Part shown: positions 1 through 64,000 of the stretch, piece after piece
Layout of the letters: every line of letters begins with the position of its first letter
How positions within the stretch are numbered: the first letter of the stretch is position 1
Source of the DNA: an uncultured Granulosicoccaceae bacterium
GTDB taxonomy: Bacteria; Pseudomonadota; Gammaproteobacteria; Granulosicoccales; Granulosicoccaceae
Assembly: GCA_938005265.1 (NCBI GenBank)
Contig: CALLOA010000061.1
Span: forward strand, 1-64,000
Reading direction: 5' to 3'
DNA length: 64,000 nt
Position numbers and translations under genes: made by a program
Notes under the pieces: model-generated
What the model was told of the DNA's origin: nothing
The model's database searches: none
What the model saw: only the letters and a program-made list of their open reading frames with translations

Positions 1-260
1 AGCCGAATGTTCCAGCCAACAATCAACAACAAACCACCGACTATCTCGGCAATAGTGACCAAGCCAATTACAAATGATGCGTTTTCCTGCAAAATCCCCG
101 GCATATACTGCATCATTGCAACAAAATCAGCAGGGTTTACCAGCTTGTAAAGACCCGGGATCAGAAAGAACACACCGGCCGCGATCCGGATAGCGCCAAC
201 ACCCGTTGCAGTAAGGCGTTCAGATCGGTCCAGGAGCGAGTCGTCTTTTGTATTTGTCAC
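1..260 (-). CDS. DoxX-like membrane protein, partial (3' end outside window)
   Basis: Reading the minus strand from a GTG at 260 gives about 86 residues that run off the left edge without a stop. After a short polar start the sequence has two hydrophobic stretches, one around residues 27-40 (IRIAAGVFFLIPGLYKL) and one near the edge (FVIGLVTIAEIVGGLLLIVG). The IR.aaGv.Fl.pGl.Kl pattern followed by an E-IvGG-LLl.G helix is typical of the DoxX/DoxD four-helix membrane family. The family's reactions are poorly defined, so no function is assigned. The start is the first one available and no clear ribosome binding site was seen. Confidence 0.6.
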   Translation of the reverse strand, partial: MTNTKDDSLLDRSERLTATGVGAIRIAAGVFFLIPGLYKLVNPADFVAMMQYMPGILQENASFVIGLVTIAEIVGGLLLIVGWNIR

Positions 261-496
261 AATTTTCCAATACCGTTGTGTTGGTGGCGTCAGGCCCCTG
301 GTTTACTCCAGCTTTTACAATGCTGGATTACTACAAACAGGGTTACCAGAGCCTATGCGAAATAGCTTTGATTGCAAACGATTGTGACACGTAAGCTATC
401 ACACCTAATTAGTTCTGGAAGAGTGTCGTTACAGTAAATGTAAGGACACTATGCGAAAAGAATTCGCAGGCATGATCGTCATGGAGACCATCTTGG

Positions 497-533
497 ACCC
501 TGAGTAGCGGCTATGGAAAGTCATACTCAGGGT
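497..533. repeat. 10-bp perfect inverted repeat downstream of the EF-hand gene
   Basis: ACCCTGAGTA (497-506) and TACTCAGGGT (524-533) are perfect inverted arms separated by 17 bases. The hairpin lies just past the stop of the leftward EF-hand gene, where a terminator would be expected, but no T-run follows it on that strand, so an intrinsic terminator is not shown. Confidence 0.55.
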
Positions 534-545
534 TACTCGTAAAAT

Positions 546-1070
546 TCAAGTTGATTGTTCACTGGCAATTTTATATTCACGCTCGGTCACCTGGCCATCT
601 CCGTCAATATCATACTGACTGAATTGATCCTGCTTTGGCGCATTAGGGTGTTTGCGCGACGCGGACGCCCATTCGGTTGAATTGATACTGCCGTCCACAT
701 TCCGATCTGCCGCACTCAGGAAACTAGACCAGGATTGAACCTTGTTAGCTTCTTTGGCCTTTTTTGACGGGCGTTGGGTAAACTCGACCTCATCGATCGC
801 CTCATCACCATTCTGATCCATATCACTGAAAGAATCAGGGACATCCTCTGATTGACCACCTTGACGAGTCAAATAGTCTGTAAATTCATCAGGTTCAACA
901 GTGTTGTTGGCATTGCTATCGGTGTCTTTCAGAAAAGCAACCCAATTGTATTCAGACTTATCGCCATTTAATGCGGAGTCCAATGCAGCGCAGCCCATAA
1001 GAGAAACAGCAGCGCACCCTAAAGCAACCGAGCGAACCAATGGTGTGTTTATACGTATTGCTTTATACAT
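546..1070 (-). CDS. EF-hand calcium-binding lipoprotein
   Basis: A protein of about 174 residues. The N-terminus has a basic start, a hydrophobic stretch and a lipobox (SLMGC), so it should be lipidated and held in the envelope. Four EF-hand-like loops follow: DTDSNANNTVEPDEF, DMDQNGDEAIDEVEF, DRNVDGSINSTEW and DIDGDGQVTEREY. All four keep acidic or Asn residues at the coordinating positions and the last acidic or polar residue at the end, so calcium binding is likely. I chose ATG at 1070 over an upstream TTG at 1079; neither has a strong ribosome binding site. It stands alone between the DoxX-like gene and the beta-oxidation operon. Binding partner and role are unknown. Confidence 0.8.
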   Translation of the reverse strand: MYKAIRINTPLVRSVALGCAAVSLMGCAALDSALNGDKSEYNWVAFLKDTDSNANNTVEPDEFTDYLTRQGGQSEDVPDSFSDMDQNGDEAIDEVEFTQRPSKKAKEANKVQSWSSFLSAADRNVDGSINSTEWASASRKHPNAPKQDQFSQYDIDGDGQVTEREYKIASEQST

Positions 1071-1153
1071 GGTAATCAATGTGGTTAGTATGCTCTTCAG
1101 GACAGTCTTTTAACGAATAATTGTAGCAAATCAAAATCAGCAAATACGTGTAC

Positions 1154-3217
1154 TTAATTCATCTCAGCAAAAGACTGCCCCTCGTTTTTCATTGTTCTAA
1201 GTAATTGCGGTACTTGCCAAAAATACGCATCTTCCTCGGCATAGGTTTCGATGCGTGAGATAAGTTCGCTGACGCCAATCTGATCAGCCAAATGCATCGG
1301 CCCACCACGATGCCGTGGAAAACCATAACCAAAGAGCTTAACCGCGTCGATATCAACAGGACGCAACGCAACTCCCTCCTCCAGAACTGTCACAGCCTCT
1401 TGTATCATTGCGGTAATATAGCGGGCAACAATTTCCTCGTCAGTAAAGGTTTTTGGTACAAGTTCCAGCGCAGCTCGTTCTTTGTAAACGATGGCTTGAG
1501 CATCAGGATTTGGTCCAATAAGCTTGCCCTCACTGTAAAGGTAATATCCTTTGCCCGTCTTGCGCCCAAACCAACCTTGTTCGCAGATTAAATCGGCTAC
1601 TCTGGAATAACGTTCTTGCGGTGGACGACTGGCAGCTTTTCTTTCACGAGCAGCTCTTCCTATATCAAGCCCCGCAAGATCCGATACTGCGAATGGGCCC
1701 ATCGCAAAACCAAAATCTGTGAGTGCTCTATCAACTTGATCGAACTCCACGCCATCCAGCACCAGGTATTCGCAAACCTTTCGATAACGAGACAGAATCC
1801 GATTACCAATAAAGCCATCACAAACACCCGATCGCACCGGCACTTTTTTTAATTGACGTGCCAAATCAAAAGCGGTGGCCACAATATCGGGTGAGGTATT
1901 GTCAGTCACAACCACTTCCAGTAATCGCATAATATGCGCAGGAGAAAAAAAGTGGAGCCCGAGCACAGCCGCAGGACGACTAGTTGCGCTGGCAATCTGA
2001 TTGATATCCAGATAAGAGGTATTGCTGGAAAGAATAGCATCAGGTTTGCACAACTTATCCAGTTTTGCGAAAAGATCCGTCTTCGCGTTCATATCCTCAA
2101 AAATGGCTTCTATCACTAAATCAACGTTTGCCAAATCATTGAGTTCATCGCTAGTGACCAGATTCTCAAGAGCTTTTACATGGTCTTGCTCGGTGAGTTT
2201 GCCGCGCTTTAAAGCTCCTGCCAAATATTTTTCAACTGTTTCGCGGGCTTTTATTACCCGCTGAGAATCCGTTTCAATCAAGCTAACCGGTATGCCAGCA
2301 AGACAAAAAGCTGCAGTGATGCCACTACCCATGGTGCCTCCACCGACCACTCCCACGCGTTCGACAGATCGAATATTTGACCCTGCTTCCGGTATCTTCA
2401 AAGTTTCTCTTTCTGCCAGAAATGCATGCACCAGGCCTGCTCGTTCCTCACCTTGCATTAACGCCATAAATAGCGCTCGTTCTTTGGCCAGACCTTCGTC
2501 AATAGGCAACGTGGCAGCACTGATAGCGTCCAATGCAGTTTGTGGAGCTGTTAGAGCGTTGGCGTACCTAGCTTTGGCAGCGCTCACTGCGTTGTCGTCT
2601 GTTTCAACCAGCAAATCGTCTGTCGGTATGGCTGCAAGTTTGCCTGCCAGGACATCTCTGGCAGCTGCAACACCCGCATCACGCGAGGAACCGCCTACCA
2701 CTTTCGCGACCAAACCCAGCCGTAACGCTTCATCAGCTGATACTTCGCGCCCTGTGCAAATAATATCTATCGCTGCAGCCATGCCCGCTAAGCGTGGCAG
2801 GCGTTGCGTGCCACCAGCACCCGGCAGCAAACCCAATTTGACTTCGGGCAATGCTACTTTTAATCCTGCTATCCCCACGCGCAAATGGGCCGACAAAGCT
2901 AATTCCAGGGCACCACCCAATGCTCTTCCATGCATCGCTGCAATCACCGGTTTGGGACAATCGTTGATGAATTTCAATACTTCAGGCAACGTTGGTTGTT
3001 CTGCGGAACGAGCAAAGTCTTTTATATCAGCGCCAGCCGAGAAGAATCGGCCAGCCCCATACAAAACAATCGCTTTAATTTTCTGATCAGAAATTAAATC
3101 CGACAAAGCCTCATGGATAGCCGTACGTAACGCCACACCAATGGCATTAACGGGTGGCTTGTCCATACCTATCAGGCCTATTTCCCCTTCTCGCTCTATT
3201 GTTACGAACTCACTCAT
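1154..3217 (-). CDS. bifunctional enoyl-CoA hydratase / 3-hydroxyacyl-CoA dehydrogenase (FadB/FadJ-type)
   Basis: 687 residues. The N-terminal third is a crotonase domain with oxyanion-hole segments GAGRFFSAGAD (54-64) and MHGRALGGALE, and the two acid residues expected for hydration at about E105 and E125 (LPEVKLGLLPGAGG). Then comes the NAD-binding motif GGGTMGSG (292-299), the SSNTS motif near 398 and the catalytic His in GLHFFSPAHIM (H422), followed by two C-terminal 3HCDH domains. It should hydrate trans-2-enoyl-CoA and oxidise the L-3-hydroxyacyl-CoA in fatty acid or related acyl-CoA breakdown. Start set at ATG 3217, which has an AGAAGG-like site upstream; the 46 codons before it overlap the upstream gene and are not conserved-looking. 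It is 34 bp downstream of the 3-hydroxyisobutyrate dehydrogenase-like gene, so the two form an operon. No thiolase partner is visible here. Confidence 0.92.
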   Translation of the reverse strand: MSEFVTIEREGEIGLIGMDKPPVNAIGVALRTAIHEALSDLISDQKIKAIVLYGAGRFFSAGADIKDFARSAEQPTLPEVLKFINDCPKPVIAAMHGRALGGALELALSAHLRVGIAGLKVALPEVKLGLLPGAGGTQRLPRLAGMAAAIDIICTGREVSADEALRLGLVAKVVGGSSRDAGVAAARDVLAGKLAAIPTDDLLVETDDNAVSAAKARYANALTAPQTALDAISAATLPIDEGLAKERALFMALMQGEERAGLVHAFLAERETLKIPEAGSNIRSVERVGVVGGGTMGSGITAAFCLAGIPVSLIETDSQRVIKARETVEKYLAGALKRGKLTEQDHVKALENLVTSDELNDLANVDLVIEAIFEDMNAKTDLFAKLDKLCKPDAILSSNTSYLDINQIASATSRPAAVLGLHFFSPAHIMRLLEVVVTDNTSPDIVATAFDLARQLKKVPVRSGVCDGFIGNRILSRYRKVCEYLVLDGVEFDQVDRALTDFGFAMGPFAVSDLAGLDIGRAARERKAASRPPQERYSRVADLICEQGWFGRKTGKGYYLYSEGKLIGPNPDAQAIVYKERAALELVPKTFTDEEIVARYITAMIQEAVTVLEEGVALRPVDIDAVKLFGYGFPRHRGGPMHLADQIGVSELISRIETYAEEDAYFWQVPQLLRTMKNEGQSFAEMN

Positions 3218-3251
3218 CGGGATTAACCTTCTGTCAGTGGGTGTATGGGCC

Positions 3252-4124
3252 TCATGACTTTGTCCTTTGCTCCAACACTTCAAATACGCGGGTAAAGTCT
3301 GATTGGGGCGGCAGTGTACTCTCAACCATATTCCATACTTCGGCAACCCGTTCACCGATCAGATTGGAAGTCCCGGCTTGCTGAACAAACTCGTTATAAA
3401 GCCTGACGTCCTTAGTTATTAGTTCAGCAAAAAATCCGGCATCATAGGTTTTGGGCAAAATGCGGTTGGGAAATTTATCGGCAATGGCAGTATTGTTACC
3501 GGTAGAGACCTTGACGACATCGATAATCGTTTTCATTTCAACGCCATGTGACAGACCAAAAAGCACGGCCTCCGAACTGGCAGCCAAGGCAGTTGCAGAG
3601 AGGAAGTTGTTAAGCAACTTAACCGCTTGACCTTGCCCCGCTTCATCACCAACATGGAACGCGTTTTTACAAAACAAATCGATAATAGTTTGATGCCGGG
3701 CCAGTTCAACCTTGGGACCTGCCCAGATAATTGTGATTGAGGCTTTTTGCGCACCCTGCCTGCCACCACTAACCGGCGCATCGATATACGTCATGCCGGC
3801 AGCACTGATCGTTTTACTAGCCTGTTTTGCAGCGTCGGGACCAATCGTGGACATATCGATAATAACTTTACCTGTCACATTGCTCATCGCCGCGACTTCG
3901 TTCACGACCGTGTTTACGATGTTGCCATCAGGAAGGGAAAAGAAAATAGTGTCGGCTTCTGCGATCACCTCTGCCAGGAATGCTTTTTCACTGGCACCTT
4001 CAGGTGCTAACCCAGGGACAAGATCAAAGCAGATAACCGGCGTTTCACCTTTGGCAATAAACGAGCACATCGGCTCGCCCATTTGCCCAAGTCCAATAAA
4101 ACCAATAGTAGAGGGTGTATTCAT
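3252..4124 (-). CDS. 3-hydroxyisobutyrate dehydrogenase-family NAD(P)-dependent oxidoreductase
   Basis: 290 residues, the usual length of the beta-hydroxyacid dehydrogenase family. The Rossmann motif GFIGLGQMGEPM lies at 8-19, the substrate-binding DAPVSGG at 115-121, and the catalytic Lys at K169 in GQAVKLLNN. These features fit 3-hydroxyisobutyrate, tartronate semialdehyde or related 2-hydroxymethyl acid dehydrogenases. The partner gene (an enoyl-CoA hydratase/hydroxyacyl-CoA dehydrogenase, 34 bp downstream) fits an acyl-CoA or branched-chain degradation role, possibly valine, but the exact substrate cannot be read from the sequence. Confidence 0.85.
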   Translation of the reverse strand: MNTPSTIGFIGLGQMGEPMCSFIAKGETPVICFDLVPGLAPEGASEKAFLAEVIAEADTIFFSLPDGNIVNTVVNEVAAMSNVTGKVIIDMSTIGPDAAKQASKTISAAGMTYIDAPVSGGRQGAQKASITIIWAGPKVELARHQTIIDLFCKNAFHVGDEAGQGQAVKLLNNFLSATALAASSEAVLFGLSHGVEMKTIIDVVKVSTGNNTAIADKFPNRILPKTYDAGFFAELITKDVRLYNEFVQQAGTSNLIGERVAEVWNMVESTLPPQSDFTRVFEVLEQRTKS

Positions 4125-4140
4125 ATGACCTCTGGTCCGC

Positions 4141-4164
4141 GAAAATGCTTATGAAAATACTTAT
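4141..4164. repeat. 12-bp tandem duplication
   Basis: GAAAATGCTTAT (4141-4152) is followed directly by GAAAATACTTAT (4153-4164), one mismatch, just upstream of the leftward dehydrogenase start. Confidence 0.8.
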
Positions 4165-4182
4165 GTTAGGCAATGGATGGCC

Positions 4183-4218
4183 GCAATCGATAGCAGCAAT
4201 CGATAGCAGCAATCGATA
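4183..4218. repeat. 13-bp tandem repeat, 2.8 copies
   Basis: GCAATCGATAGCA occurs at 4183-4195 and 4196-4208, followed by a partial third copy to 4218. It lies in the 272-bp intergenic region between two leftward transcription units. Confidence 0.9.
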
Positions 4219-4331
4219 ATCTGGCTGACCATATTAGGCGTGGCAAGTTTGATCATGTCAATCACTTTACCTGCTTCCCTGTTACGAGCTTTATAGGATC
4301 TACTGAAGTGAGTGGCTGGTGTTTTTGTATC

Positions 4332-4358
4332 AGACTACCAAGTATTATTTGGTAGTCT
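4332..4358. repeat. hairpin, 10-bp stem, downstream of the secreted propeller protein
   Basis: AGACTACCAA (4332-4341) and TTGGTAGTCT (4349-4358) form a perfect stem with a 7-base loop. It sits about 40 bp past the stop of the leftward gene ending at 4397 and may act in termination, but no U-run follows in that direction. Confidence 0.55.
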
Positions 4359-4396
4359 ACTTCTTATGTATTGCATCCCTGCCAAGTGACGACTGG

Positions 4397-6634
4397 CTAG
4401 TCGAGCGCCGGGATTCTGGCCAAACCTTCAACCTCCAGATCACTGGAGCCAACTCGCCTCAAGTTACCGGCAATCCAGATAGCATCGTCTGATGCGGCAA
4501 TCGCCCATACGCCAAAAGCCCCGTTGATTGCCCAGGTCTGTTCTGGAATCAGGTGTGCACTGACTGGATCAAAGCGGAAGGTATGGAGTTTAAATGGCTT
4601 CACGATCAAGGGGTCGAGACTCTCTACCGCCTCTGGTGGAATTGGATCTGTTAAGGTGCCGAAGAACTCGCCGTGATGCCCCACTATAACCAGATCTCCC
4701 AATACCTGAATTGCTTGAACGTCACCAGCCCCGGAATACTGTTGGATGCGAACACCATCCGTCTGATGTAACGTCAGGAAGTTGGGGCCACCCCAGGCGA
4801 CGATAATGTGGGAGTCTAATACAGCTATATCATGCACGATCAGATCTCTGCTATCAGCAATTTCTCCAGATACCATATCTGGCGCGAAGCGTTCCGGGTT
4901 AACAGACCCATCCGTTGCACTGATCGCCATCATGGAAACTGTGCTGCCTCGCTCGGTACTCGCAACGGGTGTTCCGTTGATCGCAACGTAGGTGCCACCC
5001 ACATACAGGATGTCGTTGGACGGAGAAAGGGCCAGTGATTGCACCGGTGCGGATCGACCACGGGTGATGCCACCTGTCACGCTCGGTGACCAGAAAGTAT
5101 CGAGCTCCCCCGCTTGCGACAATCTGGCCAGATTACCTCTGGCCGAACCATTGATATGCGAGAAGTCGCCACCTACATACAACTCCTTATTGCTCGCTAC
5201 AATGTCGAAGACTCGACCTGTGTTGTCGCCATCACTCACTTGGAGCTCAAAGTCGAACTCACCGGTCAATGCATTCAAAGCGACCAGACCAAAGTCGCCA
5301 CCAACATAAACTCGTGTACCGTCAGGTGAGAGGGCAAGTGAACGCACAACATCATTGATTTGTTCAGGTACATTAAATGTGGACACAGGTTGACCCGTTA
5401 CAGCGTCAAGTGCAGCCAGCCAGGGTCGATTAGTGATATCGGTACTATTGCCTGCAGGCCTGATACCTTGAAAATCGCCACCAACTAACAGGACGCCTTC
5501 AATGCGAAGCAAGGTGCGTCCCCAGCCATCGGTATTAGCACCGACCTGAAAATCAAGAGTGGGCGCTGGCCCGTTCAGTACCCAGGCTAAAGTATCGGCC
5601 TCTAGGGAATAGCCAGTGAGCAGTTCTGGCTCAGGTGCCGGCTCAATCACAGTCGAGGCTTCAATAGTGGCGGTGAAATTTGCTTCACCGTCGAATGACC
5701 ATATCGACATGGAATATTGTTCGCCCGCAGTAAGCGCACCGGTCCAGACACCGGGATTTGAGCCTCGGACAGCAGAACCAGTAAGGCGAACTCTTGATGA
5801 ATCAAATACGTTAAATCTGATGTCCGCATCGCTGTTCCATGCAACCGTTACGGTATGGTCCGCTGTGGCAAGAGCATCGAAGCTGAACCGCATGAATTTT
5901 GCGCTGACCAGTTTGCTCGAATCAAGAGTTCCTTCGCCGATTTTGATGCTGGTTACCGGTGTGTTGTCGGCAACTACCGTCAATGTGGCAGTATCGGATC
6001 GCTGTGTATTCACTCCATCAGTAACTTCAACGAAATAGAGCGTTTCATCATCTGAATCAGAGGCCGCGTTGATCAGCAGATTCGGATCGTTTGCTCCGTT
6101 GATTGGACTTTCGTTGGCATACCACTGGTAGCCAAGTGGATCAGCTCCGGTTGCAGAAACCGCAAAACTGGCAGAGTCGCCTTTTTTTACTGTCACGTCT
6201 TCCGGTTGGGTAACGATGATCAGCTCGGGGAGGTTATTAACGGGTTCCGCGGCGATCGCTGCAGAGACGTACGCACTGCCTGAGGCCGACCAAACTCCGA
6301 GGTAGTAAGAATCCGAGTCATTCAGATCCCCCGTCCATTGATCCACGACATTTCGCACAATGACGGTCCCGGTGCTTCTGTCAAAAACACTGAAACGGAC
6401 GTCAGCGTCAGCATCCTGTGTAAGCTGAATGGTATGCGATCCCATATTCAAGGGATCGAAGTTCATCCGTACCCAGCGAGGCCCGACAACTCTGTCGTGG
6501 TCCAGAGTGGCGGTGCCGATATCCGCTTGCAGGGCTGTCTGCGCGAACAGATGGCTACTAAATGTACAGGCGATGCACAGGCTGGAAAACAATGTCAATG
6601 ACGTTATCAATCTAGAAACTCTATTGGAATTCAT
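4397..6634 (-). CDS. large secreted protein with Ig-like domain and propeller-like repeats
   Basis: 745 residues. A signal peptide occupies about residues 1-32 (hydrophobic LITSLTLFSSLCIACTF, likely cut near LFAQ). Two similar beta-rich domains follow, each with a pattern of W/F-(VR)MxFD...HT..(L/V)..D.DADIRF.VFD, which resembles the bacterial pre-peptidase C-terminal (PPC-like) fold. Between them is an Ig-like domain (TQPEDVTVKKGDSASFAVSA ... YQWYANESPI). From about residue 340 on there are repeated blades with motifs such as LLVGGDF, VYVGGDFG, LYVGGDFSHI and ILYVGGTYVAI, as in beta-propeller or delta-60-type repeat proteins. It is predicted to be exported and may act in adhesion or surface binding; no catalytic motif was found. 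Standalone gene. Confidence 0.75.
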   Translation of the reverse strand: MNSNRVSRLITSLTLFSSLCIACTFSSHLFAQTALQADIGTATLDHDRVVGPRWVRMNFDPLNMGSHTIQLTQDADADVRFSVFDRSTGTVIVRNVVDQWTGDLNDSDSYYLGVWSASGSAYVSAAIAAEPVNNLPELIIVTQPEDVTVKKGDSASFAVSATGADPLGYQWYANESPINGANDPNLLINAASDSDDETLYFVEVTDGVNTQRSDTATLTVVADNTPVTSIKIGEGTLDSSKLVSAKFMRFSFDALATADHTVTVAWNSDADIRFNVFDSSRVRLTGSAVRGSNPGVWTGALTAGEQYSMSIWSFDGEANFTATIEASTVIEPAPEPELLTGYSLEADTLAWVLNGPAPTLDFQVGANTDGWGRTLLRIEGVLLVGGDFQGIRPAGNSTDITNRPWLAALDAVTGQPVSTFNVPEQINDVVRSLALSPDGTRVYVGGDFGLVALNALTGEFDFELQVSDGDNTGRVFDIVASNKELYVGGDFSHINGSARGNLARLSQAGELDTFWSPSVTGGITRGRSAPVQSLALSPSNDILYVGGTYVAINGTPVASTERGSTVSMMAISATDGSVNPERFAPDMVSGEIADSRDLIVHDIAVLDSHIIVAWGGPNFLTLHQTDGVRIQQYSGAGDVQAIQVLGDLVIVGHHGEFFGTLTDPIPPEAVESLDPLIVKPFKLHTFRFDPVSAHLIPEQTWAINGAFGVWAIAASDDAIWIAGNLRRVGSSDLEVEGLARIPALD

Positions 6635-6928
6635 TTTTTTTCGTTTTTTATCTGTGACACAGCTTGCAATCGTCTATTCGCTGGACTGTATCGACGAGTT
6701 TCAACAATCAATTGTGTTCGCGAACAGGTAACTGGGCGCGAGCAGTTCTATCTACATAACATTAAGTATACTGAATGGGGCATTCACGTTTTGTGAAGGA
6801 GTTTACTGAATTAGCACCGTGCACATTTACTCCGCTCTTGTGAACGGTCTGGTACAGGAACCCATCAGATACCCTCTCCGTGATAGAACGTAATCAGATA
6901 GATCGCGGAGCTATTTATGCATGGGGTA

Positions 6929-8341
6929 TCAATGCAACAAGGATGAATAAACAGCAGCTGACTCTCTTATCATTGGTTCCGAAGAAACAGTACCACCAAT
7001 AAACTCCTGCGAGTTTTTTAAGTAATCCATAACTGCAGGGTCTGAATCAATAGAGTCGAAAGCCGCATCCCCAGCAATCTGATCATCCAGCCGATAACCA
7101 CAATGTGGAACAGCCTTGCCATCAGGCCTGCGAAAGAACAGCTCCCCAGACTGATCCCGACTCACAGAGTAACCACCTTCATGAACCAGTTTGTGATGGT
7201 TGGAACATAGCAATACCATATTCTCAACGCTGGTCTCACCACCATCGGCCCAATGCCGAATATGATGGGCATCTACAAATCGAGTATGCGAACAACCGGG
7301 AAAACCACAACCTTTATCTCGCGCCCAAAGTGCTCGACGAATGGCGGTAGTCACTGTACGCACCTTACGCCCCACATTTAACGGTTCACCTGAATCGTTT
7401 TCAACCAGAGGGACAATAGAACCGTCACAGCACAGGCGACGCACTGATTCAAGGGGTAGCTGGGAAGTCCCGGTTTCCTTACCAGCCAAGGCTGATTCAT
7501 CTACATGAACGACTACCTGGTAGTGGTCGGCCGAGCTAGTTGAAGTTTTTTGATTATTATATGGCTCTTCGGCGTGATCATGACCGGAGTCCGAATAAAC
7601 AACTCCATCAAGATAGAAACGACAAACGCTAACCAGCGCATCAACCTGCTGGCTTCGCCAGGAACCAATCTCCTCTGGCGATCTCGCTGCAGAACCCGCA
7701 TCACTGGCAAGTTGCACAGCTGCCTTCTCCACCGCCTTCTCGATCAGCTCAACTTCATCATCAGGAATCTCGATAGAGAAATGAACAGTGCCACGGGCAC
7801 GATCCCGCCAGACACGAAAGTCCCTGCATTCATGAGCCTTTTTGGCGGATACCGAAGAGCTTTTCTGACTGTTACTGCGTTGCTTACAGTGTTCTTCAAC
7901 ATGGCGCGCCGTCATACGCATAGCCATATCAATCAGTTCTGCCTCATTAGCTGGAGTGGCAACACGGGTAATAGCACGGACTTTGGTATAAGAGAGCTTT
8001 CCATCAGCAAAGGCATCTGACATCAACGGCAATTCTTTCAATGCATGCGCAATGCGAAGTTTATCCCGAGCCGTACCAGCAGAAAGATCACAACGCCACA
8101 TTAACCAGCTAAGCGCATCAGTAAATCCCCACTTAGCCCAACCGGCACGCTCGTCAAATTCGCGAATAAGAATCATCAGTTCATAATTAGCCGCGTTAAT
8201 AGCATGACTCATTTTTCCAATTGCAGCATCCAGCTCTTCAATCTCTCTATGGCGTTTTGAACTACCGTCGATTTTTACTAGCTGTAAATGTGGTGGCACG
8301 CTACCTCTGCTAGTTTGCTGCTGATGCTCGCCGGAGCTCAT
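6929..8341 (-). CDS. DUF222-HNH endonuclease family protein
   Basis: 470 residues. The N-terminal half (about 30-230) matches the DUF222 type seen in 13E12-like repeat proteins, with ANYELMILIREFDERAGW and AGTARDKLRIAHAL segments. The C-terminal part has an HNH nuclease core: CGFPGC, VDAHHIRHWADGG and NMVLLCSNHHKLVHEGG. The HH/N/H residues for metal binding are all present, so it may be an active nuclease. The biological role of these proteins is unsettled; they are often multi-copy and found in variable regions. It is divergent from the AbiE pair (215 bp apart), so the two units may share an accessory region. Start ATG at 8341. Confidence 0.85.
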   Translation of the reverse strand: MSSGEHQQQTSRGSVPPHLQLVKIDGSSKRHREIEELDAAIGKMSHAINAANYELMILIREFDERAGWAKWGFTDALSWLMWRCDLSAGTARDKLRIAHALKELPLMSDAFADGKLSYTKVRAITRVATPANEAELIDMAMRMTARHVEEHCKQRSNSQKSSSVSAKKAHECRDFRVWRDRARGTVHFSIEIPDDEVELIEKAVEKAAVQLASDAGSAARSPEEIGSWRSQQVDALVSVCRFYLDGVVYSDSGHDHAEEPYNNQKTSTSSADHYQVVVHVDESALAGKETGTSQLPLESVRRLCCDGSIVPLVENDSGEPLNVGRKVRTVTTAIRRALWARDKGCGFPGCSHTRFVDAHHIRHWADGGETSVENMVLLCSNHHKLVHEGGYSVSRDQSGELFFRRPDGKAVPHCGYRLDDQIAGDAAFDSIDSDPAVMDYLKNSQEFIGGTVSSEPMIRESAAVYSSLLH

Positions 8342-8432
8342 AAGAACAAGGAGCTTTGGTATGATTATTATATTGAGGCAAGGCGGACCTCAGAGGTCGT
8401 CCTGTTTTAGCCCCTGCGAGTTCATTTAACAA

Positions 8433-8463
8433 CAAATACGTCACCATTATGGCGTCGTATTTG
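8433..8463. promoter_or_regulatory. putative AbiEi operator 1 (inverted repeat)
   Basis: Arms CAAATACG (8433-8440) and CGTATTTG (8456-8463) are perfect inverted repeats, and the 15 bases between them (TCACCATTATGGCGT) are also partly symmetrical. The left arm with its flank, ACAAATACGTCACCA (8432-8446), recurs with one change at 8530-8544 next to the antitoxin start. AbiEi proteins are known to repress their own operon by binding paired repeats upstream, so this is a reasonable operator; binding is inferred. Confidence 0.6.
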
Positions 8464-8529
8464 CATTTTATTAAACCAATCGCTATTATCCAAATATCAC
8501 CCTAACATCACTTAATTGTTCATTTTGAT

Positions 8530-8559
8530 ACAAATATGTCACCAATTTAGGGTCATATG
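8530..8559. promoter_or_regulatory. putative AbiEi operator 2, overlapping the start codon
   Basis: ACAAATATGTCACCA (8530-8544) matches the upstream site 8432-8446 at 14 of 15 positions. Together with GGGTCATATG (8550-8559) it forms an imperfect inverted repeat (ATATGTCACC against ATATGACCC). It covers the start region of the antitoxin gene (ATG 8557), so a bound repressor would block RNA polymerase or the transcript start. A weaker related sequence, CAAATATCACC, lies between them at 8491-8501. Confidence 0.55.
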
Positions 8560-9312
8560 AGCACTGGAATAAACCAATTGTTACAAAACTGGCCTTCGGG
8601 CACGGTAGCTACACAAGCCTTACTAAGCAAGCACGGTATCGATAGGCGCGCAGCTAGCAAGTATGTGGCATCCAACTGGCTGGAAAGAATTGGCGAAGGC
8701 GCTTATCGCAGGCCTGGAAAAACAATAAAGTGGTTTGGCGCTGTTCACGCATTGCAAACACAACTTCAATTACCTGTGCATCCCGGGGGCATCACGGCAA
8801 TGGAGTACCTAGGTTACGCACACAACATCACTACTGGCCAACGCACGGTTTTTTTGTTCGCCAAACCCGGTACACGCTTGCCAACGTGGTTCAATAACAA
8901 TGACTGGGGCGTACCGATACAACTCAGCACAACGGGTGCGCTTCCCTTTGAACTTCAGAACATGACTAATAAGGCTATTGAAGGCGTTAGCATTGATATA
9001 CCGTGTTTGGAACTGGCAGCCCTAGAGATGCTGTATCAAGTACCAAAACAGCAAAGCTATGAAGAAGCCTTTCATGTGATGGAGGCACTGACCTCACTAC
9101 GCCCATCAGTCGTGCAACATTTGCTTGAACACTGCACATCTATAAAAACAAAGCGTCTCTCTATGCATGTGGCAGAACAACTTCAATTGCCATGGGTTAA
9201 ACAAGTTAATCTGGACCTGATTGATTTTGGCAAAGGCAAACGAACCATACACAAAGGTGGGCAGCTGTTCCCGAAGTACCAACTGGTCGTTGATCAACAG
9301 AGCGACTATTGA
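8557..9312 (+). CDS. abiEi: AbiEi-type antitoxin (type IV toxin-antitoxin)
   Basis: 251 residues. The N-terminus (about 1-60) looks like a winged-helix DNA-binding segment: VATQALLSKHGIDRRAASKY then WLERIGEGAYRRPG, the typical AbiEi pattern in which a helix-turn-helix leads into a short beta wing. The rest matches the AbiEi C-terminal antitoxin region (HPGGITAMEYLGYAH, then IPCLELAALEMLY). The known role is to repress its own operon and counter the AbiEii nucleotidyltransferase toxin. The toxin gene begins 6 bp after its stop. Start ATG 8557; only a weak AGGG precedes it, and the candidate operator overlaps it. Confidence 0.88.
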   Translation: MSTGINQLLQNWPSGTVATQALLSKHGIDRRAASKYVASNWLERIGEGAYRRPGKTIKWFGAVHALQTQLQLPVHPGGITAMEYLGYAHNITTGQRTVFLFAKPGTRLPTWFNNNDWGVPIQLSTTGALPFELQNMTNKAIEGVSIDIPCLELAALEMLYQVPKQQSYEEAFHVMEALTSLRPSVVQHLLEHCTSIKTKRLSMHVAEQLQLPWVKQVNLDLIDFGKGKRTIHKGGQLFPKYQLVVDQQSDY

Positions 9313-9318
9313 TTTGTC

Positions 9319-10233
9319 ATGGTTAAAGTCTCTGCCAAGTATAACGATCAAGTCGCTCTGCTATTGCGCTGCCTACCGGCTTTGCGTCACACGCCAAAGT
9401 TTGCACTGAAAGGCGGGACTGCGTTAAACCTGTTTATCGAAGACATGCCGAGGCTATCGGTTGATATCGACCTTGCCTATCTTCCGGTTGTCACCCGTGA
9501 GGCAGCCTTACATGACATAGAGATACAACTAAACACAATAGCGGAGCACATTTCACAGACGATACCCGGTGTGGAACTTCAGTTCGCTACTCCACAAAGC
9601 CTCAAGCTGTTGGTTCGTTTCGACCAATCCATTGTGAAAATCGAAGTCAACCCTGTGGTAAGAGGCAACGTTTTGCCAACAGTAGTGAAATCGCTTTGCA
9701 CACAAGCCCAGACACAATACGAGACGTACGTGGAAGTGCAATGTCTGGATGATGCGGAATTGTATGCAGGTAAAATTTGCGCCGCGTTGGATAGACAACA
9801 TCCCAGAGATCTTTTCGATTTAATGCCGCTGGAACCATTTGAGTCAATTACTAACGAAACGCGACAAATGTTGGTGGTTTATCTGGCAGCTCACTCCAAA
9901 CCCATTGCCGAGATGTTGGCTCCGAGAACAAAAGACATAGACCAGCTCTTCAATCAGCAATTTGTCGGCATGACCGCAGAGCCTGTAGAACTTGAAGCAC
10001 TACACGCAATCCAGAAACGGTTGTTCAAGTGGGCGTGCTCTGCATTAACAGCCGATGAACGTGCATTTTTACTTTCGATCAAGAAGGGCGAGCCGAACTG
10101 GCAATTGTTACCTTACAATAATCTGGAGAAATGGCCTGCCATTCGATGGAAGCTACACAACATTCGAAACATGAAACCCGCAAAACATCGTGAGGCAATT
10201 GCACGACTAGAGAAGGTGATGGCAGCCAAATGA
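9319..10233 (+). CDS. abiEii: AbiEii-type nucleotidyltransferase toxin
   Basis: 304 residues. It has the AbiEii/AbiGii nucleotidyltransferase signature: KGGTALNLF (31-39), SVDIDLAYLP (47-56) carrying the two metal-binding aspartates, a Lys in the KIEVNPV region, and HPRDLFDLM in the second half. Members of this family transfer nucleotides to RNA targets, reported for tRNA acceptor ends in mycobacterial relatives, and act in growth arrest and phage abortive infection. All the key motifs look intact. It is co-transcribed with the antitoxin, and the pair lies in an accessory stretch beside tRNA genes. The target in this organism is not known. Confidence 0.88.
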   Translation: MVKVSAKYNDQVALLLRCLPALRHTPKFALKGGTALNLFIEDMPRLSVDIDLAYLPVVTREAALHDIEIQLNTIAEHISQTIPGVELQFATPQSLKLLVRFDQSIVKIEVNPVVRGNVLPTVVKSLCTQAQTQYETYVEVQCLDDAELYAGKICAALDRQHPRDLFDLMPLEPFESITNETRQMLVVYLAAHSKPIAEMLAPRTKDIDQLFNQQFVGMTAEPVELEALHAIQKRLFKWACSALTADERAFLLSIKKGEPNWQLLPYNNLEKWPAIRWKLHNIRNMKPAKHREAIARLEKVMAAK

Positions 10234-10582
10234 ATCAAAACGAATGCCTCTCGAAATAACACAAAAATTGATTGAATCACCGTGCCCTGGTCTCTTAACG
10301 CGTTGGGTTTCGTATTACAACGCAGCAGAGCGGTTAACCCGAGTGTCGCACATTTTAATGCTACCCCCCAATCTATCGATGATCTGATTGTGCAAACTTA
10401 AGGGGACGGCTACTTACAACTAGCACGGGGCGTACAAAGGAATAAGAAAACGGTTGATTGAAGAGTCTTCTTAAGCGCAGGCGAGCGCAAAGTGACAGTG
10501 TATTCGATAAAAAGTATCCACAAGACTCCCCACAAGTAGATTCAGCAATTTTACACGAAATTATTTATGTGATTGTTTTCAC
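10234..10582. other. 349-bp intergenic region without a supported gene
   Basis: Lies between the AbiE toxin and tRNA-Leu. No open frame with a family signature, no hairpin with a T-run and no copy of the tRNA 3' end were seen by eye. Confidence 0.5.
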
Positions 10583-10669
10583 TGGTGCCCGGGGCCGGAC
10601 TTGAACCGGCACGGTGTTACCACCGAGGGATTTTAAGTCCCTTGCGTCTACCAATTTCGCCACCCGGGC
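10583..10669 (-). tRNA. tRNA-Leu (anticodon TAA)
   Basis: The minus strand reads GCCCGGG at the 5' end and CCCGGGC plus encoded CCA at the 3' end, giving a perfect acceptor stem. The anticodon stem AGGGA/TCCCT encloses CTTAAAA, so the anticodon is TAA. A long variable arm (CGGTGGTAACACCGT) marks it as class II, as expected for leucine. The T-arm has GTTCAAGTC. Length is 87 with CCA. Confidence 0.97.
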
Positions 10670-10836
10670 GTCGGGGGGACTTTTTGAGGGGTCTGCGTTT
10701 TTTGCAGGTGGGCAGAATACCATATTTCGGGTATTTTGGCCTTTGGTTGTTAGTGTTGAATATAGCTGAAATGGCCCGAAATTAAAGTAGCCTTAAACAG
10801 CTACTCTAACCCCAGGCCAACTCAACAGCCTATAGA

Positions 10837-11829
10837 CTACGATCCACCATCATCCGATGGCAGCTCACGCCCACTATATTTTCTCAACGCTTTCCACTGA
10901 TAATCAACATAGCCATCATCATGAGTAATCTCCTGGCCAAAGTCATGGGCATTCCTCATATGAAAAGCGATTAGCCAGATATGCCTGATCACCACGAAAG
11001 TATCGTGCAGGGCGAGATCCGCTTTATTGATCTTTTTGACCGACTGATAGCCTTCGATAAAGGCATCCCAAAGCTCAGGCTTCTTTCTCGGAATAGCGCC
11101 CCATTTAAAGGTAGCGAGATCAAAGGCTCTGAAGCCAAAGCCACACTCTTCGAAATCGAAGTGCGTGATGACGCCCTCATGCAGGTGGTTATTGCCGCCA
11201 TGTACATCGGCATGCACGAAGCCGTAGTCTAGCTCATTGACGGGTGCTGCCAGCACTGCCTCATGGGCTTCCTTCACTAGCTCCTCCAGAAAAGCCAGCT
11301 TATCCGGGCGATGTTGTACGTGTGGGCGAATGTCGTTTACGCGTTCAACCAGTAGCAGCTGAAGATCAAGCTCCGGTCGTTTGAATGTCGATTTAAAGGA
11401 CTCCGATACTTTATGCATCTGCGCTACTGACTCACCCATCAAGCGGCAATTCTCCGCCTTGGAATAATCAGGTTCATCACCCTTGGCAAAGGTTGTAAGA
11501 ATGGCGAAACGATTACCCTCCGGAGCCGCGATTTCGGTCACATAGCCACCGGATTTACGCGGTATCGGGTAGGCGGCCGGAAAGCCCTGGCTGTGCAGGT
11601 GCAATAGTGCCTCCAGTTCGAAGTCTATGCTCTCACGGGGAAAGACACCCTGGCGATAGATGCGCATGGAATATTTCTTACCATCGGCGCAGCGTATCTC
11701 GTAGATATCATTTGAACCCTTTGACCAGAACAGGCATTCCTGCGGGTTGTCGATCTCGTAGTCACAAACCACCTTGGTTAATAGGTCGTTTGCACTGATT
11801 GTTGAATAGCTTGATTGTAGTTGTTGCAT
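10837..11829 (-). CDS. phosphotransferase of the aminoglycoside/choline/homoserine kinase family
   Basis: 330 residues. It carries the protein-kinase-like small-molecule kinase signature: the catalytic loop YGFVHADVHGGNNH (H-x-D...N) followed by the metal-binding HFDFEECGFG. An N-terminal lobe has KYSMRIYRQG, likely the ATP-positioning segment. The family phosphorylates amino-alcohols, sugars, homoserine or Ser/Thr in proteins (SrkA-like), and the substrate cannot be told here. It lies between tRNA-Leu and tRNA-Cys, which are normally adjacent in this gene order, so it looks inserted. Start ATG 11829. Confidence 0.8.
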   Translation of the reverse strand: MQQLQSSYSTISANDLLTKVVCDYEIDNPQECLFWSKGSNDIYEIRCADGKKYSMRIYRQGVFPRESIDFELEALLHLHSQGFPAAYPIPRKSGGYVTEIAAPEGNRFAILTTFAKGDEPDYSKAENCRLMGESVAQMHKVSESFKSTFKRPELDLQLLLVERVNDIRPHVQHRPDKLAFLEELVKEAHEAVLAAPVNELDYGFVHADVHGGNNHLHEGVITHFDFEECGFGFRAFDLATFKWGAIPRKKPELWDAFIEGYQSVKKINKADLALHDTFVVIRHIWLIAFHMRNAHDFGQEITHDDGYVDYQWKALRKYSGRELPSDDGGS

Positions 11830-12089
11830 GAGCTAAAGATTCCCTGTTTGACCCATCCAACCGCAGGCGTTGTAAGCCAGCAATACCAAAGACTGCCAAT
11901 AACAGCAATAGGGCAAATCATCCGGGCCTGAATAAGCTCCCACTTTCGTGGCGAGCAGGACAGTTCTTGTAGAACCGTTCTAGAGAGACGATCAGAAAAT
12001 ACTGATCAGGGGATTAGTTGAGATGGGAATCTTTGAAAAAACATGTTTACACCGATCGTTCGATGAACCAATGGAATTCAATGTACCAA

Positions 12090-12163
12090 TGGAGGCTGAA
12101 CCCGGAATCGAACCGAGGTACACGGCTTTGCAGGCCGCTGCATAACCACTCTGCCATTCAGCC
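12090..12163 (-). tRNA. tRNA-Cys (anticodon GCA)
   Basis: The minus strand has acceptor arms GGCTGAA and TTCAGCC with an encoded CCA. The anticodon loop CTGCAAA is closed by GCGGC/GCCGT, giving GCA. The T-loop GGTTCGATTCC is normal. Length 74 with CCA. Confidence 0.97.
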
Positions 12164-12209
12164 AGCGTGGGTAAATAAGGCTGACAATAAAAAAGGGCTG
12201 ACAAGAAAT

Positions 12210-12285
12210 TGGAGCGGGAAACGAGATTCGAACTCGCGACCTCAACCTTGGCAAGGTTGCGCTCTACCAACTGAGCTATTCCCGC
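12210..12285 (-). tRNA. tRNA-Gly (anticodon GCC)
   Basis: The minus strand has acceptor arms GCGGGAA and TTCCCGC with encoded CCA. The anticodon loop TTGCCAA is closed by CAACC/GGTTG, giving GCC. D-arm GCTCAGTTGGTAGAGC and T-arm GAGTTCGAATCTC are standard. Length 76. It follows pgsA as in Pseudomonas and E. coli. Confidence 0.97.
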
Positions 12286-12359
12286 AAACTGTGCAGCCTC
12301 AGTATTTTGGTAGCTAACAGCGATTCTGTCAACTTCCAAATGCCTGTTTTTTCAGCCAA

Positions 12360-12983
12360 TCACTGATTCTTTTGCGGCAAGGTGTCCGATGCGAACGCCG
12401 CTCGTATGTAGGCCACCATCGACCAGATGGTCAGGATAGTAGCAATGTACAGGGCAACCATGCCGATCTTGTACGTGGGCAGCCCATAGAGGTCGTGGTG
12501 CCACAACAAAAGGGCTAGCGCGATGATCTGCAGTGTGGTTTTGACCTTGCCCAGGTAGCCCACTGCAACCTTGCCCCTCTGCCCCATTTCGGCCATCCAC
12601 TCACGCAAGGCGCTAATGGTGATTTCACGCCCGATCACGATTATTGCCGGAATCGTCAACCAGGGTGTATTGTCAAATTCGACAATCAGAATAAGGACAC
12701 AGGCAACCATCAGCTTATCGGCCACCGGGTCCAGAAACGCACCGAATCGGGATTCCTGGCCCAGCTTGCGTGCCAGGTAACCATCCAGCCAATCGGTGAT
12801 CCCTGCAAGCACAAAAATAATGCAACTGGCCGGCCGTGCCCATGAGTAATCGAGGTAGAAAACCACGACAATTACCGGCAGCAGCACGATCCGCAGCAGT
12901 GTCAGGATAACTGGTATGTTAAGTACAATCACGTCTTGTGGTGCACTACGCAAGGTTGTTGATACAGTTGCCACGTTAACCAA
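12360..12983 (-). CDS. pgsA: CDP-diacylglycerol--glycerol-3-phosphate 3-phosphatidyltransferase
   Basis: Up to 207 residues. It contains the CDP-alcohol phosphotransferase motif DWLDGYLARKLGQ followed by GAFLDPVADK, with all aspartates of the D-G-x2-A-R...G...D-x3-D signature. Several membrane helices are present (IVLLPVIVVVFYLDY, LMVACVLILIV, TLQIIALALLLW, MVALYIATILTIWSMVAY). The enzyme makes phosphatidylglycerophosphate, the first committed step to phosphatidylglycerol. The start is uncertain: a TTG at 12983 gives the listed length, while a GTG at 12932 would begin just before LNIPVILTLLR, closer to the usual family N-terminus. It sits between uvrC and tRNA-Gly in the conserved order. Confidence 0.93.
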   Translation of the reverse strand: MVNVATVSTTLRSAPQDVIVLNIPVILTLLRIVLLPVIVVVFYLDYSWARPASCIIFVLAGITDWLDGYLARKLGQESRFGAFLDPVADKLMVACVLILIVEFDNTPWLTIPAIIVIGREITISALREWMAEMGQRGKVAVGYLGKVKTTLQIIALALLLWHHDLYGLPTYKIGMVALYIATILTIWSMVAYIRAAFASDTLPQKNQ

Positions 12984-13095
12984 AGAGATACCCGAAAATC
13001 AAATAGAAAAGTGGTGTACCGCCGTGCCGGAGCAAATCCATAGCAGCATAAAATATCGCATAACTTGTTGCACAACCACATCATTTACATCCAGT

Positions 13096-15021
13096 TCATG
13101 GCACAGGTTTCGACGGATGCAGCGTCTCGTACACGGCTTCGGCCAATGGGTGGCTAATACCGGGTACACCAGCTATATCCTCAATACCTGCAAGTTCGAG
13201 GCCCCGCAAACCACCAAAATGTGTGAGCAGCTGCTTGCGCCGCTTTGGCCCCAGCCCTCTTATATCTTCCAGCACCGAGCGTTTGCGTGCCTTGGCGCGT
13301 TTACCACGATGCCCGGCAATGGCAAACCGATGCGCCTCATCACGAATCTGTTGAACCAGCAACAAGGCGGGCGAATCACTGCCTAACTGTGTTTCGCTAT
13401 TATTATGCTGCAGGATAAGTGTTTCATCACCAGCCCTCCGGTCAGGCCCCTTGGCGACACCAACCAGAGTGATTTCCTCGATCTGCAATTCACTCATTAC
13501 CTCAACAGCCACACCCAATTGCCCCTTGCCACCATCAATGAAAAGGATGTCCGGCAATGCACGGTTTTCTTTTAACATGCGGGTGTAACGCCGCTGCAGC
13601 GCCTGGCGCATAGCGGCGTAGTCATCACCCGGCGTGATGTCTTCAATGTTGAAGCGACGATATTCGGCCTTGACCGCTCCTTCCGCGTTAAAAACAACAC
13701 ACGATGCAACGGTAGCCTCGCCCATGGTATGGCTGATATCAAAACACTCCATGCGTTGTGGCATGTCGTCATGCCCGACAAAACGCCGCAAGTCATCAAG
13801 CCTTGCAGCCATGCCGGACCGCGACGAAAGCCTTGTTGCCAGCGCAATCTCTGCATTGGTGACTGCCAACGTTTGCAACTTGGCTCTGTCACTGCGAACA
13901 CGCCAAGCGATGCTTACCGCACTGCCGGTTCGTTCGCTGAACACTTGCTCGAGAAAGTCCGTATCGTCTATTTCTTCGCTAACGATTATCTCACGCGGCA
14001 CCTCATGTTCGAAGTAAAACTGTGTGACGAAGGCGTTAAGAATATCCCGTGAGGTACTGCCATCCGGCGTTGCTGGATAAAACGCGTTGTTACCAAGATT
14101 GATTCCGTTACGAACATGAAACACTTGCACACAACTCACGCCACCTTTCGTTTTGGCAGCCACATAGTCGCAGTTGCTGGCCTCGCTCATGTTGCCACCG
14201 CGGTCGCCTATCATTTTCAACGTACCCAACTGGTCACGCAGTTTCGCAGCACGTTCGAATTCAAGTTCGGCCGCTGCTTCATCCATCTGCACCGCCAGGT
14301 TATTCAACACTTCCTTCTCGCGCCCTTCCAGAATCTTGATCGTCATATCCACATCACGGCGATACTCTTCAGCACTCACCATATCGACACAAGGTGCTGT
14401 ACAACGGCGTATCTGGTATTGCAGGCAGGGCCTGGAGCGATTGCGAAAGTAACTATCCTCACACTGACGCACCCGAAACAGTTTCTGCACCAGTCGCAAG
14501 GAGCGTTTTACCGCTCCCGCGTTCGGATAGGGGCCGATATATTTACCGGGCCTTTTGCGCGAGCCACGCTGGTAACTGACACGCGGGAACTCATCACGCG
14601 TGGAGATAAAAACATAGGGGTAGCTTTTATCGTCGCGCAACACCACGTTGTAGCGTGGCCGGTGTTCCTTGATCAGGTTGTGTTCAAGCACCAGCGCATC
14701 ACTCGGGTTGGCGGTTACGGTGAACTGCACATCCTGAATCTGTGCCACCAACACGCGGGTTTTCGGGCTATCGTGGTTTTTCTGGAAATAGCTGGAAAGG
14801 CGATTTTTAAGATTTTTTGCCTTACCTACATAGATAACATCACCGTGTGCGTTAAACATGCGGTAAACACCAGGCCGGCTGGTCACAGTTTTAAGGAAAG
14901 CCTTGGCGTCAAACGGTGCAAGCTCTGGCGTTTCCAGAGGCTGTTCACCGCTGTCGGGCGATTGCGGTGTTTCATCATTCGCACCATCTGCCGACTTGCT
15001 GTCTGTTTCATTGCCCACCAT
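13096..15021 (-). CDS. uvrC: excinuclease ABC subunit C
   Basis: 641 residues. The GIY-YIG nuclease domain is near the N-terminus (SRPGVYRMFNAHGDVIYVGK, then NLKNRLSSYF), followed by a Cys-rich segment (CLQYQIRRCTAPC), a UVR motif (AAELEFERAAKLRDQL), the UvrC RNase H-like domain (MECFDISHTMGE, then DILFIDGGKGQL) and a C-terminal helix-hairpin-helix (LEDIRGLGPKRRKQLL). It makes the two incisions in nucleotide excision repair with UvrAB. The first 35 or so residues before the GIY-YIG domain are acidic and poorly conserved-looking. Start ATG 15021. Transcribed after the uvrY regulator and before pgsA. Confidence 0.97.
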   Translation of the reverse strand: MVGNETDSKSADGANDETPQSPDSGEQPLETPELAPFDAKAFLKTVTSRPGVYRMFNAHGDVIYVGKAKNLKNRLSSYFQKNHDSPKTRVLVAQIQDVQFTVTANPSDALVLEHNLIKEHRPRYNVVLRDDKSYPYVFISTRDEFPRVSYQRGSRKRPGKYIGPYPNAGAVKRSLRLVQKLFRVRQCEDSYFRNRSRPCLQYQIRRCTAPCVDMVSAEEYRRDVDMTIKILEGREKEVLNNLAVQMDEAAAELEFERAAKLRDQLGTLKMIGDRGGNMSEASNCDYVAAKTKGGVSCVQVFHVRNGINLGNNAFYPATPDGSTSRDILNAFVTQFYFEHEVPREIIVSEEIDDTDFLEQVFSERTGSAVSIAWRVRSDRAKLQTLAVTNAEIALATRLSSRSGMAARLDDLRRFVGHDDMPQRMECFDISHTMGEATVASCVVFNAEGAVKAEYRRFNIEDITPGDDYAAMRQALQRRYTRMLKENRALPDILFIDGGKGQLGVAVEVMSELQIEEITLVGVAKGPDRRAGDETLILQHNNSETQLGSDSPALLLVQQIRDEAHRFAIAGHRGKRAKARKRSVLEDIRGLGPKRRKQLLTHFGGLRGLELAGIEDIAGVPGISHPLAEAVYETLHPSKPVP

Positions 15022-15107
15022 ATAGTCAAAAGACTAGCTGCACGGGCCAACGACTGCAATGATTTAAGTCATTTTAAATAGAGTGAATTAGACAAAGAAA
15101 ACGCAAA

Positions 15108-15776
15108 CTACGGTAAGAGTTGATCAATCATACCGGTTCGGTGGAACAAAGCCGACAGCTCTGCCAGGCCCGATACGCCCAACTTACGGTAGGCTCGTGT
15201 GCGATGGGTACTCACGGTTTTTTCGCTGATATGCAATTCTTCAGCGATCTGGCGGTTGGTTTTATCCCGTACCAACATTAAGCAGATCTGGTATTCACGC
15301 TTGCTGAGGGTGGCAATTTTTGCCAGATCATCCTCACCGGCATTATCGCTCGTCTCGAGAAGCTCTGTGACAGCCGGTGAAACGTAGACATTACCAGCCA
15401 GCACTTCGCGCACTGCGCGTTCCATCTGCCTCGGATTACAATCCTTGGTGAGATAGCCCTGAACCCCGTTTTGCAACAGCTGGCGAACGTAAGTTACTTC
15501 GGTCGCCGCAGTCATGATAATTATTTTCGTATTGCGGTGAGAACGCCGTAGCTTCATGGCAGCCTCTACACCACTGATTCCTGGCAGCTTCAAATCCATC
15601 AACACAATATCGATGGGCTCCTCGCGTACCCTCTGAAGGGCGCACTCGCCGGTCGCGGCTTCACTAAACTTTAAGGGGTAGCCACTATCCTCCAGCAACC
15701 GTTGTGTGCCAGCACGAACAAACTCGTGATCATCAACTATGAGTACCGAGAATTCGGCACGGGTGAAATTCGACAT
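15108..15776 (-). CDS. uvrY: GacA/UvrY-type response regulator (NarL/LuxR family)
   Basis: 222 residues. The receiver domain has the acidic pair D15/D16 (VLIVDDHEF), the phospho-acceptor D61 (VLMDLKLPG), T in MTAATE and K in YLTKD. A LuxR-type helix-turn-helix occupies the C-terminus (LSKREYQICLMLVRDKTNRQ, then ISEKTVSTHRTRAYRKLG). GacA/UvrY works with the BarA/GacS kinase to switch on small RNAs that sequester CsrA/RsmA. The assignment rests on family features and on its place upstream of uvrC. I set the start at ATG 15776, which has GAGG at a 5-base spacing, rather than a GTG six bases earlier. No GacS-type kinase lies in the window. Confidence 0.9.
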   Translation of the reverse strand: MSNFTRAEFSVLIVDDHEFVRAGTQRLLEDSGYPLKFSEAATGECALQRVREEPIDIVLMDLKLPGISGVEAAMKLRRSHRNTKIIIMTAATEVTYVRQLLQNGVQGYLTKDCNPRQMERAVREVLAGNVYVSPAVTELLETSDNAGEDDLAKIATLSKREYQICLMLVRDKTNRQIAEELHISEKTVSTHRTRAYRKLGVSGLAELSALFHRTGMIDQLLP

Positions 15777-15948
15777 GGCCACCTCAGCGGGAAATAAAGG
15801 GCAAGTGATAAATCGCTGCCGAATAAGCTAGAGACTGCGGCGGTGGCTAATCAAGGAAAGGGCGAAAATTTACTGACCTACTGCGACGTGCTTCTCGTTT
15901 TGGATTCGGCAAGCGCACCGCCGGGGATGGCAGGGAGAGACAACAGGG

Positions 15949-16935
15949 CTAATATTCGATCAGTGCCGAGCCCCAGGTAAAACCGCCACCAAACCCTTCA
16001 ATAATGAGAGTTTCACCGCGCTTGATGCGGCCATCTGATACGCCGGCATGCAACGCAAGTGGGATCGACGCAGCAGAGGTGTTGCCCTGCTCTGCTACAG
16101 TCAAAATGACCTTTTCCATCGGCAGGCGAAGTTTTTTGGCAGTTGCCGCAATGATGCGCAGGTTGGCCTGATGAGGCACCAGCCAATCCACATCGTCCCG
16201 CACCATGCCGTTAGCTTCCAGTGTCTCATCGGCTATACGCCCCAGAGTCTTCACAGCCATTTTAAACACTTCAGAACCTGCCATTTCAACATAGGCACGG
16301 CCATCCTTCACAGCTGCCAGGTTGTTGGAGACACCACTAGGCACATGAAGTAGCTCAGCGTAGTCTCCGTCTGCATGCAAGTGTGTGGAGTATATGCCTG
16401 GCTCTTCACTGGCAGTAATCACTACAGCACCAGCACCATCACCAAACAACACGCAGGTATTGCGATCAGTCCAATCGATAATTCGAGAAAAGGTTTCAGC
16501 GCCCACCACCAGCGCACATTTGGCAGCACCGGTTTTCACAAATTTATCGGCAACACCCAGCGCATAAACAAATCCGGTGCAGACAGCCTGCACATCAAAA
16601 GCCGGGCAACCGTGTACATCCAGTTTGCTTTGCAGCAGACAGGCAGTACTTGGAAACACCCTGTCAGGTGTGGTGGTTGCAACAACTATCAGATCAATAT
16701 CGGACGCGTCAATGCCGGCATTGGCAATGGCAACACGCGATGCTTTCTCAGCCAGATCGAGCGTAAACTCATCTTCCGCGGCGATATGGCGCTGGGTGAT
16801 ACCGGTACGCGACGTTATCCACTCATCGCTGGTCTCGACCATGGATTCGAGTTCGGCGTTAGTCATGATGCGTTCAGGCAAATATCCGCCTGTGCCGGCG
16901 ATACGACTGTAAACACTGCCAGTGTCACCACTCAT
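15949..16935 (-). CDS. fabH: 3-oxoacyl-ACP synthase III
   Basis: 328 residues. The Cys-His-Asn triad is intact: C119 in VQAVCTGF, H255 in [10 protein letters not shown] and N285 in EQGNTSAAS. The C-terminal [11 protein letters not shown] is typical. FabH condenses acetyl-CoA with malonyl-ACP to start type II fatty acid synthesis. Its ATG overlaps the plsX stop by 4 bases (ATGA), indicating translational coupling. No fabD, fabG or acpP follows downstream as it does in E. coli; the cluster ends here and a GacA-type regulator comes next. Confidence 0.96.
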
Positions 16936-18008
16936 ACGGAAGACTCCACGCCTTGTGCATCGGTTGGTTGCGTGATTTGCAAAAAGGCGTCTATCTGGCT
17001 GCCGATTCTTGCAGGCACATTTTTTTCGATTTCACGGTGGGCATGCATGATTGCGTTGTTAAACGATACAGCATCAGCACTGCCATGACTTTTGATCACT
17101 ACACCCTTCAAACCCAACAGGCTGGCACCATTGTAGCGACGGGGATCGATTCGGCGACCAAAAGCTTTTAAGACCGGCCGCGCAACCAGCCCACTTAATT
17201 TGGTCAGAGGGTTACGCATGAATTCCTCTTTCATGAATTGCGAGATCATCTTCGCAACACCTTCACTGGTTTTTAATGACACATTGCCGACAAAACCATC
17301 ACAAACCACTACATCCACATGCTCGGCGTAAATCTCATTACCTTCAACAAAACCGATGTAATTAAATTCGCTGGTGGCATCAAGGTTGGACAGTAACGCC
17401 GCCGCCGCTTTTACCTGCTCATTACCTTTGATGTCTTCAGAACCGATGTTCAGCAATCCAACTCTGGGTTGCTGATTGGAATCAACTGCATTGGCAAGCA
17501 CCCCTCCCATCACTGCAAACTGGAACAAATGCTCAGCCGTGCAATCTATGTTGGCGCCGAGATCGAGCATATGGGTGTGGCCACCCACAGACGGGATCGT
17601 GGTACTGATGGCCGGACGGGCAATGCCTGGAAGGGTTTTAAGAACAAACTTGCTAATGGCCAGTAACGCACCTGTGTTGCCTGCACTGACGCAGGCAGCA
17701 GCGCGACCTTGCTTGACCATGTTGATCGCCACGCGCATTGACGAATCTTTTTTCGATCGTAGTGCCGAGCTTGCGGGCTCGTCCATCTCGACAACTTCGC
17801 TTGCCGAAATAATTTCGCATTCTGCGGCTTGTTGCTGCAGTGCCGCAGGCAGTGATTTTATGCCTTCCTGCAGCTCAGACTGCAGGCCAACCAGTAACAA
17901 TTCAACAGCAGGGTTATCAAGCTTGAATTGCGCCGCCGCCGCCAGTGTCACAGCGGGGCCACCATCGCCACTCATGGCGTCGATGGCGATTGTTTGGGAG
18001 GGATTCAT
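16932..18008 (-). CDS. plsX: phosphate acyltransferase PlsX
   Basis: 358 residues, standard length. It begins [12 protein letters not shown], the PlsX signature, and has LDLGANIDC and [19 protein letters not shown] in the expected places. The enzyme makes acyl-phosphate from acyl-ACP for PlsY-dependent phospholipid synthesis. It sits between rpmF and fabH, and overlaps fabH by 4 bases. Confidence 0.96.
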
Positions 18009-18060
18009 CCGGTGCGCAGGAAGGCCTTAGTTAGTTCTGCCGGAAAATCTCAGCCAGCTA

Positions 18061-18267
18061 CTAGTCTTCGTCGTCATCCTCAAAATCATCGTCAGCCGCC
18101 TGCTCGACTACCTGCTGACCTTTGTAAAAGCCGTCTTTAGTCACATGGTGGCGACGGTGCAATTCACCGGTCGTCGGGTCGGTAGAGAGCGTGGGGCCAC
18201 TCAAACGGTCGTGAGACCGACGCATTCCACGTCTTGAAGGGGTTTTTCGACTTTTTTGTACGGCCAT
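18061..18267 (-). CDS. rpmF: 50S ribosomal protein L32
   Basis: 68 residues. The N-terminus [19 protein letters not shown] is the standard L32 start, followed by [18 protein letters not shown]. The zinc Cys residues found in some L32 proteins are absent, so it is the Cys-free form. The C-terminus carries an acidic tail of about a dozen Asp/Glu residues ([10 protein letters not shown]), beyond the end of the E. coli protein. Lies 52 bp before plsX. Confidence 0.95.
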
Positions 18268-18319
18268 GGTGGCTGCTCCGAACTAACTTGTTGCGTAAAA
18301 TTAAAGGTACGTTCCAATT

Positions 18320-18367
18320 GGCACGTTGTTTGTGCACCAGCAATCGGTACGTTGTTTGTGCTCCAGC
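18320..18367. repeat. 22-bp direct repeat in the yceD-rpmF gap
   Basis: GGCACGTTGTTTGTGCACCAG plus C (18320-18341) recurs at 18346-18367 with two changes, at a 26-bp offset. A partial GGTACGTT is also present at 18306-18313. It lies directly upstream of rpmF, so it could influence its promoter. Confidence 0.8.
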
Positions 18368-18474
18368 GTCGGCTAATGAAATTATATTCCATCAGGGGAT
18401 ACGCTGATCAGTATCATTTTCAAGTAAAGATGTTGTGCTTACTGCTTACAGATGCTCTCTGGTGACTACCGATC

Positions 18475-18506
18475 TTTTTATTGATCGTTATTTTTATTGA
18501 TCGTTA
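18475..18506. repeat. 16-bp exact tandem duplication across the yceD stop codon
   Basis: TTTTTATTGATCGTTA is present at 18475-18490 and again at 18491-18506. The second copy contains the final codons and stop of yceD (stop at 18494-18496), so the region past the stop repeats the end of the gene including a second in-phase-looking stop. Confidence 0.9.
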
Positions 18507-19357
18507 TTTTTGTTAGTGCCTTCGACAAACTCATCCGGTTTGTCAGCTGAGAAAGTCATTCCTTTCAAGCTGGCAAAAGGATTTTCCGGCTTGGACTCTT
18601 CCGCCAACTTTTTCAGTTGCTCTTCGTTGGCGACATGGTCCCTGTAAGGCACGGACGTAAAATCACACAAGGATTCATCACTGTGCACTGCATGAGTTGG
18701 CAAGCGCAACAATAATTCGTCTTCAAACATATCTACCACGGTGATGTTCCCGTCTTCATCCAGAAGAACTGGGTCCATCGTGTCCGGCAACAGATCTGCC
18801 GTTATTTCATTCGCTGCAAACGCGAACTTGAAACTGGTTTCGATGCGATGATCGTAGCTGCCAAGACAACGCTGGCATTGCAATTCAATCACTGCCTCGA
18901 GCACTCCTTCAGCGACAATTATCGGCGTCTTGGCCGCTCTTTCTTCGGAACCTCCACCATTGCCGCCGCCCGGCAACGAAGTGCCCGGTTTGGCAACCTG
19001 CTCGTTCGCATCAAAAATAAAGCTGCTGTCAGCAAAACGGCTTAATTTGAAGACAGCTTCAAAACCCGTGGTATCGGCCGAACCTTTTGCCGACCCTTTT
19101 GATGAACCGTTTAATTCACCCGGCAAATCAGGAGAATCATCTTCCACAGCATCCGACAAACGATAATCAGCTACCAATTGCGCAAGGCGCTTGAAGTCAC
19201 CGATGTCTGCAATTACCCTGAACCGCGCTGTTTCGGAACCCGTACCTTTTAAACCAGTACCTTCTGAACCAGAATCAGCCGAGTTACCCGTCGGGTTAGT
19301 ACCCAACGTTTTAATCAATTGAGCCGGGTTGAAACGATTAGGCGCCTGCCTGATCAT
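18494..19357 (-). CDS. yceD: YceD/DUF177 family protein with low-complexity insertions
   Basis: 287 residues, against about 170 for E. coli YceD. The core is recognisable from VIELQCQRCLGSYDHRI, through TADLLPDTMDPVLLDEDGNI and VDMFEDELLLRLPTHAVH, to ENPFASLKGM near the C-terminus. The extra length comes from two Gly/Ser/Thr-rich stretches, one at residues about 23-45 (SADSGSEGTGLKGTGSE) and one near 85-100 (NGSSKGSAKGSAD), plus a Gly-rich piece before EERAAKTP. The family is linked to 23S rRNA accumulation and is encoded next to rpmF in most proteobacteria. Divergent from the yceF gene, as in E. coli. Confidence 0.85.
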   Translation of the reverse strand: MIRQAPNRFNPAQLIKTLGTNPTGNSADSGSEGTGLKGTGSETARFRVIADIGDFKRLAQLVADYRLSDAVEDDSPDLPGELNGSSKGSAKGSADTTGFEAVFKLSRFADSSFIFDANEQVAKPGTSLPGGGNGGGSEERAAKTPIIVAEGVLEAVIELQCQRCLGSYDHRIETSFKFAFAANEITADLLPDTMDPVLLDEDGNITVVDMFEDELLLRLPTHAVHSDESLCDFTSVPYRDHVANEEQLKKLAEESKPENPFASLKGMTFSADKPDEFVEGTNKNNDQ

Positions 19358-19427
19358 TTTGCTGCTCTCAAACAGTCAACTGTAACCAAGCTATTGCCTG
19401 CTGTCAAAGCCGCTCGACGAATTTCTT

Positions 19428-20030
19428 ATGACTAACAACGATATTAGTTTACAAAGGCCGCTGGTTCTTGCCTCAACCTCTCCATACCGGGCCGAATTAC
19501 TGGGCAGATTGGGAGTTTCGTTTGAACAAGTAGCACCTGAATGCGACGAGACGCCGCTACCAGAGGAGTCCCCGTCTGACCTGGTCAGCCGGCTGTCTTT
19601 GGATAAGGCTGCGAGTTTGGCAGCCCGCTACCCGGATGCCGTGATTATCGGCTCGGATCAGGTTGCAGATCTGAACGGCGATATCCTTGGCAAGCCGCAT
19701 ACCGCCGAGAATGCGGTAAATCAGCTACAAAAAATGAGTGATCAGACGGTGGTGTTCCGGACCGGATACTGCGTTATGTGCCCGTCAAGCGGGCAGCAGT
19801 TCAGTGGTATTTCGGATACGAAAGCCAGCTTCAGGCCACTGACTCTGGACGAAGTACAGCGCTATGTCGAGAGAGATAAACCGCTGGATTGCGCCGGGGC
19901 GTTTCGATCTGAAGCTTTGGGAATCGGGCTGCTGCAGTCAATGCAGTCGGATGACCCCGCCAGCATAGTCGGATTACCATTGATTCGTATCGCGGAAGCC
20001 TTGCGCCAGTTTGGCATCAGTGTGCCCTGA
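19428..20030 (+). CDS. yceF: Maf-family nucleotide pyrophosphatase (YceF type)
   Basis: 200 residues. It starts with the Maf signature LVLASTSPYRAELL and keeps E in CDETPLP, the DKAASLA segment, the active-site region IIGSDQVADL and GKP. YceF members hydrolyse modified nucleotides such as m7GTP to monophosphates, clearing non-canonical NTPs; the arrangement next to yceD-rpmF supports YceF rather than the YhdE branch. Convergent with pgpA, 17 bp apart. Confidence 0.92.
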   Translation: MTNNDISLQRPLVLASTSPYRAELLGRLGVSFEQVAPECDETPLPEESPSDLVSRLSLDKAASLAARYPDAVIIGSDQVADLNGDILGKPHTAENAVNQLQKMSDQTVVFRTGYCVMCPSSGQQFSGISDTKASFRPLTLDEVQRYVERDKPLDCAGAFRSEALGIGLLQSMQSDDPASIVGLPLIRIAEALRQFGISVP

Positions 20031-20047
20031 GTTGTTTTTTGCCCGGG

Positions 20048-20566
20048 TTACCCAGTAATCGAAGGCACGAGATAACGGTGTATGCCCTGCAGCACCAGCC
20101 AGGCCATGGCACCGGCAAGCACATCATCCATCATGATGCCCATACCCCGATCCACGCGCCTGTCCACCCAGCCGATGGGCCAGGGCTTGAGAATGTCGAA
20201 AAAACGGAATAACAGGAACGCCAGTAACACATAAACCAACGACGCCGGCACCATAAACAAGGCGATCAGCATGCCGACTATCTCATCCCAAACGATCGCC
20301 GGATGATCATGTACGCCGAGTAATTTGGCACTTTCCGAGCAACACCAGACACCAATCACAAACAGCAACACGACAATGCCGATGTAGAAGTAGATATTGA
20401 TCTTCGGCATGCACAGAAAGATCGGCAGTGCCACAAGACTACCGAAGGTGCCGGGAGCAATGGGTGCAAGGCCGGAACCAAAGCCCAGCGCCAGGAAATT
20501 TGCCGGATGAGCGAATAGCTCGGTATGAGTGACTCTGGACTCACGGTCTGAACGGCTGTGGCTCAT
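20048..20566 (-). CDS. pgpA: phosphatidylglycerophosphatase A
   Basis: 172 residues. The N-terminal GSGLAPIAPGTFGSL is the PgpA hallmark, and the family aspartates appear in VWDEIVGM and RVDRGMGIMMDDVLAG. Four hydrophobic segments predict an inner-membrane protein. It removes the phosphate from phosphatidylglycerophosphate, the step after PgsA. I chose ATG 20566, 7 bp after the nusB stop; longer frames upstream only run across nusB. Confidence 0.94.
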   Translation of the reverse strand: MSHSRSDRESRVTHTELFAHPANFLALGFGSGLAPIAPGTFGSLVALPIFLCMPKINIYFYIGIVVLLFVIGVWCCSESAKLLGVHDHPAIVWDEIVGMLIALFMVPASLVYVLLAFLLFRFFDILKPWPIGWVDRRVDRGMGIMMDDVLAGAMAWLVLQGIHRYLVPSITG

Positions 20567-20573
20567 TAGTGGG

Positions 20574-21077
20574 TCACCCGGCCTTGCTGGTTCCACCAGT
20601 TTCATTTTTTTTATGCATACCAGCTTCCAGCGTACGCAAGCGCTGCCCAGTCTTGTCCATGACACCATTGACGTACTTGTAGCCCTTATCGGAACCAAAC
20701 TTCTTGGTGATTTCAACCCATTCATTGATCACCACCTTTAGCGGGATATCGAGTCGCTTAGCCAGCTCGTAGGTACCAAGTCTGCAAATGCAACGCTCAA
20801 TGGGGTCAAGTTCGGCAACCGGGCGATCCAGTGATGGCTGCAGTTGTTCATCCAACATGTGGCTACCACGCAGACTTTCACCGAACAGCTCGCTAAAATA
20901 GTCCTCGTCCACTTTGCTCATGTCCTGCGAGTCGTGAAACTGCTGGAGAATTAGCTTGATATCAGTATTGACACCGCTATTGTTCTGCGCCGCTTCATTC
21001 AGATCCCACTGATAAAGAGCCTGCAAAGCTTTTATGCGAGCATTACGACGCGCTGTCTGGCGGCTCACGTTATTCAT
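20574..21077 (-). CDS. nusB: transcription antitermination factor NusB
   Basis: 167 residues. It begins with RQTARRNARIKALQALYQWD, the RNA-binding basic start of NusB, and later has LDPIERCICRLGTYEL and PLKVVINEWVEITKKFG. NusB binds boxA RNA with S10 for rRNA antitermination. The usual upstream ribE/ribH genes are not present; the gene opens the nusB-pgpA pair. Confidence 0.96.
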   Translation of the reverse strand: MNNVSRQTARRNARIKALQALYQWDLNEAAQNNSGVNTDIKLILQQFHDSQDMSKVDEDYFSELFGESLRGSHMLDEQLQPSLDRPVAELDPIERCICRLGTYELAKRLDIPLKVVINEWVEITKKFGSDKGYKYVNGVMDKTGQRLRTLEAGMHKKNETGGTSKAG

Positions 21078-21493
21078 TCAGTGGTATTTCAAGGGTTGAG
21101 AGAAACGAGCGGCAGTGTACTCCATGCGCGCAAGCATTGCTGGCAACGATGGAACATTATTGACGATTCCATAATAATTTTGTTCTGGCCAGAACGGCAC
21201 GTCAGTTCTATAGTTTTGGTGCTGCCAAGCTTAATATGACGCAATTGTCATGTATCAGATATGGTAGCAGAAATCCCATATGCTGCAATTTACTGCGACT
21301 TTGCTGGCTCAGTCGCAAGACTGGCGATTACTGCTTGGATAGCGGCCCGTTGTTTGCACCGCCAAGCGGATAAACTATGGGATATTTTCGTGACTTATGC
21401 GCTCTAACATTTGGTGAAAAGCCAAGCAGACGACCAAAGACAAAATTCGTGAATAACCGTAAAACACAATCAAGGGACTGCAACGCAGAAAAA
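21078..21493. other. 416-bp divergent intergenic region with a 14-bp palindrome
   Basis: Lies between the leftward nusB and rightward ppiA. It holds a perfect palindrome GTTCTGGCCAGAAC (21182-21195) and a near-palindrome ATGACGCAATTGTCAT (21236-21251). An open frame runs from 21377 into ppiA but its first 39 codons precede the signal peptide and look untranslated. No RNA gene was recognised. Confidence 0.5.
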
Positions 21494-22156
21494 ATGAACA
21501 TTATTGCCTGTTTGACCCCATCGCGCGCCCTGTGCGTTTTAATAACATCCCTGGCTCTATTGCTTCCGGCAGCCCATGCCAGCGACGCTGAACCAGCCTC
21601 CAGTGACAAACCCCAAGTGCTAATGAGTACGTCTGTGGGTGAAATTCTTGTTGAGCTGGACGCAGTGAAAGCTCCGAAATCTGTCGAGAATTTTTTAACT
21701 TATGTGAACGGCGAATTCTACGACGGCACCATCTTCCACCGCGTGATTGATGGCTTCATGATTCAGGGCGGTGGATTTACGGCCGATTTCAACCGCAAGG
21801 AAACCCGGACCCCGATCAAGAACGAGGCGAATAACGGGCTGAAGAATCAGCGCTACACCATTGCGATGGCTCGCACCAATGCACCTCACTCAGCGACGTC
21901 GCAATTTTTTATCAACACCGAAGATAATGTATCGCTCGATCATAGCGGGGCCACAGCACGTGGTTGGGGCTATGCCGTATTCGGGCGCGTGATCGAAGGT
22001 GCCGATGTGGTCGACGCAATCAGCACAACGGTTACCGGCCCTGGTGGTCCTTTTAGCCGGGACACGCCGCAGAAAACTATCATGATCGAGAAAGCCAGAC
22101 TTGTCACAGCTGAAGAAGCCACAGCCGAGGCCGAAGAAGGTGCCGCTTCTCAATAA
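21494..22156 (+). CDS. ppiA: periplasmic peptidyl-prolyl cis-trans isomerase (cyclophilin)
   Basis: 220 residues from ATG 21494. A signal peptide covers about 1-29 (CVLITSLALLLPAAHAS, cut after AHA or nearby). The cyclophilin core includes YDGTIFHRVIDGFMIQGGGF (active-site Arg in FHRV) and SATSQFFIN, the conserved Q and F residues. The C-terminus is acidic and rich in Ala/Glu (EEATAEAEEGAA). It catalyses proline isomerisation in exported proteins. I chose 21494 because the signal peptide begins there; the upstream in-frame extension from 21377 lacks any signal feature. Followed closely by a second, cytoplasmic cyclophilin. Confidence 0.92.
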   Translation: MNIIACLTPSRALCVLITSLALLLPAAHASDAEPASSDKPQVLMSTSVGEILVELDAVKAPKSVENFLTYVNGEFYDGTIFHRVIDGFMIQGGGFTADFNRKETRTPIKNEANNGLKNQRYTIAMARTNAPHSATSQFFINTEDNVSLDHSGATARGWGYAVFGRVIEGADVVDAISTTVTGPGGPFSRDTPQKTIMIEKARLVTAEEATAEAEEGAASQ

Positions 22157-22255
22157 GTAGTAAGCGGTTTGCAGGCGGCAGCCCACTGCCACCTGCTATC
22201 TGTTGGTAAAACTAGTAAACTGGCGTTTCATTTTCTTGCCGAGATTGCCGTTTTA

Positions 22256-22753
22256 ATGATTGCCAATATCAAAACAAACCATGGTCTTATCAGTGTCGAA
22301 CTCGACACAACCGCTGCACCTGAAACTTGTGCCAACTTCAAGCAGTACGCCGAAGAAGGCTTTTATGACAACACGATCTTCCATCGTGTGATTCCCGGCT
22401 TCATGATTCAGGGTGGTGGCTTTGATGCCAATATGTCTCAGAAACCCACGCGAGACAACATTCGCAACGAAGCCAACAACAATCTGCAAAACCTCACGGG
22501 CACGATAGCCATGGCCCGCACACCTGATCCGCATTCGGCCAGCTCCCAGTTTTTTATCAACCTGAGCGACAACGGGTTTCTGGACTTCAAGGCAGAAACA
22601 CCTGATGGCTGGGGATACTGTGTGTTTGGCAAAACTGTTGATGGTATGGATGCAGTCAACGACATCGCCAAGGTACCTACGGGCAACAACGGGCATCATG
22701 CAGATGTACCGCTCACAGAAGTGTTGATCGAATCCGTCACTATCCAGGAATAG
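22256..22753 (+). CDS. ppiB: cytoplasmic peptidyl-prolyl cis-trans isomerase B
   Basis: 165 residues from ATG 22256, the normal PpiB length and without a signal peptide. Active-site segments YDNTIFHRVIPGFMIQGGGF and SASSQFFINL are intact, and the C-terminal part has WGYCVFGKTVDGMDAVNDI. It is close in sequence to the upstream ppiA, suggesting an old tandem duplication with one exported and one cytosolic copy. lpxH follows 6 bp later, the same neighbour as in E. coli. Confidence 0.95.
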   Translation: MIANIKTNHGLISVELDTTAAPETCANFKQYAEEGFYDNTIFHRVIPGFMIQGGGFDANMSQKPTRDNIRNEANNNLQNLTGTIAMARTPDPHSASSQFFINLSDNGFLDFKAETPDGWGYCVFGKTVDGMDAVNDIAKVPTGNNGHHADVPLTEVLIESVTIQE

Positions 22754-22759
22754 CTACGC

Positions 22760-23542
22760 ATGGGTGAACGCCCGGGTGAGGCTAAAACACTGGATGCCGT
22801 TTTCATAGCTGATCTGCACCTCACCTCAGACTCGGAACCGGGTTCCATACAGGCGGCACAGTTTCTAAGCACCGTGGCACCGACAGCGGCCGAGCTTTTT
22901 ATACTCGGCGATCTTGTTGAGTACTGGGTCGGTGATGACGCCTACGACGGCAATCTGGACCGGGTATTCAAGCAATTAGCCGCCCTGGCAGACTGCCAAA
23001 CCCGGTGCTACCTGATGCATGGCAACCGCGACTTTCTGCTGGGCGAGGCCTTTGCCCGGCAGTTTAATTGTGAATTGATTACCGCTGATTACTTTCGCTT
23101 GGAAAGTAAAACTACACAGCACTCCGATCTTCTGCTGATGCACGGCGATACACTCTGCACCGATGATCACGACTACCAGGGCATGCGAAAGCTGTTGCGT
23201 TCACGCCAATGGCAGACAGAGTTTTTAACACTGGACTGCGAAGAACGACATCGACAAGCCAGCGAAATACGCAAGCAAAGTGTCGCCAGTACAGCATTGA
23301 AAAATGACGCTATCTGCGATGTAAATTCGCAAGCTGTCATTGATGAGATGGCAAGCCAGCGCGTTACGCGCCTGCTACACGGGCACACACACAGGCCCGC
23401 TGCTCATACGCTGGAATTGGCCCAAGGGGTGACGGCACAACGCTGGGTACTGGGCGACTGGCATCCGGACGGCGCGGTCTACGCAACGTTAAAAGACGAT
23501 AATCTTGAACTGCGGCATTGGCCCGATGGTAATCGAATCTGA
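22760..23542 (+). CDS. lpxH: UDP-2,3-diacylglucosamine diphosphatase
   Basis: 260 residues. Metallophosphoesterase motifs are all present: FIADLHL (D18, H20), GDLVEYWVGDD (D51), MHGNRDF, LLMHGDTLC and HGHTHRP. It removes UMP from UDP-2,3-diacylglucosamine to give lipid X in lipid A synthesis, so the cell makes LPS. Directly after ppiB. Confidence 0.96.
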   Translation: MGERPGEAKTLDAVFIADLHLTSDSEPGSIQAAQFLSTVAPTAAELFILGDLVEYWVGDDAYDGNLDRVFKQLAALADCQTRCYLMHGNRDFLLGEAFARQFNCELITADYFRLESKTTQHSDLLLMHGDTLCTDDHDYQGMRKLLRSRQWQTEFLTLDCEERHRQASEIRKQSVASTALKNDAICDVNSQAVIDEMASQRVTRLLHGHTHRPAAHTLELAQGVTAQRWVLGDWHPDGAVYATLKDDNLELRHWPDGNRI

Positions 23543-23572
23543 AGCCTCCGGATGGACTCGGATGAACCCGGC

Positions 23573-24418
23573 TCAGTCAGCCCACTCAGCCTCAATCTCT
23601 TTCAGTGCATCCAGCTCATCAACACTGAAGCCTGCCTGTACACGGGCCACTTCATTGTAAGGCCCCCTTAAAAAGCCTTTGCTGTGCTGCCTTAGCAAGT
23701 CGGCAAACACGTCCGATGGTGCCAGATTTCGCTGTTCACAGGTATAGCGAAACCAGTGGTTGCCGATTCTGACATGTTCTATTTCATCGTTGAAAATCAC
23801 CTCAAGAATCGCGGCACTCTCGGGGTCTTTGTGTTTGCGAAACTTCTCAATCATGGGCGGTGCTACATCGAGACCTCGAGCCTCCAGTACGCGCGGCACC
23901 AGTGCCATCCTGACCATCACATCATGGTCGGTTTTCAGTGCCATATTCCAAAGGCCTGCATGGGCATCATGTTCTCCGTAAAAACTGCCCAATGACTCCA
24001 GGCGCTGCGCCACCATTTTGTAATGACGGGCTTCGTCAGCCGCCACCCGAACCCAGTCACGAGCGAAGTCGCTTGCCACCTCATCAGGCAAGTCCCGAAA
24101 CCGGTATGCGGCATCCAGCGCAAGATTGATCGCATTGAATTCTATATGGGCCAGCGCATGCAACAATGCCACGCGCCCGGCCGTTGAACCAAAACCACGG
24201 CGTGTAACCTGTTGGGGTTCAACCAGACGGGGTCTGTCCGGAATGCCCGGAGTTTCAATACGCACAGCTTCTGCCGCCGTAGAAGAGCGTTCGTATTGCG
24301 CGAAACCGTCATGCAACAGCGCGACCTTATGCGCCTTGGCTAGCGGATCATCTGTCATCAGACAATCAAGGCAAGCACTGTAGAACTCGCCGATAACAAC
24401 GTTGCCAGATTCAGCCAT
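23573..24418 (-). CDS. DUF455 ferritin-like protein
   Basis: 281 residues, all helical in character. Iron-ligand style motifs of the ferritin-like fold are present: ALAHIEFNAINLAL, AADEARHYKMV (ExxH) and IFNDEIEHVRIGNHW (ExxH). DUF455 proteins resemble MiaE-type di-iron hydroxylases, but the function has not been set for this group, and none is claimed. The start overlaps the recO stop by 8 bases, so it is the last gene of the rnc-era-recO transcription unit. Confidence 0.85.
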   Translation of the reverse strand: MAESGNVVIGEFYSACLDCLMTDDPLAKAHKVALLHDGFAQYERSSTAAEAVRIETPGIPDRPRLVEPQQVTRRGFGSTAGRVALLHALAHIEFNAINLALDAAYRFRDLPDEVASDFARDWVRVAADEARHYKMVAQRLESLGSFYGEHDAHAGLWNMALKTDHDVMVRMALVPRVLEARGLDVAPPMIEKFRKHKDPESAAILEVIFNDEIEHVRIGNHWFRYTCEQRNLAPSDVFADLLRQHSKGFLRGPYNEVARVQAGFSVDELDALKEIEAEWAD

Positions 24419-25277
24419 CCTGCGGCCCTTTCAGGTGGTTTCCAGTTTGCCGGCTACGCGCCGGTTTGCTGTAAATTCCTATCATCTCGCGACTCTTCAA
24501 TGGTTCGGCACCCAGATGCAGGGCAAGTTGTTTGCGCATCAGCTTTTTCACTTCTGTTCTACACTGCTGATTGTTGAATTCACGGGCAGCCAGTGCCAGT
24601 AGAGCATCCCCGCTGACCAGCTGCGCGTTTGCGGCAAGCGTCTCGTTTGCAGAGGCCGGGTGATTTTTTACCGCGGCCGTAGTTTCCGCCACACTGTCAG
24701 CGGTTTCCTTAACCGCTATGGCCTGTCCGGTTTCAGGGAAGTACAGGTACTTGCGCCCCGGCAAGGGCTCATTGGTACTTTGTGCGCCGGAGCCACCACT
24801 GTCGATGATGACACAGTGTGAAAAGTCCGGCACCAATCCGAGACTTTCCAGTAGAGCAAACTCAAACGCACGCAAGCAGGACTCAGTGTCAGCTTGGGTT
24901 TCGGCTTCAGCAAGCTGACTTAGGGTGCTTGCATAATGCGCAAATAGAATCACATTGCTTTCATTAAAACGTAGTAGTCGCAGCAGTATCTCGTTCAGAT
25001 AGTAGCCGCAGGCAAGCTGCAGCCCTTGCAAAACAACGGGCATGCCCTGCTCTTCTATACCGGCAAGTGTTTTCATCTCGCCACGCCCCGACCAGGAGAG
25101 CAACAGGGGGCGAAATACCTGGATTAAAGGACGGCTTTTGGAACCTGCAGATCTGGCGCCGCGGGCGACCAGACGCACAACACCGTAATCAGGCGTTAAC
25201 ACATCAGCAATTAGACTCGACTCACGAAAGACCCGGTGATGCAGTATGAACCCAGCCTGAAATTGCACCCGCTGCAA
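24411..25277 (-). CDS. recO: DNA repair protein RecO
   Basis: 288 residues. The OB-fold N-terminus has GFILHHRVFRESSLIADVLT, then GVVRLVARGARSAGSKSRPL and LQLACGYYLNEILLRL, the RecO pattern; the end of the family domain is CRTEVKKLMRKQLALHLG. It loads RecA with RecR on SSB-coated gaps; recR is also in this window (39.0-39.6 kb). An insertion of about 40 residues after FSHCVIIDSGG is rich in Ala/Thr. 5 bp downstream of era. Confidence 0.93.
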   Translation of the reverse strand: MQRVQFQAGFILHHRVFRESSLIADVLTPDYGVVRLVARGARSAGSKSRPLIQVFRPLLLSWSGRGEMKTLAGIEEQGMPVVLQGLQLACGYYLNEILLRLLRFNESNVILFAHYASTLSQLAEAETQADTESCLRAFEFALLESLGLVPDFSHCVIIDSGGSGAQSTNEPLPGRKYLYFPETGQAIAVKETADSVAETTAAVKNHPASANETLAANAQLVSGDALLALAAREFNNQQCRTEVKKLMRKQLALHLGAEPLKSREMIGIYSKPARSRQTGNHLKGPQDG

Positions 25278-25282
25278 ACGTT

Positions 25283-26341
25283 TTAATCTCCGTCAGGCGT
25301 TGAGTCAGGCGCTGAGTCAGGCGTTGAGGAACCTGCATTTCCAGCAAGGTGGGATGGCTTTGCACCAGACACCTCGCCACGCACTTCATAACCCAGACTG
25401 TGAAGTGCCCGCTCGTCATCGGCCCAACCGGCTTTCACCCTGACCCAAAGCTGAAGAAAGACTTTCTGGCCGAACAACGTCTCCATTGATTGCCTGGCAC
25501 GCGACCCCACAGCCTTGAGCTTCTCACCACGCTTGCCAATGACAATACCTTTCTGGCTTTCCTTCTCCACCCATATCACAGCACCGATTCGCATCAAGCC
25601 CGCCTCTTCAGCGAACTGCTCGATTTCCACCGTCAATGCATAGGGTAGTTCTTCACTGAGCTGACGCGTCAATTGTTCCCTGACATGCTCCGCCGCCAGG
25701 AATCGTGATGAACGATCGGTCAGTTCGTCTTTGTCATAAACAAAGGGGGCAACAGGTAAATGTTCGAATATCGCCTTTTCAAGTGTGGAAACGGCGGTTT
25801 GCTGACGAGCTGAACCCGGTATCACTTCCACAGGATGGACAATGCCCTGAGATGCTGCCGGAATGGGCAACTCCGCCAGAAACGGTAGCAGATCATTTTT
25901 GCGGGTCACCAGATCTACCTTATTGACGAAAACAAATACCGGCAATTCCTGCTGTGCTTCTTCCAGAGTATTGTTAACCATGGACAGAACACGATCATCA
26001 TGTTCGGTCCAGGCCATCGCTTGCACAACCATGACGATGACATCAACACCATGAAGCGCATTGGCAGCCGTGCGGTTCAATACCTGGTTCAGAGCGCGCT
26101 TGCCGTGGACGTGAATACCCGGTGTATCCAGGTAGATTGCCTGAATATCATCCACGGTATTAACACCGAGAATGGCGTGACGTGTGGTCTGGGGCTTATG
26201 CGCTGTGATGCTCAGCTTCTGGCCGATCAAGCGGTTAAGCAGTGTTGATTTACCAACGTTCGGGCGCCCGACAATCGTCACGTTGCCACAGCGCTGCCCG
26301 GGGGCCTTGGCAGGAACGGTAGTATTCTGTGCTTTAGTCAA
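25283..26341 (-). CDS. era: GTPase Era
   Basis: 352 residues. G motifs: GRPNVGKST (G1), T in TTRHAI (G2), DTPGIHV (G3) and VNKVD (G4). The C-terminal KH domain has GAVIWVEKESQKGIVIGKRG and a QLWVRVKAGWADDE end. Era binds the 16S rRNA 3' end in 30S assembly. It is about 50 residues longer than E. coli Era; the last stretch contains a tandem STPDSAPDSTPD repeat made by three 12-bp DNA units. The start is a TTG at 26341, overlapping the rnc stop (TTGA). Confidence 0.95.
   Translation of the reverse strand: MTKAQNTTVPAKAPGQRCGNVTIVGRPNVGKSTLLNRLIGQKLSITAHKPQTTRHAILGVNTVDDIQAIYLDTPGIHVHGKRALNQVLNRTAANALHGVDVIVMVVQAMAWTEHDDRVLSMVNNTLEEAQQELPVFVFVNKVDLVTRKNDLLPFLAELPIPAASQGIVHPVEVIPGSARQQTAVSTLEKAIFEHLPVAPFVYDKDELTDRSSRFLAAEHVREQLTRQLSEELPYALTVEIEQFAEEAGLMRIGAVIWVEKESQKGIVIGKRGEKLKAVGSRARQSMETLFGQKVFLQLWVRVKAGWADDERALHSLGYEVRGEVSGAKPSHLAGNAGSSTPDSAPDSTPDGD
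25292..25327. repeat. 12-bp tandem repeat x3 in the end of era
   Basis: GTCAGGCGTTGA (25292-25303), GTCAGGCGCTGA (25304-25315) and GTCAGGCGTTGA (25316-25327). In the era frame each unit encodes S-(T/A)-P-D, so length changes would keep the reading frame. Confidence 0.9.
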
Positions 26342-27036
26342 CGGTTGATACTTCCAGTTGGAGCTGCAGCCTTTTTAAGCTTAGCCTTTGTCATTGCCGG
26401 ATTGTCCAGTATTTCAGCAGCGGCTGCCTGCTCGGCCTTTCGTCTACTGCCAGCGGTCGCCTTTGTTGCCAACCCCATTGAGTCAATGCAACACTCAACC
26501 GTGAACTGCATTTCATGAGGTTTGCCCGTTGTTTCCAGCAAGACGTAATCCGGTACGGGCAACCCGAATGAAAGCAGTAATTCCTGCAAGCGCGATTTCG
26601 GGTCCTTCAGATCTTGCAGGTCAGTGGACACCGCATCCAGTCGCTCATTGAACAAACGCAGAATGAAATCACGTGCAGTATCAAAACCCTGTTCCAGAAA
26701 CACAGCCCCGATCAGTGATTCAACAATATCTGCCAGTATTGATTCACGCCGGAATACACCACTCTTTAGCTCCCCTTCGCCTAGCAGGATGTAGTCGCCC
26801 AGCGAATATTCCCGGGCTATTTCAGCCAGCGTCTGACCACGCACCAGTGACGCGCGCATACGGCTGAGTGTGCCTTCATCATGAGATCCGTAGCGTTGAT
26901 AGAGAGCCTCGGCAATGACCAGACCGAGCACTGCATCACCAAGAAATTCGAGACGTTCATAATTGCCCTTGCCGAAGCTGCGATGCGACAACGCCTCTGC
27001 TATCAGGTCGTTGTTCGACACCGTAATGCCCAGCAC
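26338..27036 (-). CDS. rnc: ribonuclease III
   Basis: 232 residues from a GTG at 27036. The catalytic segment YERLEFLGDAVLGLV and the second acidic site ILADIVESLIGAVFL are intact, followed by a double-stranded RNA-binding domain (DPKSRLQELLLSFGL, then GSRRKAEQAAAAEIL). It processes rRNA and mRNA. The frame is open upstream to a stop at about 27121 but has no ATG, GTG or TTG there; AAGG 8 bases before the GTG supports this start. It lies 4 bases into era. A short C-terminal extension is rich in Lys/Ala. Confidence 0.96.
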   Translation of the reverse strand: MLGITVSNNDLIAEALSHRSFGKGNYERLEFLGDAVLGLVIAEALYQRYGSHDEGTLSRMRASLVRGQTLAEIAREYSLGDYILLGEGELKSGVFRRESILADIVESLIGAVFLEQGFDTARDFILRLFNERLDAVSTDLQDLKDPKSRLQELLLSFGLPVPDYVLLETTGKPHEMQFTVECCIDSMGLATKATAGSRRKAEQAAAAEILDNPAMTKAKLKKAAAPTGSINR

Positions 27037-27275
27037 CTGCCTGACCTTGTCGAGATTGTCGATGATTGCCCCCAGGCACCCTGAACTTGACGCCTGACGA
27101 ATACCATGGAACCGGCCAGACTAGTAGCCGGCCAATATAACGCAGCTAGCGAGGAACGCAAGCCGTGGGGTTACAGCTTTTGCAAATAAGCTGTAAAACT
27201 CTTTGGAATCTGCAAGGAAGGAGCGCGATTAACGTGCCGCAGCTGGTGGGCTGCGACACGATAAGACAGTGTTGG

Positions 27276-27680
27276 CTAGATGTCTTCGTTATTGAAAACG
27301 TGGTTAAAGCGTGAAACCACATCAATATTGCTGAACAGGTTATTGCGCTTTTCGTAGTCAACCGACACAACATAGCCTCGTTTCGCGTCTTTCGCCAGAA
27401 CGAAAGATTCTTCAGCTTTCAATTCCCACAGACTGTTGGCACGAAACCCTTGCTGGAGAGCCTGCATCACCTTTGATTTCGGTTGCTTCATAAGCTGTTC
27501 ATTGTCGGCAATATCCTGACCAATAGATTTTACCGTCAGATATTCCAGATGGGAGGGTATGACTTTAAATGCAAACATCCCGAGAAACGCCACGACCATG
27601 AGTAACAACAAAACGGCTGTTAGTGACATACCCTTCTGGCGTGCGCTATTGATTGCCTGATAATTACAAAGCTTTGACAT
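27276..27680 (-). CDS. DUF4845 single-pass membrane protein
   Basis: 134 residues. A single membrane segment follows a short basic start (SLTAVLLLLMVVAFLGMFAF), then a soluble domain with VIPSHLEYLTVKSIGQDI and RGYVVSVDYEKRNNLFSNID. This matches DUF4845, which is found between lepB and rnc in Pseudomonas and relatives (PA0769 position). The N-terminus (ARQKGMSLTAV) resembles a type IV pilin-like leader, with a Gly-Met-Ser-Leu junction but no Glu at +5. No function is known. Confidence 0.85.
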   Translation of the reverse strand: MSKLCNYQAINSARQKGMSLTAVLLLLMVVAFLGMFAFKVIPSHLEYLTVKSIGQDIADNEQLMKQPKSKVMQALQQGFRANSLWELKAEESFVLAKDAKRGYVVSVDYEKRNNLFSNIDVVSRFNHVFNNEDI

Positions 27681-27923
27681 TGTGGTGATTTCCCCGGCGA
27701 TTCCCGTACAGTCACTTTAATTGACGGCCGGTAGCGCCACTACGTTCAGGTGGTTTCTTAAAAAAGGTGAAGTTGTAGCCAATCTCGCGCGGTAATCCCA
27801 CGTGACATCCAGCATCCGTTTCCGGGAACCAACTTAATCTCTGGTTTTAACGACCAGCGGGAAGATAACCTGAGAAATATCACCGGAAATGCGAATCGAG
27901 TCCGGTGTCATTCCAGTAGAGGA

Positions 27924-28679
27924 TTATTTGATGCGATTGCCCAGACGGGACCAGTTGGGCCCACCGTTCCAGTGCATCCAGATAAGAAAGGCTTTACCGA
28001 CGAGATTGCCCTCAGGTACGTAGCCCCAGAAGCGACTGTCGTTACTGTGATCACGGTTATCACCTACCAGGAAGTAATGCCCGTCCGGCACTTTCCACGA
28101 ACCGGCCGTAAAAGCCGCAGGCGCCGCCGGGTTCACCAGCAGATCGTGCGTGACGTCACCTATTGTCTCCGAACGCAATATCTCATTCGGGTAAGGCGTA
28201 TTTTCATTCACCTCACGGTACAAGGTTTCACCTTCAATTAGCACTTCCTCTCCATTTACAAAGAACTGCTTGTCGCGGTACTCGACCGTATCTCCCGGGG
28301 TTCCAATCACGCGCTTGATGTAGTCAAGTTTCGGATTGTCAGGAAAACGAAATACCGCGACATCACCTGACTCAGGAGCGCCAACTGGAAGGATTTTAGT
28401 GTGTATTACCGGAAGGCGAACACCATAGGAGAATTTGTTTACCAGGATGAAATCACCCACCAACAATGTCGGCACCATGGAACCGGACGGAATCCTGAAG
28501 GGTTCAAAAATAAACGAGCGTAGCACCAGCACGATTAACAGAACTGGAAAAAACGATGCGGCATACTCAACCAGTAATGGCATCGCACCACCACTTTTTC
28601 CGAATATCAGGTACAACCCCCAGATAAGTCCGCAAATAAAGGTGGCAAGAACGAGGATCAGGGGGAAATTAAAAGTCAT
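27924..28679 (-). CDS. lepB: signal peptidase I
   Basis: 251 residues. The catalytic Ser lies in FRIPSGSMVPTLLVGDFILV, the Lys in LDYIKRVIGTPGD, and the last box is VGDNRDHSNDSRFWG. Two hydrophobic segments precede the periplasmic catalytic domain. It removes Sec/Tat signal peptides. 85 bp downstream of lepA. Confidence 0.96.
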   Translation of the reverse strand: MTFNFPLILVLATFICGLIWGLYLIFGKSGGAMPLLVEYAASFFPVLLIVLVLRSFIFEPFRIPSGSMVPTLLVGDFILVNKFSYGVRLPVIHTKILPVGAPESGDVAVFRFPDNPKLDYIKRVIGTPGDTVEYRDKQFFVNGEEVLIEGETLYREVNENTPYPNEILRSETIGDVTHDLLVNPAAPAAFTAGSWKVPDGHYFLVGDNRDHSNDSRFWGYVPEGNLVGKAFLIWMHWNGGPNWSRLGNRIK

Positions 28680-28764
28680 GGGTCGGCAAAATGGTCAGGT
28701 GCAGTGTATCAAGTAGTGGTTACTAATATTGTCAGTCAAATCGGCATACAGACTAAGCACAATC

Positions 28765-30558
28765 TTAACGATCAACCTGCAATACAGCCAGGAAAGCCTC
28801 CTGTGGAATTTCCACACGACCTACCTGTTTCATACGCCGTTTACCGGCTTTCTGCTTCTCCAGCAGTTTGCGCTTTCGAGTGATGTCACCACCATAACAT
28901 TTTGCCGTTACATTTTTGCGTAAGGCCTTAATGTTGGTACGCGCGATAATGTGACCACCGATTGCTGCCTGTATGGCAACTTCGAACATCTGCCTTGGGA
29001 TAATATCTTTCATACGTTCTGTGAGTTCACGGCCACGGCTCTGGGAACGGTCTTTATGCAGGATGCTGGCAAGTGCATCGACTTTGTCGCCATTGATCAT
29101 TAGATCAACTTTAACCAGGTTTGCGGCCTGGAATCGCACGAATTCATAATCAAATGACGCGTAGCCTTTGCTCACTGACTTGAGTCTGTCAAAGAAGTCG
29201 AGCACCACTTCACTCAATGGCAATTCGTAGGATATGGACACCTGCCGGCCAAGGTACTGCATGTTCGTTTGCACGCCTCGTTTTTCGATACAGAGCTTGA
29301 TGACATCACCGACGTACTCTTGGGGCAGCAGGATATTTGCAAGAATTATGGGCTCACGAATTTCATTGAGCACATTGACTGCAGGTAAATCTGACGGGTT
29401 ATGGATGTAACTGATTTCACCCTTATTGTCTTCCAATTCATAAATTACTGTCGGCGCAGTCGTAATGAGGTCAAGATTGTACTCACGTTCGAGTCGTTCC
29501 TGAACAATTTCCATGTGCAACATGCCAAGAAAGCCACAACGGAACCCGAAACCCAGAGCCGTACTGGTTTCCGGTTCGAACGCCAGTGCAGCATCATTGA
29601 GACGCAGTTTTTGCAACGCTTCGCGAAAGGATTCATAGTCATCCGCATTGATCGGGTACATACCGGCAAAAACCCGGGGTTGTACCTCTTTAAATCCAGG
29701 CAGGACTTCTTCAGCCGGATCATTGGCCAGAGTAATGGTGTCGCCTACCCTTGCCGCTTCGATCTCCTTGATACCGGCAATGATAAAACCGACCTCGCCG
29801 GCTTTTAAGGAATCGCGAGGTGAACGCTTGGGTGTGAACACGCCCACCGTGTCAGCCTGGAAGGTTCGCCCGGTAGACATGATCTTGATTTTTGATCCTT
29901 TGGGGACCGTACCATCAATCACACGCACCAGAGTCACCACACCCACGTAAGCGTCGAACCAGGAATCAATGATCAGAGCTTTGACCGGAGCATCGGGTGA
30001 CCCTTCTGGAGGTGGTATAAATTCCACCAGCTGCTCAAGCAAGTCTTCCACGCCCAGCCCGGTCTTGGCGCTGACATGGATCGCGTTACTTGCTTCAATA
30101 CCGATTATCTCCTCGATTTCATTGACCACTCGATCAGGTTCAGCTGCAGGCAAATCAATCTTGTTGAGGACGGTCAATACTTCAAGATTTTCGTCTATCG
30201 CTGTGTAACAGTTAGCCACGCTTTGCGCTTCAACACCCTGCGAAGCATCCACCACCAGCAGTGCGCCTTCGCAAGCAGACAATGAGCGCGACACTTCATA
30301 AGAGAAGTCGACATGGCCGGGTGTGTCGATAAAGTTCAGATGATAAACCTGGCCATCGCGAGCTGTGTAATCCAGAGACACCGCCTGGGCCTTGATCGTG
30401 ATACCCCGCTCCTGTTCAATATCCATGGAGTCTAGCACCTGCTCTTTCATTTCCCGCTGCGTCAGACCACCACAAACCTGGATAAACCGGTCGGCCAGCG
30501 TGGACTTGCCGTGATCAATATGGGCGATGATAGAAAAATTGCGAATGTTTTCCTGCAT
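28765..30558 (-). CDS. lepA: elongation factor 4 (LepA)
   Basis: 597 residues, standard LepA length. It begins [20 protein letters not shown] with G1, followed by [17 protein letters not shown] and LNKIDLP. The LepA-specific C-terminal domain is present ([20 protein letters not shown]). It acts on the ribosome during initiation or stalled elongation. It precedes lepB, as in E. coli and Pseudomonas. Confidence 0.97.
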
Positions 30559-30643
30559 TTAAAAGGTTCTGGCGGCTTACGGCAACGAGGCCGGGGTTGG
30601 TTGAGGTGATAGTGGCTGGCTCGGGGAGTCCCAAAAGCGGGAA

Positions 30644-30880
30644 TTAGCTACCCGCAATGGCCCGGCGAAAAGCCTCTAGATCAAAAAAATGATGGCAAAT
30701 TTCTTTGTCACCATGGCACAGGACCGGTACTTTAACGTTGTATTTTTCGCGCAATAGGGCATCAGCATCAATATCGATCGTCTGGATACTGAAATTATAG
30801 TCGTTCCTGAATTCCGATAGTACGTGAATCATGTCATCGCAAAGATGACAGCCTTGACGGATGTAAACAGACAGCACCAT
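30644..30880 (-). CDS. glutaredoxin/thioredoxin-like protein (DUF836 type)
   Basis: 78 residues from ATG 30880. The fold start is SVYIRQGCHLCDDM, with a CHLC redox pair at C11/C14, then VKVPVLCHGDKEIC with the cis-Pro of thioredoxin-like proteins. This matches the small glutaredoxin-like DUF836 family. A GTG at 30931 would add 17 residues but has no ribosome binding site; ATG 30880 has AAAGAG upstream. It lies between the DegP-type protease and lepA within the long operon. Redox partner unknown. Confidence 0.78.
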   Translation of the reverse strand: MVLSVYIRQGCHLCDDMIHVLSEFRNDYNFSIQTIDIDADALLREKYNVKVPVLCHGDKEICHHFFDLEAFRRAIAGS

Positions 30881-30991
30881 CGCACGCTCTTTGCAGGCGG
30901 TGTCGGGGTCTGTGTCAAGTAGGTTCACCACGGCTGGGGGTTCGCAGCAGGAGTAGCACCCGGGAGCCTACCCGGGTACCTCAAATTCCCG

Positions 30992-32443
30992 TCAGGGCGC
31001 GAGTTTAACGGCAACATAGAGCGCACCATCAGGGCGCTGTATCAGCACCGCAATCGATTTCAGGTCTTCGTGCTCGATCATAACCCGGTCAAAATCTTCG
31101 AGACTATTAATGGCTTTGTGTTGTACCTTCAAGAGGATATCGCCCGGTATCAGTCCGGCTCGATCAGCCGGACTGTCGTTGATCACTTCCTCGATCAGTA
31201 CACCGTCTTCCACCTCTAGCTCTTCGCGCAAGTCTTCAGGTACCTCAATGACACTGATGCGCATCGGATTTTCACCCTGGGAAGGACGCCGTGCCGAGGT
31301 TGCCCGGCGCAACTCACGTTCGCCCGGTAACTCGGCAATGATAACGGTCAATTCCATTGTTTCGCCTTCGCGTACGATACCCACGTCGGCACTTTCATCT
31401 ATCGGCACTCGACCTACCAACGGCGGCAGGCCCGAAGAGCGGTTTATCTGGCTGCCATTGAAATGTGTGATGACATCGCCGACTTCCAGTCCGGCAGCTT
31501 CAGCCGGGCTGCCCGGCAGAATTCGTTTAACCAATGCACCGTAGGCGCGTGGCATACCAAAGGACTCAGCCAGCTCGCGGGTCATTTCCTGAATCACTAC
31601 ACCAAGCCAGCCCCTGGACACAGCACCTTTGGTTCTTAGCTGATTGGTAACATCAAAAGCCATCTCGATCGGTATTGCAAAGGACAGCCCCATAAAACCA
31701 CCTGTACGGCTGTATATCTGGGAGTTCACGCCAACCACTTCGCCTGCGAGATTGAACAGAGGACCACCGGAGTTACCCGGATTGATAGCCACATCCGTCT
31801 GGATGAACGGGACATAACTTTCATTAGGCAGGGCACGACCTTTGGCACTGACGATTCCGGCAGTTACCGAGAAATCAAAGCCAAACGGGGAACCGATAGC
31901 CAACACCCACTCGCCAACTTTGAGGTTATCACTCTCACCGATTTTAACGACCTGTAGATCTTGAGCATCAATTTTCAAAAGAGCTATGTCACTACGGGGA
32001 TCAGTACCTACAACTTCCGCGATCAGCTGACGCCGATCGTGCAGCCTGACGATGACCTGATCTGCCTCGGCAACAACATGGTTGTTAGTCATGACGTACC
32101 CGTCTTCCGAGATGATAAAGCCGGACCCGAGAGATTCAGGCTCAGCCCCGCGTCGTGGTTGTTGTTCGTCCGGTTCCTGGTCTTCAAGAAACCGTTTCAG
32201 CAAATCACCATAGGGTGAATCTTCAAGATCTGGCAGATCAAGAGAAGAGTGTTCATCGCCCGATTTATTCATCGTGCTGATATTGACTACAGCCTTGTAG
32301 TTATCTTCAACCAGGACAGTAAAATCAGGCAGGCTCTGCAGCGCGAACGCTTGCAGGGGCAAGATAATAAATACCAGAAAAGCGAGACATCTGGACCAAA
32401 GCCTGGCCGCAGGCGATGCATGTGTTAGTCGAATCGGGTTCAT
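30992..32443 (-). CDS. mucD: DegP/MucD-type periplasmic serine protease
   Basis: 483 residues. A signal peptide is followed by the trypsin-like domain with catalytic His in MTNNHVV, Asp in RSDIALLKID and Ser in NPGNSGGPLF. Two PDZ domains follow (GALVKRILPGSPAEAAGLEV and VINDSPADRAGLIPGDILL). It degrades or refolds misfolded envelope proteins. In Pseudomonas the MucD gene is the last of the algU-mucABCD unit and MucD damps sigma-E (AlgU) activity; the same position here supports that reading. Confidence 0.93.
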   Translation of the reverse strand: MNPIRLTHASPAARLWSRCLAFLVFIILPLQAFALQSLPDFTVLVEDNYKAVVNISTMNKSGDEHSSLDLPDLEDSPYGDLLKRFLEDQEPDEQQPRRGAEPESLGSGFIISEDGYVMTNNHVVAEADQVIVRLHDRRQLIAEVVGTDPRSDIALLKIDAQDLQVVKIGESDNLKVGEWVLAIGSPFGFDFSVTAGIVSAKGRALPNESYVPFIQTDVAINPGNSGGPLFNLAGEVVGVNSQIYSRTGGFMGLSFAIPIEMAFDVTNQLRTKGAVSRGWLGVVIQEMTRELAESFGMPRAYGALVKRILPGSPAEAAGLEVGDVITHFNGSQINRSSGLPPLVGRVPIDESADVGIVREGETMELTVIIAELPGERELRRATSARRPSQGENPMRISVIEVPEDLREELEVEDGVLIEEVINDSPADRAGLIPGDILLKVQHKAINSLEDFDRVMIEHEDLKSIAVLIQRPDGALYVAVKLAP

Positions 32444-32469
32444 GACTTTATTTCAAGCTCCTGGAAATT

Positions 32470-33024
32470 TTAATCCCTGCCATTTTCAACAACACCGGAG
32501 GGCACCTCGTCGTCACCGAACGACGGTATTGTCAGTTGGGCCTGGTAGAGGTGAGGACTCTTGCGTTGCGTCCTGTTGATGCTGTTACGCGCAAGAATCA
32601 GACCGCCAAGACCTGCCACAACCATACCGGCGACAGCACCGCCATCGGCTGAAAAGCCTACCACTGAACCCATATGATGCCCTAATGCAGCCATCAGTAT
32701 GACCAAGGCTGCAGGGAAAAATAAAGCCTTCAGGATAAACGTCATCAATTGAGGCTCAGGCAGCTGCAAATGCACCTGACAACCCGGCAGCAGCAATCGC
32801 TGAGCAGAAGAAGTGCAAGTAATTTGACCTGATAGACCGACAAGGCGAATTTCAGATAACGCCAATGTCACCACATGTTTCCCCGACCTCTGCAAACCAA
32901 GCCCGCAGCCACGGCCCTTGGCACATTGCGCACAAGCACCTGCAGACTGTACTGCTAGCTGTACGTTCGAGGGTTCAAGTGAGATTACTCTGGCTGGTAC
33001 ACCAGTACAGGCAGGTCCCGCCAT
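32470..33024 (-). CDS. rseC: RseC/MucC family sigma-E regulatory membrane protein
   Basis: 184 residues. A Cys motif near the N-terminus, CAQCAKGRGCG, matches the RseC family CxxC..G.GC pattern, followed by two membrane segments (FFPAALVILMAALGHHMGSV and AVAGMVVAGLGGLILA). In E. coli RseC modestly affects sigma-E and is needed for SoxR reduction together with Rnf-type proteins. Located between rseB and the degP homologue as in Pseudomonas. Confidence 0.85.
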   Translation of the reverse strand: MAGPACTGVPARVISLEPSNVQLAVQSAGACAQCAKGRGCGLGLQRSGKHVVTLALSEIRLVGLSGQITCTSSAQRLLLPGCQVHLQLPEPQLMTFILKALFFPAALVILMAALGHHMGSVVGFSADGGAVAGMVVAGLGGLILARNSINRTQRKSPHLYQAQLTIPSFGDDEVPSGVVENGRD

Positions 33025-33139
33025 GGTATTTCCTATAACGAATTTTTACCATATGAGTCCTACCAAGGAAGACAAACAAAGGCAGCGGGCTCGCTCGCCT
33101 ACAGGATGTCCGGCGAGCTGTTACCGTGAAAAAAGGAAT

Positions 33140-34348
33140 CTAGCTTCCTTCGAGAACTACGGATTCACCGATCGCTCTAACTACTGTGGCCGGAACTTCA
33201 CCAACAACCGTGATGAACGCATCGTCTATGGATGCCCCGTAGGCATTAACCGCGCCCATACGAGACAAGCCTTCCGCATCACTATCATGGTCGTCCGTCG
33301 CCATGTACTCGACGTAAACCGATACTGAAGCCATGCCATCTGTCAGCGTGACGTGGCTGATAGGAGTATTGCCAATCGGCATCGGGTTAAAGGTTTCTGC
33401 AACCCGGTAGTACCCACCGGGTAGTCCCTTGAAGCCTATTTTTCTCGGCGCGTCTTTATCGTCAGGCCCTGAGATTGACGGAACAGTTTTGCCGTTAGCA
33501 GGGGCTGCAGTAAACACCAAATCGCCAGTACTGCGCCCATTTGCGTTGGTTAATGTATAGATTTTCTCATCGATCTCGGCCTCGAAATGTCTTTCGTCGA
33601 TCGACTCCGGATATTCAATCGATGTGAACATCAATTGCTCGACAATACTGCCATTTTCATCCAGCAGCATCATACGTAACAGCATCTTCGATTCCTGATC
33701 TATCCAGAAACGGTAGCCGAATCTGAACTGATCTTCGGGAGCGATATCAATAACATGCGTGTCACGTGCAGCGACACGATCCTGCCCCTGGTAAACCATT
33801 CGATAATACTGACTTTGCAGAACATTGGCATCTATGCGCGGTATCGACTTACGGTCCTTGGTAGAACCGACGATTACCGACTTACTGCCAGGCCAGATAC
33901 AAGTGACCATCTGATCATTTCGAAACACCTCGCGAGCTTCACCGTTCAGTGATGTCAGGCGCTCGAACTCTCCTTTGGAGTTTGATGCATGGAGGATACT
34001 CATGGCTTCCACTGTTGAGCCCAGCATGTGAACAAACTCGCCTCGATAATTCAACGAGGTCAGGGCTTGCGACATTTCAGAAACCAGTCTCTGCGCTTTG
34101 TCTCGGGGCAACTCGTCAGCAACGTCACCAGTCGCAGATAGCGGTTCTACCGCATTATTTCCCTCTGCAAGAACGACATTGGCTGCAGGCAGCTGTACCA
34201 GAAAGCACAGGCCGACAGTGCAAGCAAGCAGGGTTTTCTTGCGCAGCGATTGTCCTGCGAACGATTGTCCAGCGAACGACTGCGCAGCAAACGACTGCGC
34301 TGCGCAAAATGGCGCTGCGCAATCAGCTTTATAAAAAGATCGGATCAT
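33140..34348 (-). CDS. rseB: RseB/MucB family sigma-E periplasmic regulator with repeat-built N-terminus
   Basis: 402 residues. After the signal peptide the RseB two-domain region is clear (LTSLNYRGEFVHMLGSTVEA, then FRFGYRFWIDQESKMLLRM, then GLPGGYYRVAETFNPMPIG). RseB senses mislocalised lipoprotein/LPS signals and protects RseA from cleavage. The first 35 or so residues before the hydrophobic signal core contain AAQSFAAQSFAGQSFAGQSL, encoded by four tandem 15-bp units. This makes the N-region unusually long; the start codon could instead lie later, but no alternative ATG, GTG or TTG is evident between residue 2 and the hydrophobic core. The gene follows rseA by 11 bp. Confidence 0.9.
   Translation of the reverse strand: MIRSFYKADCAAPFCAAQSFAAQSFAGQSFAGQSLRKKTLLACTVGLCFLVQLPAANVVLAEGNNAVEPLSATGDVADELPRDKAQRLVSEMSQALTSLNYRGEFVHMLGSTVEAMSILHASNSKGEFERLTSLNGEAREVFRNDQMVTCIWPGSKSVIVGSTKDRKSIPRIDANVLQSQYYRMVYQGQDRVAARDTHVIDIAPEDQFRFGYRFWIDQESKMLLRMMLLDENGSIVEQLMFTSIEYPESIDERHFEAEIDEKIYTLTNANGRSTGDLVFTAAPANGKTVPSISGPDDKDAPRKIGFKGLPGGYYRVAETFNPMPIGNTPISHVTLTDGMASVSVYVEYMATDDHDSDAEGLSRMGAVNAYGASIDDAFITVVGEVPATVVRAIGESVVLEGS
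34244..34303. repeat. 15-bp tandem repeat x4 in the rseB signal-peptide region
   Basis: On the minus strand: GCAGCGCAGTCGTTT, GCTGCGCAGTCGTTC, GCTGGACAATCGTTC and GCAGGACAATCGCTG, contiguous. Each unit encodes A-(A/G)-Q-S-(F/L). They lie between the start codon and the hydrophobic core of the signal peptide. Confidence 0.9.
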
Positions 34349-34359
34349 TCAGGTATCTA

Positions 34360-35316
34360 TCACTGTCCAGCTGGAGCATTTTCAACTTCAACACCAGGCT
34401 CAGCAGCAGGTGTTGGTATATCGTAGCCGGCAAGCCGCGAGTAAGGCAGCATGCCACTCAGACCAGCAGTCGGTGAACTTTCAATATGGTGACCGAGCAG
34501 CATGTTAAGACGCTTCTCAAGAGCAACATTTCTAGGTTCATTGACTTTGCCGTCCTTGACCCAGTATGTCGATGTATTCGATACAAACTGGATATTGTTT
34601 CCTGCACCACTATTCTGGAACTGCTCCAGGACAGGCTGGTTGCTATCAGACACTGCAGGCAACACGCTTTGTACATTAGTAGACTGCGCCAGCGCAGTAT
34701 TAGCATTCAACGCAACCGAACCACTATCAGCAGGGTTGATCAGAGATGGCGCTTCGGCAACCTGCTGCTGGCCTTGCTGCACACTACCCTGCTGTTCAAG
34801 CAGGTTATAGCCAAGCAAAGCAACCATGGCTGCACTGGCAGCGACAGCAACTCCGCCTACACCGGTGCCAACCCGGCCTGACCAGAATCCACCGGCTTTT
34901 TGCGCAGAACGTTCAGATTTCTGCTGACGCGCACTGTCCAGAGACTGGACATTGGCACCTCGGTCATCAGTTGCAAGCGTACGGGTTTCAGGTATTGAGT
35001 CACCATTAATGTCTCCAATAACACGTGCCTGTCGATTTCGTTGCACACCGGCTGGAGACACTATGGCAGGCTCTTTAGCAATAGCTGCAGAAACCGAATC
35101 TGCGAAGCCACTCATGTCTATCGCGCTCTGCTCCTTCTGCATGACGTCGCGAATGAGATGGTAGCGCTCGTACTTCTCACGTAGTTGCTGATTAGACTGA
35201 CTGTGGCCTTGAAGACCGGCTAATACATTGCCTGCGACTTCATCATTATCGTACCAATGGTTATCGATAAGGGCGGACAACGATTCCAGTTGATTTTCGT
35301 CTGTAATTTTATTCAT
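34360..35316 (-). CDS. rseA: anti-sigma-E factor (RseA/MucA)
   Basis: 318 residues. The N-terminal anti-sigma domain is visible (LESLSALIDNHWYDNDEVAG, then LREKYERYHLIRDVMQ), matching RseA. A single membrane segment lies near the middle (VGGVAVAASAAMVALLGYNLL) and a periplasmic C-terminal domain follows, Gln/Ser/Asn-rich. It holds the sigma factor at the membrane until cut by DegS/RseP-type proteases (not in this window). Its start overlaps rpoE by 4 bases, typical of a sigma/anti-sigma pair. Confidence 0.9.
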   Translation of the reverse strand: MNKITDENQLESLSALIDNHWYDNDEVAGNVLAGLQGHSQSNQQLREKYERYHLIRDVMQKEQSAIDMSGFADSVSAAIAKEPAIVSPAGVQRNRQARVIGDINGDSIPETRTLATDDRGANVQSLDSARQQKSERSAQKAGGFWSGRVGTGVGGVAVAASAAMVALLGYNLLEQQGSVQQGQQQVAEAPSLINPADSGSVALNANTALAQSTNVQSVLPAVSDSNQPVLEQFQNSGAGNNIQFVSNTSTYWVKDGKVNEPRNVALEKRLNMLLGHHIESSPTAGLSGMLPYSRLAGYDIPTPAAEPGVEVENAPAGQ

Positions 35317-36047
35317 ATCAATGACCTGCTTGATTGGTCCAGCAGCGGAGCCAGGTTGTTATCAATAGCTTCACGTGCCCGGAATATACGGGACCGCACA
35401 GTGCCTATGGGGCAATCCATAACCGATGCAATTTCATCGTAGGACAAGCCTTCGAACTCGCGTAAAGTCAGCGCCGTTCTTAAATCTTCTGGCAGGCTGG
35501 CGATTGAATCGCGCACAACACCTGCAATTTCCTCGTTGAGCGCACTTCGCTCAGGGGATTCGTATTCATGCAATGCATGTGCGCCGTCGTACTGCTCCGC
35601 CTCTTGAGCGTCAACCCCTTGGGAAGACACTTTGCGACCCATTGTGATAAGGTGATTTTTGGCAGTATTGATTGCAATGCGATAGAGCCAGGTATAAAAA
35701 GCACTGTCTCCGCGGAAATTTGCCAGCCCACGGTATGCTTTAATAAAGGCTTCTTGCGCAACGTCTTGTGCTTCATGCGGGTCGTGTACATAGCGGGAAA
35801 TCAAGTTTAGGATCTTGTTCTGGTATTTAACCACCAACAGATCAAAACCCGATTTGTCGCCTCGCTGCACTCTGCGCACGAGCTCCATATCGAGATCTTT
35901 TTCGCTCAAACCGGTTCCAGTATTCGATGCCAGTTGAGAATCACCGCGAAGTGATTTTCGTGATGTATTCGACTTTTCGGTAGTCGCTACTACCGTCATC
36001 TTCCCGCTCTTTTCGGACGGGGAGGCGATTGTCGCCATGCTTTTCAT
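35313..36047 (-). CDS. rpoE: extracytoplasmic stress sigma factor, sigma-E/AlgU type
   Basis: 244 residues as listed. The conserved part begins around MELVRRVQRGDKSGFDLLVV and continues with NLISRYVHDPHEAQDVAQEA (region 2), SAFYTWLYRIAINTAKNHLI and region 4 SLPEDLRTALTLREFEGLSY. AlgU/RpoE proteins are about 190 residues, so the first 46 or so here (Ser/Thr/Lys-rich) are extra. A TTG at 35909 would give a start matching AlgU length, so the ATG 36047 start is provisional. The gene leads the rseA-rseB-rseC-degP unit, and a sigma-E-like promoter lies upstream, suggesting autoregulation. Confidence 0.95.
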   Translation of the reverse strand: MKSMATIASPSEKSGKMTVVATTEKSNTSRKSLRGDSQLASNTGTGLSEKDLDMELVRRVQRGDKSGFDLLVVKYQNKILNLISRYVHDPHEAQDVAQEAFIKAYRGLANFRGDSAFYTWLYRIAINTAKNHLITMGRKVSSQGVDAQEAEQYDGAHALHEYESPERSALNEEIAGVVRDSIASLPEDLRTALTLREFEGLSYDEIASVMDCPIGTVRSRIFRAREAIDNNLAPLLDQSSRSLI

Positions 36048-36160
36048 AATACCACCGTTTACAATTTAGCCGGTACTCCGCGACCTCAAAATCCGATGAG
36101 CTTCATGCGGATTAGGCTGATCTGCAGCGCCTATGTATCATGCGTGACCTACACGAAAAT

Positions 36161-36186
36161 TAAGACAAGAGCGGTGGGGATAGTTC
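36161..36186 (-). promoter_or_regulatory. putative sigma-E promoter of rpoE
   Basis: On the minus strand GAACTA (36181-36186) is followed after 15 bases by TCTTA (36161-36165, with G before it, GTCTTA). This resembles the sigma-E/AlgU consensus GAACTT - 16 bp - TCtgA/GTCTAA. It lies 114 bp before the listed rpoE start and would drive the gene. One mismatch in each hexamer and a short spacer keep confidence moderate. Confidence 0.5.
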
Positions 36187-36244
36187 AACGCTATTGGTAT
36201 TATTCGAATAAATTCGAACGATTTCAGGAATAATCAGGCACTTT

Positions 36245-37177
36245 ATGCAAAATAACACCACAGTTACTGTAAACAACCTGCCAATTCTTCTGGAATGCGA
36301 AGAGTTGGCCCGTCTGATCGCAGAAGCAGAGAACTCGGCAGAGAACCCTGCACTTCCAAATTCCGCGGCCGGTGGTAATACCGACAACCAATCCGAGCGC
36401 AAAATCCATGCAAATTTGCTGACCATCGTAGATGTGGGTAAGGCCGAGCATTTTGCAGAATCCCACATCAGGAACGCGCGCCCGGTTGAATATGCAGCCT
36501 TTGTCCGTTCCGAGGGTAAAACCGGAGGCTTGTTGCCAACGATTGAGACAATTCAGTCCCTGATGCAGGTAATTGGAGCATCCGCTCAGAGTCATATTGT
36601 CTGCTACGATAGACAGGGCGGATCGGCCGCTTCCCGACTGGTCTGGACACTGCATGCCTTCGGTTTTAATAACTGCAGCCTGTTGAATGGTGGTCTTGAA
36701 GCCTGGGTTGGACAAGGCTACCCGACGGCAGCCGGCAACGCTGCTGCTATCGAGACACCTGCTCCAATTGAACTGCTTGCAACTCGCCGTAATGTTGTTA
36801 ACAGTGACGAATTGCTGGCAATGATCAGTAGTGACAATCACCCTGCACTACTGGATGCCCGCAGCCGTGCCGAATATGATGGTGAAGATGTAAGATCAGC
36901 TCGCGGCGGACACATACCACAGGCACGTTGGCTCGAATGGACCGATGCTCTTGATGCCCGGAACTATCGAAAGCTTCTACCCGATGAAGCCTTGCTGGAA
37001 CAGGTGACCAAAGCAGGTTTCAAACGTGATGACACCATCGTTGCCTATTGCCAGACGCACCAGCGATCTTCGCTGAGCTACGTCATGCTTAAACATCTGG
37101 GTTTTGAGAATGTGCTGGGGTTGGAAGGAGCCTGGTCTGCATGGGGTAACCGCGAAGACACACCTGTAGAAAGCTGA
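36245..37177 (+). CDS. sseA: two-domain sulfurtransferase (rhodanese/SseA-like)
   Basis: 310 residues, two rhodanese domains. The active C-terminal domain has the catalytic Cys C269 in VAYCQTHQRSS, and ARSRAEYDGE; the N-terminal domain has HIVCYDRQGGSAASR. It should transfer sulfane sulfur, from thiosulfate or mercaptopyruvate, to cyanide or thiols; a CQTH.RSS active loop is not the E. coli SseA CGSGVTA loop, so the physiological donor is open. Divergent from rpoE, convergent with orn. Confidence 0.85.
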   Translation: MQNNTTVTVNNLPILLECEELARLIAEAENSAENPALPNSAAGGNTDNQSERKIHANLLTIVDVGKAEHFAESHIRNARPVEYAAFVRSEGKTGGLLPTIETIQSLMQVIGASAQSHIVCYDRQGGSAASRLVWTLHAFGFNNCSLLNGGLEAWVGQGYPTAAGNAAAIETPAPIELLATRRNVVNSDELLAMISSDNHPALLDARSRAEYDGEDVRSARGGHIPQARWLEWTDALDARNYRKLLPDEALLEQVTKAGFKRDDTIVAYCQTHQRSSLSYVMLKHLGFENVLGLEGAWSAWGNREDTPVES

Positions 37178-37201
37178 GCTGCCTTGAAATCAGGCAGCTC
37201 A
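37175..37201. repeat. hairpin in the sseA-orn convergent gap
   Basis: TGAGCTGCCT (37175-37184) and AGGCAGCTCA (37192-37201) form a perfect 10-bp stem with a 7-base loop, overlapping the sseA stop codon. It sits between convergent genes and may end transcription, but the flanking bases (six A on the + side) do not form the usual U-run. Confidence 0.6.
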
Positions 37202-37236
37202 AAAAATGAATATCGAGCCTGAACTGTATTCGCTCA

Positions 37237-37782
37237 TCAGATGTTAAATACTGTTTTTCGATAATACTGCAGCTCTTCAATTGATTCGCGGATATCATCC
37301 AGTGCCTGGTGAGTTGCCTTTTTCCTGAAACCATCAAGGACAGAAGGTTGCCAACGTCGAATAACTTCTTTAATCGAGCTGACATCCAGATTGCGGTAGT
37401 GGAAAAATTCTTCCAGCTGCGGCATCAGGCGCACCATAAACCTTCTGTCCTGACAAATACTGTTACCACACATGGGAGACGCTCCCGTCGGACAATACTG
37501 TGCCAGAAATTCAAGCGTCTCCTGCTGCGCCACAGCCAGATCGACTTTGCTTTCCCGCACGCGCTGCACCAGGCCAGATGCCGTGTGGTGCTCGGTATTC
37601 CACTCATCCATAGCAGCCAGCACATCATCAGGTTGATGAATCGCCAGCACCGGCCCCTCCTCCAGAATGTTGAGTTCGCCATCAGTGACAATCGTGGCGA
37701 TTTCAATAATTCGATCAGTTTCCGGAACCAGGCCAGTCATTTCAAGGTCCAGCCAGATCAGATTTGATTCATGCACAGCCAT
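37237..37782 (-). CDS. orn: oligoribonuclease
   Basis: 181 residues. DEDDh exonuclease motifs: [10 protein letters not shown] (D, E), then [11 protein letters not shown] and the final DALDDI-like [13 protein letters not shown]. It degrades 2-5 nt RNAs and pGpG from c-di-GMP breakdown, which links to the GGDEF/EAL protein at 57.5 kb. Divergent from rsgA, the standard arrangement. Confidence 0.97.
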
Positions 37783-37869
37783 GGGTTATCCGCCCCTTGA
37801 AAGGTTACTAAAACCCAAAGTCTAGCAGTCAGCTGCCTGGAACTACATGCTAGACTGATTATCCGATGA

Positions 37870-37922
37870 TTTTTTTTAACAATACGCTTTTGTTTAACCG
37901 CTTTTTTTTAACAATACGCTTT
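37870..37922. repeat. 21-bp perfect direct repeat upstream of rsgA
   Basis: Eight T's followed by AACAATACGCTTT occur at 37870-37890 and again at 37902-37922, identical over 21 bases and separated by 11 bp, in the 226-bp gap between orn and rsgA. Confidence 0.9.
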
Positions 37923-38008
37923 ACAAGCAGTGGTCTAATTTCCGGCCCCTACTTAGGCCAACCTTAATCTCCAGCCGTTAAATCGCGCATCAACTCCATG
38001 ATTAAACA

Positions 38009-39013
38009 TTGAACAGTCGCCCGAGTAATGCAACAACAAGAATCGAATCCGGCAAAAACACTGGCAGCGATGAAACATTTGCCGCCCGGGTAATCGCCAA
38101 CTTCGGGGAAGCTGCAGCTGTAACAGCATTACAGCCTGAAAACAGCAGCGTTATGTGTGCTCAGGAACCGGGTACAACACTCAGAGCTATTCCGCTGAAA
38201 AAACTGCCACTGCTGGTCGCCGGTGACATAGTTGCCTGCCAGCATCAGCCCGAAAATTCCAACTCCGAAGTCCGTGTAGTCGGGCTTCAAAAACGGCACA
38301 GTGAATTGGCTCGCCCTGATCGACGTGGCAAACTCAAACCGGTGGCGGCCAATCTGTCATGCCTGTTGATTGTCTGTGCACCGCAACCCGAACCGGACAC
38401 GTTGCTGATCGACCAGTTTTGTGTGGTTGCCAATCACAACGGCCTTGAACCCGTAATCGTGCTCAACAAGTCGGACATGCTGGACGCGCCAGATGCAAAG
38501 GAGCGGGCGGCACAATGCCGCGAAACACTGGCAACCTACAAACAGGCCGGCTTCCAGACTCTGGAGATCAACACCATTGAAGCATCCGCCTGGCAACCCA
38601 TGCTGGAGGCCATGCGCAATCGAGTGGCCGTGCTTGTCGGGCAATCCGGCGTGGGCAAATCATCCATCGTCAAAAGGATATTACCTGACCAGGAAATACG
38701 CGTGGGAGCTTTGACCAAAGCTACCGGAATTGGCGCTCATACAACCACAGTAAGCTGCTGGTATGAGCTTGACAATGCAGCGGCTCTGATAGATTCACCG
38801 GGCGTCAGACAATTTGCCGTGGATTATCTGGATCCGGTCGCGGTGGCCAGTGGCTACCCTGAAATTGCAAGGCTCGCCAATGAATGTCGATTTAATAATT
38901 GCCGGCATTTGGTTGAACCGGGCTGTGCCGTATTGCAAGAGCTTGAATCGGCGGAGCCCGCGATCAGCCAATCGAGGTATCAGAATTATTTGAAATTAAG
39001 TGCCGCTGATTGA
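38009..39013 (+). CDS. rsgA: ribosome small subunit biogenesis GTPase RsgA
   Basis: 334 residues. An OB-like N-terminal domain precedes a circularly permuted GTPase: NKSD (G4) comes before VGQSGVGKSS (G1) and DSPGVRQF (G3). The C-terminal zinc motif is NECRFNNCRHLVEPGCAV. It releases factors from maturing 30S subunits. The start is a TTG at 38009, directly after an in-frame TAA, so no upstream start is possible; the core begins soon after at FAARVIANFG. Confidence 0.94.
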   Translation: MNSRPSNATTRIESGKNTGSDETFAARVIANFGEAAAVTALQPENSSVMCAQEPGTTLRAIPLKKLPLLVAGDIVACQHQPENSNSEVRVVGLQKRHSELARPDRRGKLKPVAANLSCLLIVCAPQPEPDTLLIDQFCVVANHNGLEPVIVLNKSDMLDAPDAKERAAQCRETLATYKQAGFQTLEINTIEASAWQPMLEAMRNRVAVLVGQSGVGKSSIVKRILPDQEIRVGALTKATGIGAHTTTVSCWYELDNAAALIDSPGVRQFAVDYLDPVAVASGYPEIARLANECRFNNCRHLVEPGCAVLQELESAEPAISQSRYQNYLKLSAAD

Positions 39014-39048
39014 GCGCAGTTGAAATTGGTCGCAACCGGCCAAGCCTG

Positions 39049-39645
39049 CTAGTGCATTTCTGTACGATCAGCGAAAGCTACCGCCAGCGTGCCTCCGTCA
39101 GCAAATTCAAGTTCACCACCCAATGGTATGCCTCGAGCGATTTGCAATACCTTCACGTCGCGGTTCCGGGCAAGCTCAGCAATGTAATTGGCCGTAGCGC
39201 CCCCCTCAACAGTGGGATTGGTGGCAACCGTCAGCTCGCGCACAGTTGCTGAATCCAGTAACCGTTCAAGCATACCCAAACCCAGTTCCTCCGGCCCAAT
39301 CCCGTCCAGCGGTGACAAATGTCCCATCAGTACGAAATAGCATCCACGATAATTGGTGGACTTCTCCAAAGCCATAACGTCTGCGGGCGATTCAACGATA
39401 CAGAGTTGAGAACTGTCCCGTTCATCGTCATTGCAAATGTCACAGAGCTCGTTCTCCGTGAAATTACGACACCTGCCGCATTGGCGAATATCTCGCATGG
39501 CCGCAAGCAGTGCACTGCCCAGACGCTCTCCGGAATCACGATCACGCTGCAGCATATGCAGTGCCATGCGCTGCGCAGACTTGGGACCTACGCCCGGCAG
39601 GCAGCGCAATCCATCAATCAATTGTTGCAGCAGATTTTCACGCAT
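39049..39645 (-). CDS. recR: recombination protein RecR
   Basis: 198 residues. HhH segment LRCLPGVGPKSAQRMALHML, zinc motif CGRCRNFTENELCDIC, Toprim segment LCIVESPADVMALE, and Walker-like VEGGATANYIA. It works with RecO in daughter-strand gap repair. Third gene of dnaX-ybaB-recR. Confidence 0.97.
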   Translation of the reverse strand: MRENLLQQLIDGLRCLPGVGPKSAQRMALHMLQRDRDSGERLGSALLAAMRDIRQCGRCRNFTENELCDICNDDERDSSQLCIVESPADVMALEKSTNYRGCYFVLMGHLSPLDGIGPEELGLGMLERLLDSATVRELTVATNPTVEGGATANYIAELARNRDVKVLQIARGIPLGGELEFADGGTLAVAFADRTEMH

Positions 39646-39678
39646 AGTAACGACCCGTTCAGGTAATGATCAGGCACC

Positions 39679-40002
39679 TTAGAAAGGCATTTGCATGCCA
39701 GCCGGCAAGTTCATGCCATTGGTCAGGCTACCCATCTTTTCCTTGGAAACTGTCTCAAGCTTATGCGTCGCATCGTTCACTGCCGCAGCTATCAGATCTT
39801 CGAGCATGTCACGATCATCACCCATCAGCGAATCATCGATAGATACTTTAAGCAGCTCATGTCGACCGTTCATGGTTACTTTGACCAGGCCGGCACCACT
39901 TTGCCCCTCAACTTCCAACTCAGCGATTTCCTGCTGCATCTTCTGCATGTCTTCCTGCATTTTTTGCGCTTGCTTCATCAGGTTGCCAATACCACCTTTC
40001 AT
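39679..40002 (-). CDS. ybaB: YbaB/EbfC nucleoid-associated protein
   Basis: 107 residues. The helical start [20 protein letters not shown], then [18 protein letters not shown] and [16 protein letters not shown] are standard YbaB. It is a dimeric DNA-binding protein encoded between dnaX and recR throughout the gammaproteobacteria. Confidence 0.96.
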
Positions 40003-40043
40003 CGCATGAACTCCATTGAATTATAAAATCGGGATTGCACAGC

Positions 40044-42020
40044 CTAAGCCGGTAAGACCGGTTGAATGCTGGCTTGTTCAAGCTCGCCATCGACGCGCTC
40101 GAGAATATTTTTTACAACCGGATCAGCAGCGATGGATGCTTCTGCCGCTTTCTGCGCCTCCTGGCGCAAGCGCTCGTCCCGTTGTGCTACCGTCTCGGAC
40201 TGATGCTGACCGGTCTTAAAAACCAACTGAACAGGCTGGTTACAAACACTGCTCAATGACTGTTCAAGCCGCTGGCAGGCCAACACCACTTTAAGTTCCT
40301 CATGCTGCTCGGCAACCATCAGCGTAATCGACTGACGACCATTCTGTTGCTCAACTTCGCAAAGACTGCTGTTGCGTGCCAGCTGCATTGCCGCACCATT
40401 TATGGCAAGCCCGTCCACGATGGCGTTCCAGTTACCAGACTGCGGAACAACCACTTGTGATGTTGATTCAGCACTTGCCCGGCGAGTGTCACTCCCGGAA
40501 GCAGCGGCTTCGCTTACTGAATCCACAGCGTTGCTGCCTGTTGTTTCTTCACGCACTGGCGTGTCTGATGGCTGTTGAACCGGGGCCTCAGTTTGCGCAG
40601 ACGCCGCTTTTGCCAATGCAGGCACAGCTAGCGCCTGTGCATCCGGTGCAGGTGTAGCTTGCGCCGGGATAGTTGCTGGTGCTGATGCCAGCTTACCTGC
40701 CAGCGCGGCAGCTCCCGTTGCTGGCTCCGTTGAACCGCCTGTCGCTTGTGCGACCCTCATTGTAGTTTCGCTTACCTGAGCGCTGGCCTTTGCCTGCTTT
40801 GATTCGGCAGTTGAAGCATCAGGCTCGGCAGTCGCCACAGGTGCCTGCCCGGATTGACTGCCGGATTGATTCCCCGTTTGGTTTTCCGGCAGAGAAACTC
40901 CGGAGTCTCCTGCGTTGCTGCTACCACTGGCAGGATCGACTTGCCGAAAATACAGCATGCGCAGCACTGTCATTTCAAAGGACTCACGTGGAAGCGGCGC
41001 ATGTGGCATGTCCCGCTGCCCCTGTAATGCTATCTGATAGAACAGCTGAACATCCTCCGGTGATAGCGAACTAACCAATTCAGACATGGCCTCTGCAGGC
41101 CAATCGGATGTGGTCGCCGCACCGGGCACCATTTGCTGCATGGCAACGTGATGAAGTACCGAAAGTACATCAGCCAGTAATTGACGGTAATCGGGTGAGA
41201 AATCCGACATGGCGGCGATCAGCCCCATGCTTTTCTCGGCATCGCCACTGGCAATACAGCGAACCAGTTCAACCACACGCCCGGCAGACAAAACACCCAG
41301 CAGATTTTCTACCACCGATGACTTCACTACCCCTTCGCCTAGAGCTGCCACTTGTTCAACGAGACTCAGACTGTCCCGGACGCTGCCATCGGCTACTTTG
41401 GCCACCTGTGCCAGAGCATCCGCTTCGAACTCGATATTTTCAGCCTTGAGAATGGTAGACAGATGTTCCGCCAGCAGAGATTGCGGCATGGACTTCAAAT
41501 TGAACTGCAGACAACGCGACAGCACAGTAGCTGGCAATTTTTGCTGCTCAGTGGTCGCAAGCAGGAATTTGACATGTTCAGGAGGTTCTTCCAGCGTTTT
41601 CAACAAAGCATTAAAACTACTTTTCGAAAACATGTGCACTTCATCTATCAGATAGACCTTGTAGCGACCGCTGGTAGGTTTGTATTGGGCGTTTTCTAAT
41701 AATTCACGTGTGTCATCAACGCCGGTGTTGGAGGCCGCGTCAACCTCGATCAGGTCGAAGAAACGCCCGGCCATGATGTCCTGGCAAATGCTGCAGGACC
41801 CACAAGGCTCGGCAGAGACACCGCTCTCGCAGTTGAGGCTTTTAGCGAAGATTCGCGCAATCGTTGTTTTGCCAACACCGCGGGTGCCGGTAAAGAGGTA
41901 CGCATGGTGCAAACGCCCGGTTTCCAGGGCATTGACCAATGCCTTGACGACATGCTCTTGGCCGACAAGGTCTGCAAAATTTTGTGGCCGCCACTTTCTG
42001 GCAAGCACCTGGTAGCTCAC
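40044..42020 (-). CDS. dnaX: DNA polymerase III subunits gamma/tau
   Basis: 658 residues from a GTG at 42020. It starts SYQVLARKWRPQNFADLVGQ, has the P-loop GTRGVGKTT, a zinc motif (CGSCSIC with upstream Cys) and DEVHMFS, then SRCLQF. The C-terminal third is Ala/Gln/Thr-rich low-complexity linker followed by the tau tail. It forms the clamp loader. A longer open frame from 42200 exists, but its first 60 codons lie across the SRP RNA gene and do not match DnaX. Whether the gamma product is made by frameshifting was not determined. Confidence 0.96.
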   Translation of the reverse strand: MSYQVLARKWRPQNFADLVGQEHVVKALVNALETGRLHHAYLFTGTRGVGKTTIARIFAKSLNCESGVSAEPCGSCSICQDIMAGRFFDLIEVDAASNTGVDDTRELLENAQYKPTSGRYKVYLIDEVHMFSKSSFNALLKTLEEPPEHVKFLLATTEQQKLPATVLSRCLQFNLKSMPQSLLAEHLSTILKAENIEFEADALAQVAKVADGSVRDSLSLVEQVAALGEGVVKSSVVENLLGVLSAGRVVELVRCIASGDAEKSMGLIAAMSDFSPDYRQLLADVLSVLHHVAMQQMVPGAATTSDWPAEAMSELVSSLSPEDVQLFYQIALQGQRDMPHAPLPRESFEMTVLRMLYFRQVDPASGSSNAGDSGVSLPENQTGNQSGSQSGQAPVATAEPDASTAESKQAKASAQVSETTMRVAQATGGSTEPATGAAALAGKLASAPATIPAQATPAPDAQALAVPALAKAASAQTEAPVQQPSDTPVREETTGSNAVDSVSEAAASGSDTRRASAESTSQVVVPQSGNWNAIVDGLAINGAAMQLARNSSLCEVEQQNGRQSITLMVAEQHEELKVVLACQRLEQSLSSVCNQPVQLVFKTGQHQSETVAQRDERLRQEAQKAAEASIAADPVVKNILERVDGELEQASIQPVLPA

Positions 42021-42079
42021 AGTAAACTCAACCGTTGGTAGGCGGACTTGGATGACAGTGCTAATGCCAGGATGGCGGC

Positions 42080-42198
42080 GCCCCGCACCAGCCACATCCC
42101 GGCGCCCGATTCCACTGCTGCCGCTGCTCCCTTCCGGGCCTGACGGGGTTAACAGTTTCTCGTCGCGAGAGAGCCGATACGGAACACCATTGAGGGGC
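42080..42198 (-). ncRNA. ffs: signal recognition particle RNA (4.5S, small form)
   Basis: The minus strand carries the invariant SRP core GTCAGGCCCGGAAGGGAGCA (then GC) at 42123-42144, followed by GCGCCGGGATGTGGCTGGTG, a close match to the 3' half of E. coli 4.5S RNA. GCCCC (42194-42198) and GGGGC (42080-42084) pair at the ends. It should bind Ffh in co-translational targeting. It lies immediately upstream of dnaX, as in Pseudomonas. End positions are estimated to within a few bases. Confidence 0.93.
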
Positions 42199-42641
42199 AA
42201 ATTTGCTCGACTGTCAAGCTCGAATGTCCAGACAGAATCTCTGAATTCGGGCTAGTCTGTCTGAGTCAATTTGCCTGATCTTGCTCAGCGTGGTTCATTT
42301 TGCCTGGCTAACACCGGTCTGACAGTAACGCATTAACGAGTCACGCATAAACGAGTAACGCAAAAACGTCCTGGCGTCCCGGTAGCACTAAATCTGGCGA
42401 ACGGGTTCAATGAAAAACCTGAACCTTACCCCAGACGCCTATTGTCAGGCTTGACGCACATCATCGCAAGCCGAATTTCGAGCTAAATCAAACCACTCTT
42501 GGAACTGTAGTGCATGTAGACAATTATTGCGACTCTCGCCAAAGCTGCCTGACGGGCTGAACTATTGTTACGGTGTCGCTATAATCCCTGCGAATTCACG
42601 CCACCAGGCCCATTGAAGGTTGCAGTGGTAACGGTATCCAG
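42199..42641. other. 443-bp intergenic region between ffs and phoB
   Basis: It contains the tandem 15-bp array at 42326-42368 and a good -10 hexamer TATAAT (42580-42585) about 57 bp before the phoB start; the -35 region (near 42557-42562, TGAACT) is poor, which fits an activator-dependent promoter. No clear Pho box was found here, though PhoB usually regulates its own gene. No coding frame is supported. Confidence 0.5.
42326..42368. repeat. 15-bp tandem repeat, 2.9 copies
   Basis: TAACGCATTAACGAG (42326-42340), TCACGCATAAACGAG (42341-42355) and TAACGCAAAAACG (42356-42368), about 280 bp upstream of phoB. Confidence 0.85.
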
Positions 42642-43394
42642 GTGGGCATATCGCGCTATCAGGCCCTCGATAAGAGCGAGCAGTTTATTTTGAGCAGCAA
42701 TGTACTGATTGTCGAAGATGAACCGGCAATAGCCGAGATGATACAAATGGCACTTCAACAGAAAGGATACGCTATCGAAATTGCCGGTGATGTGGCGAGC
42801 GCCCGCGACTTAGTCGGTACCCGCATCATTGACCTGGCTTTAGTTGACTGGATGCTTCCGGGTGCCAGTGGCATTGAATTTGTTCGCTATCTACGAAGCC
42901 AGGAAGCCACTCGAACCTTGCCCATTATCATGTTAACGGCAAAATCAGAAGAACAGGACATCACAGCAGGCCTTGATGCAGGGGCAGATGACTACATGTC
43001 TAAACCTTTCTCACCCAAGGTACTCAATTCACGTATTCAGGCCTTGCTGCGCCGCAGTCTAGCAATGAGCAACGCAGTACTTGAAATCGATGAATTACGC
43101 TGCGACACCAGTGCCCACCGCTTGTACGTGGGAAATTCTGAAAAGGAGATCGGTACAACCGAATTCAAATTACTGCAGTTTCTGATGAGGAACCCCGATC
43201 ACGTATATACTCGCGCCCAACTGCTGGATAATGTGTGGGGCCCGGCGACCTTTATCGAAGAACGGACCATTGACGTGCACATTCTCAGGCTACGCAAGAT
43301 TCTCAAGCAAGATGGCCTTGATTACCTGATTCAAACAGTCAGAGGGGCCGGTTACCGCTTGTCAAACAACAGGTCTAAAACCGCTTCAGCATAA
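42642..43394 (+). CDS. phoB: phosphate regulon response regulator PhoB
   Basis: 250 residues as listed from GTG 42642. Receiver domain: VLIVEDEPAI with D26 and E25, phospho-acceptor D69 (LVDWMLPG), T in MLTAKS and K in YMSKPFSP. An OmpR/PhoB winged helix follows (TEFKLLQFLMRNPDHVYTRA, then VDVHILRLRKIL-like TIDVHILRLRKIL). A TTG at 42690 would start at SSNVLIVEDE and fits PhoB length better, so the start is open. phoR follows 19 bp after. Activates the pst operon downstream through the Pho box near 44843. Confidence 0.93.
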   Translation: MGISRYQALDKSEQFILSSNVLIVEDEPAIAEMIQMALQQKGYAIEIAGDVASARDLVGTRIIDLALVDWMLPGASGIEFVRYLRSQEATRTLPIIMLTAKSEEQDITAGLDAGADDYMSKPFSPKVLNSRIQALLRRSLAMSNAVLEIDELRCDTSAHRLYVGNSEKEIGTTEFKLLQFLMRNPDHVYTRAQLLDNVWGPATFIEERTIDVHILRLRKILKQDGLDYLIQTVRGAGYRLSNNRSKTASA

Positions 43395-43413
43395 TGCTCA
43401 TGGTGCAATCAAG

Positions 43414-44790
43414 GTGAAATCCTGGGCTGATGAAGGCTGGCGTCTGGCTGCCACATTGCTGGCTGCAGCTGTCGCTGGCCTACTTCTGGGCAATTTTCAG
43501 ATCGCACTGCTGATTGCGCTGATGTTGTATGCCGCTTGGATGATCTATCGTTTGCACCAGGTAAACAGTTGGTTACAAAGCGGTGCTGCAACTAAAGACA
43601 CTCCCGACACAACCGGCCTACTGGATTCTGTGGTACAGCTGGTACACAGGGAGCAACGCCGCTCCGGACGCCAGAAGGATAAAATGCGCCGAACACTGTC
43701 CCAGTTCAATGCACTGGCCAGTGAAATTCCGGATGCAACTGTAGTTCTCGATGACAAATGGCTTATACAGTGGTGCAATGCGGCGGCGGAAAAATTACTC
43801 GGTATCAATCGAAAAGCAGATCGCGGGCAACGCATAGATAACCTGCTCAGAGCACCGGAATTTGTGGCGTTTCTGCAAGAGGTTCACAGTGAACACCGGG
43901 AACTTGAAATAGTCTCACCGGTATCAAGTGAGTTGACACTTTTAGTCACCTGTGTGCCCGCTGGTGACAATCAACTCATCCTGACTGCCCGCAATATAAC
44001 CCAGAGAGTGCAGGTCCGCGAAATGCGTAAAGCATTCGTGGCTGATGTGTCGCATGAGCTTAAAACGCCACTAACGGTTATTCGAGGGCATCTCGAAATG
44101 TTGGGTGAACGCCACAGTCTGACAGAACACGAGTGGCTGGCACTCAGTCGAATTGACGAACAAAGTGACCGCATGGAAACCATCGTCAGCGATCTACTGA
44201 TGTTGTCAAAACTTGAAAGCAGCACGCTGGAACCCGATGAAGGTCACTGGATCTCCATGCCCGGGCTGATTGAAAAGATCATCAATGATGTCACTGGCGG
44301 CCTCGACTTGCACAACCTGCACACACAGTTTGATACGTCGTTAGAGTTACTCGGTATTGAGTCGGAAATATACAGTTGCTGCCAGAATCTCATACAAAAT
44401 GCCCTGTCTTATAATCCTGCGGGCACCCGCATCGATATTGAGTGGCGCTATGTAGCGCAAAGCGAACCCGAACACAGCTGGGTAATAAGCGACACCGATG
44501 CGGCAACGCTGGAACCCGGCAGCGTCATTTTTCTGGTACGCGACCAGGGCATCGGCATTCCGGAAGAGCACCTTTCACGACTGAGCCAACGATTCTACCG
44601 GGTCGACCGTGATCGCTCCAGGGCAACTGGAGGCACAGGTCTTGGACTTGCCATAGTAAAGTACATAGCGCAACGACATTCCGGTCACCTGTTTATCGAG
44701 AGCCAGTCGGGTAAGGGCTCGCTATTCGCTGTTAGCTTCCCCGCCTTCAGACACCGCAAATTGAGCAATCAATCACGCGCCAGTCAGTAG
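43414..44790 (+). CDS. phoR: phosphate regulon sensor histidine kinase PhoR
   Basis: 458 residues from GTG 43414. Two membrane segments near the N-terminus (LAATLLAAAVAGLLL and ALLIALMLYAAWMIY), a PAS domain (SEIPDATVVLDDKWLIQWCN), the H-box VSHELKTPL with H214, N-box NLIQNALSYNP, G1 DQGIGIPEEHL and G2 GGTGLGLAIVK. It autophosphorylates and passes phosphate to PhoB when PstSCAB-PhoU signals low phosphate. Typical PhoR architecture without a large periplasmic domain. Confidence 0.95.
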   Translation: MKSWADEGWRLAATLLAAAVAGLLLGNFQIALLIALMLYAAWMIYRLHQVNSWLQSGAATKDTPDTTGLLDSVVQLVHREQRRSGRQKDKMRRTLSQFNALASEIPDATVVLDDKWLIQWCNAAAEKLLGINRKADRGQRIDNLLRAPEFVAFLQEVHSEHRELEIVSPVSSELTLLVTCVPAGDNQLILTARNITQRVQVREMRKAFVADVSHELKTPLTVIRGHLEMLGERHSLTEHEWLALSRIDEQSDRMETIVSDLLMLSKLESSTLEPDEGHWISMPGLIEKIINDVTGGLDLHNLHTQFDTSLELLGIESEIYSCCQNLIQNALSYNPAGTRIDIEWRYVAQSEPEHSWVISDTDAATLEPGSVIFLVRDQGIGIPEEHLSRLSQRFYRVDRDRSRATGGTGLGLAIVKYIAQRHSGHLFIESQSGKGSLFAVSFPAFRHRKLSNQSRASQ

Positions 44791-44842
44791 GCAAGCGGGA
44801 CCGGTGGGATCGGTAGAGGACAGTCAACATTTTTTTACACGA

Positions 44843-44878
44843 TTGTCATACCGCTGTCATATTCGACTCTCATACTAT
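44843..44878 (+). promoter_or_regulatory. Pho box and -10 element of pstS
   Basis: TTGTCAT (44843-44849) and CTGTCAT (44854-44860) are 11 bp apart, the Pho box heptamer spacing, and a weaker CTCTCAT follows at 44867-44873. A -10 hexamer TACTAT lies at 44873-44878, 12 bp past the box, the usual geometry for PhoB-activated promoters. The pstS ATG is 96 bp further on. Confidence 0.8.
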
Positions 44879-44973
44879 CCATGGTGGTCAGGCATGTAGC
44901 CAGGCTTTGTTCAAATTAAACTTTTCTTTAGCGATTCTTGAACATCAGCGTAATAACCAGGAGTAATCGGAAT

Positions 44974-46008
44974 ATGTTTGCAAAATCAGTACTTTGTGGA
45001 AGCTTTGCTTTATTTCTTAGCAGTCCTGTGCTGGCACGTGACAGCATCAGCATCGTCGGTTCGTCGACTGTTTTCCCGTTTGCAACAGTGGTGGCAGAGC
45101 GCTTCGGTAAGGTGACCGATTTCAAAACACCTAAAATTGAATCTACCGGCTCCGGTGGCGGCTTGAAATTGTTTTGCTCCGGCCTGGGAACCGGCACGCC
45201 GGATATCACCAATTCCTCGCGACGTATCAAGAAAAGCGAATTCGAACTGTGTCAGGAAAACGGGGTAACCGAAATTATCGAAGGGCTGATCGGCTACGAT
45301 GGTATCGCCGTAGCCAACTCTGTGGAAGCTGAACAGATCTCGCTGACAAGGCAGCATCTGTTCATGGCTCTTGCCAAGGATGTACCGTCACCTGACGGTG
45401 GCGACACACTGGTACCCAATCCGTACAAGTCATGGAATGAAATCAGCAGTGATCTGCCTGATCTGGCCATAGAAGTTCTGGGCCCTCCCCCAACTTCCGG
45501 CACTCGCGACGCATTTGTCGAACTGGCAATGGAATCCGGTTGTAAAGCCTTTGATTTCATCAATGAGATGAAGAAAAGCGACGAAGACGCCTTCAAGGCA
45601 CTGTGCCATACTATTCGCGAAGACGGCGCGTATGTTGAAGCTGGTGAAAACGACAATCTGATTGTGCAGAAACTTGAAGCTAATCCGAATGCCCTGGGAA
45701 TATTCGGTTTCAGTTTTCTTGAACAGAATTCAGATCTGGTGCAGAGCTCCGTTATCGAAGGGTTCGAAGCAGATTTTGATGCGATAGCTGACGGTGATTA
45801 CCCTATCTCGCGGCCACTCTATTTTTATGCCAAAAAGCAACACATTGGCCAAATACCCGGTATCGCCGAATATCTGGCAGAATTTACCAGTGAAGGTGCC
45901 TGGGGCGAAGACGGTTACCTGGCAGATAAAGGCATGATTCCGCTAAGCGATGAAGAACGGGATGAGATCGGTTCTGCGGTCAGTTCCGGTACCCCGCTGG
46001 AATTGTAG
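44974..46008 (+). CDS. pstS: phosphate ABC transporter substrate-binding protein
   Basis: 344 residues from ATG 44974, which has GGAG at 44960-44963. Signal peptide about 1-21 (VLCGSFALFLSSPVLA). Phosphate-binding segments: IVGSSTVFPF, ESTGSGGGLKLFCSG and PTSGTRDAF. The periplasmic protein captures phosphate for PstCAB. This is the longer PstS type (often near 340 residues) found in marine and pseudomonad genomes, not the E. coli-length one. An upstream TTG at 44938 has no supporting site. A hairpin terminator follows the gene, so pstS can be made in excess over the membrane parts. Confidence 0.93.
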   Translation: MFAKSVLCGSFALFLSSPVLARDSISIVGSSTVFPFATVVAERFGKVTDFKTPKIESTGSGGGLKLFCSGLGTGTPDITNSSRRIKKSEFELCQENGVTEIIEGLIGYDGIAVANSVEAEQISLTRQHLFMALAKDVPSPDGGDTLVPNPYKSWNEISSDLPDLAIEVLGPPPTSGTRDAFVELAMESGCKAFDFINEMKKSDEDAFKALCHTIREDGAYVEAGENDNLIVQKLEANPNALGIFGFSFLEQNSDLVQSSVIEGFEADFDAIADGDYPISRPLYFYAKKQHIGQIPGIAEYLAEFTSEGAWGEDGYLADKGMIPLSDEERDEIGSAVSSGTPLEL

Positions 46009-46034
46009 AAAGAAAAACAACTTTATGATTGAAT

Positions 46035-46058
46035 CGGTGCGCTCAGGCGCACCGTTTT
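46035..46058 (+). terminator. intrinsic terminator/attenuator between pstS and pstC
   Basis: CGGTGCGC (46035-46042) and GCGCACCG (46047-46054) form a perfect 8-bp stem with a TCAG tetraloop, followed by TTTT. Being inside the pst operon it probably lowers read-through into pstC. Confidence 0.8.
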
Positions 46059-46066
46059 AATTGAAC

Positions 46067-46110
46067 AAGAACGAATTAAATAAGAACGAACAAATAAGAA
46101 CGAATTGAAT
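46067..46110. repeat. 14-15 bp tandem repeat x3 in the pstS-pstC gap
   Basis: AAGAACGAATTAAAT (46067-46081), AAGAACGAACAAAT (46082-46095) and AAGAACGAATTGAAT (46096-46110), between the terminator and the 20-bp palindrome. Confidence 0.85.
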
Positions 46111-46130
46111 CAGAGCGCCATGGCGCTCTG
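46111..46130. repeat. 20-bp perfect palindrome
   Basis: CAGAGCGCCATGGCGCTCTG reads the same on both strands; as RNA it can form an 8-bp stem with a CATG loop, followed by TCGTGTTT. A second hairpin before pstC, possibly a back-up attenuator or RNA-processing site. Confidence 0.8.
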
Positions 46131-46219
46131 TCGTGTTTGAGTCAGCACGTTTGTATCAGCCCGTCAAAGCGCGCTGTTGTATTAGAAACAGAATATCAGT
46201 AGGGAGCAAACCCCGGTTC

Positions 46220-47608
46220 ATGCAAAGCAATACGTTACTGCTGGTGATTCTGGCGCTGGCTGTCGTGAGTTATTTCTTCGCACGGCATAAGGCTTTCGGC
46301 GTACTGAAAAGCAACGGGTCGGTGAGCGCCCGGCATTCACTGCCAGCTCACTACGGTTACCTGCTGGCGTTATGGTGTGCGATTCCTGCACTGGCGATTC
46401 TTTTGGGTTGGAAACTGTTTGAGCCCGGCGTGATAAACGGCATGCTGGTCGACTCTCTGCCACAACAGGTGGTAGATGGCGGTGACAGTCGAATCGGCCT
46501 CTACACCAACGATATCAACAATCTGGTAGAAGCCGGCGGGATTGAAAGTATTGCGGATGCTGACAAGCAGGCCGCTGCACAAAAATTGGTAAGCCTGCGC
46601 AGTGCCAGCCGACTTGTGCTGACCGTTCTGGTACTCGCAGCACTGTTGGTCAGCCTGCTAGTCGGCCTTCGGCATATGCAACCTCAAACACAAGCCCGTG
46701 TCATCGTCGAGAAATTCATTAAAGTCATACTGGTTAGCTGTGCAAGCATAGCCATTCTGACAACTATGGGGATCGTACTTTCAGTCCTCTTTGAATCTAT
46801 TCGTTTCTTTCAGCAAGTCGGGTTCTGGGAATTTGTCACAGGTTCGAAATGGAGCCCGCAGACGGCTATTCGTGCTGATCAGGTTGGCTCATCCGGGTCG
46901 TTCGGAGCTATTCCACTCTTTACAGGGACCATGCTGATTTCGGTGATCGCTTTGATTGTCGCGGTACCATTGGGACTGATGTCAGCAATCTATTTGGCCG
47001 AGTACGCCAGCGCGCGTACTCGGTCAATCGTAAAACCTCTTCTGGAAATTCTGGCAGGCATACCCACCGTCGTATACGGGTTCTTTGCAGCACTTACCGT
47101 TGCACCGGCGATTCGTTCGATGGGGGAATCCATAGGCCTGTCAGTCTCCAGCGAAAGTGCGCTGGCAGCCGGTGCCGTTATGGGGATCATGATTATTCCT
47201 TTTGTTTCATCACTGTCTGATGATGTCATCACATCGGTCCCGCAATCCATTCGTGATGCCTCATTCGGTCTCGGCGCGACCCAAGCCGAAACCATCCGCA
47301 AAGTCGTTTTGCCGGCCGCCCTGCCCGGCATTGTCAGCAGTGTGTTACTGGCTGCATCCCGCGCCATTGGAGAAACCATGATTGTTGTAATGGCTGCAGG
47401 CCTTGCCGCCAATCTGACAGCCAATCCACTGGAAGCGGTCACGACCGTAACCGTTCAAATTGTCACCTTGCTGACCGGTGACCAGGAATTTGAAAGCGCA
47501 AAAACCCTGGCAGCGTTTGCACTGGGACTGATGTTGTTTGTTGCCACACTACTATTAAATGTAATCGCGCTTTACACCGTGCGGCGATACCGCGAGCAAT
47601 ACGACTGA
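46220..47608 (+). CDS. pstC: phosphate ABC transporter permease PstC
   Basis: 462 residues from ATG 46220. The C-terminal two-thirds is a binding-protein-dependent permease with GSFGAIPLFTGTMLIS, AIYLAEYASARTRSIVKPLLE and the EAA loop VPQSIRDASFGLGATQAETI. The N-terminal 200 or so residues are extra relative to E. coli PstC (319 aa), with two more membrane segments enclosing a soluble stretch. A frame from 46133 gives 29 more residues without support. pstA follows after 2 bp. Confidence 0.92.
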   Translation: MQSNTLLLVILALAVVSYFFARHKAFGVLKSNGSVSARHSLPAHYGYLLALWCAIPALAILLGWKLFEPGVINGMLVDSLPQQVVDGGDSRIGLYTNDINNLVEAGGIESIADADKQAAAQKLVSLRSASRLVLTVLVLAALLVSLLVGLRHMQPQTQARVIVEKFIKVILVSCASIAILTTMGIVLSVLFESIRFFQQVGFWEFVTGSKWSPQTAIRADQVGSSGSFGAIPLFTGTMLISVIALIVAVPLGLMSAIYLAEYASARTRSIVKPLLEILAGIPTVVYGFFAALTVAPAIRSMGESIGLSVSSESALAAGAVMGIMIIPFVSSLSDDVITSVPQSIRDASFGLGATQAETIRKVVLPAALPGIVSSVLLAASRAIGETMIVVMAAGLAANLTANPLEAVTTVTVQIVTLLTGDQEFESAKTLAAFALGLMLFVATLLLNVIALYTVRRYREQYD

Positions 47609-47610
47609 TC

Positions 47611-48891
47611 ATGAGTGATACTACTGAAATTGTAAAAGCCTCGCTGGCAAGGCGTTACCGCGCCGAGCGGCGATTCCGTTTCTACGGTGTCCTTGCCATC
47701 ACCATCAGTCTGTCATTTCTGGCTTTCCTGTTGATCAGTATCGTTTTCCGTTCGATTCCTGCATTTACCCAATCATCGATCCACCTTGATGTCGCACTGG
47801 ATGCTGAAACACTGGGTGTCAGTGAAAACCCGGATTATGCCGAATTACGCACAGCCAACTACTCGGGTGCAATCAAAAAGGCGATGCGAGAGAGATTCCC
47901 TGATGTCAGTAAACGAAAGGAGAAAAAGAATCTCTATTCCCTGATCAGCTCCGGTGCCGAGTTTCAGTTACGTGATCATGTCATTTCTGACCCGACGATC
48001 ATCGGTGGTAACACAGTTATCTGGTTGCAGGCTGATGATGAACTGGATGCCTTGGTTGCAGCCGTTGACGATGTAACGAATATCGGTGATGTTAAAACAC
48101 GGCTTAACGAGCAACAGCGCGGCTGGATTGCCGAACTGCAGCAAGCAGGTGAAATAAAAACCCGGTTTAACAAAACGTTTTTCACCAATGGTGACTCACG
48201 GGAGCCGGAGCTGGCAGGGATAAAGGCCGCTTTGTTTGGTTCAGCATGGACCTTGTTAGTAACCTTTTTGTTATCTTTTCCGGTCGCTGTTTGTGCAGCT
48301 ATTTATCTTGAAGAGTTTGCACCGGTCAATCGCTGGACCGATCTCATCGAAGTCAATATCAATAACCTTGCAGCCGTTCCATCGATCGTTTTCGGTCTGT
48401 TGGGGCTTGCCGTTTTTATCAACTTTTTTGCCCTGCCGCGTTCCGCACCGCTGGTCGGTGGTATTGTGTTGTCACTAATGACGTTGCCCACAATTATCAT
48501 CTCGAGTCGTGCAGCACTGAAAGCCGTACCACCCTCAATCCGCGAAGCGGCTCAAGGTATCGGCGCATCGCAGGTCCAGGTGGTATTCCACCATGTACTG
48601 CCACTGGCAATGCCCGGAATACTCACCGGCACCATCATCGGTCTGGCGCAAGCATTGGGCGAAACTGCACCGCTATTGATGATTGGTATGGTAGCTTTTA
48701 TTGTCGACATTCCGGCCGGCATTACTGATCCTGCGACCGTATTGCCGGTACAGGTATTTTTGTGGGCTGATAGTCCGGAGCGCGCTTTTGTCGCCAAAAC
48801 ATCTGCCGCCATCGTTGTGTTGTTGCTGTTTCTGATTGTTATGAACGCCGTGGCTGTACTGCTACGCAAAAAATTTGAACGCCGCTGGTGA
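47611..48891 (+). CDS. pstA: phosphate ABC transporter permease PstA
   Basis: 426 residues. The first membrane segment (AITISLSFLAFLLISIVF) is followed by about 150 residues of predicted periplasmic sequence (TQSSIHLDVALDAETLG and on), then the permease core with the EAA loop VPPSIREAAQGIGASQVQVV and GETAPLLMIGM. E. coli PstA is 296 residues, so the soluble insertion is large; the same kind is known in long PstA proteins of pseudomonads. It pairs with PstC in the membrane channel. Confidence 0.93.
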   Translation: MSDTTEIVKASLARRYRAERRFRFYGVLAITISLSFLAFLLISIVFRSIPAFTQSSIHLDVALDAETLGVSENPDYAELRTANYSGAIKKAMRERFPDVSKRKEKKNLYSLISSGAEFQLRDHVISDPTIIGGNTVIWLQADDELDALVAAVDDVTNIGDVKTRLNEQQRGWIAELQQAGEIKTRFNKTFFTNGDSREPELAGIKAALFGSAWTLLVTFLLSFPVAVCAAIYLEEFAPVNRWTDLIEVNINNLAAVPSIVFGLLGLAVFINFFALPRSAPLVGGIVLSLMTLPTIIISSRAALKAVPPSIREAAQGIGASQVQVVFHHVLPLAMPGILTGTIIGLAQALGETAPLLMIGMVAFIVDIPAGITDPATVLPVQVFLWADSPERAFVAKTSAAIVVLLLFLIVMNAVAVLLRKKFERRW

Positions 48892-48959
48892 GTAGCAACG
48901 CGACCAGCCACACTATAGCTATATAATAACTTCCACGACCAATACCCGGGTAAGATATC

Positions 48960-49778
48960 TTGGATGAAGCTCAAGCAGTACTGGATAGCATAGAAGGAAC
49001 AGTCGGCGAAATCGCTGTCGACAATCCGAAAATGTCCATGCGTGACGTTGATGTCTTTTACGCAGAAAAACAGGCCATATTCGGTGTCGATCTTGATGTC
49101 GCCAACAACGAAGTCATCGCCATGATAGGCCCTTCAGGTTGTGGCAAATCAACCTTTTTGCGTTGCCTCAACCGCATGAACGACACGATTCCCATCTGCC
49201 GCGTCAGTGGCTCGGTAATGCTCGACGGTGACGATATTTACGCAGCTGATCAGGACCCGGTTCTACTTCGTGCTCGGGTCGGCATGGTATTCCAGAAACC
49301 GAACCCCTTCCCCAAGAGCATTTTTGACAATGTCGCCTACGGTGCACGTATCCACGGTCTGGCAGCCAATCGCGCCGAGCTCGATGATATCGTCGTTGGC
49401 AGCCTGAAACGTGCAGGGCTCTATGAGGAAGTAAAATCCCGTCTGGATGCACCGGGAACCAGTTTGTCTGGCGGACAACAACAACGTTTGTGTATTGCAC
49501 GAAGTATTGCAGTCAGCCCCGAAGTTATTCTGATGGATGAACCTTGCTCGGCTCTTGACCCGATCGCAACGGCACGAATTGAAGAACTGATAGATGAACT
49601 ACGTGAGAACTATGCCATCGCCATTGTTACGCACTCCATGCAACAGGCAGCACGTGTGTCCCAGCGTACAGCGTACTTTCACCTGGGCAAGCTGGTCGAG
49701 GTTGGCGACACGAACGAGATATTCACCAACCCTCAACACGAACTAACGGAAAATTACATAACCGGGCGATTCGGCTAA
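48960..49778 (+). CDS. pstB: phosphate ABC transporter ATP-binding protein
   Basis: 272 residues from a TTG at 48960. Walker [11 protein letters not shown]-loop [11 protein letters not shown], signature LSGGQQQRL and Walker [13 protein letters not shown] are complete, and the PstB-typical RCLNRMND is present. Residues 1-25 before [20 protein letters not shown] are acidic and could be untranslated if a later start is used. It energises phosphate import. 68 bp after pstA. Confidence 0.95.
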
Positions 49779-49780
49779 GT

Positions 49781-49831
49781 CGGCCACACCTCGCCGGCCA
49801 CACCTCGCCGGCCGCACCTCGCCGGCCACGC
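49781..49831. repeat. 14-bp tandem repeat, 3.6 copies, between pstB and phoU
   Basis: CGGCCACACCTCGC at 49781-49794 and 49795-49808, CGGCCGCACCTCGC at 49809-49822 and CGGCCACGC at 49823-49831. It fills most of the 92-bp gap; GCCGGC steps make it GC-rich compared with its surroundings and able to fold. Confidence 0.95.
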
Positions 49832-49870
49832 TTGCAATCTGCAAACTAACGAACGCGACAGGAGATAAAA

Positions 49871-50587
49871 ATGGCTGACAAGCTACATCTGGACCAGCAC
49901 ATATCGCAGAAATTCAACGATGAACTCGAAGATATCCGCAGCCGTGCGTTACAAATGGGTGGCATGGTGGAGAAACAGGTATCCGGAGGTTTGCAAGCCC
50001 TGCTTGAAGGCAACAGCGAGCTGGGCAACAAAGTGGCGAAGCTGGATCACGAAGTCAACTCGCTGGAAGTAGAGATTGATGAAGCCTGTACCCAGGTGCT
50101 GGCCAGACGCCAACCGGCCGCCAGCGATTTACGATTGATTGTAACCGTAATAAAAGTCATTACGGATCTTGAAAGAATTGGCGATGAGGCTGAAAAGCTG
50201 GGCCGATTTGCTGTAGATCTCGCCAGTTCACGTGAACTACCCGCCTATCGCAAAGAATTGCGCCATCTTGGCGAACTCGTACAAACCATGCTGCATGACG
50301 CACTCGATTGTTTCGCGCGTATGGATTACGAGGCGGCTCTCAAGGTTGCAGCCCGCGATGACGATGTCAATGCCGAGTATGAAACGCTATCACGTTTACT
50401 CATCACACACGTTATGGAAGACCCGCGCCAGGTCAAGAACGTATTTAACATCACCTGGTGTGCACGCGCGCTTGAGCGTATCGGCGATCATTCGGTGAAT
50501 ATTTGTGAGTACGTGGTATTCCTGGTTAAAGGCAAAGATATACGGCACACCAATCTGGTCGATATCAATCAGTCACTGAAACCATAG
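49871..50587 (+). CDS. phoU: phosphate signalling protein PhoU
   Basis: 238 residues, two three-helix PhoU repeats. The family motifs are visible: ARRQPAASDLRLIVTVIKVI and DLERIGDEAEKLGRFA in the first half, with the second copy WCARALERIGDHSVNICEYV. It binds metals at the E/D-x3-D sites and damps PhoR signalling in phosphate-rich cells. An AGGAG-like site (GACAGGAGATAAAA) precedes the ATG. Confidence 0.97.
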   Translation: MADKLHLDQHISQKFNDELEDIRSRALQMGGMVEKQVSGGLQALLEGNSELGNKVAKLDHEVNSLEVEIDEACTQVLARRQPAASDLRLIVTVIKVITDLERIGDEAEKLGRFAVDLASSRELPAYRKELRHLGELVQTMLHDALDCFARMDYEAALKVAARDDDVNAEYETLSRLLITHVMEDPRQVKNVFNITWCARALERIGDHSVNICEYVVFLVKGKDIRHTNLVDINQSLKP

Positions 50588-50594
50588 CTTTAAC

Positions 50595-50670
50595 CTTGGC
50601 TGTAACAGCGCTTGGCTGCAACAGCGGCTGAAATTAGCTTTAATATCTCAGGAGCTATATCTCAGCAGCT
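50595..50670. repeat. two adjoining tandem duplications (16 bp x2 and 14 bp x2)
   Basis: CTTGGCTGTAACAGCG (50595-50610) is followed by CTTGGCTGCAACAGCG (50611-50626). Then ATATCTCAGGAGCT (50643-50656) is followed by ATATCTCAGCAGCT (50657-50670), which touches the stop codon of the leftward lipoprotein gene. Both pairs differ at one position. Confidence 0.9.
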
Positions 50671-51277
50671 AATATTGTGCGATCACGCGCTCGAGTAAAA
50701 GCGCATCAGATATCTGCAAGGCAGTCGTACCAACCGCCGGGTCCTGCAGTACCTCTATGACATCGCTCTTGCTTTGCCAACGCTGGCTATCAGGTCTTCC
50801 CACAGCACGTGATAGTTGCAGATCACCGGATACCGATTCGCCGATACGCTGCACTCTGGCCCCAGCACCTGTCTCGTTCCTGAAGGCAAATTGCATTTGA
50901 AACAATCTATCGTCCACAAAACGGTACGTTACTTTTTCTATCGGTGTACCCGCATAAGCAAGTTCCTCCGAAAAAAGCTCGTACACACAATCTTCAACCG
51001 TAATTGCACGTCGAGACCCTAGCAGACCACTCTTTATGTAGCTGCATTGTGGCTCGAGACCAAAACTCGTCGCGGCGCGCAACAGAACCTGTTCGCGGCG
51101 ATCGCTTATTCGATTTTCAACAAATTCGACCCGCCCATCATTCTCAATCAGTCGGGCATATTGGGGTTGCACACCCTGTAGAGGCTCATCTGTCCCGGTG
51201 GCACAAGCGCCCAACGTCATCATAATCAAGGTGACGCAACCCGGAACAACCCAATGGCGCATGAAATTTTTATTCAT
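50669..51277 (-). CDS. lipoprotein of unknown function
   Basis: 202 residues from ATG 51277, which has AAGGGA upstream. N-terminal hydrophobic stretch ends in the lipobox TLGAC. The mature part has SFGLEPQCSYIKSG with ITVEDCVYELFSEE (two Cys that may pair), then a beta-rich IEKVTYRFVDDRLFQMQFAF. No family was recognised. It is transcribed leftward 55 bp after the trypsin-like protease, in the same direction, so the two may be co-transcribed; a substrate or partner link is a guess. Confidence 0.7.
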   Translation of the reverse strand: MNKNFMRHWVVPGCVTLIMMTLGACATGTDEPLQGVQPQYARLIENDGRVEFVENRISDRREQVLLRAATSFGLEPQCSYIKSGLLGSRRAITVEDCVYELFSEELAYAGTPIEKVTYRFVDDRLFQMQFAFRNETGAGARVQRIGESVSGDLQLSRAVGRPDSQRWQSKSDVIEVLQDPAVGTTALQISDALLLERVIAQY

Positions 51278-51332
51278 TATTATTTTCCCTTCATGGCCGC
51301 CAATCGTGCAATCGGCAGCGCGAAACTGTTGG

Positions 51333-52598
51333 TTAGCTACCGAGGTGCTGCTTCGCAGTTTCACCGGAAGAGGAGGCTAACAATGAACTGTCGCCAGTTT
51401 CTGACGACATATTTGCGGCTTCTTCTCTACCGCGTCGCCATACAAACAATGCCATTATCAACATGATGAAAGGTAAAAATGCACCCATGCTGCCACTACC
51501 ACCAGAATCCGGTTTGCTGGCACTGGCTGTAACGATATCTGAACCGATTCCGTTGGAACTGTCCGGATTTTCAAAATCCGTGATGCCGGCTATGTCACTG
51601 ATCCATTGTTTGTAGAAGGAAACGCGGCTGTACACCCCGTAAAAATTCGGTTCGGCACAACCCCTACCAAAACTCACCACACCAATCTGGCGATACTCAC
51701 CGCCCTGAAGTGCCATCAAGGGACCACCACTATCACCCAGACAACTGTCTCTGCCTCCTTGCGGGAAACCAGCACATATCTGCCCTTCACCGATTAGGCC
51801 GTTGTAGGATATCGGTGCGTTACAGATAGCGGTTGAAACGATAGGCAGAAAAACCTCATTAAGCTCCGATGGAAAAAGTGGCCGGTTCGGGTTATTAAAA
51901 TTAGTCGCCCCCCAACCGACAACCACTGATTGCTCACCTGCGATTTCACGTGCATCACCATCAAAGATTCGCATGAACGGTTGATCGGTTGGTGTTGCCA
52001 GTTCAATCAGTGCAATGTCATGTGGCGCTGAAGGGTCTGAGTTATCGTAATCAGGGTGGACGAACAGATTGGCAACGACAAATTCACTGGCTTGCGATTC
52101 ATTGGCCAGATCGGTAAAACCCAGCGCTATGCGCAACGATGCCGGATCAAGCTGAGTACCAAATCCATCAAACAAACAATGCCCGGCAGTCACAGCCCAT
52201 CGCGAATTGATCAATGTGGCTGCGCAGAATTGGCGTTGGAACAGGCTCTGGTCATTGATGCGCACCAGCGCAACTGTAGATGGCCATTCACCTTCATCCG
52301 CGGACTCCCCGCCGATTATGCGCGTTTGCACTGTTGGCAGTTCACCCTGCCCTGCACCCGCAGCAAGGAAATCACCATACGAATGGGCTGAATCCGCCGC
52401 AGCCACCGATAGCGACGCTGTGATCAATGCCATCGGCAACAGTGTTGTTCTGAGGTTCAAACAAAGGCTGGTCCAGCAGTTGTCAGCCGCCGCGTTGCGA
52501 GTGTTTTGGTGATTTGACGCACGTGTTTTTGAACCGGAAACCGAAAGCGCTCGGTATAGGTATAGGTAACGGTGCATCGCGTTCTTTATTATTTTCAT
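51333..52598 (-). CDS. secreted trypsin-like serine protease with GlyGly-CTERM-like anchor
   Basis: 421 residues as listed. Chymotrypsin-fold triad: H140 (VTAGHCLF), D194 (PHDIALIEL) and S290 (CLGDSGGPL); the activation site R93 before IIGGESADEGEWP implies a zymogen. The signal peptide lies at about 50-70 (TTLLPMALITASLSVAAA), so about 48 residues precede it; a later start (for example TTG at residue 47) may be used. At 366-372 is GGSGSMG followed by a hydrophobic run (AFLPFIMLIMALFVW) and RRGRE, the pattern of GlyGly-CTERM/rhombosortase signals known on Vibrio VesB-type proteases. Unlike the standard signal, 28 Ser-rich residues follow the basic cluster. Convergent to nothing; its own unit with the lipoprotein. 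Confidence 0.82.
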   Translation of the reverse strand: MKIIKNAMHRYLYLYRALSVSGSKTRASNHQNTRNAAADNCWTSLCLNLRTTLLPMALITASLSVAAADSAHSYGDFLAAGAGQGELPTVQTRIIGGESADEGEWPSTVALVRINDQSLFQRQFCAATLINSRWAVTAGHCLFDGFGTQLDPASLRIALGFTDLANESQASEFVVANLFVHPDYDNSDPSAPHDIALIELATPTDQPFMRIFDGDAREIAGEQSVVVGWGATNFNNPNRPLFPSELNEVFLPIVSTAICNAPISYNGLIGEGQICAGFPQGGRDSCLGDSGGPLMALQGGEYRQIGVVSFGRGCAEPNFYGVYSRVSFYKQWISDIAGITDFENPDSSNGIGSDIVTASASKPDSGGSGSMGAFLPFIMLIMALFVWRRGREEAANMSSETGDSSLLASSSGETAKQHLGS

Positions 52599-53102
52599 TA
52601 TTGAGTCTTATGACTTCGCGATACAGATCTTTGCGGCAGCGCACGACAGGAAATTTAGTGCAAGCCTTGAATTGTGACCAGCAAGTTCACAATTTGTAAG
52701 CAGTATTGGCATATGGCTCCCGTCCTGGTGCTCGGTTAGTTTTTGTCCGGATTGTTACTCGTTCCAGTTGCTCTGCTGTACTTAGCGAGTACCAGTTGTT
52801 TGATTTCGACCAACAGTGGTCACAGTTCACAAAAAGGCGGAGCGCTTCGGTAAATCTACGGTGTATATCTACGGTATATCCAGGAACAGGCGTATATCGA
52901 GGACCAAGCGTATATCGAGGACCAAGCGTATTCCGAGAAACAAGCGTGTACCGAGAAACAAGCGTAACGTGAATTACGACTCAAATAGTAAGCGATATAT
53001 CCTCTGCTTCAGCATACAAAGTGGATAACAACCCGGATAACCAGCTTCGAAGCGCAGTCTGCCGGGCAAATAGCAAGCCCTTCAAATATTTTGTTACTAC
53101 AT
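52599..53102. other. 504-bp intergenic region with an 18-bp tandem array
   Basis: Between the protease and the oxidoreductase. The region holds the array at 52873-52962. Open frames on the + strand here translate the array as repetitive peptides (VYRGPS- or ISRTKR-like) and carry no family signature, so they are not taken as genes. Confidence 0.6.
52873..52962. repeat. 18-bp tandem repeat, 5 copies
   Basis: Units at 52873-52890 (diverged), 52891-52908 and 52909-52926 (both CGTATATCGAGGACCAAG, identical), 52927-52944 (CGTATTCCGAGAAACAAG) and 52945-52962 (CGTGTACCGAGAAACAAG). A gradient of divergence from the centre outward suggests stepwise expansion. Confidence 0.9.
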
Positions 53103-54179
53103 CTATTCGACTTTTCCAACCCTGACGACCTTTTTACCGAAATTATTGCCTGATAGCACATCAATCAGTGCTGCCGGTGCCAGCGCCAGACCATCAGAAA
53201 AATCTTCCCTGTAGCTAATAGTGCCCTGCTCCAGCCAGTTTTTCATATTGGCTTCAAATTCCGCTCGCCGGTCATCGTGATCCGTAATAATAAAGCCCTG
53301 CAATTTTACTCGCTGCACCAACAAGGCACGCATAACAACCGGAACCTTGTCACCACCACGCGGCAAGGAGGTCAGGTTGTAGTAGGAAATTCCCCCACAC
53401 AAGGGAATACGTGACCCTACATTCAGTAGTGGAAGCACGTTTTCAAACACTTTGCCACCGACGTTCTCAAAGTAAATATCAATGCCATTGGGGCATGCTG
53501 CCGCTATATCGTGTTTGAAACGGTCGCTGTGATGGTTTACACAATCGTCAAAACCCAGTGTGTTGATCGCGTAGTCGCATTTGCGGCCGCTACCGGCCAC
53601 CCCGATAACCCGGCAGCCATGCAAACGACCTATCTGACCAACAATGGAACCCACGGCTCCAGTTGCCGCTGAAACGACCAGGGTTTCGCCTTCACGTGGT
53701 TGACCAATGTCCAGCAGGCCGACATAGGCTGTCAGTCCCGGCATTCCCATAACACCCAGATACCGTGAAAGCTGCATGAGATCGCTTGTATTACCACGCT
53801 CCGAGGCCTGGAGTACGACAGTGGCATCCTTCGCATCACATACGAAGTAATCTTGCCAACCACCTGAAAACCTTACGTAACTACCAGCGCTGGCTGATGG
53901 ATCGTTTGAATGTATAACCTCAGCGATTGACTCGCCAATCATGACGCCACCCAACGCCACAGGTGATGAGTATGACTTGGCATCATTCATCCTTCCACGC
54001 ATGTACGGGTCGATCGATAAAAATACGGTGCGACACAGCAATTGACCTTCACCCGGTTCCGGAACAGCCTCCTCCAGTAATTTGAAATCAGCCTTGCGGG
54101 GCTCACCAGCGGGTCGTGACACCAGCGTAACTTGGCGATTGATCGCGCGATCTTGTATCCAGGGGTCCGTTCTACTCAT
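53103..54179 (-). CDS. zinc-independent medium-chain dehydrogenase/reductase (CurA/PTGR-like)
   Basis: 358 residues. MDR family without the structural or catalytic zinc Cys set. Segments typical of the CurA/leukotriene B4 dehydrogenase branch: SIDPYMRGRMND, YLGVMGMPGLTAYVGL, and the nucleotide motif SAATGAVGSIVGQIGR; later YFENVGGKVFENVLPLLN. It should use NADPH to reduce activated double bonds of alpha,beta-unsaturated carbonyls. No co-transcribed partner. Start ATG 54179. Confidence 0.9.
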   Translation of the reverse strand: MSRTDPWIQDRAINRQVTLVSRPAGEPRKADFKLLEEAVPEPGEGQLLCRTVFLSIDPYMRGRMNDAKSYSSPVALGGVMIGESIAEVIHSNDPSASAGSYVRFSGGWQDYFVCDAKDATVVLQASERGNTSDLMQLSRYLGVMGMPGLTAYVGLLDIGQPREGETLVVSAATGAVGSIVGQIGRLHGCRVIGVAGSGRKCDYAINTLGFDDCVNHHSDRFKHDIAAACPNGIDIYFENVGGKVFENVLPLLNVGSRIPLCGGISYYNLTSLPRGGDKVPVVMRALLVQRVKLQGFIITDHDDRRAEFEANMKNWLEQGTISYREDFSDGLALAPAALIDVLSGNNFGKKVVRVGKVE

Positions 54180-54339
54180 TTACGAATTTTATTGCAGGTG
54201 GGTGACGGCGTAAAAGCCTGACAGGTCGCCTATCGTAAACAAATACACCACTTGATTGCCAGCGTCCCGGCGACATTGAGGAAATGGCTGTGTGTAGCAA
54301 CGGCCTTCACCGGATGCGAGCTAAACAGTCTGGAGTTGT

Positions 54340-54370
54340 TATAATCCTCAATGACTGTTATTTTATCCAG
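54340..54370 (+). promoter_or_regulatory. lexA promoter -10 and LexA operator
   Basis: A perfect -10 hexamer TATAAT is at 54340-54345. Ten bases later lies CTGTTATTTTATCCAG (54355-54370), a 16-bp CTGT-N8-CCAG that differs from the E. coli-type LexA box CTGT-N8-ACAG at one base. Its place over the likely transcript start, 50 bp before the lexA ATG, fits self-repression. GTGTAAATTTACAC (54370-54383), a perfect palindrome, directly adjoins it and may be a second site. Confidence 0.7.
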
Positions 54371-54420
54371 TGTAAATTTACACAGTACTCCAAGAAGCAC
54401 ACAGAGACAAAGATGCCAAG

Positions 54421-55023
54421 ATGCAAAAATTGACCAAACGCCAGCAACAGATTCTTGACATGATTCGCTCACACATCGAAGAAGCGGGTGTACCGCCTAC
54501 GCGCGCAGATATTTGTGATTATTTCGATTTCCGTTCGCCAACAGCTGCAGACGATCACCTGAAAGCATTGGCTCGCAAGGAAGCCATCGAATTGATGCCC
54601 GGCACATCACGCGGCATCCGGCTGGTTAATAGCCCGGAAGAAGGTATTCCGGTTGTTGGTCATGTCGCCGCCGGTGAACCCATCATGTCGGAAGAGCATA
54701 TCGAAGATTATTATCCGATAGACCCTACACTGTTTTACCCGCCTGCAGATTATCTGTTGCGCGTGCGTGGTATGAGTATGTGCAACATCGGCATTCTCGA
54801 TAACGATCTACTTGCAGTACACGCCACTACCGAAGTCACTAATAACCAGATTGTGGTTGCACGCGTCGATAATGAAGTCACAGTCAAACGCTTCAGGCAA
54901 CGCGGCAATATTGTCACCCTGTTACCCGAGAATGATGACTTTGAGCCCATTCGGGTAGATCTACGCAAACAGGAATTCAGTATCGAGGGAGTTTACACCG
55001 GTATCTTGCGTTTTGATGAGTGA
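54421..55023 (+). CDS. lexA: LexA repressor
   Basis: 200 residues. Wing-helix reading segment [17 protein letters not shown] matches E. coli LexA at almost all contacts. The autocleavage site is A84-G85 (VAAGEPI) and the Ser/Lys dyad is S119 (RGMSM) and K156 (VTVKRF), at the same numbers as in E. coli. It represses SOS genes, here including itself and the imuAB pair downstream. A CCGG-containing stem with seven T's just before imuA (55070-55085 region) could be a weak attenuator. Confidence 0.97.
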
Positions 55024-55086
55024 ACAACCAGCAAACCTGTAACTGACGTTCAAAATCACCCGGTCCATCAACGCCGGTTTTTTTCC

Positions 55087-55788
55087 ATGCCTGATCCCGC
55101 TATGAAACCGGCACTCGAAACACTACTGAAAAAAGAACGCAATCTGTGGCGTGGGCGTGACCAATACTATACGCAAGACATATTACCCAGCGGGCACACA
55201 CGACTTGACAACATTCTGCCCGGTGGTGGCTGGAGTCTCGGTGCATTAACAGAGTTGCTACCGGAATGTGAAGGCATTGGTGAACTCAGCCTGTTGTTAC
55301 CGGCACTGAAGCACATTACCCGCAACGGCCAATGGGCAGCTCTGATCAACCCGCCTTACATACCCTATGCGCCGGCACTGGTGAACGCCGGGCTTGATCT
55401 CGAACATGTGTTGATTGTGGACACCGGCAATGATCCCGATACGCTATGGAGCGCCGAGCAGTTATTGCGTAGTGGTACTTTTCAGGCAGTCATTATGTGG
55501 CTGACCAAAGCCAATGCCGGCCAATTGCGGCGCCTGCAACTGGCTGCTGAATCTGCCAGCACCTGGGCTGTTGCCTACCGCCATGCAAAAGCTGCATCAC
55601 AACATTCACCGGCAGCGTTACGTATCCGGCTTTCACCAGTGCCGGCATCAGAACAAACAGCCGGGCTAAAAATACAACTATTAAAGGCACGTGGTGGCGC
55701 TATACAGAATCTTGTTATCTCAGGACCGGAATTTGATGCACTGCAAGGCATTGAGTGGCCCGGATATAAAACGACTGAAGCACTCTGA
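55087..55788 (+). CDS. imuA: SOS translesion-synthesis accessory protein ImuA
   Basis: 233 residues. The N-terminal RecA-like region LWRGRDQYYTQDILPSGHTR, then LPGGGWSLGALTELLPE, is typical of ImuA/SulA-like proteins; RecA homology continues with ALINPPYIPYAPALVNAGLD. ImuA supports ImuB and the error-prone polymerase DnaE2/ImuC in damage tolerance. It ends in a TGATG overlap with imuB. The 63-bp gap after lexA makes a lexA-imuA-imuB operon probable. Confidence 0.85.
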   Translation: MPDPAMKPALETLLKKERNLWRGRDQYYTQDILPSGHTRLDNILPGGGWSLGALTELLPECEGIGELSLLLPALKHITRNGQWAALINPPYIPYAPALVNAGLDLEHVLIVDTGNDPDTLWSAEQLLRSGTFQAVIMWLTKANAGQLRRLQLAAESASTWAVAYRHAKAASQHSPAALRIRLSPVPASEQTAGLKIQLLKARGGAIQNLVISGPEFDALQGIEWPGYKTTEAL

Positions 55789-57278
55789 TGTTGTGGGCTG
55801 CCCTGTATTTTCCTGATCTGATGCTGGAACGTGGCACATCATCGCAATGCGTTCCCCGCCCCTCCACCAAACAGGTCGGGCAAACCGGTCAGCCACGTGC
55901 CATAGTCGAACTACAGGGAGCAAAACGGCTGGTCATTTCATGCAATGCTGTGGCACGCGAACAGGGTGTTAGGTGCGGGCTTGCGCTCAATGCTGCCTAT
56001 GCCATTTGCCCGCAACTTGAGGTTGATGAGTATGATGAAATAGTACAGCAACAGTATCTGGATGAGTTGAGCTTGTGGGCTTTGCAATACTCTTCCTGGA
56101 TAACACCCTGCATGCCAGACACAATCCTGCTTGAAATAAAAGCCAGCCTGTCATTGTTCGGCGGCCTGCAACAGCTACTTGAAAAATTTGACAACGCTGC
56201 TGATGAGCAGAAATTGAGTATGGTAGTTGGTGTGGCACCAACACCTACTGCTGCTCGCCTGCTATCACGAATAAACCATTTCCATGCGAATCAGGCGGAC
56301 ACCGCCAATACTATTGAACCAGTCACTGAAATGGCCGACATAGAAACCGTGTTCGCCAATCTGCCGGTCGATTTTCTGCCTCTTGATGATTTTACTCATA
56401 AAGGTTTACGGCAATCCGGAATCAAGCGGTGTACACAGCTTTTTAAACTGCCAGCCAGTGCGCTGACAAGGCGCTTTGGTGAAGACTGCACGAGCTTGCT
56501 TTATCGTTTGCTCGGGCGTATTCCGGAGCCCTGCCCGGCGTTGCGGATGCCGGAACACTTTCTACGCAGCATCGATCTGCCACTGGAAGCGCCCGACACA
56601 CATGCACTGCAATTTCCACTGAACCGCCTGTTACATGCACTCGGCGGTTACCTGCGCGCCAGTGACAGCGGTGTCCGGCAATTAAAAATAACGCTATACC
56701 ATTTGCGCTGCAAGGCAAGCACTTTGACGATTGGATTTCTTGAAGCAACCGCTGACCACAAACACCTGTTACGTGTAGCAACCGAGAGGCTGGCAACCAG
56801 AGATTTACCCGAGCCGGTAACCGCAATCAGCGTTGAAGCGTTGGAAACCGATGCGATAACCCGTTCCGGTAAAGATCTGTTCAACAAGAGCGAGAGCCAG
56901 TCAGGCACTATTGAGCAGGCGCTGGATCTACTCGGTGCGCGCATCGGCCGTGACAGGGTTTACACCCCTTCATTGCAGCAGGATCATCGCCCGGAAAACG
57001 CCTGGGCTACTACCAGCCCACCCACCACAGACGCATCGTTATGGCCGACCCGCCCGCTATGGCTATTGAAAGAGGCTCGCAACAGCAGGCAAAAACTGAC
57101 GCTCATGAGTCAGGCAGAACGCATCGAAAACGGCTGGTGGGACAGCAACGACGTAAGACGCGACTATTTTATTGCCAGAGACCATCAAGGCGCCTGGGTG
57201 TGGGTCTACTGTGAAAGACAATCCGCCAAAGCAACACACTGCCCTGAAACATATTACATCCACGGCCTGTTTGCCTGA
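55788..57278 (+). CDS. imuB: Y-family polymerase-like protein ImuB
   Basis: 496 residues. Y-family scaffold: WAALYFPDLMLE at the start, then RLVISCNAVAREQGVRCGLA, RLLSRINHFHANQ and the LRQSGIKRCTQLFKLPASAL HhH region. The catalytic acidic residues of real Y-family polymerases (D at FPDLMLERG and the SxDE segment) are not evident, in keeping with ImuB being inactive and acting as a clamp-binding hub. The usual next gene, dnaE2/imuC, is not present here; the next gene is a GGDEF/EAL protein 205 bp away. Confidence 0.88.
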   Translation: MLWAALYFPDLMLERGTSSQCVPRPSTKQVGQTGQPRAIVELQGAKRLVISCNAVAREQGVRCGLALNAAYAICPQLEVDEYDEIVQQQYLDELSLWALQYSSWITPCMPDTILLEIKASLSLFGGLQQLLEKFDNAADEQKLSMVVGVAPTPTAARLLSRINHFHANQADTANTIEPVTEMADIETVFANLPVDFLPLDDFTHKGLRQSGIKRCTQLFKLPASALTRRFGEDCTSLLYRLLGRIPEPCPALRMPEHFLRSIDLPLEAPDTHALQFPLNRLLHALGGYLRASDSGVRQLKITLYHLRCKASTLTIGFLEATADHKHLLRVATERLATRDLPEPVTAISVEALETDAITRSGKDLFNKSESQSGTIEQALDLLGARIGRDRVYTPSLQQDHRPENAWATTSPPTTDASLWPTRPLWLLKEARNSRQKLTLMSQAERIENGWWDSNDVRRDYFIARDHQGAWVWVYCERQSAKATHCPETYYIHGLFA

Positions 57279-57483
57279 ATAAATATAGAACAGTACTCAA
57301 GCTTCCACCCCTGCCAGCCGCTAACTATCCCAGAAGGACCATTCCGAAAAGGACAACGGGCAGCGCAGTCATGCCCGGCGGAGTCAAGTACTGGTCTAAC
57401 ACCCGGCCCGTACCTGATCGGCGTTGGTAAGCAAGTTATATCAACGTAGTCATGATCCGTAAACTCGTACTCCAGCTTCCGGG

Positions 57484-59535
57484 ATGCCAACTAAATTGTC
57501 AGGTCAATCTGCACACAAGAAAGATCAACGCATAGGTACTGCCTGGCAACTAATCAGCGCCGGTTTCGCTGCCATATTCCTGCTACTTGGCATGGTGTTA
57601 TGGATATCACTTGCAGCAGTAAAGAAAACCAACACCAGCTTTGCCACACTGGTTGAAAACACTGATCGCAAAACAACAGCTGCTTATCAAATGCGCGACC
57701 TGGTGAGATTGCGTTCCACCCAGATTGCAACTCTGCATCATCAGGCATTACCTGAAGACAACGAAAAGGTATTCGATAAGCTGTATGAGCTGACAGCGAA
57801 ATACAACCAGACACGGCTAATACTCAGCCAATCCAATCTCGATGAGAACGAGAAGGAAACCACAACAAAAATAGAAGAAGCCGGGGAACGGGTTCTACTG
57901 GCATACGGAAAGGCACACAATGCCTTCTATTCAATGCTTGATTCGAAACCCAAACTCAATAGCGCTATTGCTGAAGTAAAGCTGCATGAGCTGGTATTGT
58001 TGAAACAACTTAACGATCTTGTTGAGATGGAAAAAGCACTGGCCGAGGAATCTCTGCAATCTAACCAGGACAACTATGCCGCAACACAAAAAACCCTGAC
58101 TGCACTGGCATTAACCGCCTTGCTTGTCGGCATTGTTATCGCGATAGTCGTGGTCAGCCTTGTCGTCAGGGCAAACCGGCGAATTATCCACCTCGCCAAT
58201 CACGATGATCTTACTGGTCTTGCAAACCGTCGGTCATTTGAAGACAGGCTATCAAGAACACTCGTCAAAGCCGGCAGAAACAAAAATAAAACTTATGCAG
58301 TTTTGTACCTCGATCTGGATCGTTTCAAGGTAGTCAACGATACCTGTGGCCACCACGCAGGCGATAAATTACTTAAACAATTAACATCGCTATTCATCAA
58401 GTGGGTGCGGCCACATGATACAGTGGCCCGACTCGGTGGCGATGAATTCGCCATTATTGCTACTGCTGACTCTTTTGCCGAAATCGAAGAGCTGGCTAAT
58501 GAATTATGCAAGGAAACAGCATCGTTCATTTTCGAATACGAAAACCGGCAATTCAGTATCAGTATCAGTGTTGGTGTTATCCAACTCGATGGTGAAGAAT
58601 CTGAACTGCAGACAATAATGAACAACGTCGATTCTGCCTGTTATATTGCCAAGCAGTCAGGCCGAAATCGTGTGCACATTGCGCAGAAGAACGACGCTGA
58701 AATTCTAAGCTACCGCAGCAGTCTGGAAAACGTGCAGCGAATTCGGCGTGCAATAACTAACGAGAATTTCGAACTTTTTTACCAGCCGGTTTTCGATATT
58801 CGCGGGGACACACTAACCATGGAACATTGCGAAGTATTGCTTCGCATAAAAGACGAGAACGGTGCGTTATTTTCTCCTGAGGAATTTATTCCACTAGCTG
58901 AAAAATACAATCTGATGAGCGGTATCGACCGCTGGGTGGTCACTCGTGTTATTGAGTGGATAGAAGAACACCAGAACAACATTCACATGCCGCGTTTGCT
59001 GGTGAATCTGTCCGCACTATCCTACACAGACGAGCTATTCCTGAGTTTTCTGATCAAGTCGCTGGAGAACGCCAATATTGATTACAACAAACTGGCGTTC
59101 GAAATCACCGAGACTGCAGCCGTGGATAACACCGATGTCGCCAGCAAATTCATAAGCCGGATAAAACGATTTGGCTGCCGGTTTGCACTGGACGATTTCG
59201 GCTCGGGTTTTTCGAACTTTGCTTACCTGAAAAAATTACCTATCGACTATCTGAAAATTGATGGCACGCTAGTGAGAAACATGTGCCACGACCATATCGA
59301 CCAGGAAATGGTCAAAGCTATCAACCAGATCGCCCATATCGTGGGTGCGCAAACCATCGCTGAATTTGTCGAAAATGACGACATCCGCCAGTTGTTGCGA
59401 AAGATGGGCGTTGACTACGGACAAGGGTTCGGACTGCAAAAACCAACCATGTTGAGCAATTTGCTGGAGCAGGACTCCGTGCAGATCCTGCCGCAAGACC
59501 AGGACTCGCCGAATCCAAACCCTCGCGCAGCCTGA
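57484..59535 (+). CDS. membrane GGDEF-EAL protein (c-di-GMP synthesis/breakdown)
   Basis: 683 residues. Two membrane segments (AGFAAIFLLLGMVLWISLA at about 26-46 and LTALALTALLVGIVIAIVVV near 200) enclose a helical sensor region. The GGDEF domain has an intact RLGGDEFAII and DLDRFKVVND. The EAL domain has EVLLRI in place of EAL, with conserved DDFGSGFSNF, EITETAAV and QGFGLQKP. EVL is common in this subfamily and is compatible with activity, but activity is not shown. Orn, encoded at 37.2 kb, would finish c-di-GMP degradation. Start ATG 57484, no strong ribosome site. Confidence 0.93.
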   Translation: MPTKLSGQSAHKKDQRIGTAWQLISAGFAAIFLLLGMVLWISLAAVKKTNTSFATLVENTDRKTTAAYQMRDLVRLRSTQIATLHHQALPEDNEKVFDKLYELTAKYNQTRLILSQSNLDENEKETTTKIEEAGERVLLAYGKAHNAFYSMLDSKPKLNSAIAEVKLHELVLLKQLNDLVEMEKALAEESLQSNQDNYAATQKTLTALALTALLVGIVIAIVVVSLVVRANRRIIHLANHDDLTGLANRRSFEDRLSRTLVKAGRNKNKTYAVLYLDLDRFKVVNDTCGHHAGDKLLKQLTSLFIKWVRPHDTVARLGGDEFAIIATADSFAEIEELANELCKETASFIFEYENRQFSISISVGVIQLDGEESELQTIMNNVDSACYIAKQSGRNRVHIAQKNDAEILSYRSSLENVQRIRRAITNENFELFYQPVFDIRGDTLTMEHCEVLLRIKDENGALFSPEEFIPLAEKYNLMSGIDRWVVTRVIEWIEEHQNNIHMPRLLVNLSALSYTDELFLSFLIKSLENANIDYNKLAFEITETAAVDNTDVASKFISRIKRFGCRFALDDFGSGFSNFAYLKKLPIDYLKIDGTLVRNMCHDHIDQEMVKAINQIAHIVGAQTIAEFVENDDIRQLLRKMGVDYGQGFGLQKPTMLSNLLEQDSVQILPQDQDSPNPNPRAA

Positions 59536-59954
59536 CGAAAAAAGATCCTGCATCGATCTGCATCCAGCAAAATAGCTCCTGCTGCTTACTGCCCTGCCCC
59601 TGTTTTCAAAACAAACAGCTCACTCGCATACCAGCGGTGACTGTCAGTCGATTTTTAAAAATAATGTTAAACATTTTAAACAGACGATTGTTCAGTTTTT
59701 GTACAACTATTGAAGTGAAGCTTTTTATCTGACTGCAACGAACCTGCTAGCATAGCGTCTTTGGTGCACCATTGTTAGTGACTGGAATTATTGTGCAAAC
59801 AGCAAACATCCAGTCAGAAGCAGCAAGCACTTACATTCTGATCCACTTTAGCAGGCAGTTGTTGGTTGCAGTCGTTTATTACTTTGCATTGCGAGCGCTG
59901 ACTAATTATCATTGCGAGATGAAATTCTCACATTAAATTTGCCGCAACCCCCTG
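59536..59954. other. 419-bp intergenic region upstream of the envelope cluster
   Basis: AT-rich in places (AAAATAATGTTAAACATTTT, 59658-59677, a near-palindrome). No gene, RNA or clear promoter recognised; it is long enough to hold the promoter of the 60-64 kb cluster. Confidence 0.5.
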
Positions 59955-60686
59955 ATGCAACATATTGGTTTGCAGTCTGGTCTACAGACAATCGCACATG
60001 GCTCCGGCAACGGGCCCGGCAAACGCAGCCTGATTCCCTGGTTGTTCGTTATTGTGCCCGTCGTAGCCCTGGCCTATCTGTTGCCGCAACAGCTACGAGC
60101 CATTAACGATGACGTCAATTTCGGTGTTCGCTCACTTCTTGCCACTACCGATGCGAAAAACATCCAAGTGGCCGTTGATGGGCGAGATGTTAGTCTAAGC
60201 GGCAAAATATCACCTAAGTTTGACCGCGACTTCTTTGTGCAGTCGTTGCAGTCACTGGAGCAGATCAGCTCGGTCACCGATGACCTTGAAGAACACGATC
60301 CGCGTGAGGAAGCCAGACGCCTGAGGAACGAGTTCCAGAGTGCCGTGCGCTCGGTTGATACTTCATCCATCCGCTTCGAGCCGAATAGTGCCTCCTTCAG
60401 CGCTGGTAGCGAAGCTGCGCTGAACGACTTGACGCAGCTCATGCTCAAGCATCCCGAAAGGCGTATCAAAGTTGCCGGTCACACCGACACATCGGGTAGG
60501 CGAGAGGTAAATCTCGAGTTAAGCAGGCAACGTGCTTCGGCTGTGACGGACTACCTGAGAGCCCGGGGAATTCCCAGACAACAGTTGTTATCACAAGGCT
60601 ATGGTTCAAGCCAGCCGATTGCCAGTAATGACACAGATATTGGTCGTGCCAAGAATCGACGAATAGAAATCATCGTCATGAACTGA
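59955..60686 (+). CDS. OmpA-type peptidoglycan-binding protein with a BON-like domain
   Basis: 243 residues. One membrane segment near 27-43 (PWLFVIVPVVALAYLLP) with no cleavage site, so it is probably anchored in the inner membrane with the rest periplasmic. Residues about 60-110 resemble a BON domain (VAVDGRDVSLSGKISPKFDR). The C-terminal OmpA domain is complete: IRFEPNSASFS, VAGHTDTSGRREVNLELS, RASAVTDYLRARGI and GRAKNRRIEI, where the Asp/Arg pair for peptidoglycan binding is present. It should attach to cell-wall peptides. First of three rightward genes; 13 bp before the next. Confidence 0.8.
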   Translation: MQHIGLQSGLQTIAHGSGNGPGKRSLIPWLFVIVPVVALAYLLPQQLRAINDDVNFGVRSLLATTDAKNIQVAVDGRDVSLSGKISPKFDRDFFVQSLQSLEQISSVTDDLEEHDPREEARRLRNEFQSAVRSVDTSSIRFEPNSASFSAGSEAALNDLTQLMLKHPERRIKVAGHTDTSGRREVNLELSRQRASAVTDYLRARGIPRQQLLSQGYGSSQPIASNDTDIGRAKNRRIEIIVMN

Positions 60687-60699
60687 TGCGGAGTAGATT

Positions 60700-62064
60700 G
60701 TGACTTACCTTTTGTCCCAAATTTTTATCAGCCTGCTTCTGGCAGCCGTTGCCGGCGGAGCCGTTGGCTGGATTGTGCGCGGGTTAAAAGCCCACAAGCG
60801 CGAACGAGAGCTGGGTGGTCTGGTGGAACGCCACTCAAGTGCGCTTGCCCAGGCGCAACAGGAGCGCCAGATGATTGCGGATGATTACGATGAAATGCAA
60901 CTGGGCCTGGAAAGTAAAATTGGTGAGCTGCAGGTCGAGAACAGAAGAATCCCGGAACTTCATGAAAACCTGACCAAGAGCCAACAGCTGGTTCAGCAGA
61001 TGATGAAAACCAGGGAATCCGAAATAGCGGACTCTCAGCAGCAGAGCGATCAGTTGAAGCAAGAGCTGGATAGCTTGCGAGTGCAACAAAAAAATGATCA
61101 CTCGGAAATAGCTGCACTCCGTAAAATCAATGCCGAACTGGGTGGCAACAAAAACCAGACTGAAACTGTTGTTAAATCAGATTCCATCGGCGAATCGGAT
61201 GCTGATTCCGTAAAAGAACAAAATACAAACCGCGCTGTAACAACACAAGAAGCTGCTACGAATTTGAACCACTCTCCGGCTGTAACCGGGTCAGATGCAA
61301 AGAGCACTCCAGCCACTACTAATTCAGCCACCTCAGTAGCTAGTGGCGTGTCTGGATTCCCTGGCGGCACAACTACCAACCCGGCAGAAACTGATAGCCG
61401 GCATATCGCAGTAGAAAATAACCAGTTAGAAACATTCTCTACTGACGAACTACAAGATGTTCTGGGTGAAAGTGCAGACAGAGCCGCTGTAACGCAGGCT
61501 GAGTTATTGGAACTTGAATCCGAGATCGAAGAGATGCGCGGCTACAATCGCGATCACGACTACTCATCAGAGCGCGTCGACTCGCAGCGATCTGGATCTT
61601 CCGATACCAAATCGGACATTTCCAGAGCTGGGCCCGCATTTTCGGAGGCTCCGGCATCCCTTGCTGGACAGCGAACATCCCTTGATGAAACACCCCGTTC
61701 GCTTTCATCATCCACTGTACCTGACGCTTCAGCAGTCGCTGAACTGCGTGAACATTTCAGTGCTGGTGGAGACCCTGAAGCTATTGATGATCTGCAAACC
61801 ATTCACGGAATCGGTCCGGTCATTGAAAAGTCCCTGAACGAAATCGGCATAACAAATTATCACCAGATTGCTGAATTGACACGCCGGGAAATCGAAGATA
61901 TCGCTGAAATTCTCGAAATATTTCCCGGAAGAATTGAACGCGACAACTGGATAGGCAGTGCCAGAAAATTGGCAGGCGACTCATCTGACCAAACAACGGA
62001 TAATGTAGAAATCGAAGCTCAAAAAGAAGCTGGAAAAGTGAACCTGCAAGCCGAGGAAGTCTAA
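60700..62064 (+). CDS. membrane-anchored coiled-coil protein with C-terminal helix-hairpin-helix domain
   Basis: 454 residues from GTG 60700, with GGAG at 60690-60693. One membrane segment (SQIFISLLLAAVAGGAVGWI) ends in the sequence GWIVRGLKA. A coiled coil of about 120 residues follows (KRERELGGLVERHSSALAQA and so on), then a Ser/Thr-rich linker (about 140-340). Near the C-terminus is a HhH-type domain: DDLQTIHGIGPVIEKSLNEI, then ITNYHQIAELTRREIEDIAE, then FPGRIERDNWI. Such HhH ends bind DNA or protein and occur in many uncharacterised proteobacterial proteins. With a cytoplasmic coiled coil it may link envelope and nucleoid, but this is speculation. Confidence 0.75.
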   Translation: MTYLLSQIFISLLLAAVAGGAVGWIVRGLKAHKRERELGGLVERHSSALAQAQQERQMIADDYDEMQLGLESKIGELQVENRRIPELHENLTKSQQLVQQMMKTRESEIADSQQQSDQLKQELDSLRVQQKNDHSEIAALRKINAELGGNKNQTETVVKSDSIGESDADSVKEQNTNRAVTTQEAATNLNHSPAVTGSDAKSTPATTNSATSVASGVSGFPGGTTTNPAETDSRHIAVENNQLETFSTDELQDVLGESADRAAVTQAELLELESEIEEMRGYNRDHDYSSERVDSQRSGSSDTKSDISRAGPAFSEAPASLAGQRTSLDETPRSLSSSTVPDASAVAELREHFSAGGDPEAIDDLQTIHGIGPVIEKSLNEIGITNYHQIAELTRREIEDIAEILEIFPGRIERDNWIGSARKLAGDSSDQTTDNVEIEAQKEAGKVNLQAEEV

Positions 62065-62125
62065 TTAGAGTGGTCAGGTAACACATGCAAGCTGCGGAGC
62101 AAAAACCCGCTTGACTCAGGAGCTA

Positions 62126-62155
62126 TACCGCGAAGCGAACTACCGCAAGGCGAAC
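62126..62155. repeat. 15-bp tandem duplication
   Basis: ACCGCGAAGCGAACT (62126-62140) is followed by ACCGCAAGGCGAACT (62141-62155), with two changes, in the gap between the two coiled-coil genes. Confidence 0.8.
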
Positions 62156-62298
62156 TGCGGCGAAGTACACAAGGATGAGGTTTCAATACCTTCAGCGCCC
62201 TGACCAGGCAACGAAAACAGTACCTGTATTTGCAGCGGCCTGAATGATCTCAGGACACATGGCAACCCGTTTTGAAAAAAACGTTGCTGGAGAGCTTA

Positions 62299-64000
62299 AT
62301 GCAATTGTTACAAAACCTTATTCAATCAGCTTCAGGCATGATTCAATCGTTGACCCCATCCATGCTGTTGTTGTTCCTCGGCGGGTTGTTGCTGGCCATG
62401 GTTTGCGCATCAATAGGCTGGATACTCAGAGGGCGCGGGGAGCAGCAAATCCAGAAAATCGCCGAAGCCCGAGGTAACCAGGCTATCGCGCTGTTACCTG
62501 GCCCGACTAAGCAGGCAATAGATCAGGAATTTACGGACCCACAAGCTCTTGATCAAACTATTGTGCTCGACCAGACCGCTATGGACGCATCCATTGGTCG
62601 CCATAAACAACAGGTCTCTCTCGCCCGCCCCCAAACGGTCTCGGGAATCACCAGCAATAGATCCAGTAGCCACTCTGATAGCACCCATCACAGCACCATT
62701 GATGCTGATAGCACGTTACTTGACTCCACCATCGCCGTAGTAGCAGGCGGCATCAAATCTTTGAGTCGTAGCAGCCGCAAGAGCACTTCTGAATTACAGA
62801 CCAAAGCACGTGACCTTGAACTTGAACTGCGCAGCACACGTTACAAACTCAAAACGCGCGAAGCGGAATTGCACGACTTCCGTACTCGCTCGACTGACGA
62901 GCTTCGGGATGCGAAAGAACGTATAGAAAAACTGCGTGCTGTAAAAGAATCGCTTAAAGGTAGCCAAGCTCATATTGTTCAGCTGACAGAGAAGAACCGC
63001 CAATTACAAAACGAGCTGGATACTAGCAACAAAGACAAGGCATCCAGTGAAGCTCTGAAAACCAGGTTGGCTGCAAGCCTTGAAGATCTGACCAAGTCAG
63101 AACAGCTATATAAGGAGGCAGCAAACAAAAACGAAACCCTGGTTCAATCTCTCGGCAATGAGTTGGCTGACCTGAAGAAAGCCAATAGCGAACTGATTGC
63201 GAAGAACACAGACGCACAAAAAGCCATTGCTGACGTGGAAAGCGAGGCTCAAGAAAACAGACATGCGCACTCGCAGATTCTTGCTGAGCGTGAAGCAGAA
63301 ATACAAAAACTTACCAGCTCTGAAGCTGGCAACAGTTCCAAGATAAGCGGTTTTGAAACACGTCTTATAGAACTCAACAATGAGCTGCAAGCGCAGAAAA
63401 ATATAATTTCTGCGCGTGATAGCGACATTGTGAATTTCAAAACCCGTGCTACTGCTGCGGAACAAAAAAATATCAGTTTAAGTGAGGACCTGAGTAATAC
63501 CAAGGCGGAACTAAAATCGCTACAAAAAACCAATACTGAATTACTCACCTCTAAATCCGATCTGGAGCATAAGTTACAGGCTATTGAAAGCAGGCGGTCA
63601 GATTTTCGCGACGAAACTGCCCGGGAGATCACACAACTACGCGAACGCATTAGCGGATTACAGAACCTTGAAACGGCCAATCTGAACCAGGCTAACACCA
63701 TCAAGAAGCTTGAGGGTAGGCTTGATGAGTGGCGCAACACCAAGCGAGAACTGGAACAACAGTCGGCTAAATTGATTCACGCCAATACCGAATCAGAAGC
63801 ACTTAAACTCAAATTCGATGACCTCGACCACCGCCTTGCAGAGGAAGCTTCAGCCAAGACCAAACTTGAGTCGGAGAATTCGCGACTCAGCAGTTCATTA
63901 AAGCAAGCTAGATCCAAGCGTGATGAATTACAACAGGCCCTGGAAAGCGCTAATACAAAAAATCATGAACTGAGGAAACAGGTTACAGAAATAGAGCATT
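62299..64000 (+). CDS. large membrane-anchored coiled-coil protein (3' end outside window)
   Basis: Reading from ATG 62299 (GGAG at 62289-62292) the frame stays open to the edge, over 567 codons. The start has hydrophobic IQSLTPSMLLLFLGGLLLAM and ends its membrane segment in GWILRGRGEQQ, the same GWI-x-RG motif as the preceding gene. After a polar stretch there is a continuous predicted coiled coil from about residue 165 on, with heptads such as LELELRSTRYKLKTREAELH and long Lys/Glu/Gln-rich segments (SEDLSNTKAELKSLQKTNTE). It resembles no enzyme family. Its C-terminus is unknown, so a HhH end like its neighbour's cannot be tested. Confidence 0.75.
   Translation, partial: MQLLQNLIQSASGMIQSLTPSMLLLFLGGLLLAMVCASIGWILRGRGEQQIQKIAEARGNQAIALLPGPTKQAIDQEFTDPQALDQTIVLDQTAMDASIGRHKQQVSLARPQTVSGITSNRSSSHSDSTHHSTIDADSTLLDSTIAVVAGGIKSLSRSSRKSTSELQTKARDLELELRSTRYKLKTREAELHDFRTRSTDELRDAKERIEKLRAVKESLKGSQAHIVQLTEKNRQLQNELDTSNKDKASSEALKTRLAASLEDLTKSEQLYKEAANKNETLVQSLGNELADLKKANSELIAKNTDAQKAIADVESEAQENRHAHSQILAEREAEIQKLTSSEAGNSSKISGFETRLIELNNELQAQKNIISARDSDIVNFKTRATAAEQKNISLSEDLSNTKAELKSLQKTNTELLTSKSDLEHKLQAIESRRSDFRDETAREITQLRERISGLQNLETANLNQANTIKKLEGRLDEWRNTKRELEQQSAKLIHANTESEALKLKFDDLDHRLAEEASAKTKLESENSRLSSSLKQARSKRDELQQALESANTKNHELRKQVTEIEH

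Follow-up and report, generated by a model that had tools for sequence, protein, structure and literature searches.

A recurring gene pair for an OmpA/BON protein and a membrane-anchored coiled-coil protein with an H3TH end: a candidate wall-to-cytoplasm scaffold

A pair of adjacent genes, encoding an OmpA/BON protein (gene 1) and a membrane coiled-coil protein that ends in a helix-hairpin-helix domain (H3TH; gene 2), recurs in many unrelated bacterial phyla, and this adjacency suggests that a structure connecting the cell wall with some component of the cell interior has been overlooked. The pair is described here from the MAG of a Granulosicoccaceae bacterium (Gammaproteobacteria; genome G000), within the 64,000-nucleotide stretch of contig C61 that was analysed (the window).

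Three rightward genes, all called on the same strand, lie at the end of the window as a preliminary description of this DNA had reported (Table 1), the third reading frame running from 62272 and remaining open at the window end. The short gaps that it ascribed to the whole cluster are found between genes 1 and 2 (13 bp) but not between genes 2 and 3 (207–234 bp), where promoter and terminator scans returned sites no commoner than in shuffled sequence. Genes 1 and 2 lie next to each other in 12/12 family genomes with close homologues, at gaps of 6–36 bp, whereas gene 3 stands beside the pair in only three of the 12 relatives, being absent in seven and unreadable at contig ends in two. Where gene 3 is missing, an alpha/beta hydrolase gene and an ABC exporter follow directly after gene 2. 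The evidence points to a conserved core of two genes, with gene 3 optional, and a fixed three-gene operon was rejected because gene 3 is not beside the pair in 7 of the 10 readable family loci. The preliminary description had treated the locus as three loosely linked genes, and had overlooked the strongest point, namely the recurrence of genes 1 and 2 as a pair in several phyla.

Table 1. Positions of the three genes and their parts in the window.
Feature	Position	Strand	Basis
Gene 1, inner-membrane-anchored BON-OmpA protein, 243 aa	59955..60686	+	ORF, Pfam, AlphaFold, profile match
Gene 1 predicted TM helix, ~residues 27-48	60033..60098	+	hydropathy scan
Gene 1 BON-like domain, ~residues 66-113	60150..60293	+	AlphaFold model, conserved motif
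Gene 1 OmpA-type peptidoglycan-binding domain, ~residues 138-240	60366..60674	+	Pfam, Foldseek, motifs
Gene 2, TM + coiled coil + acidic linker + H3TH, 454 aa	60700..62064	+	ORF, GTG start, GGAG upstream
Gene 2 TM helix, ~residues 5-27	60712..60780	+	sequence, orthologue alignment
Gene 2 coiled-coil segment, ~residues 28-160	60781..61179	+	periodicity, conserved block
Gene 2 acidic low-complexity linker	61180..61785	+	net charge
Gene 2 C-terminal H3TH domain	61786..61980	+	AlphaFold, profile matches, 97-row alignment
Gap between genes 2 and 3, without clear terminator or promoter	62065..62298	+	
Gene 3 N-terminal part, giant TM-coiled-coil protein	62299..64000	+	homology, orthologue N-termini
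Gene 3 TM helix (SLTPSMLLLFLGGLLLAMVCASIGWILRGRG region)	62362..62427	+	hydropathy
Gene 3 long coiled coil	62764..64000	+	periodicity

Neighbours were surveyed at 79 loci that had been retrieved solely by their similarity to gene 2. An OmpA gene lies directly upstream of the gene 2 homologue in Spirosoma, Flavobacterium, Saprospiraceae, Microscillaceae and Rhodothermales, and likewise in Nitrospira, Acidimicrobiia, a Myxococcota MAG, Bryobacterales and Hyphomicrobium. The OmpA-H3TH gaps in these phyla are often −4 to 4 bp, and among the other genes at the 79 loci 0 of 434 encode OmpA. When every locus outside the family is counted, there are 77 H3TH proteins that have an N-terminal TM and an upstream side that can be read. 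For 61 of them, OmpA is encoded one or two genes upstream or BON by the gene directly upstream; for H3TH proteins lacking a TM the figure is 12 of 40, mostly members of a Nitrospirota cluster. The groups represented among the 61 include Bacteroidota, Nitrospirota, Acidimicrobiia, Myxococcota, Bryobacterales and Alphaproteobacteria. In three other gammaproteobacterial MAGs the place of gene 1 is taken by a TM-BON protein that lacks OmpA. A comparable third gene with a long coil is present in Nitrospirota; there, the long H3TH coil protein has no TM and sits beside OmpA and a TM-coil protein, which places the H3TH domain in the cytoplasm.

Gene 1 encodes the peptidoglycan-binding OmpA-type protein with a BON-like domain that had been proposed. 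The OmpA domain (PF00691) is matched in Pfam at 3.5e-22 (79 bits against a curated cut-off of 27.2), its GHTD..G and NRR motifs are invariant in the 12 sequences aligned, and Foldseek matches it to OmpA/Pal/OprF C-domains (best 1.1e-13). The BON domain is sub-threshold in Pfam (0.011) but is supported by the AlphaFold model (mean pLDDT 86.8), in which residues 70-113 form a block of beta strand 70-75, beta strand 78-85, helix 91-99 and beta strand 106-113, together with a conserved GRD..LSG motif and a profile match that spans both domains of Mycobacterium tuberculosis Rv0899/ArfA. An alpha helix (27-65) covers the TM region in the same model and, because GKR precedes the TM helix, the protein is predicted to be N-in and uncleaved with its C-terminus in the periplasm.

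The reading of gene 2 as a membrane coiled-coil protein with a helix-hairpin-helix end also stands, with one N-terminal TM helix followed by positive residues from which a cytoplasmic C-terminus is predicted. The coil shows 3.5-residue periodicity (z = 2.9) and its region contains a conserved block, IP.L..NLEKSQ..V.Q. The linker carries a net charge of −22 in the window and −16 to −58 in orthologues, and the H3TH domain is modelled by AlphaFold at a mean pLDDT of 89.3. Among Pfam hits at E ≤ 1, YhcB/ZapG (DUF1043) was not matched by any of the three proteins.

Gene 3 proved to be the very long membrane coiled coil that was expected. Its start is probably ATG 62299 (after GGAG) rather than TTG 62272, since orthologue N-termini align there, and the TM motif is shared with homologues of 443 aa (G003) and 1461 aa (G002). 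Read beyond the window to base 65365 the gene gives 1031 aa and still has no end on contig C61; residues 165-1031 have heptad periodicity with z = 11.4 versus shuffles, and these 867 residues are free of proline. Another contig of the same genome (C126:1-1485) codes for 494 aa that are 39–42% identical to the C-terminus of a gene 3 orthologue and also end in H3TH; the same hydrolase and ABC genes come next. This fragment is probably the C-terminus of gene 3; as no overlap of ≥12 bases was found between C61 and C126, we infer the join from homology and synteny only. Judged on these sequence features, gene 3 is a giant relative of gene 2 with the same TM-coil-H3TH design, a shared layout (GWI(L/V)RG membrane motif, coil, H3TH) that the preliminary description had overlooked. 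Identification of gene 3 as crescentin or SMC was rejected, since the similarity is of the generic coiled-coil kind and falls well short of the cut-offs; the match to Rod_CreS/crescentin (PF19220) scores 18.9 bits against a cut-off of 100, outside membership of that family.

We propose, with an even balance of probability, that genes 1 and 2 (and optionally gene 3) form a peptidoglycan-anchored envelope scaffold that holds H3TH arms on the cytoplasmic side of the inner membrane. The gene 1 protein would sit in the inner membrane with its OmpA domain holding peptidoglycan and its BON domain between membrane and wall. The gene 2 protein would lie beside it, its coil and flexible acidic linker reaching into the cytoplasm and its H3TH end docking to a protein partner. 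Gene 3, where present, would add a second and very long arm built on the same plan, probably attached to gene 2 via the coils. Such a unit would hold the partner bound by H3TH at sites anchored to the wall, acting as a passive tether and not a motor. As a prediction, this agrees with the layout from wall through inner membrane to cytoplasm suggested previously. Two observations counted against the scaffold are that relatives L074 and L075 keep the OmpA neighbour beside a gene 2-like protein without significant H3TH, and that H3TH tails occur on many proteins without an OmpA neighbour, so the partner need not be envelope-specific. If the scaffold reading is right, several bacterial phyla share an unnamed structure running from cell wall to cytoplasm, and what H3TH binds could then be tested directly in a small system of two genes.

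The partner might instead be DNA, the H3TH hairpin binding it non-specifically so that the module and giant coil link chromosome to wall, as the preliminary description had envisaged for the nucleoid. The helix-hairpin-helix fold has a conserved G-I-G hairpin across the 97-row alignment, DNA polymerase IV models match 79 of the 97 members, and Foldseek returns the RadA/Rad51 N-domain, although these matches are weak; the closest folds also include, in favour of the scaffold, NusA AR2 in complex with SuhB, and all Foldseek E-values exceed 0.05. The resemblance to DNA-repair domains was counted against the scaffold, and the gene 3 coil, if continuous, would have the length to extend deep into the cell. 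DNA-binding hairpins of this type usually read GxGxxxA, with alanine. In the H3TH domains, the position of the canonical Ala is Glu in 96%, and the core is net negative in 82% of the 97 (mean −2.5; −5 in the window), so that neither the GxGxxxA hairpin nor the basic surface is present, these being traits of sequence and not of binding. The same domain also occurs on bL21, NuoE and phasin, which are not obviously bound to DNA. An acidic domain on an acidic linker fits docking to protein rather than to DNA, and we consider a nucleoid tether unlikely.

Less probable still is an envelope stress or mechanical sensor, in which OmpA/BON would feel tension or wall spacing and the gene 2 coil would relay it to alter H3TH binding. 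The pairing of a periplasmic OmpA-domain protein with a cytoplasmic-arm protein is compatible with this, YfiB-type OmpA proteins (among the structure matches) do signal, and a GGDEF-EAL gene lies upstream of the module in the window and in G002. However, that neighbour is not kept in other phyla, and the pair contains no kinase, receiver or regulator domain. Similarly doubtful is the idea that gene 1 acts alone as an ArfA-like envelope protein, with gene 2 a co-regulated neighbour: the TM-BON-OmpA layout is that of Rv0899/ArfA, but without a functional link it is difficult to account for an adjacency that spans phyla and falls mainly on H3TH proteins with a TM. An energised machine like Tol-Pal, ExbBD or MotAB is very improbable on gene content since, despite the profile match of the gene 1 OmpA domain to MotB/PomB/Pal, there is no TolQ/ExbB/MotA-type partner gene among the neighbours examined.

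The H3TH domain is also found well beyond this module. All 97 relatives match tail regions of the NCBIfam NuoE, L21, S2 and PhaH models, tails elsewhere sit on respiratory, photosynthetic and storage-granule proteins, and sequence matches in the PDB include 9wqv (complex I 41 kd subunit) and 8yy9_O; plasmid matches were only rhizobial and methylobacterial. A 2025 structure paper (PMC12079452) described the function of the domain as obscure. A speculative extension, to which we attach little probability, is that H3TH is a common bacterial docking tag and the OmpA/BON-coil module a wall-anchored receptor array, placing tagged complexes at the membrane via H3TH-H3TH or shared-ligand contacts; if true, this would be an envelope-based organiser not described before. 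Carriers of the tag would be ribosomes (bL21 tail), complex I, PHA granules and reaction centres, and the window genome carries both sides, a ribosomal protein bL21 with two H3TH tails as well as the module.

The earlier statement that no named system has this set agrees with our search of the open-access literature, in which no OmpA-HhH module was found. Gene 1 resembles ArfA/OmpATb (Rv0899), with TM anchor, BON-type and OmpA domains in the same order (BON being sub-threshold in Pfam), and 2l26 is among the Foldseek matches; the ArfA group is also characterised by a role in acid adaptation and ammonia release. The ArfA operon partners, ArfB and ArfC, are not known to be H3TH coiled-coil proteins, and arfBC-type small membrane neighbours are absent here, where the neighbours are TM-coil-H3TH, hydrolase and ABC genes. 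In the FtsZl1-vWA-OmpA membrane-remodelling loci, OmpA proteins adjoin cytoplasmic long coiled-coil proteins, and the text of that paper does not mention HhH (PMC2875224); membership of this system was rejected because our three proteins have no FtsZ-like, vWA or GTPase domain in Pfam. Gene 3 shares a long heptad-repeat coil with crescentin and other coiled-coil cytoskeletons but is membrane-anchored with an H3TH end. MotB, PomB, Pal and TolR likewise grip peptidoglycan through a membrane-anchored OmpA domain, whereas here a BON domain and an H3TH partner are present and no ion-channel partner is seen. Finally, the gene 2 domain is by profile the same as that of the H3TH tail family (COG3743-type; NuoE, bL21, S2, phasin PhaH, RC-LH1 protein-O), for which the pair provides a recurring genomic context; the known tails are attached to metabolic and ribosomal proteins, whereas here the domain forms the end of a dedicated, OmpA-paired membrane coil protein.

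The domain content, adjacency and conservation of genes 1 and 2 are observed directly. They lie on a contig of 65,365 bases in a 4.9 Mb genome of 212 contigs, and the closest named relatives of gene 2 in a species-representative scan with its alignment are from Granulosicoccaceae MAGs. For gene 1, Pfam gives a clear match to the OmpA domain (79 bits against a cut-off of 27.2) and places the BON domain under its cut-off. The AlphaFold model (mean pLDDT 86.8) contains a long helix (27–65), a beta-beta-alpha-beta BON-like block and an OmpA fold. A profile built from 12 gene 1 orthologues matched Rv0899/ArfA of M. tuberculosis over both domains (6e-31), and the two proteins share the same layout. 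In the gene 2 protein, a membrane helix with positive residues behind it leads into a coiled coil and then an acidic linker of 200 residues; a small helix-hairpin-helix domain (H3TH) forms the C-terminal end. The C-terminus of gene 1 is predicted to be periplasmic and that of gene 2 cytoplasmic.

Coordinates of the gene pair and of related features (L, fetched loci; C9, another contig of the same genome, G000)
Feature	Position	Strand	Remarks
GGDEF-EAL protein	57484-59535		upstream of the pair
Gene 1	59955-60686	+	one predicted membrane helix, then BON-like, then OmpA domain
Gene 2	60700-62064	+	13 bp after gene 1
bL21, two C-terminal H3TH tails	L083:4265-5275 (G000:C9)	-	same domain as gene 2
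Giant coiled-coil H3TH protein	L084:3724-9654		1976 aa
Giant coiled-coil H3TH protein	L089:8420-12466		1348 aa
Hydrolase and ABC genes	L062:12974-16586; L082:1485-3886		3' of the pair in the family

Searches of 40 relatives with gene 2 and, separately, with gene 1 found close homologues of both in 12 genomes (the window's included), and in all 12 the two genes are adjacent and co-directional, 6–36 bp apart. Gene 3, a giant version of gene 2, adjoins the pair in just three (the window's genome, G002 and G003, where it has just 443 aa); it is absent there in seven, and in two the contig ends at that point. In most of the others a small membrane coil protein, with a weak H3TH in several loci, lies 5' of gene 1. 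Paralogous pairs, in which the BON/OmpA protein is longer, are present in other genera of the family. The window's gene 3 is cut by the contig end (1031 aa counted from TTG). Contig C126 of the same genome starts with 494 aa that match the C-terminal end of the 1461-aa orthologue in G002, finish with H3TH and are followed, as in G002, by hydrolase and ABC genes; by homology and gene order, the two parts probably form one gene. Giant membrane-anchored coiled-coil H3TH proteins also occur without an OmpA neighbour (see table), and lengths among their relatives go up to at least 2553 aa (L163). A GGDEF-EAL gene precedes the module in the window, where LexA-like, ImuA-like and ImuB-like genes lie ahead of it, in G002 and, judged by size and membrane pattern, in other relatives; an alpha/beta hydrolase, ABC ATPase and ABC-2 permease are conserved 3' of the module in the family.

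The pairing extends across phyla. A scan with the gene 2 alignment, in which each species was represented by a single genome, gave 79 loci, selected blind to OmpA. An OmpA gene lies directly upstream in 35 of the 39 readable loci without a Gammaproteobacteria label and two genes off in one more, the three exceptions being two Acidimicrobiia and Nonlabens; OmpA is not encoded by any of the 434 genes farther away in the 79 loci. A TM-BON protein takes OmpA's place in three of four other gammaproteobacterial MAGs. In L120, L127 and L140, gammaproteobacterial MAG loci, a TM-BON protein without OmpA overlaps the H3TH gene, apparently a reduced form of the module. When loci outside the family were pooled and deduplicated, OmpA or BON was found upstream of 61/77 H3TH proteins with an N-terminal membrane helix and a readable upstream side (OmpA within two genes in 58, BON immediately upstream in 3), and of 12/40 without the helix. 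The blind scan is the cleaner test, since some pooled loci were fetched owing to earlier hits. Pfam detects BON, sometimes under cut-off, in partners from Nitrospira, Bryobacterales, Acidimicrobiia and Hyphomicrobium. H3TH is not universal (35/274 Gammaproteobacteria, 11/99 genomes of the Nitrospira phylum, 15/198 of the Spirosoma phylum and 18/190 of the Hyphomicrobium class).

The preliminary description had proposed a three-gene envelope cluster. A three-gene counterpart in several Nitrospirota loci bears this out in part, but its gene order differs: in L280, L281 and L283 a coiled-coil H3TH protein of 830–1034 aa precedes OmpA, which is followed by a TM-coil protein whose H3TH is either in frame or encoded by the following ORF; L284-L286 are variants. 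The long protein lacks both a signal and a membrane segment, so a cytoplasmic position is the simplest reading for the H3TH ends.

The H3TH model is confident (mean pLDDT 89.3). Its best Foldseek matches include RadA/Rad51 N-domains and NusA AR2 bound to SuhB, all with E >0.05, so that fold alone leaves DNA versus protein undecided. Averaged across 97 domains, the net charge of the H3TH core is -2.5; it is below zero in 82% of them and -5 in the window's domain. The core sits on a strongly acidic linker, whereas the UvrC (HhH)2 region of the same window has a charge of +1. This sequence-derived charge argues against DNA binding, and putative docking to a protein is the more likely role. H3TH tails are also found on bL21 in the window's genome and similarly in ten others of the family; other carriers elsewhere are NuoE, S2 and phasin PhaH. 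By eye, they occur on a putative transhydrogenase PntA and PHA synthase in relatives (L335, L336, L337, L339, L340). In Bacteroidota L292-L295 they are carried by an NrfD/ActC-like polytopic membrane protein and bL21, and no OmpA-linked copy was seen in these genomes.

We infer that the two proteins would meet in the membrane, with the OmpA domain holding the wall, the BON domain near the membrane, and the coiled arms keeping an H3TH-bound partner in place. Although BON2 of DolP binds anionic lipid, lipid binding is not a general property of BON domains (PMC7806268). Among the neighbouring genes none for a channel-type partner was seen, which favours a passive tether over a motor.

The pair as a cross-phylum unit matched no named system in the profile libraries or in the open-access papers searched, although it may have been described elsewhere. 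We rate it as a putative wall-anchored envelope tether whose cytoplasmic end is unusual. Its components are of known kinds: gene 1 is ArfA-like, and H3TH is a known tail, borne for example by RC-LH1 protein-O, where its function is described as obscure (PMC12079452).
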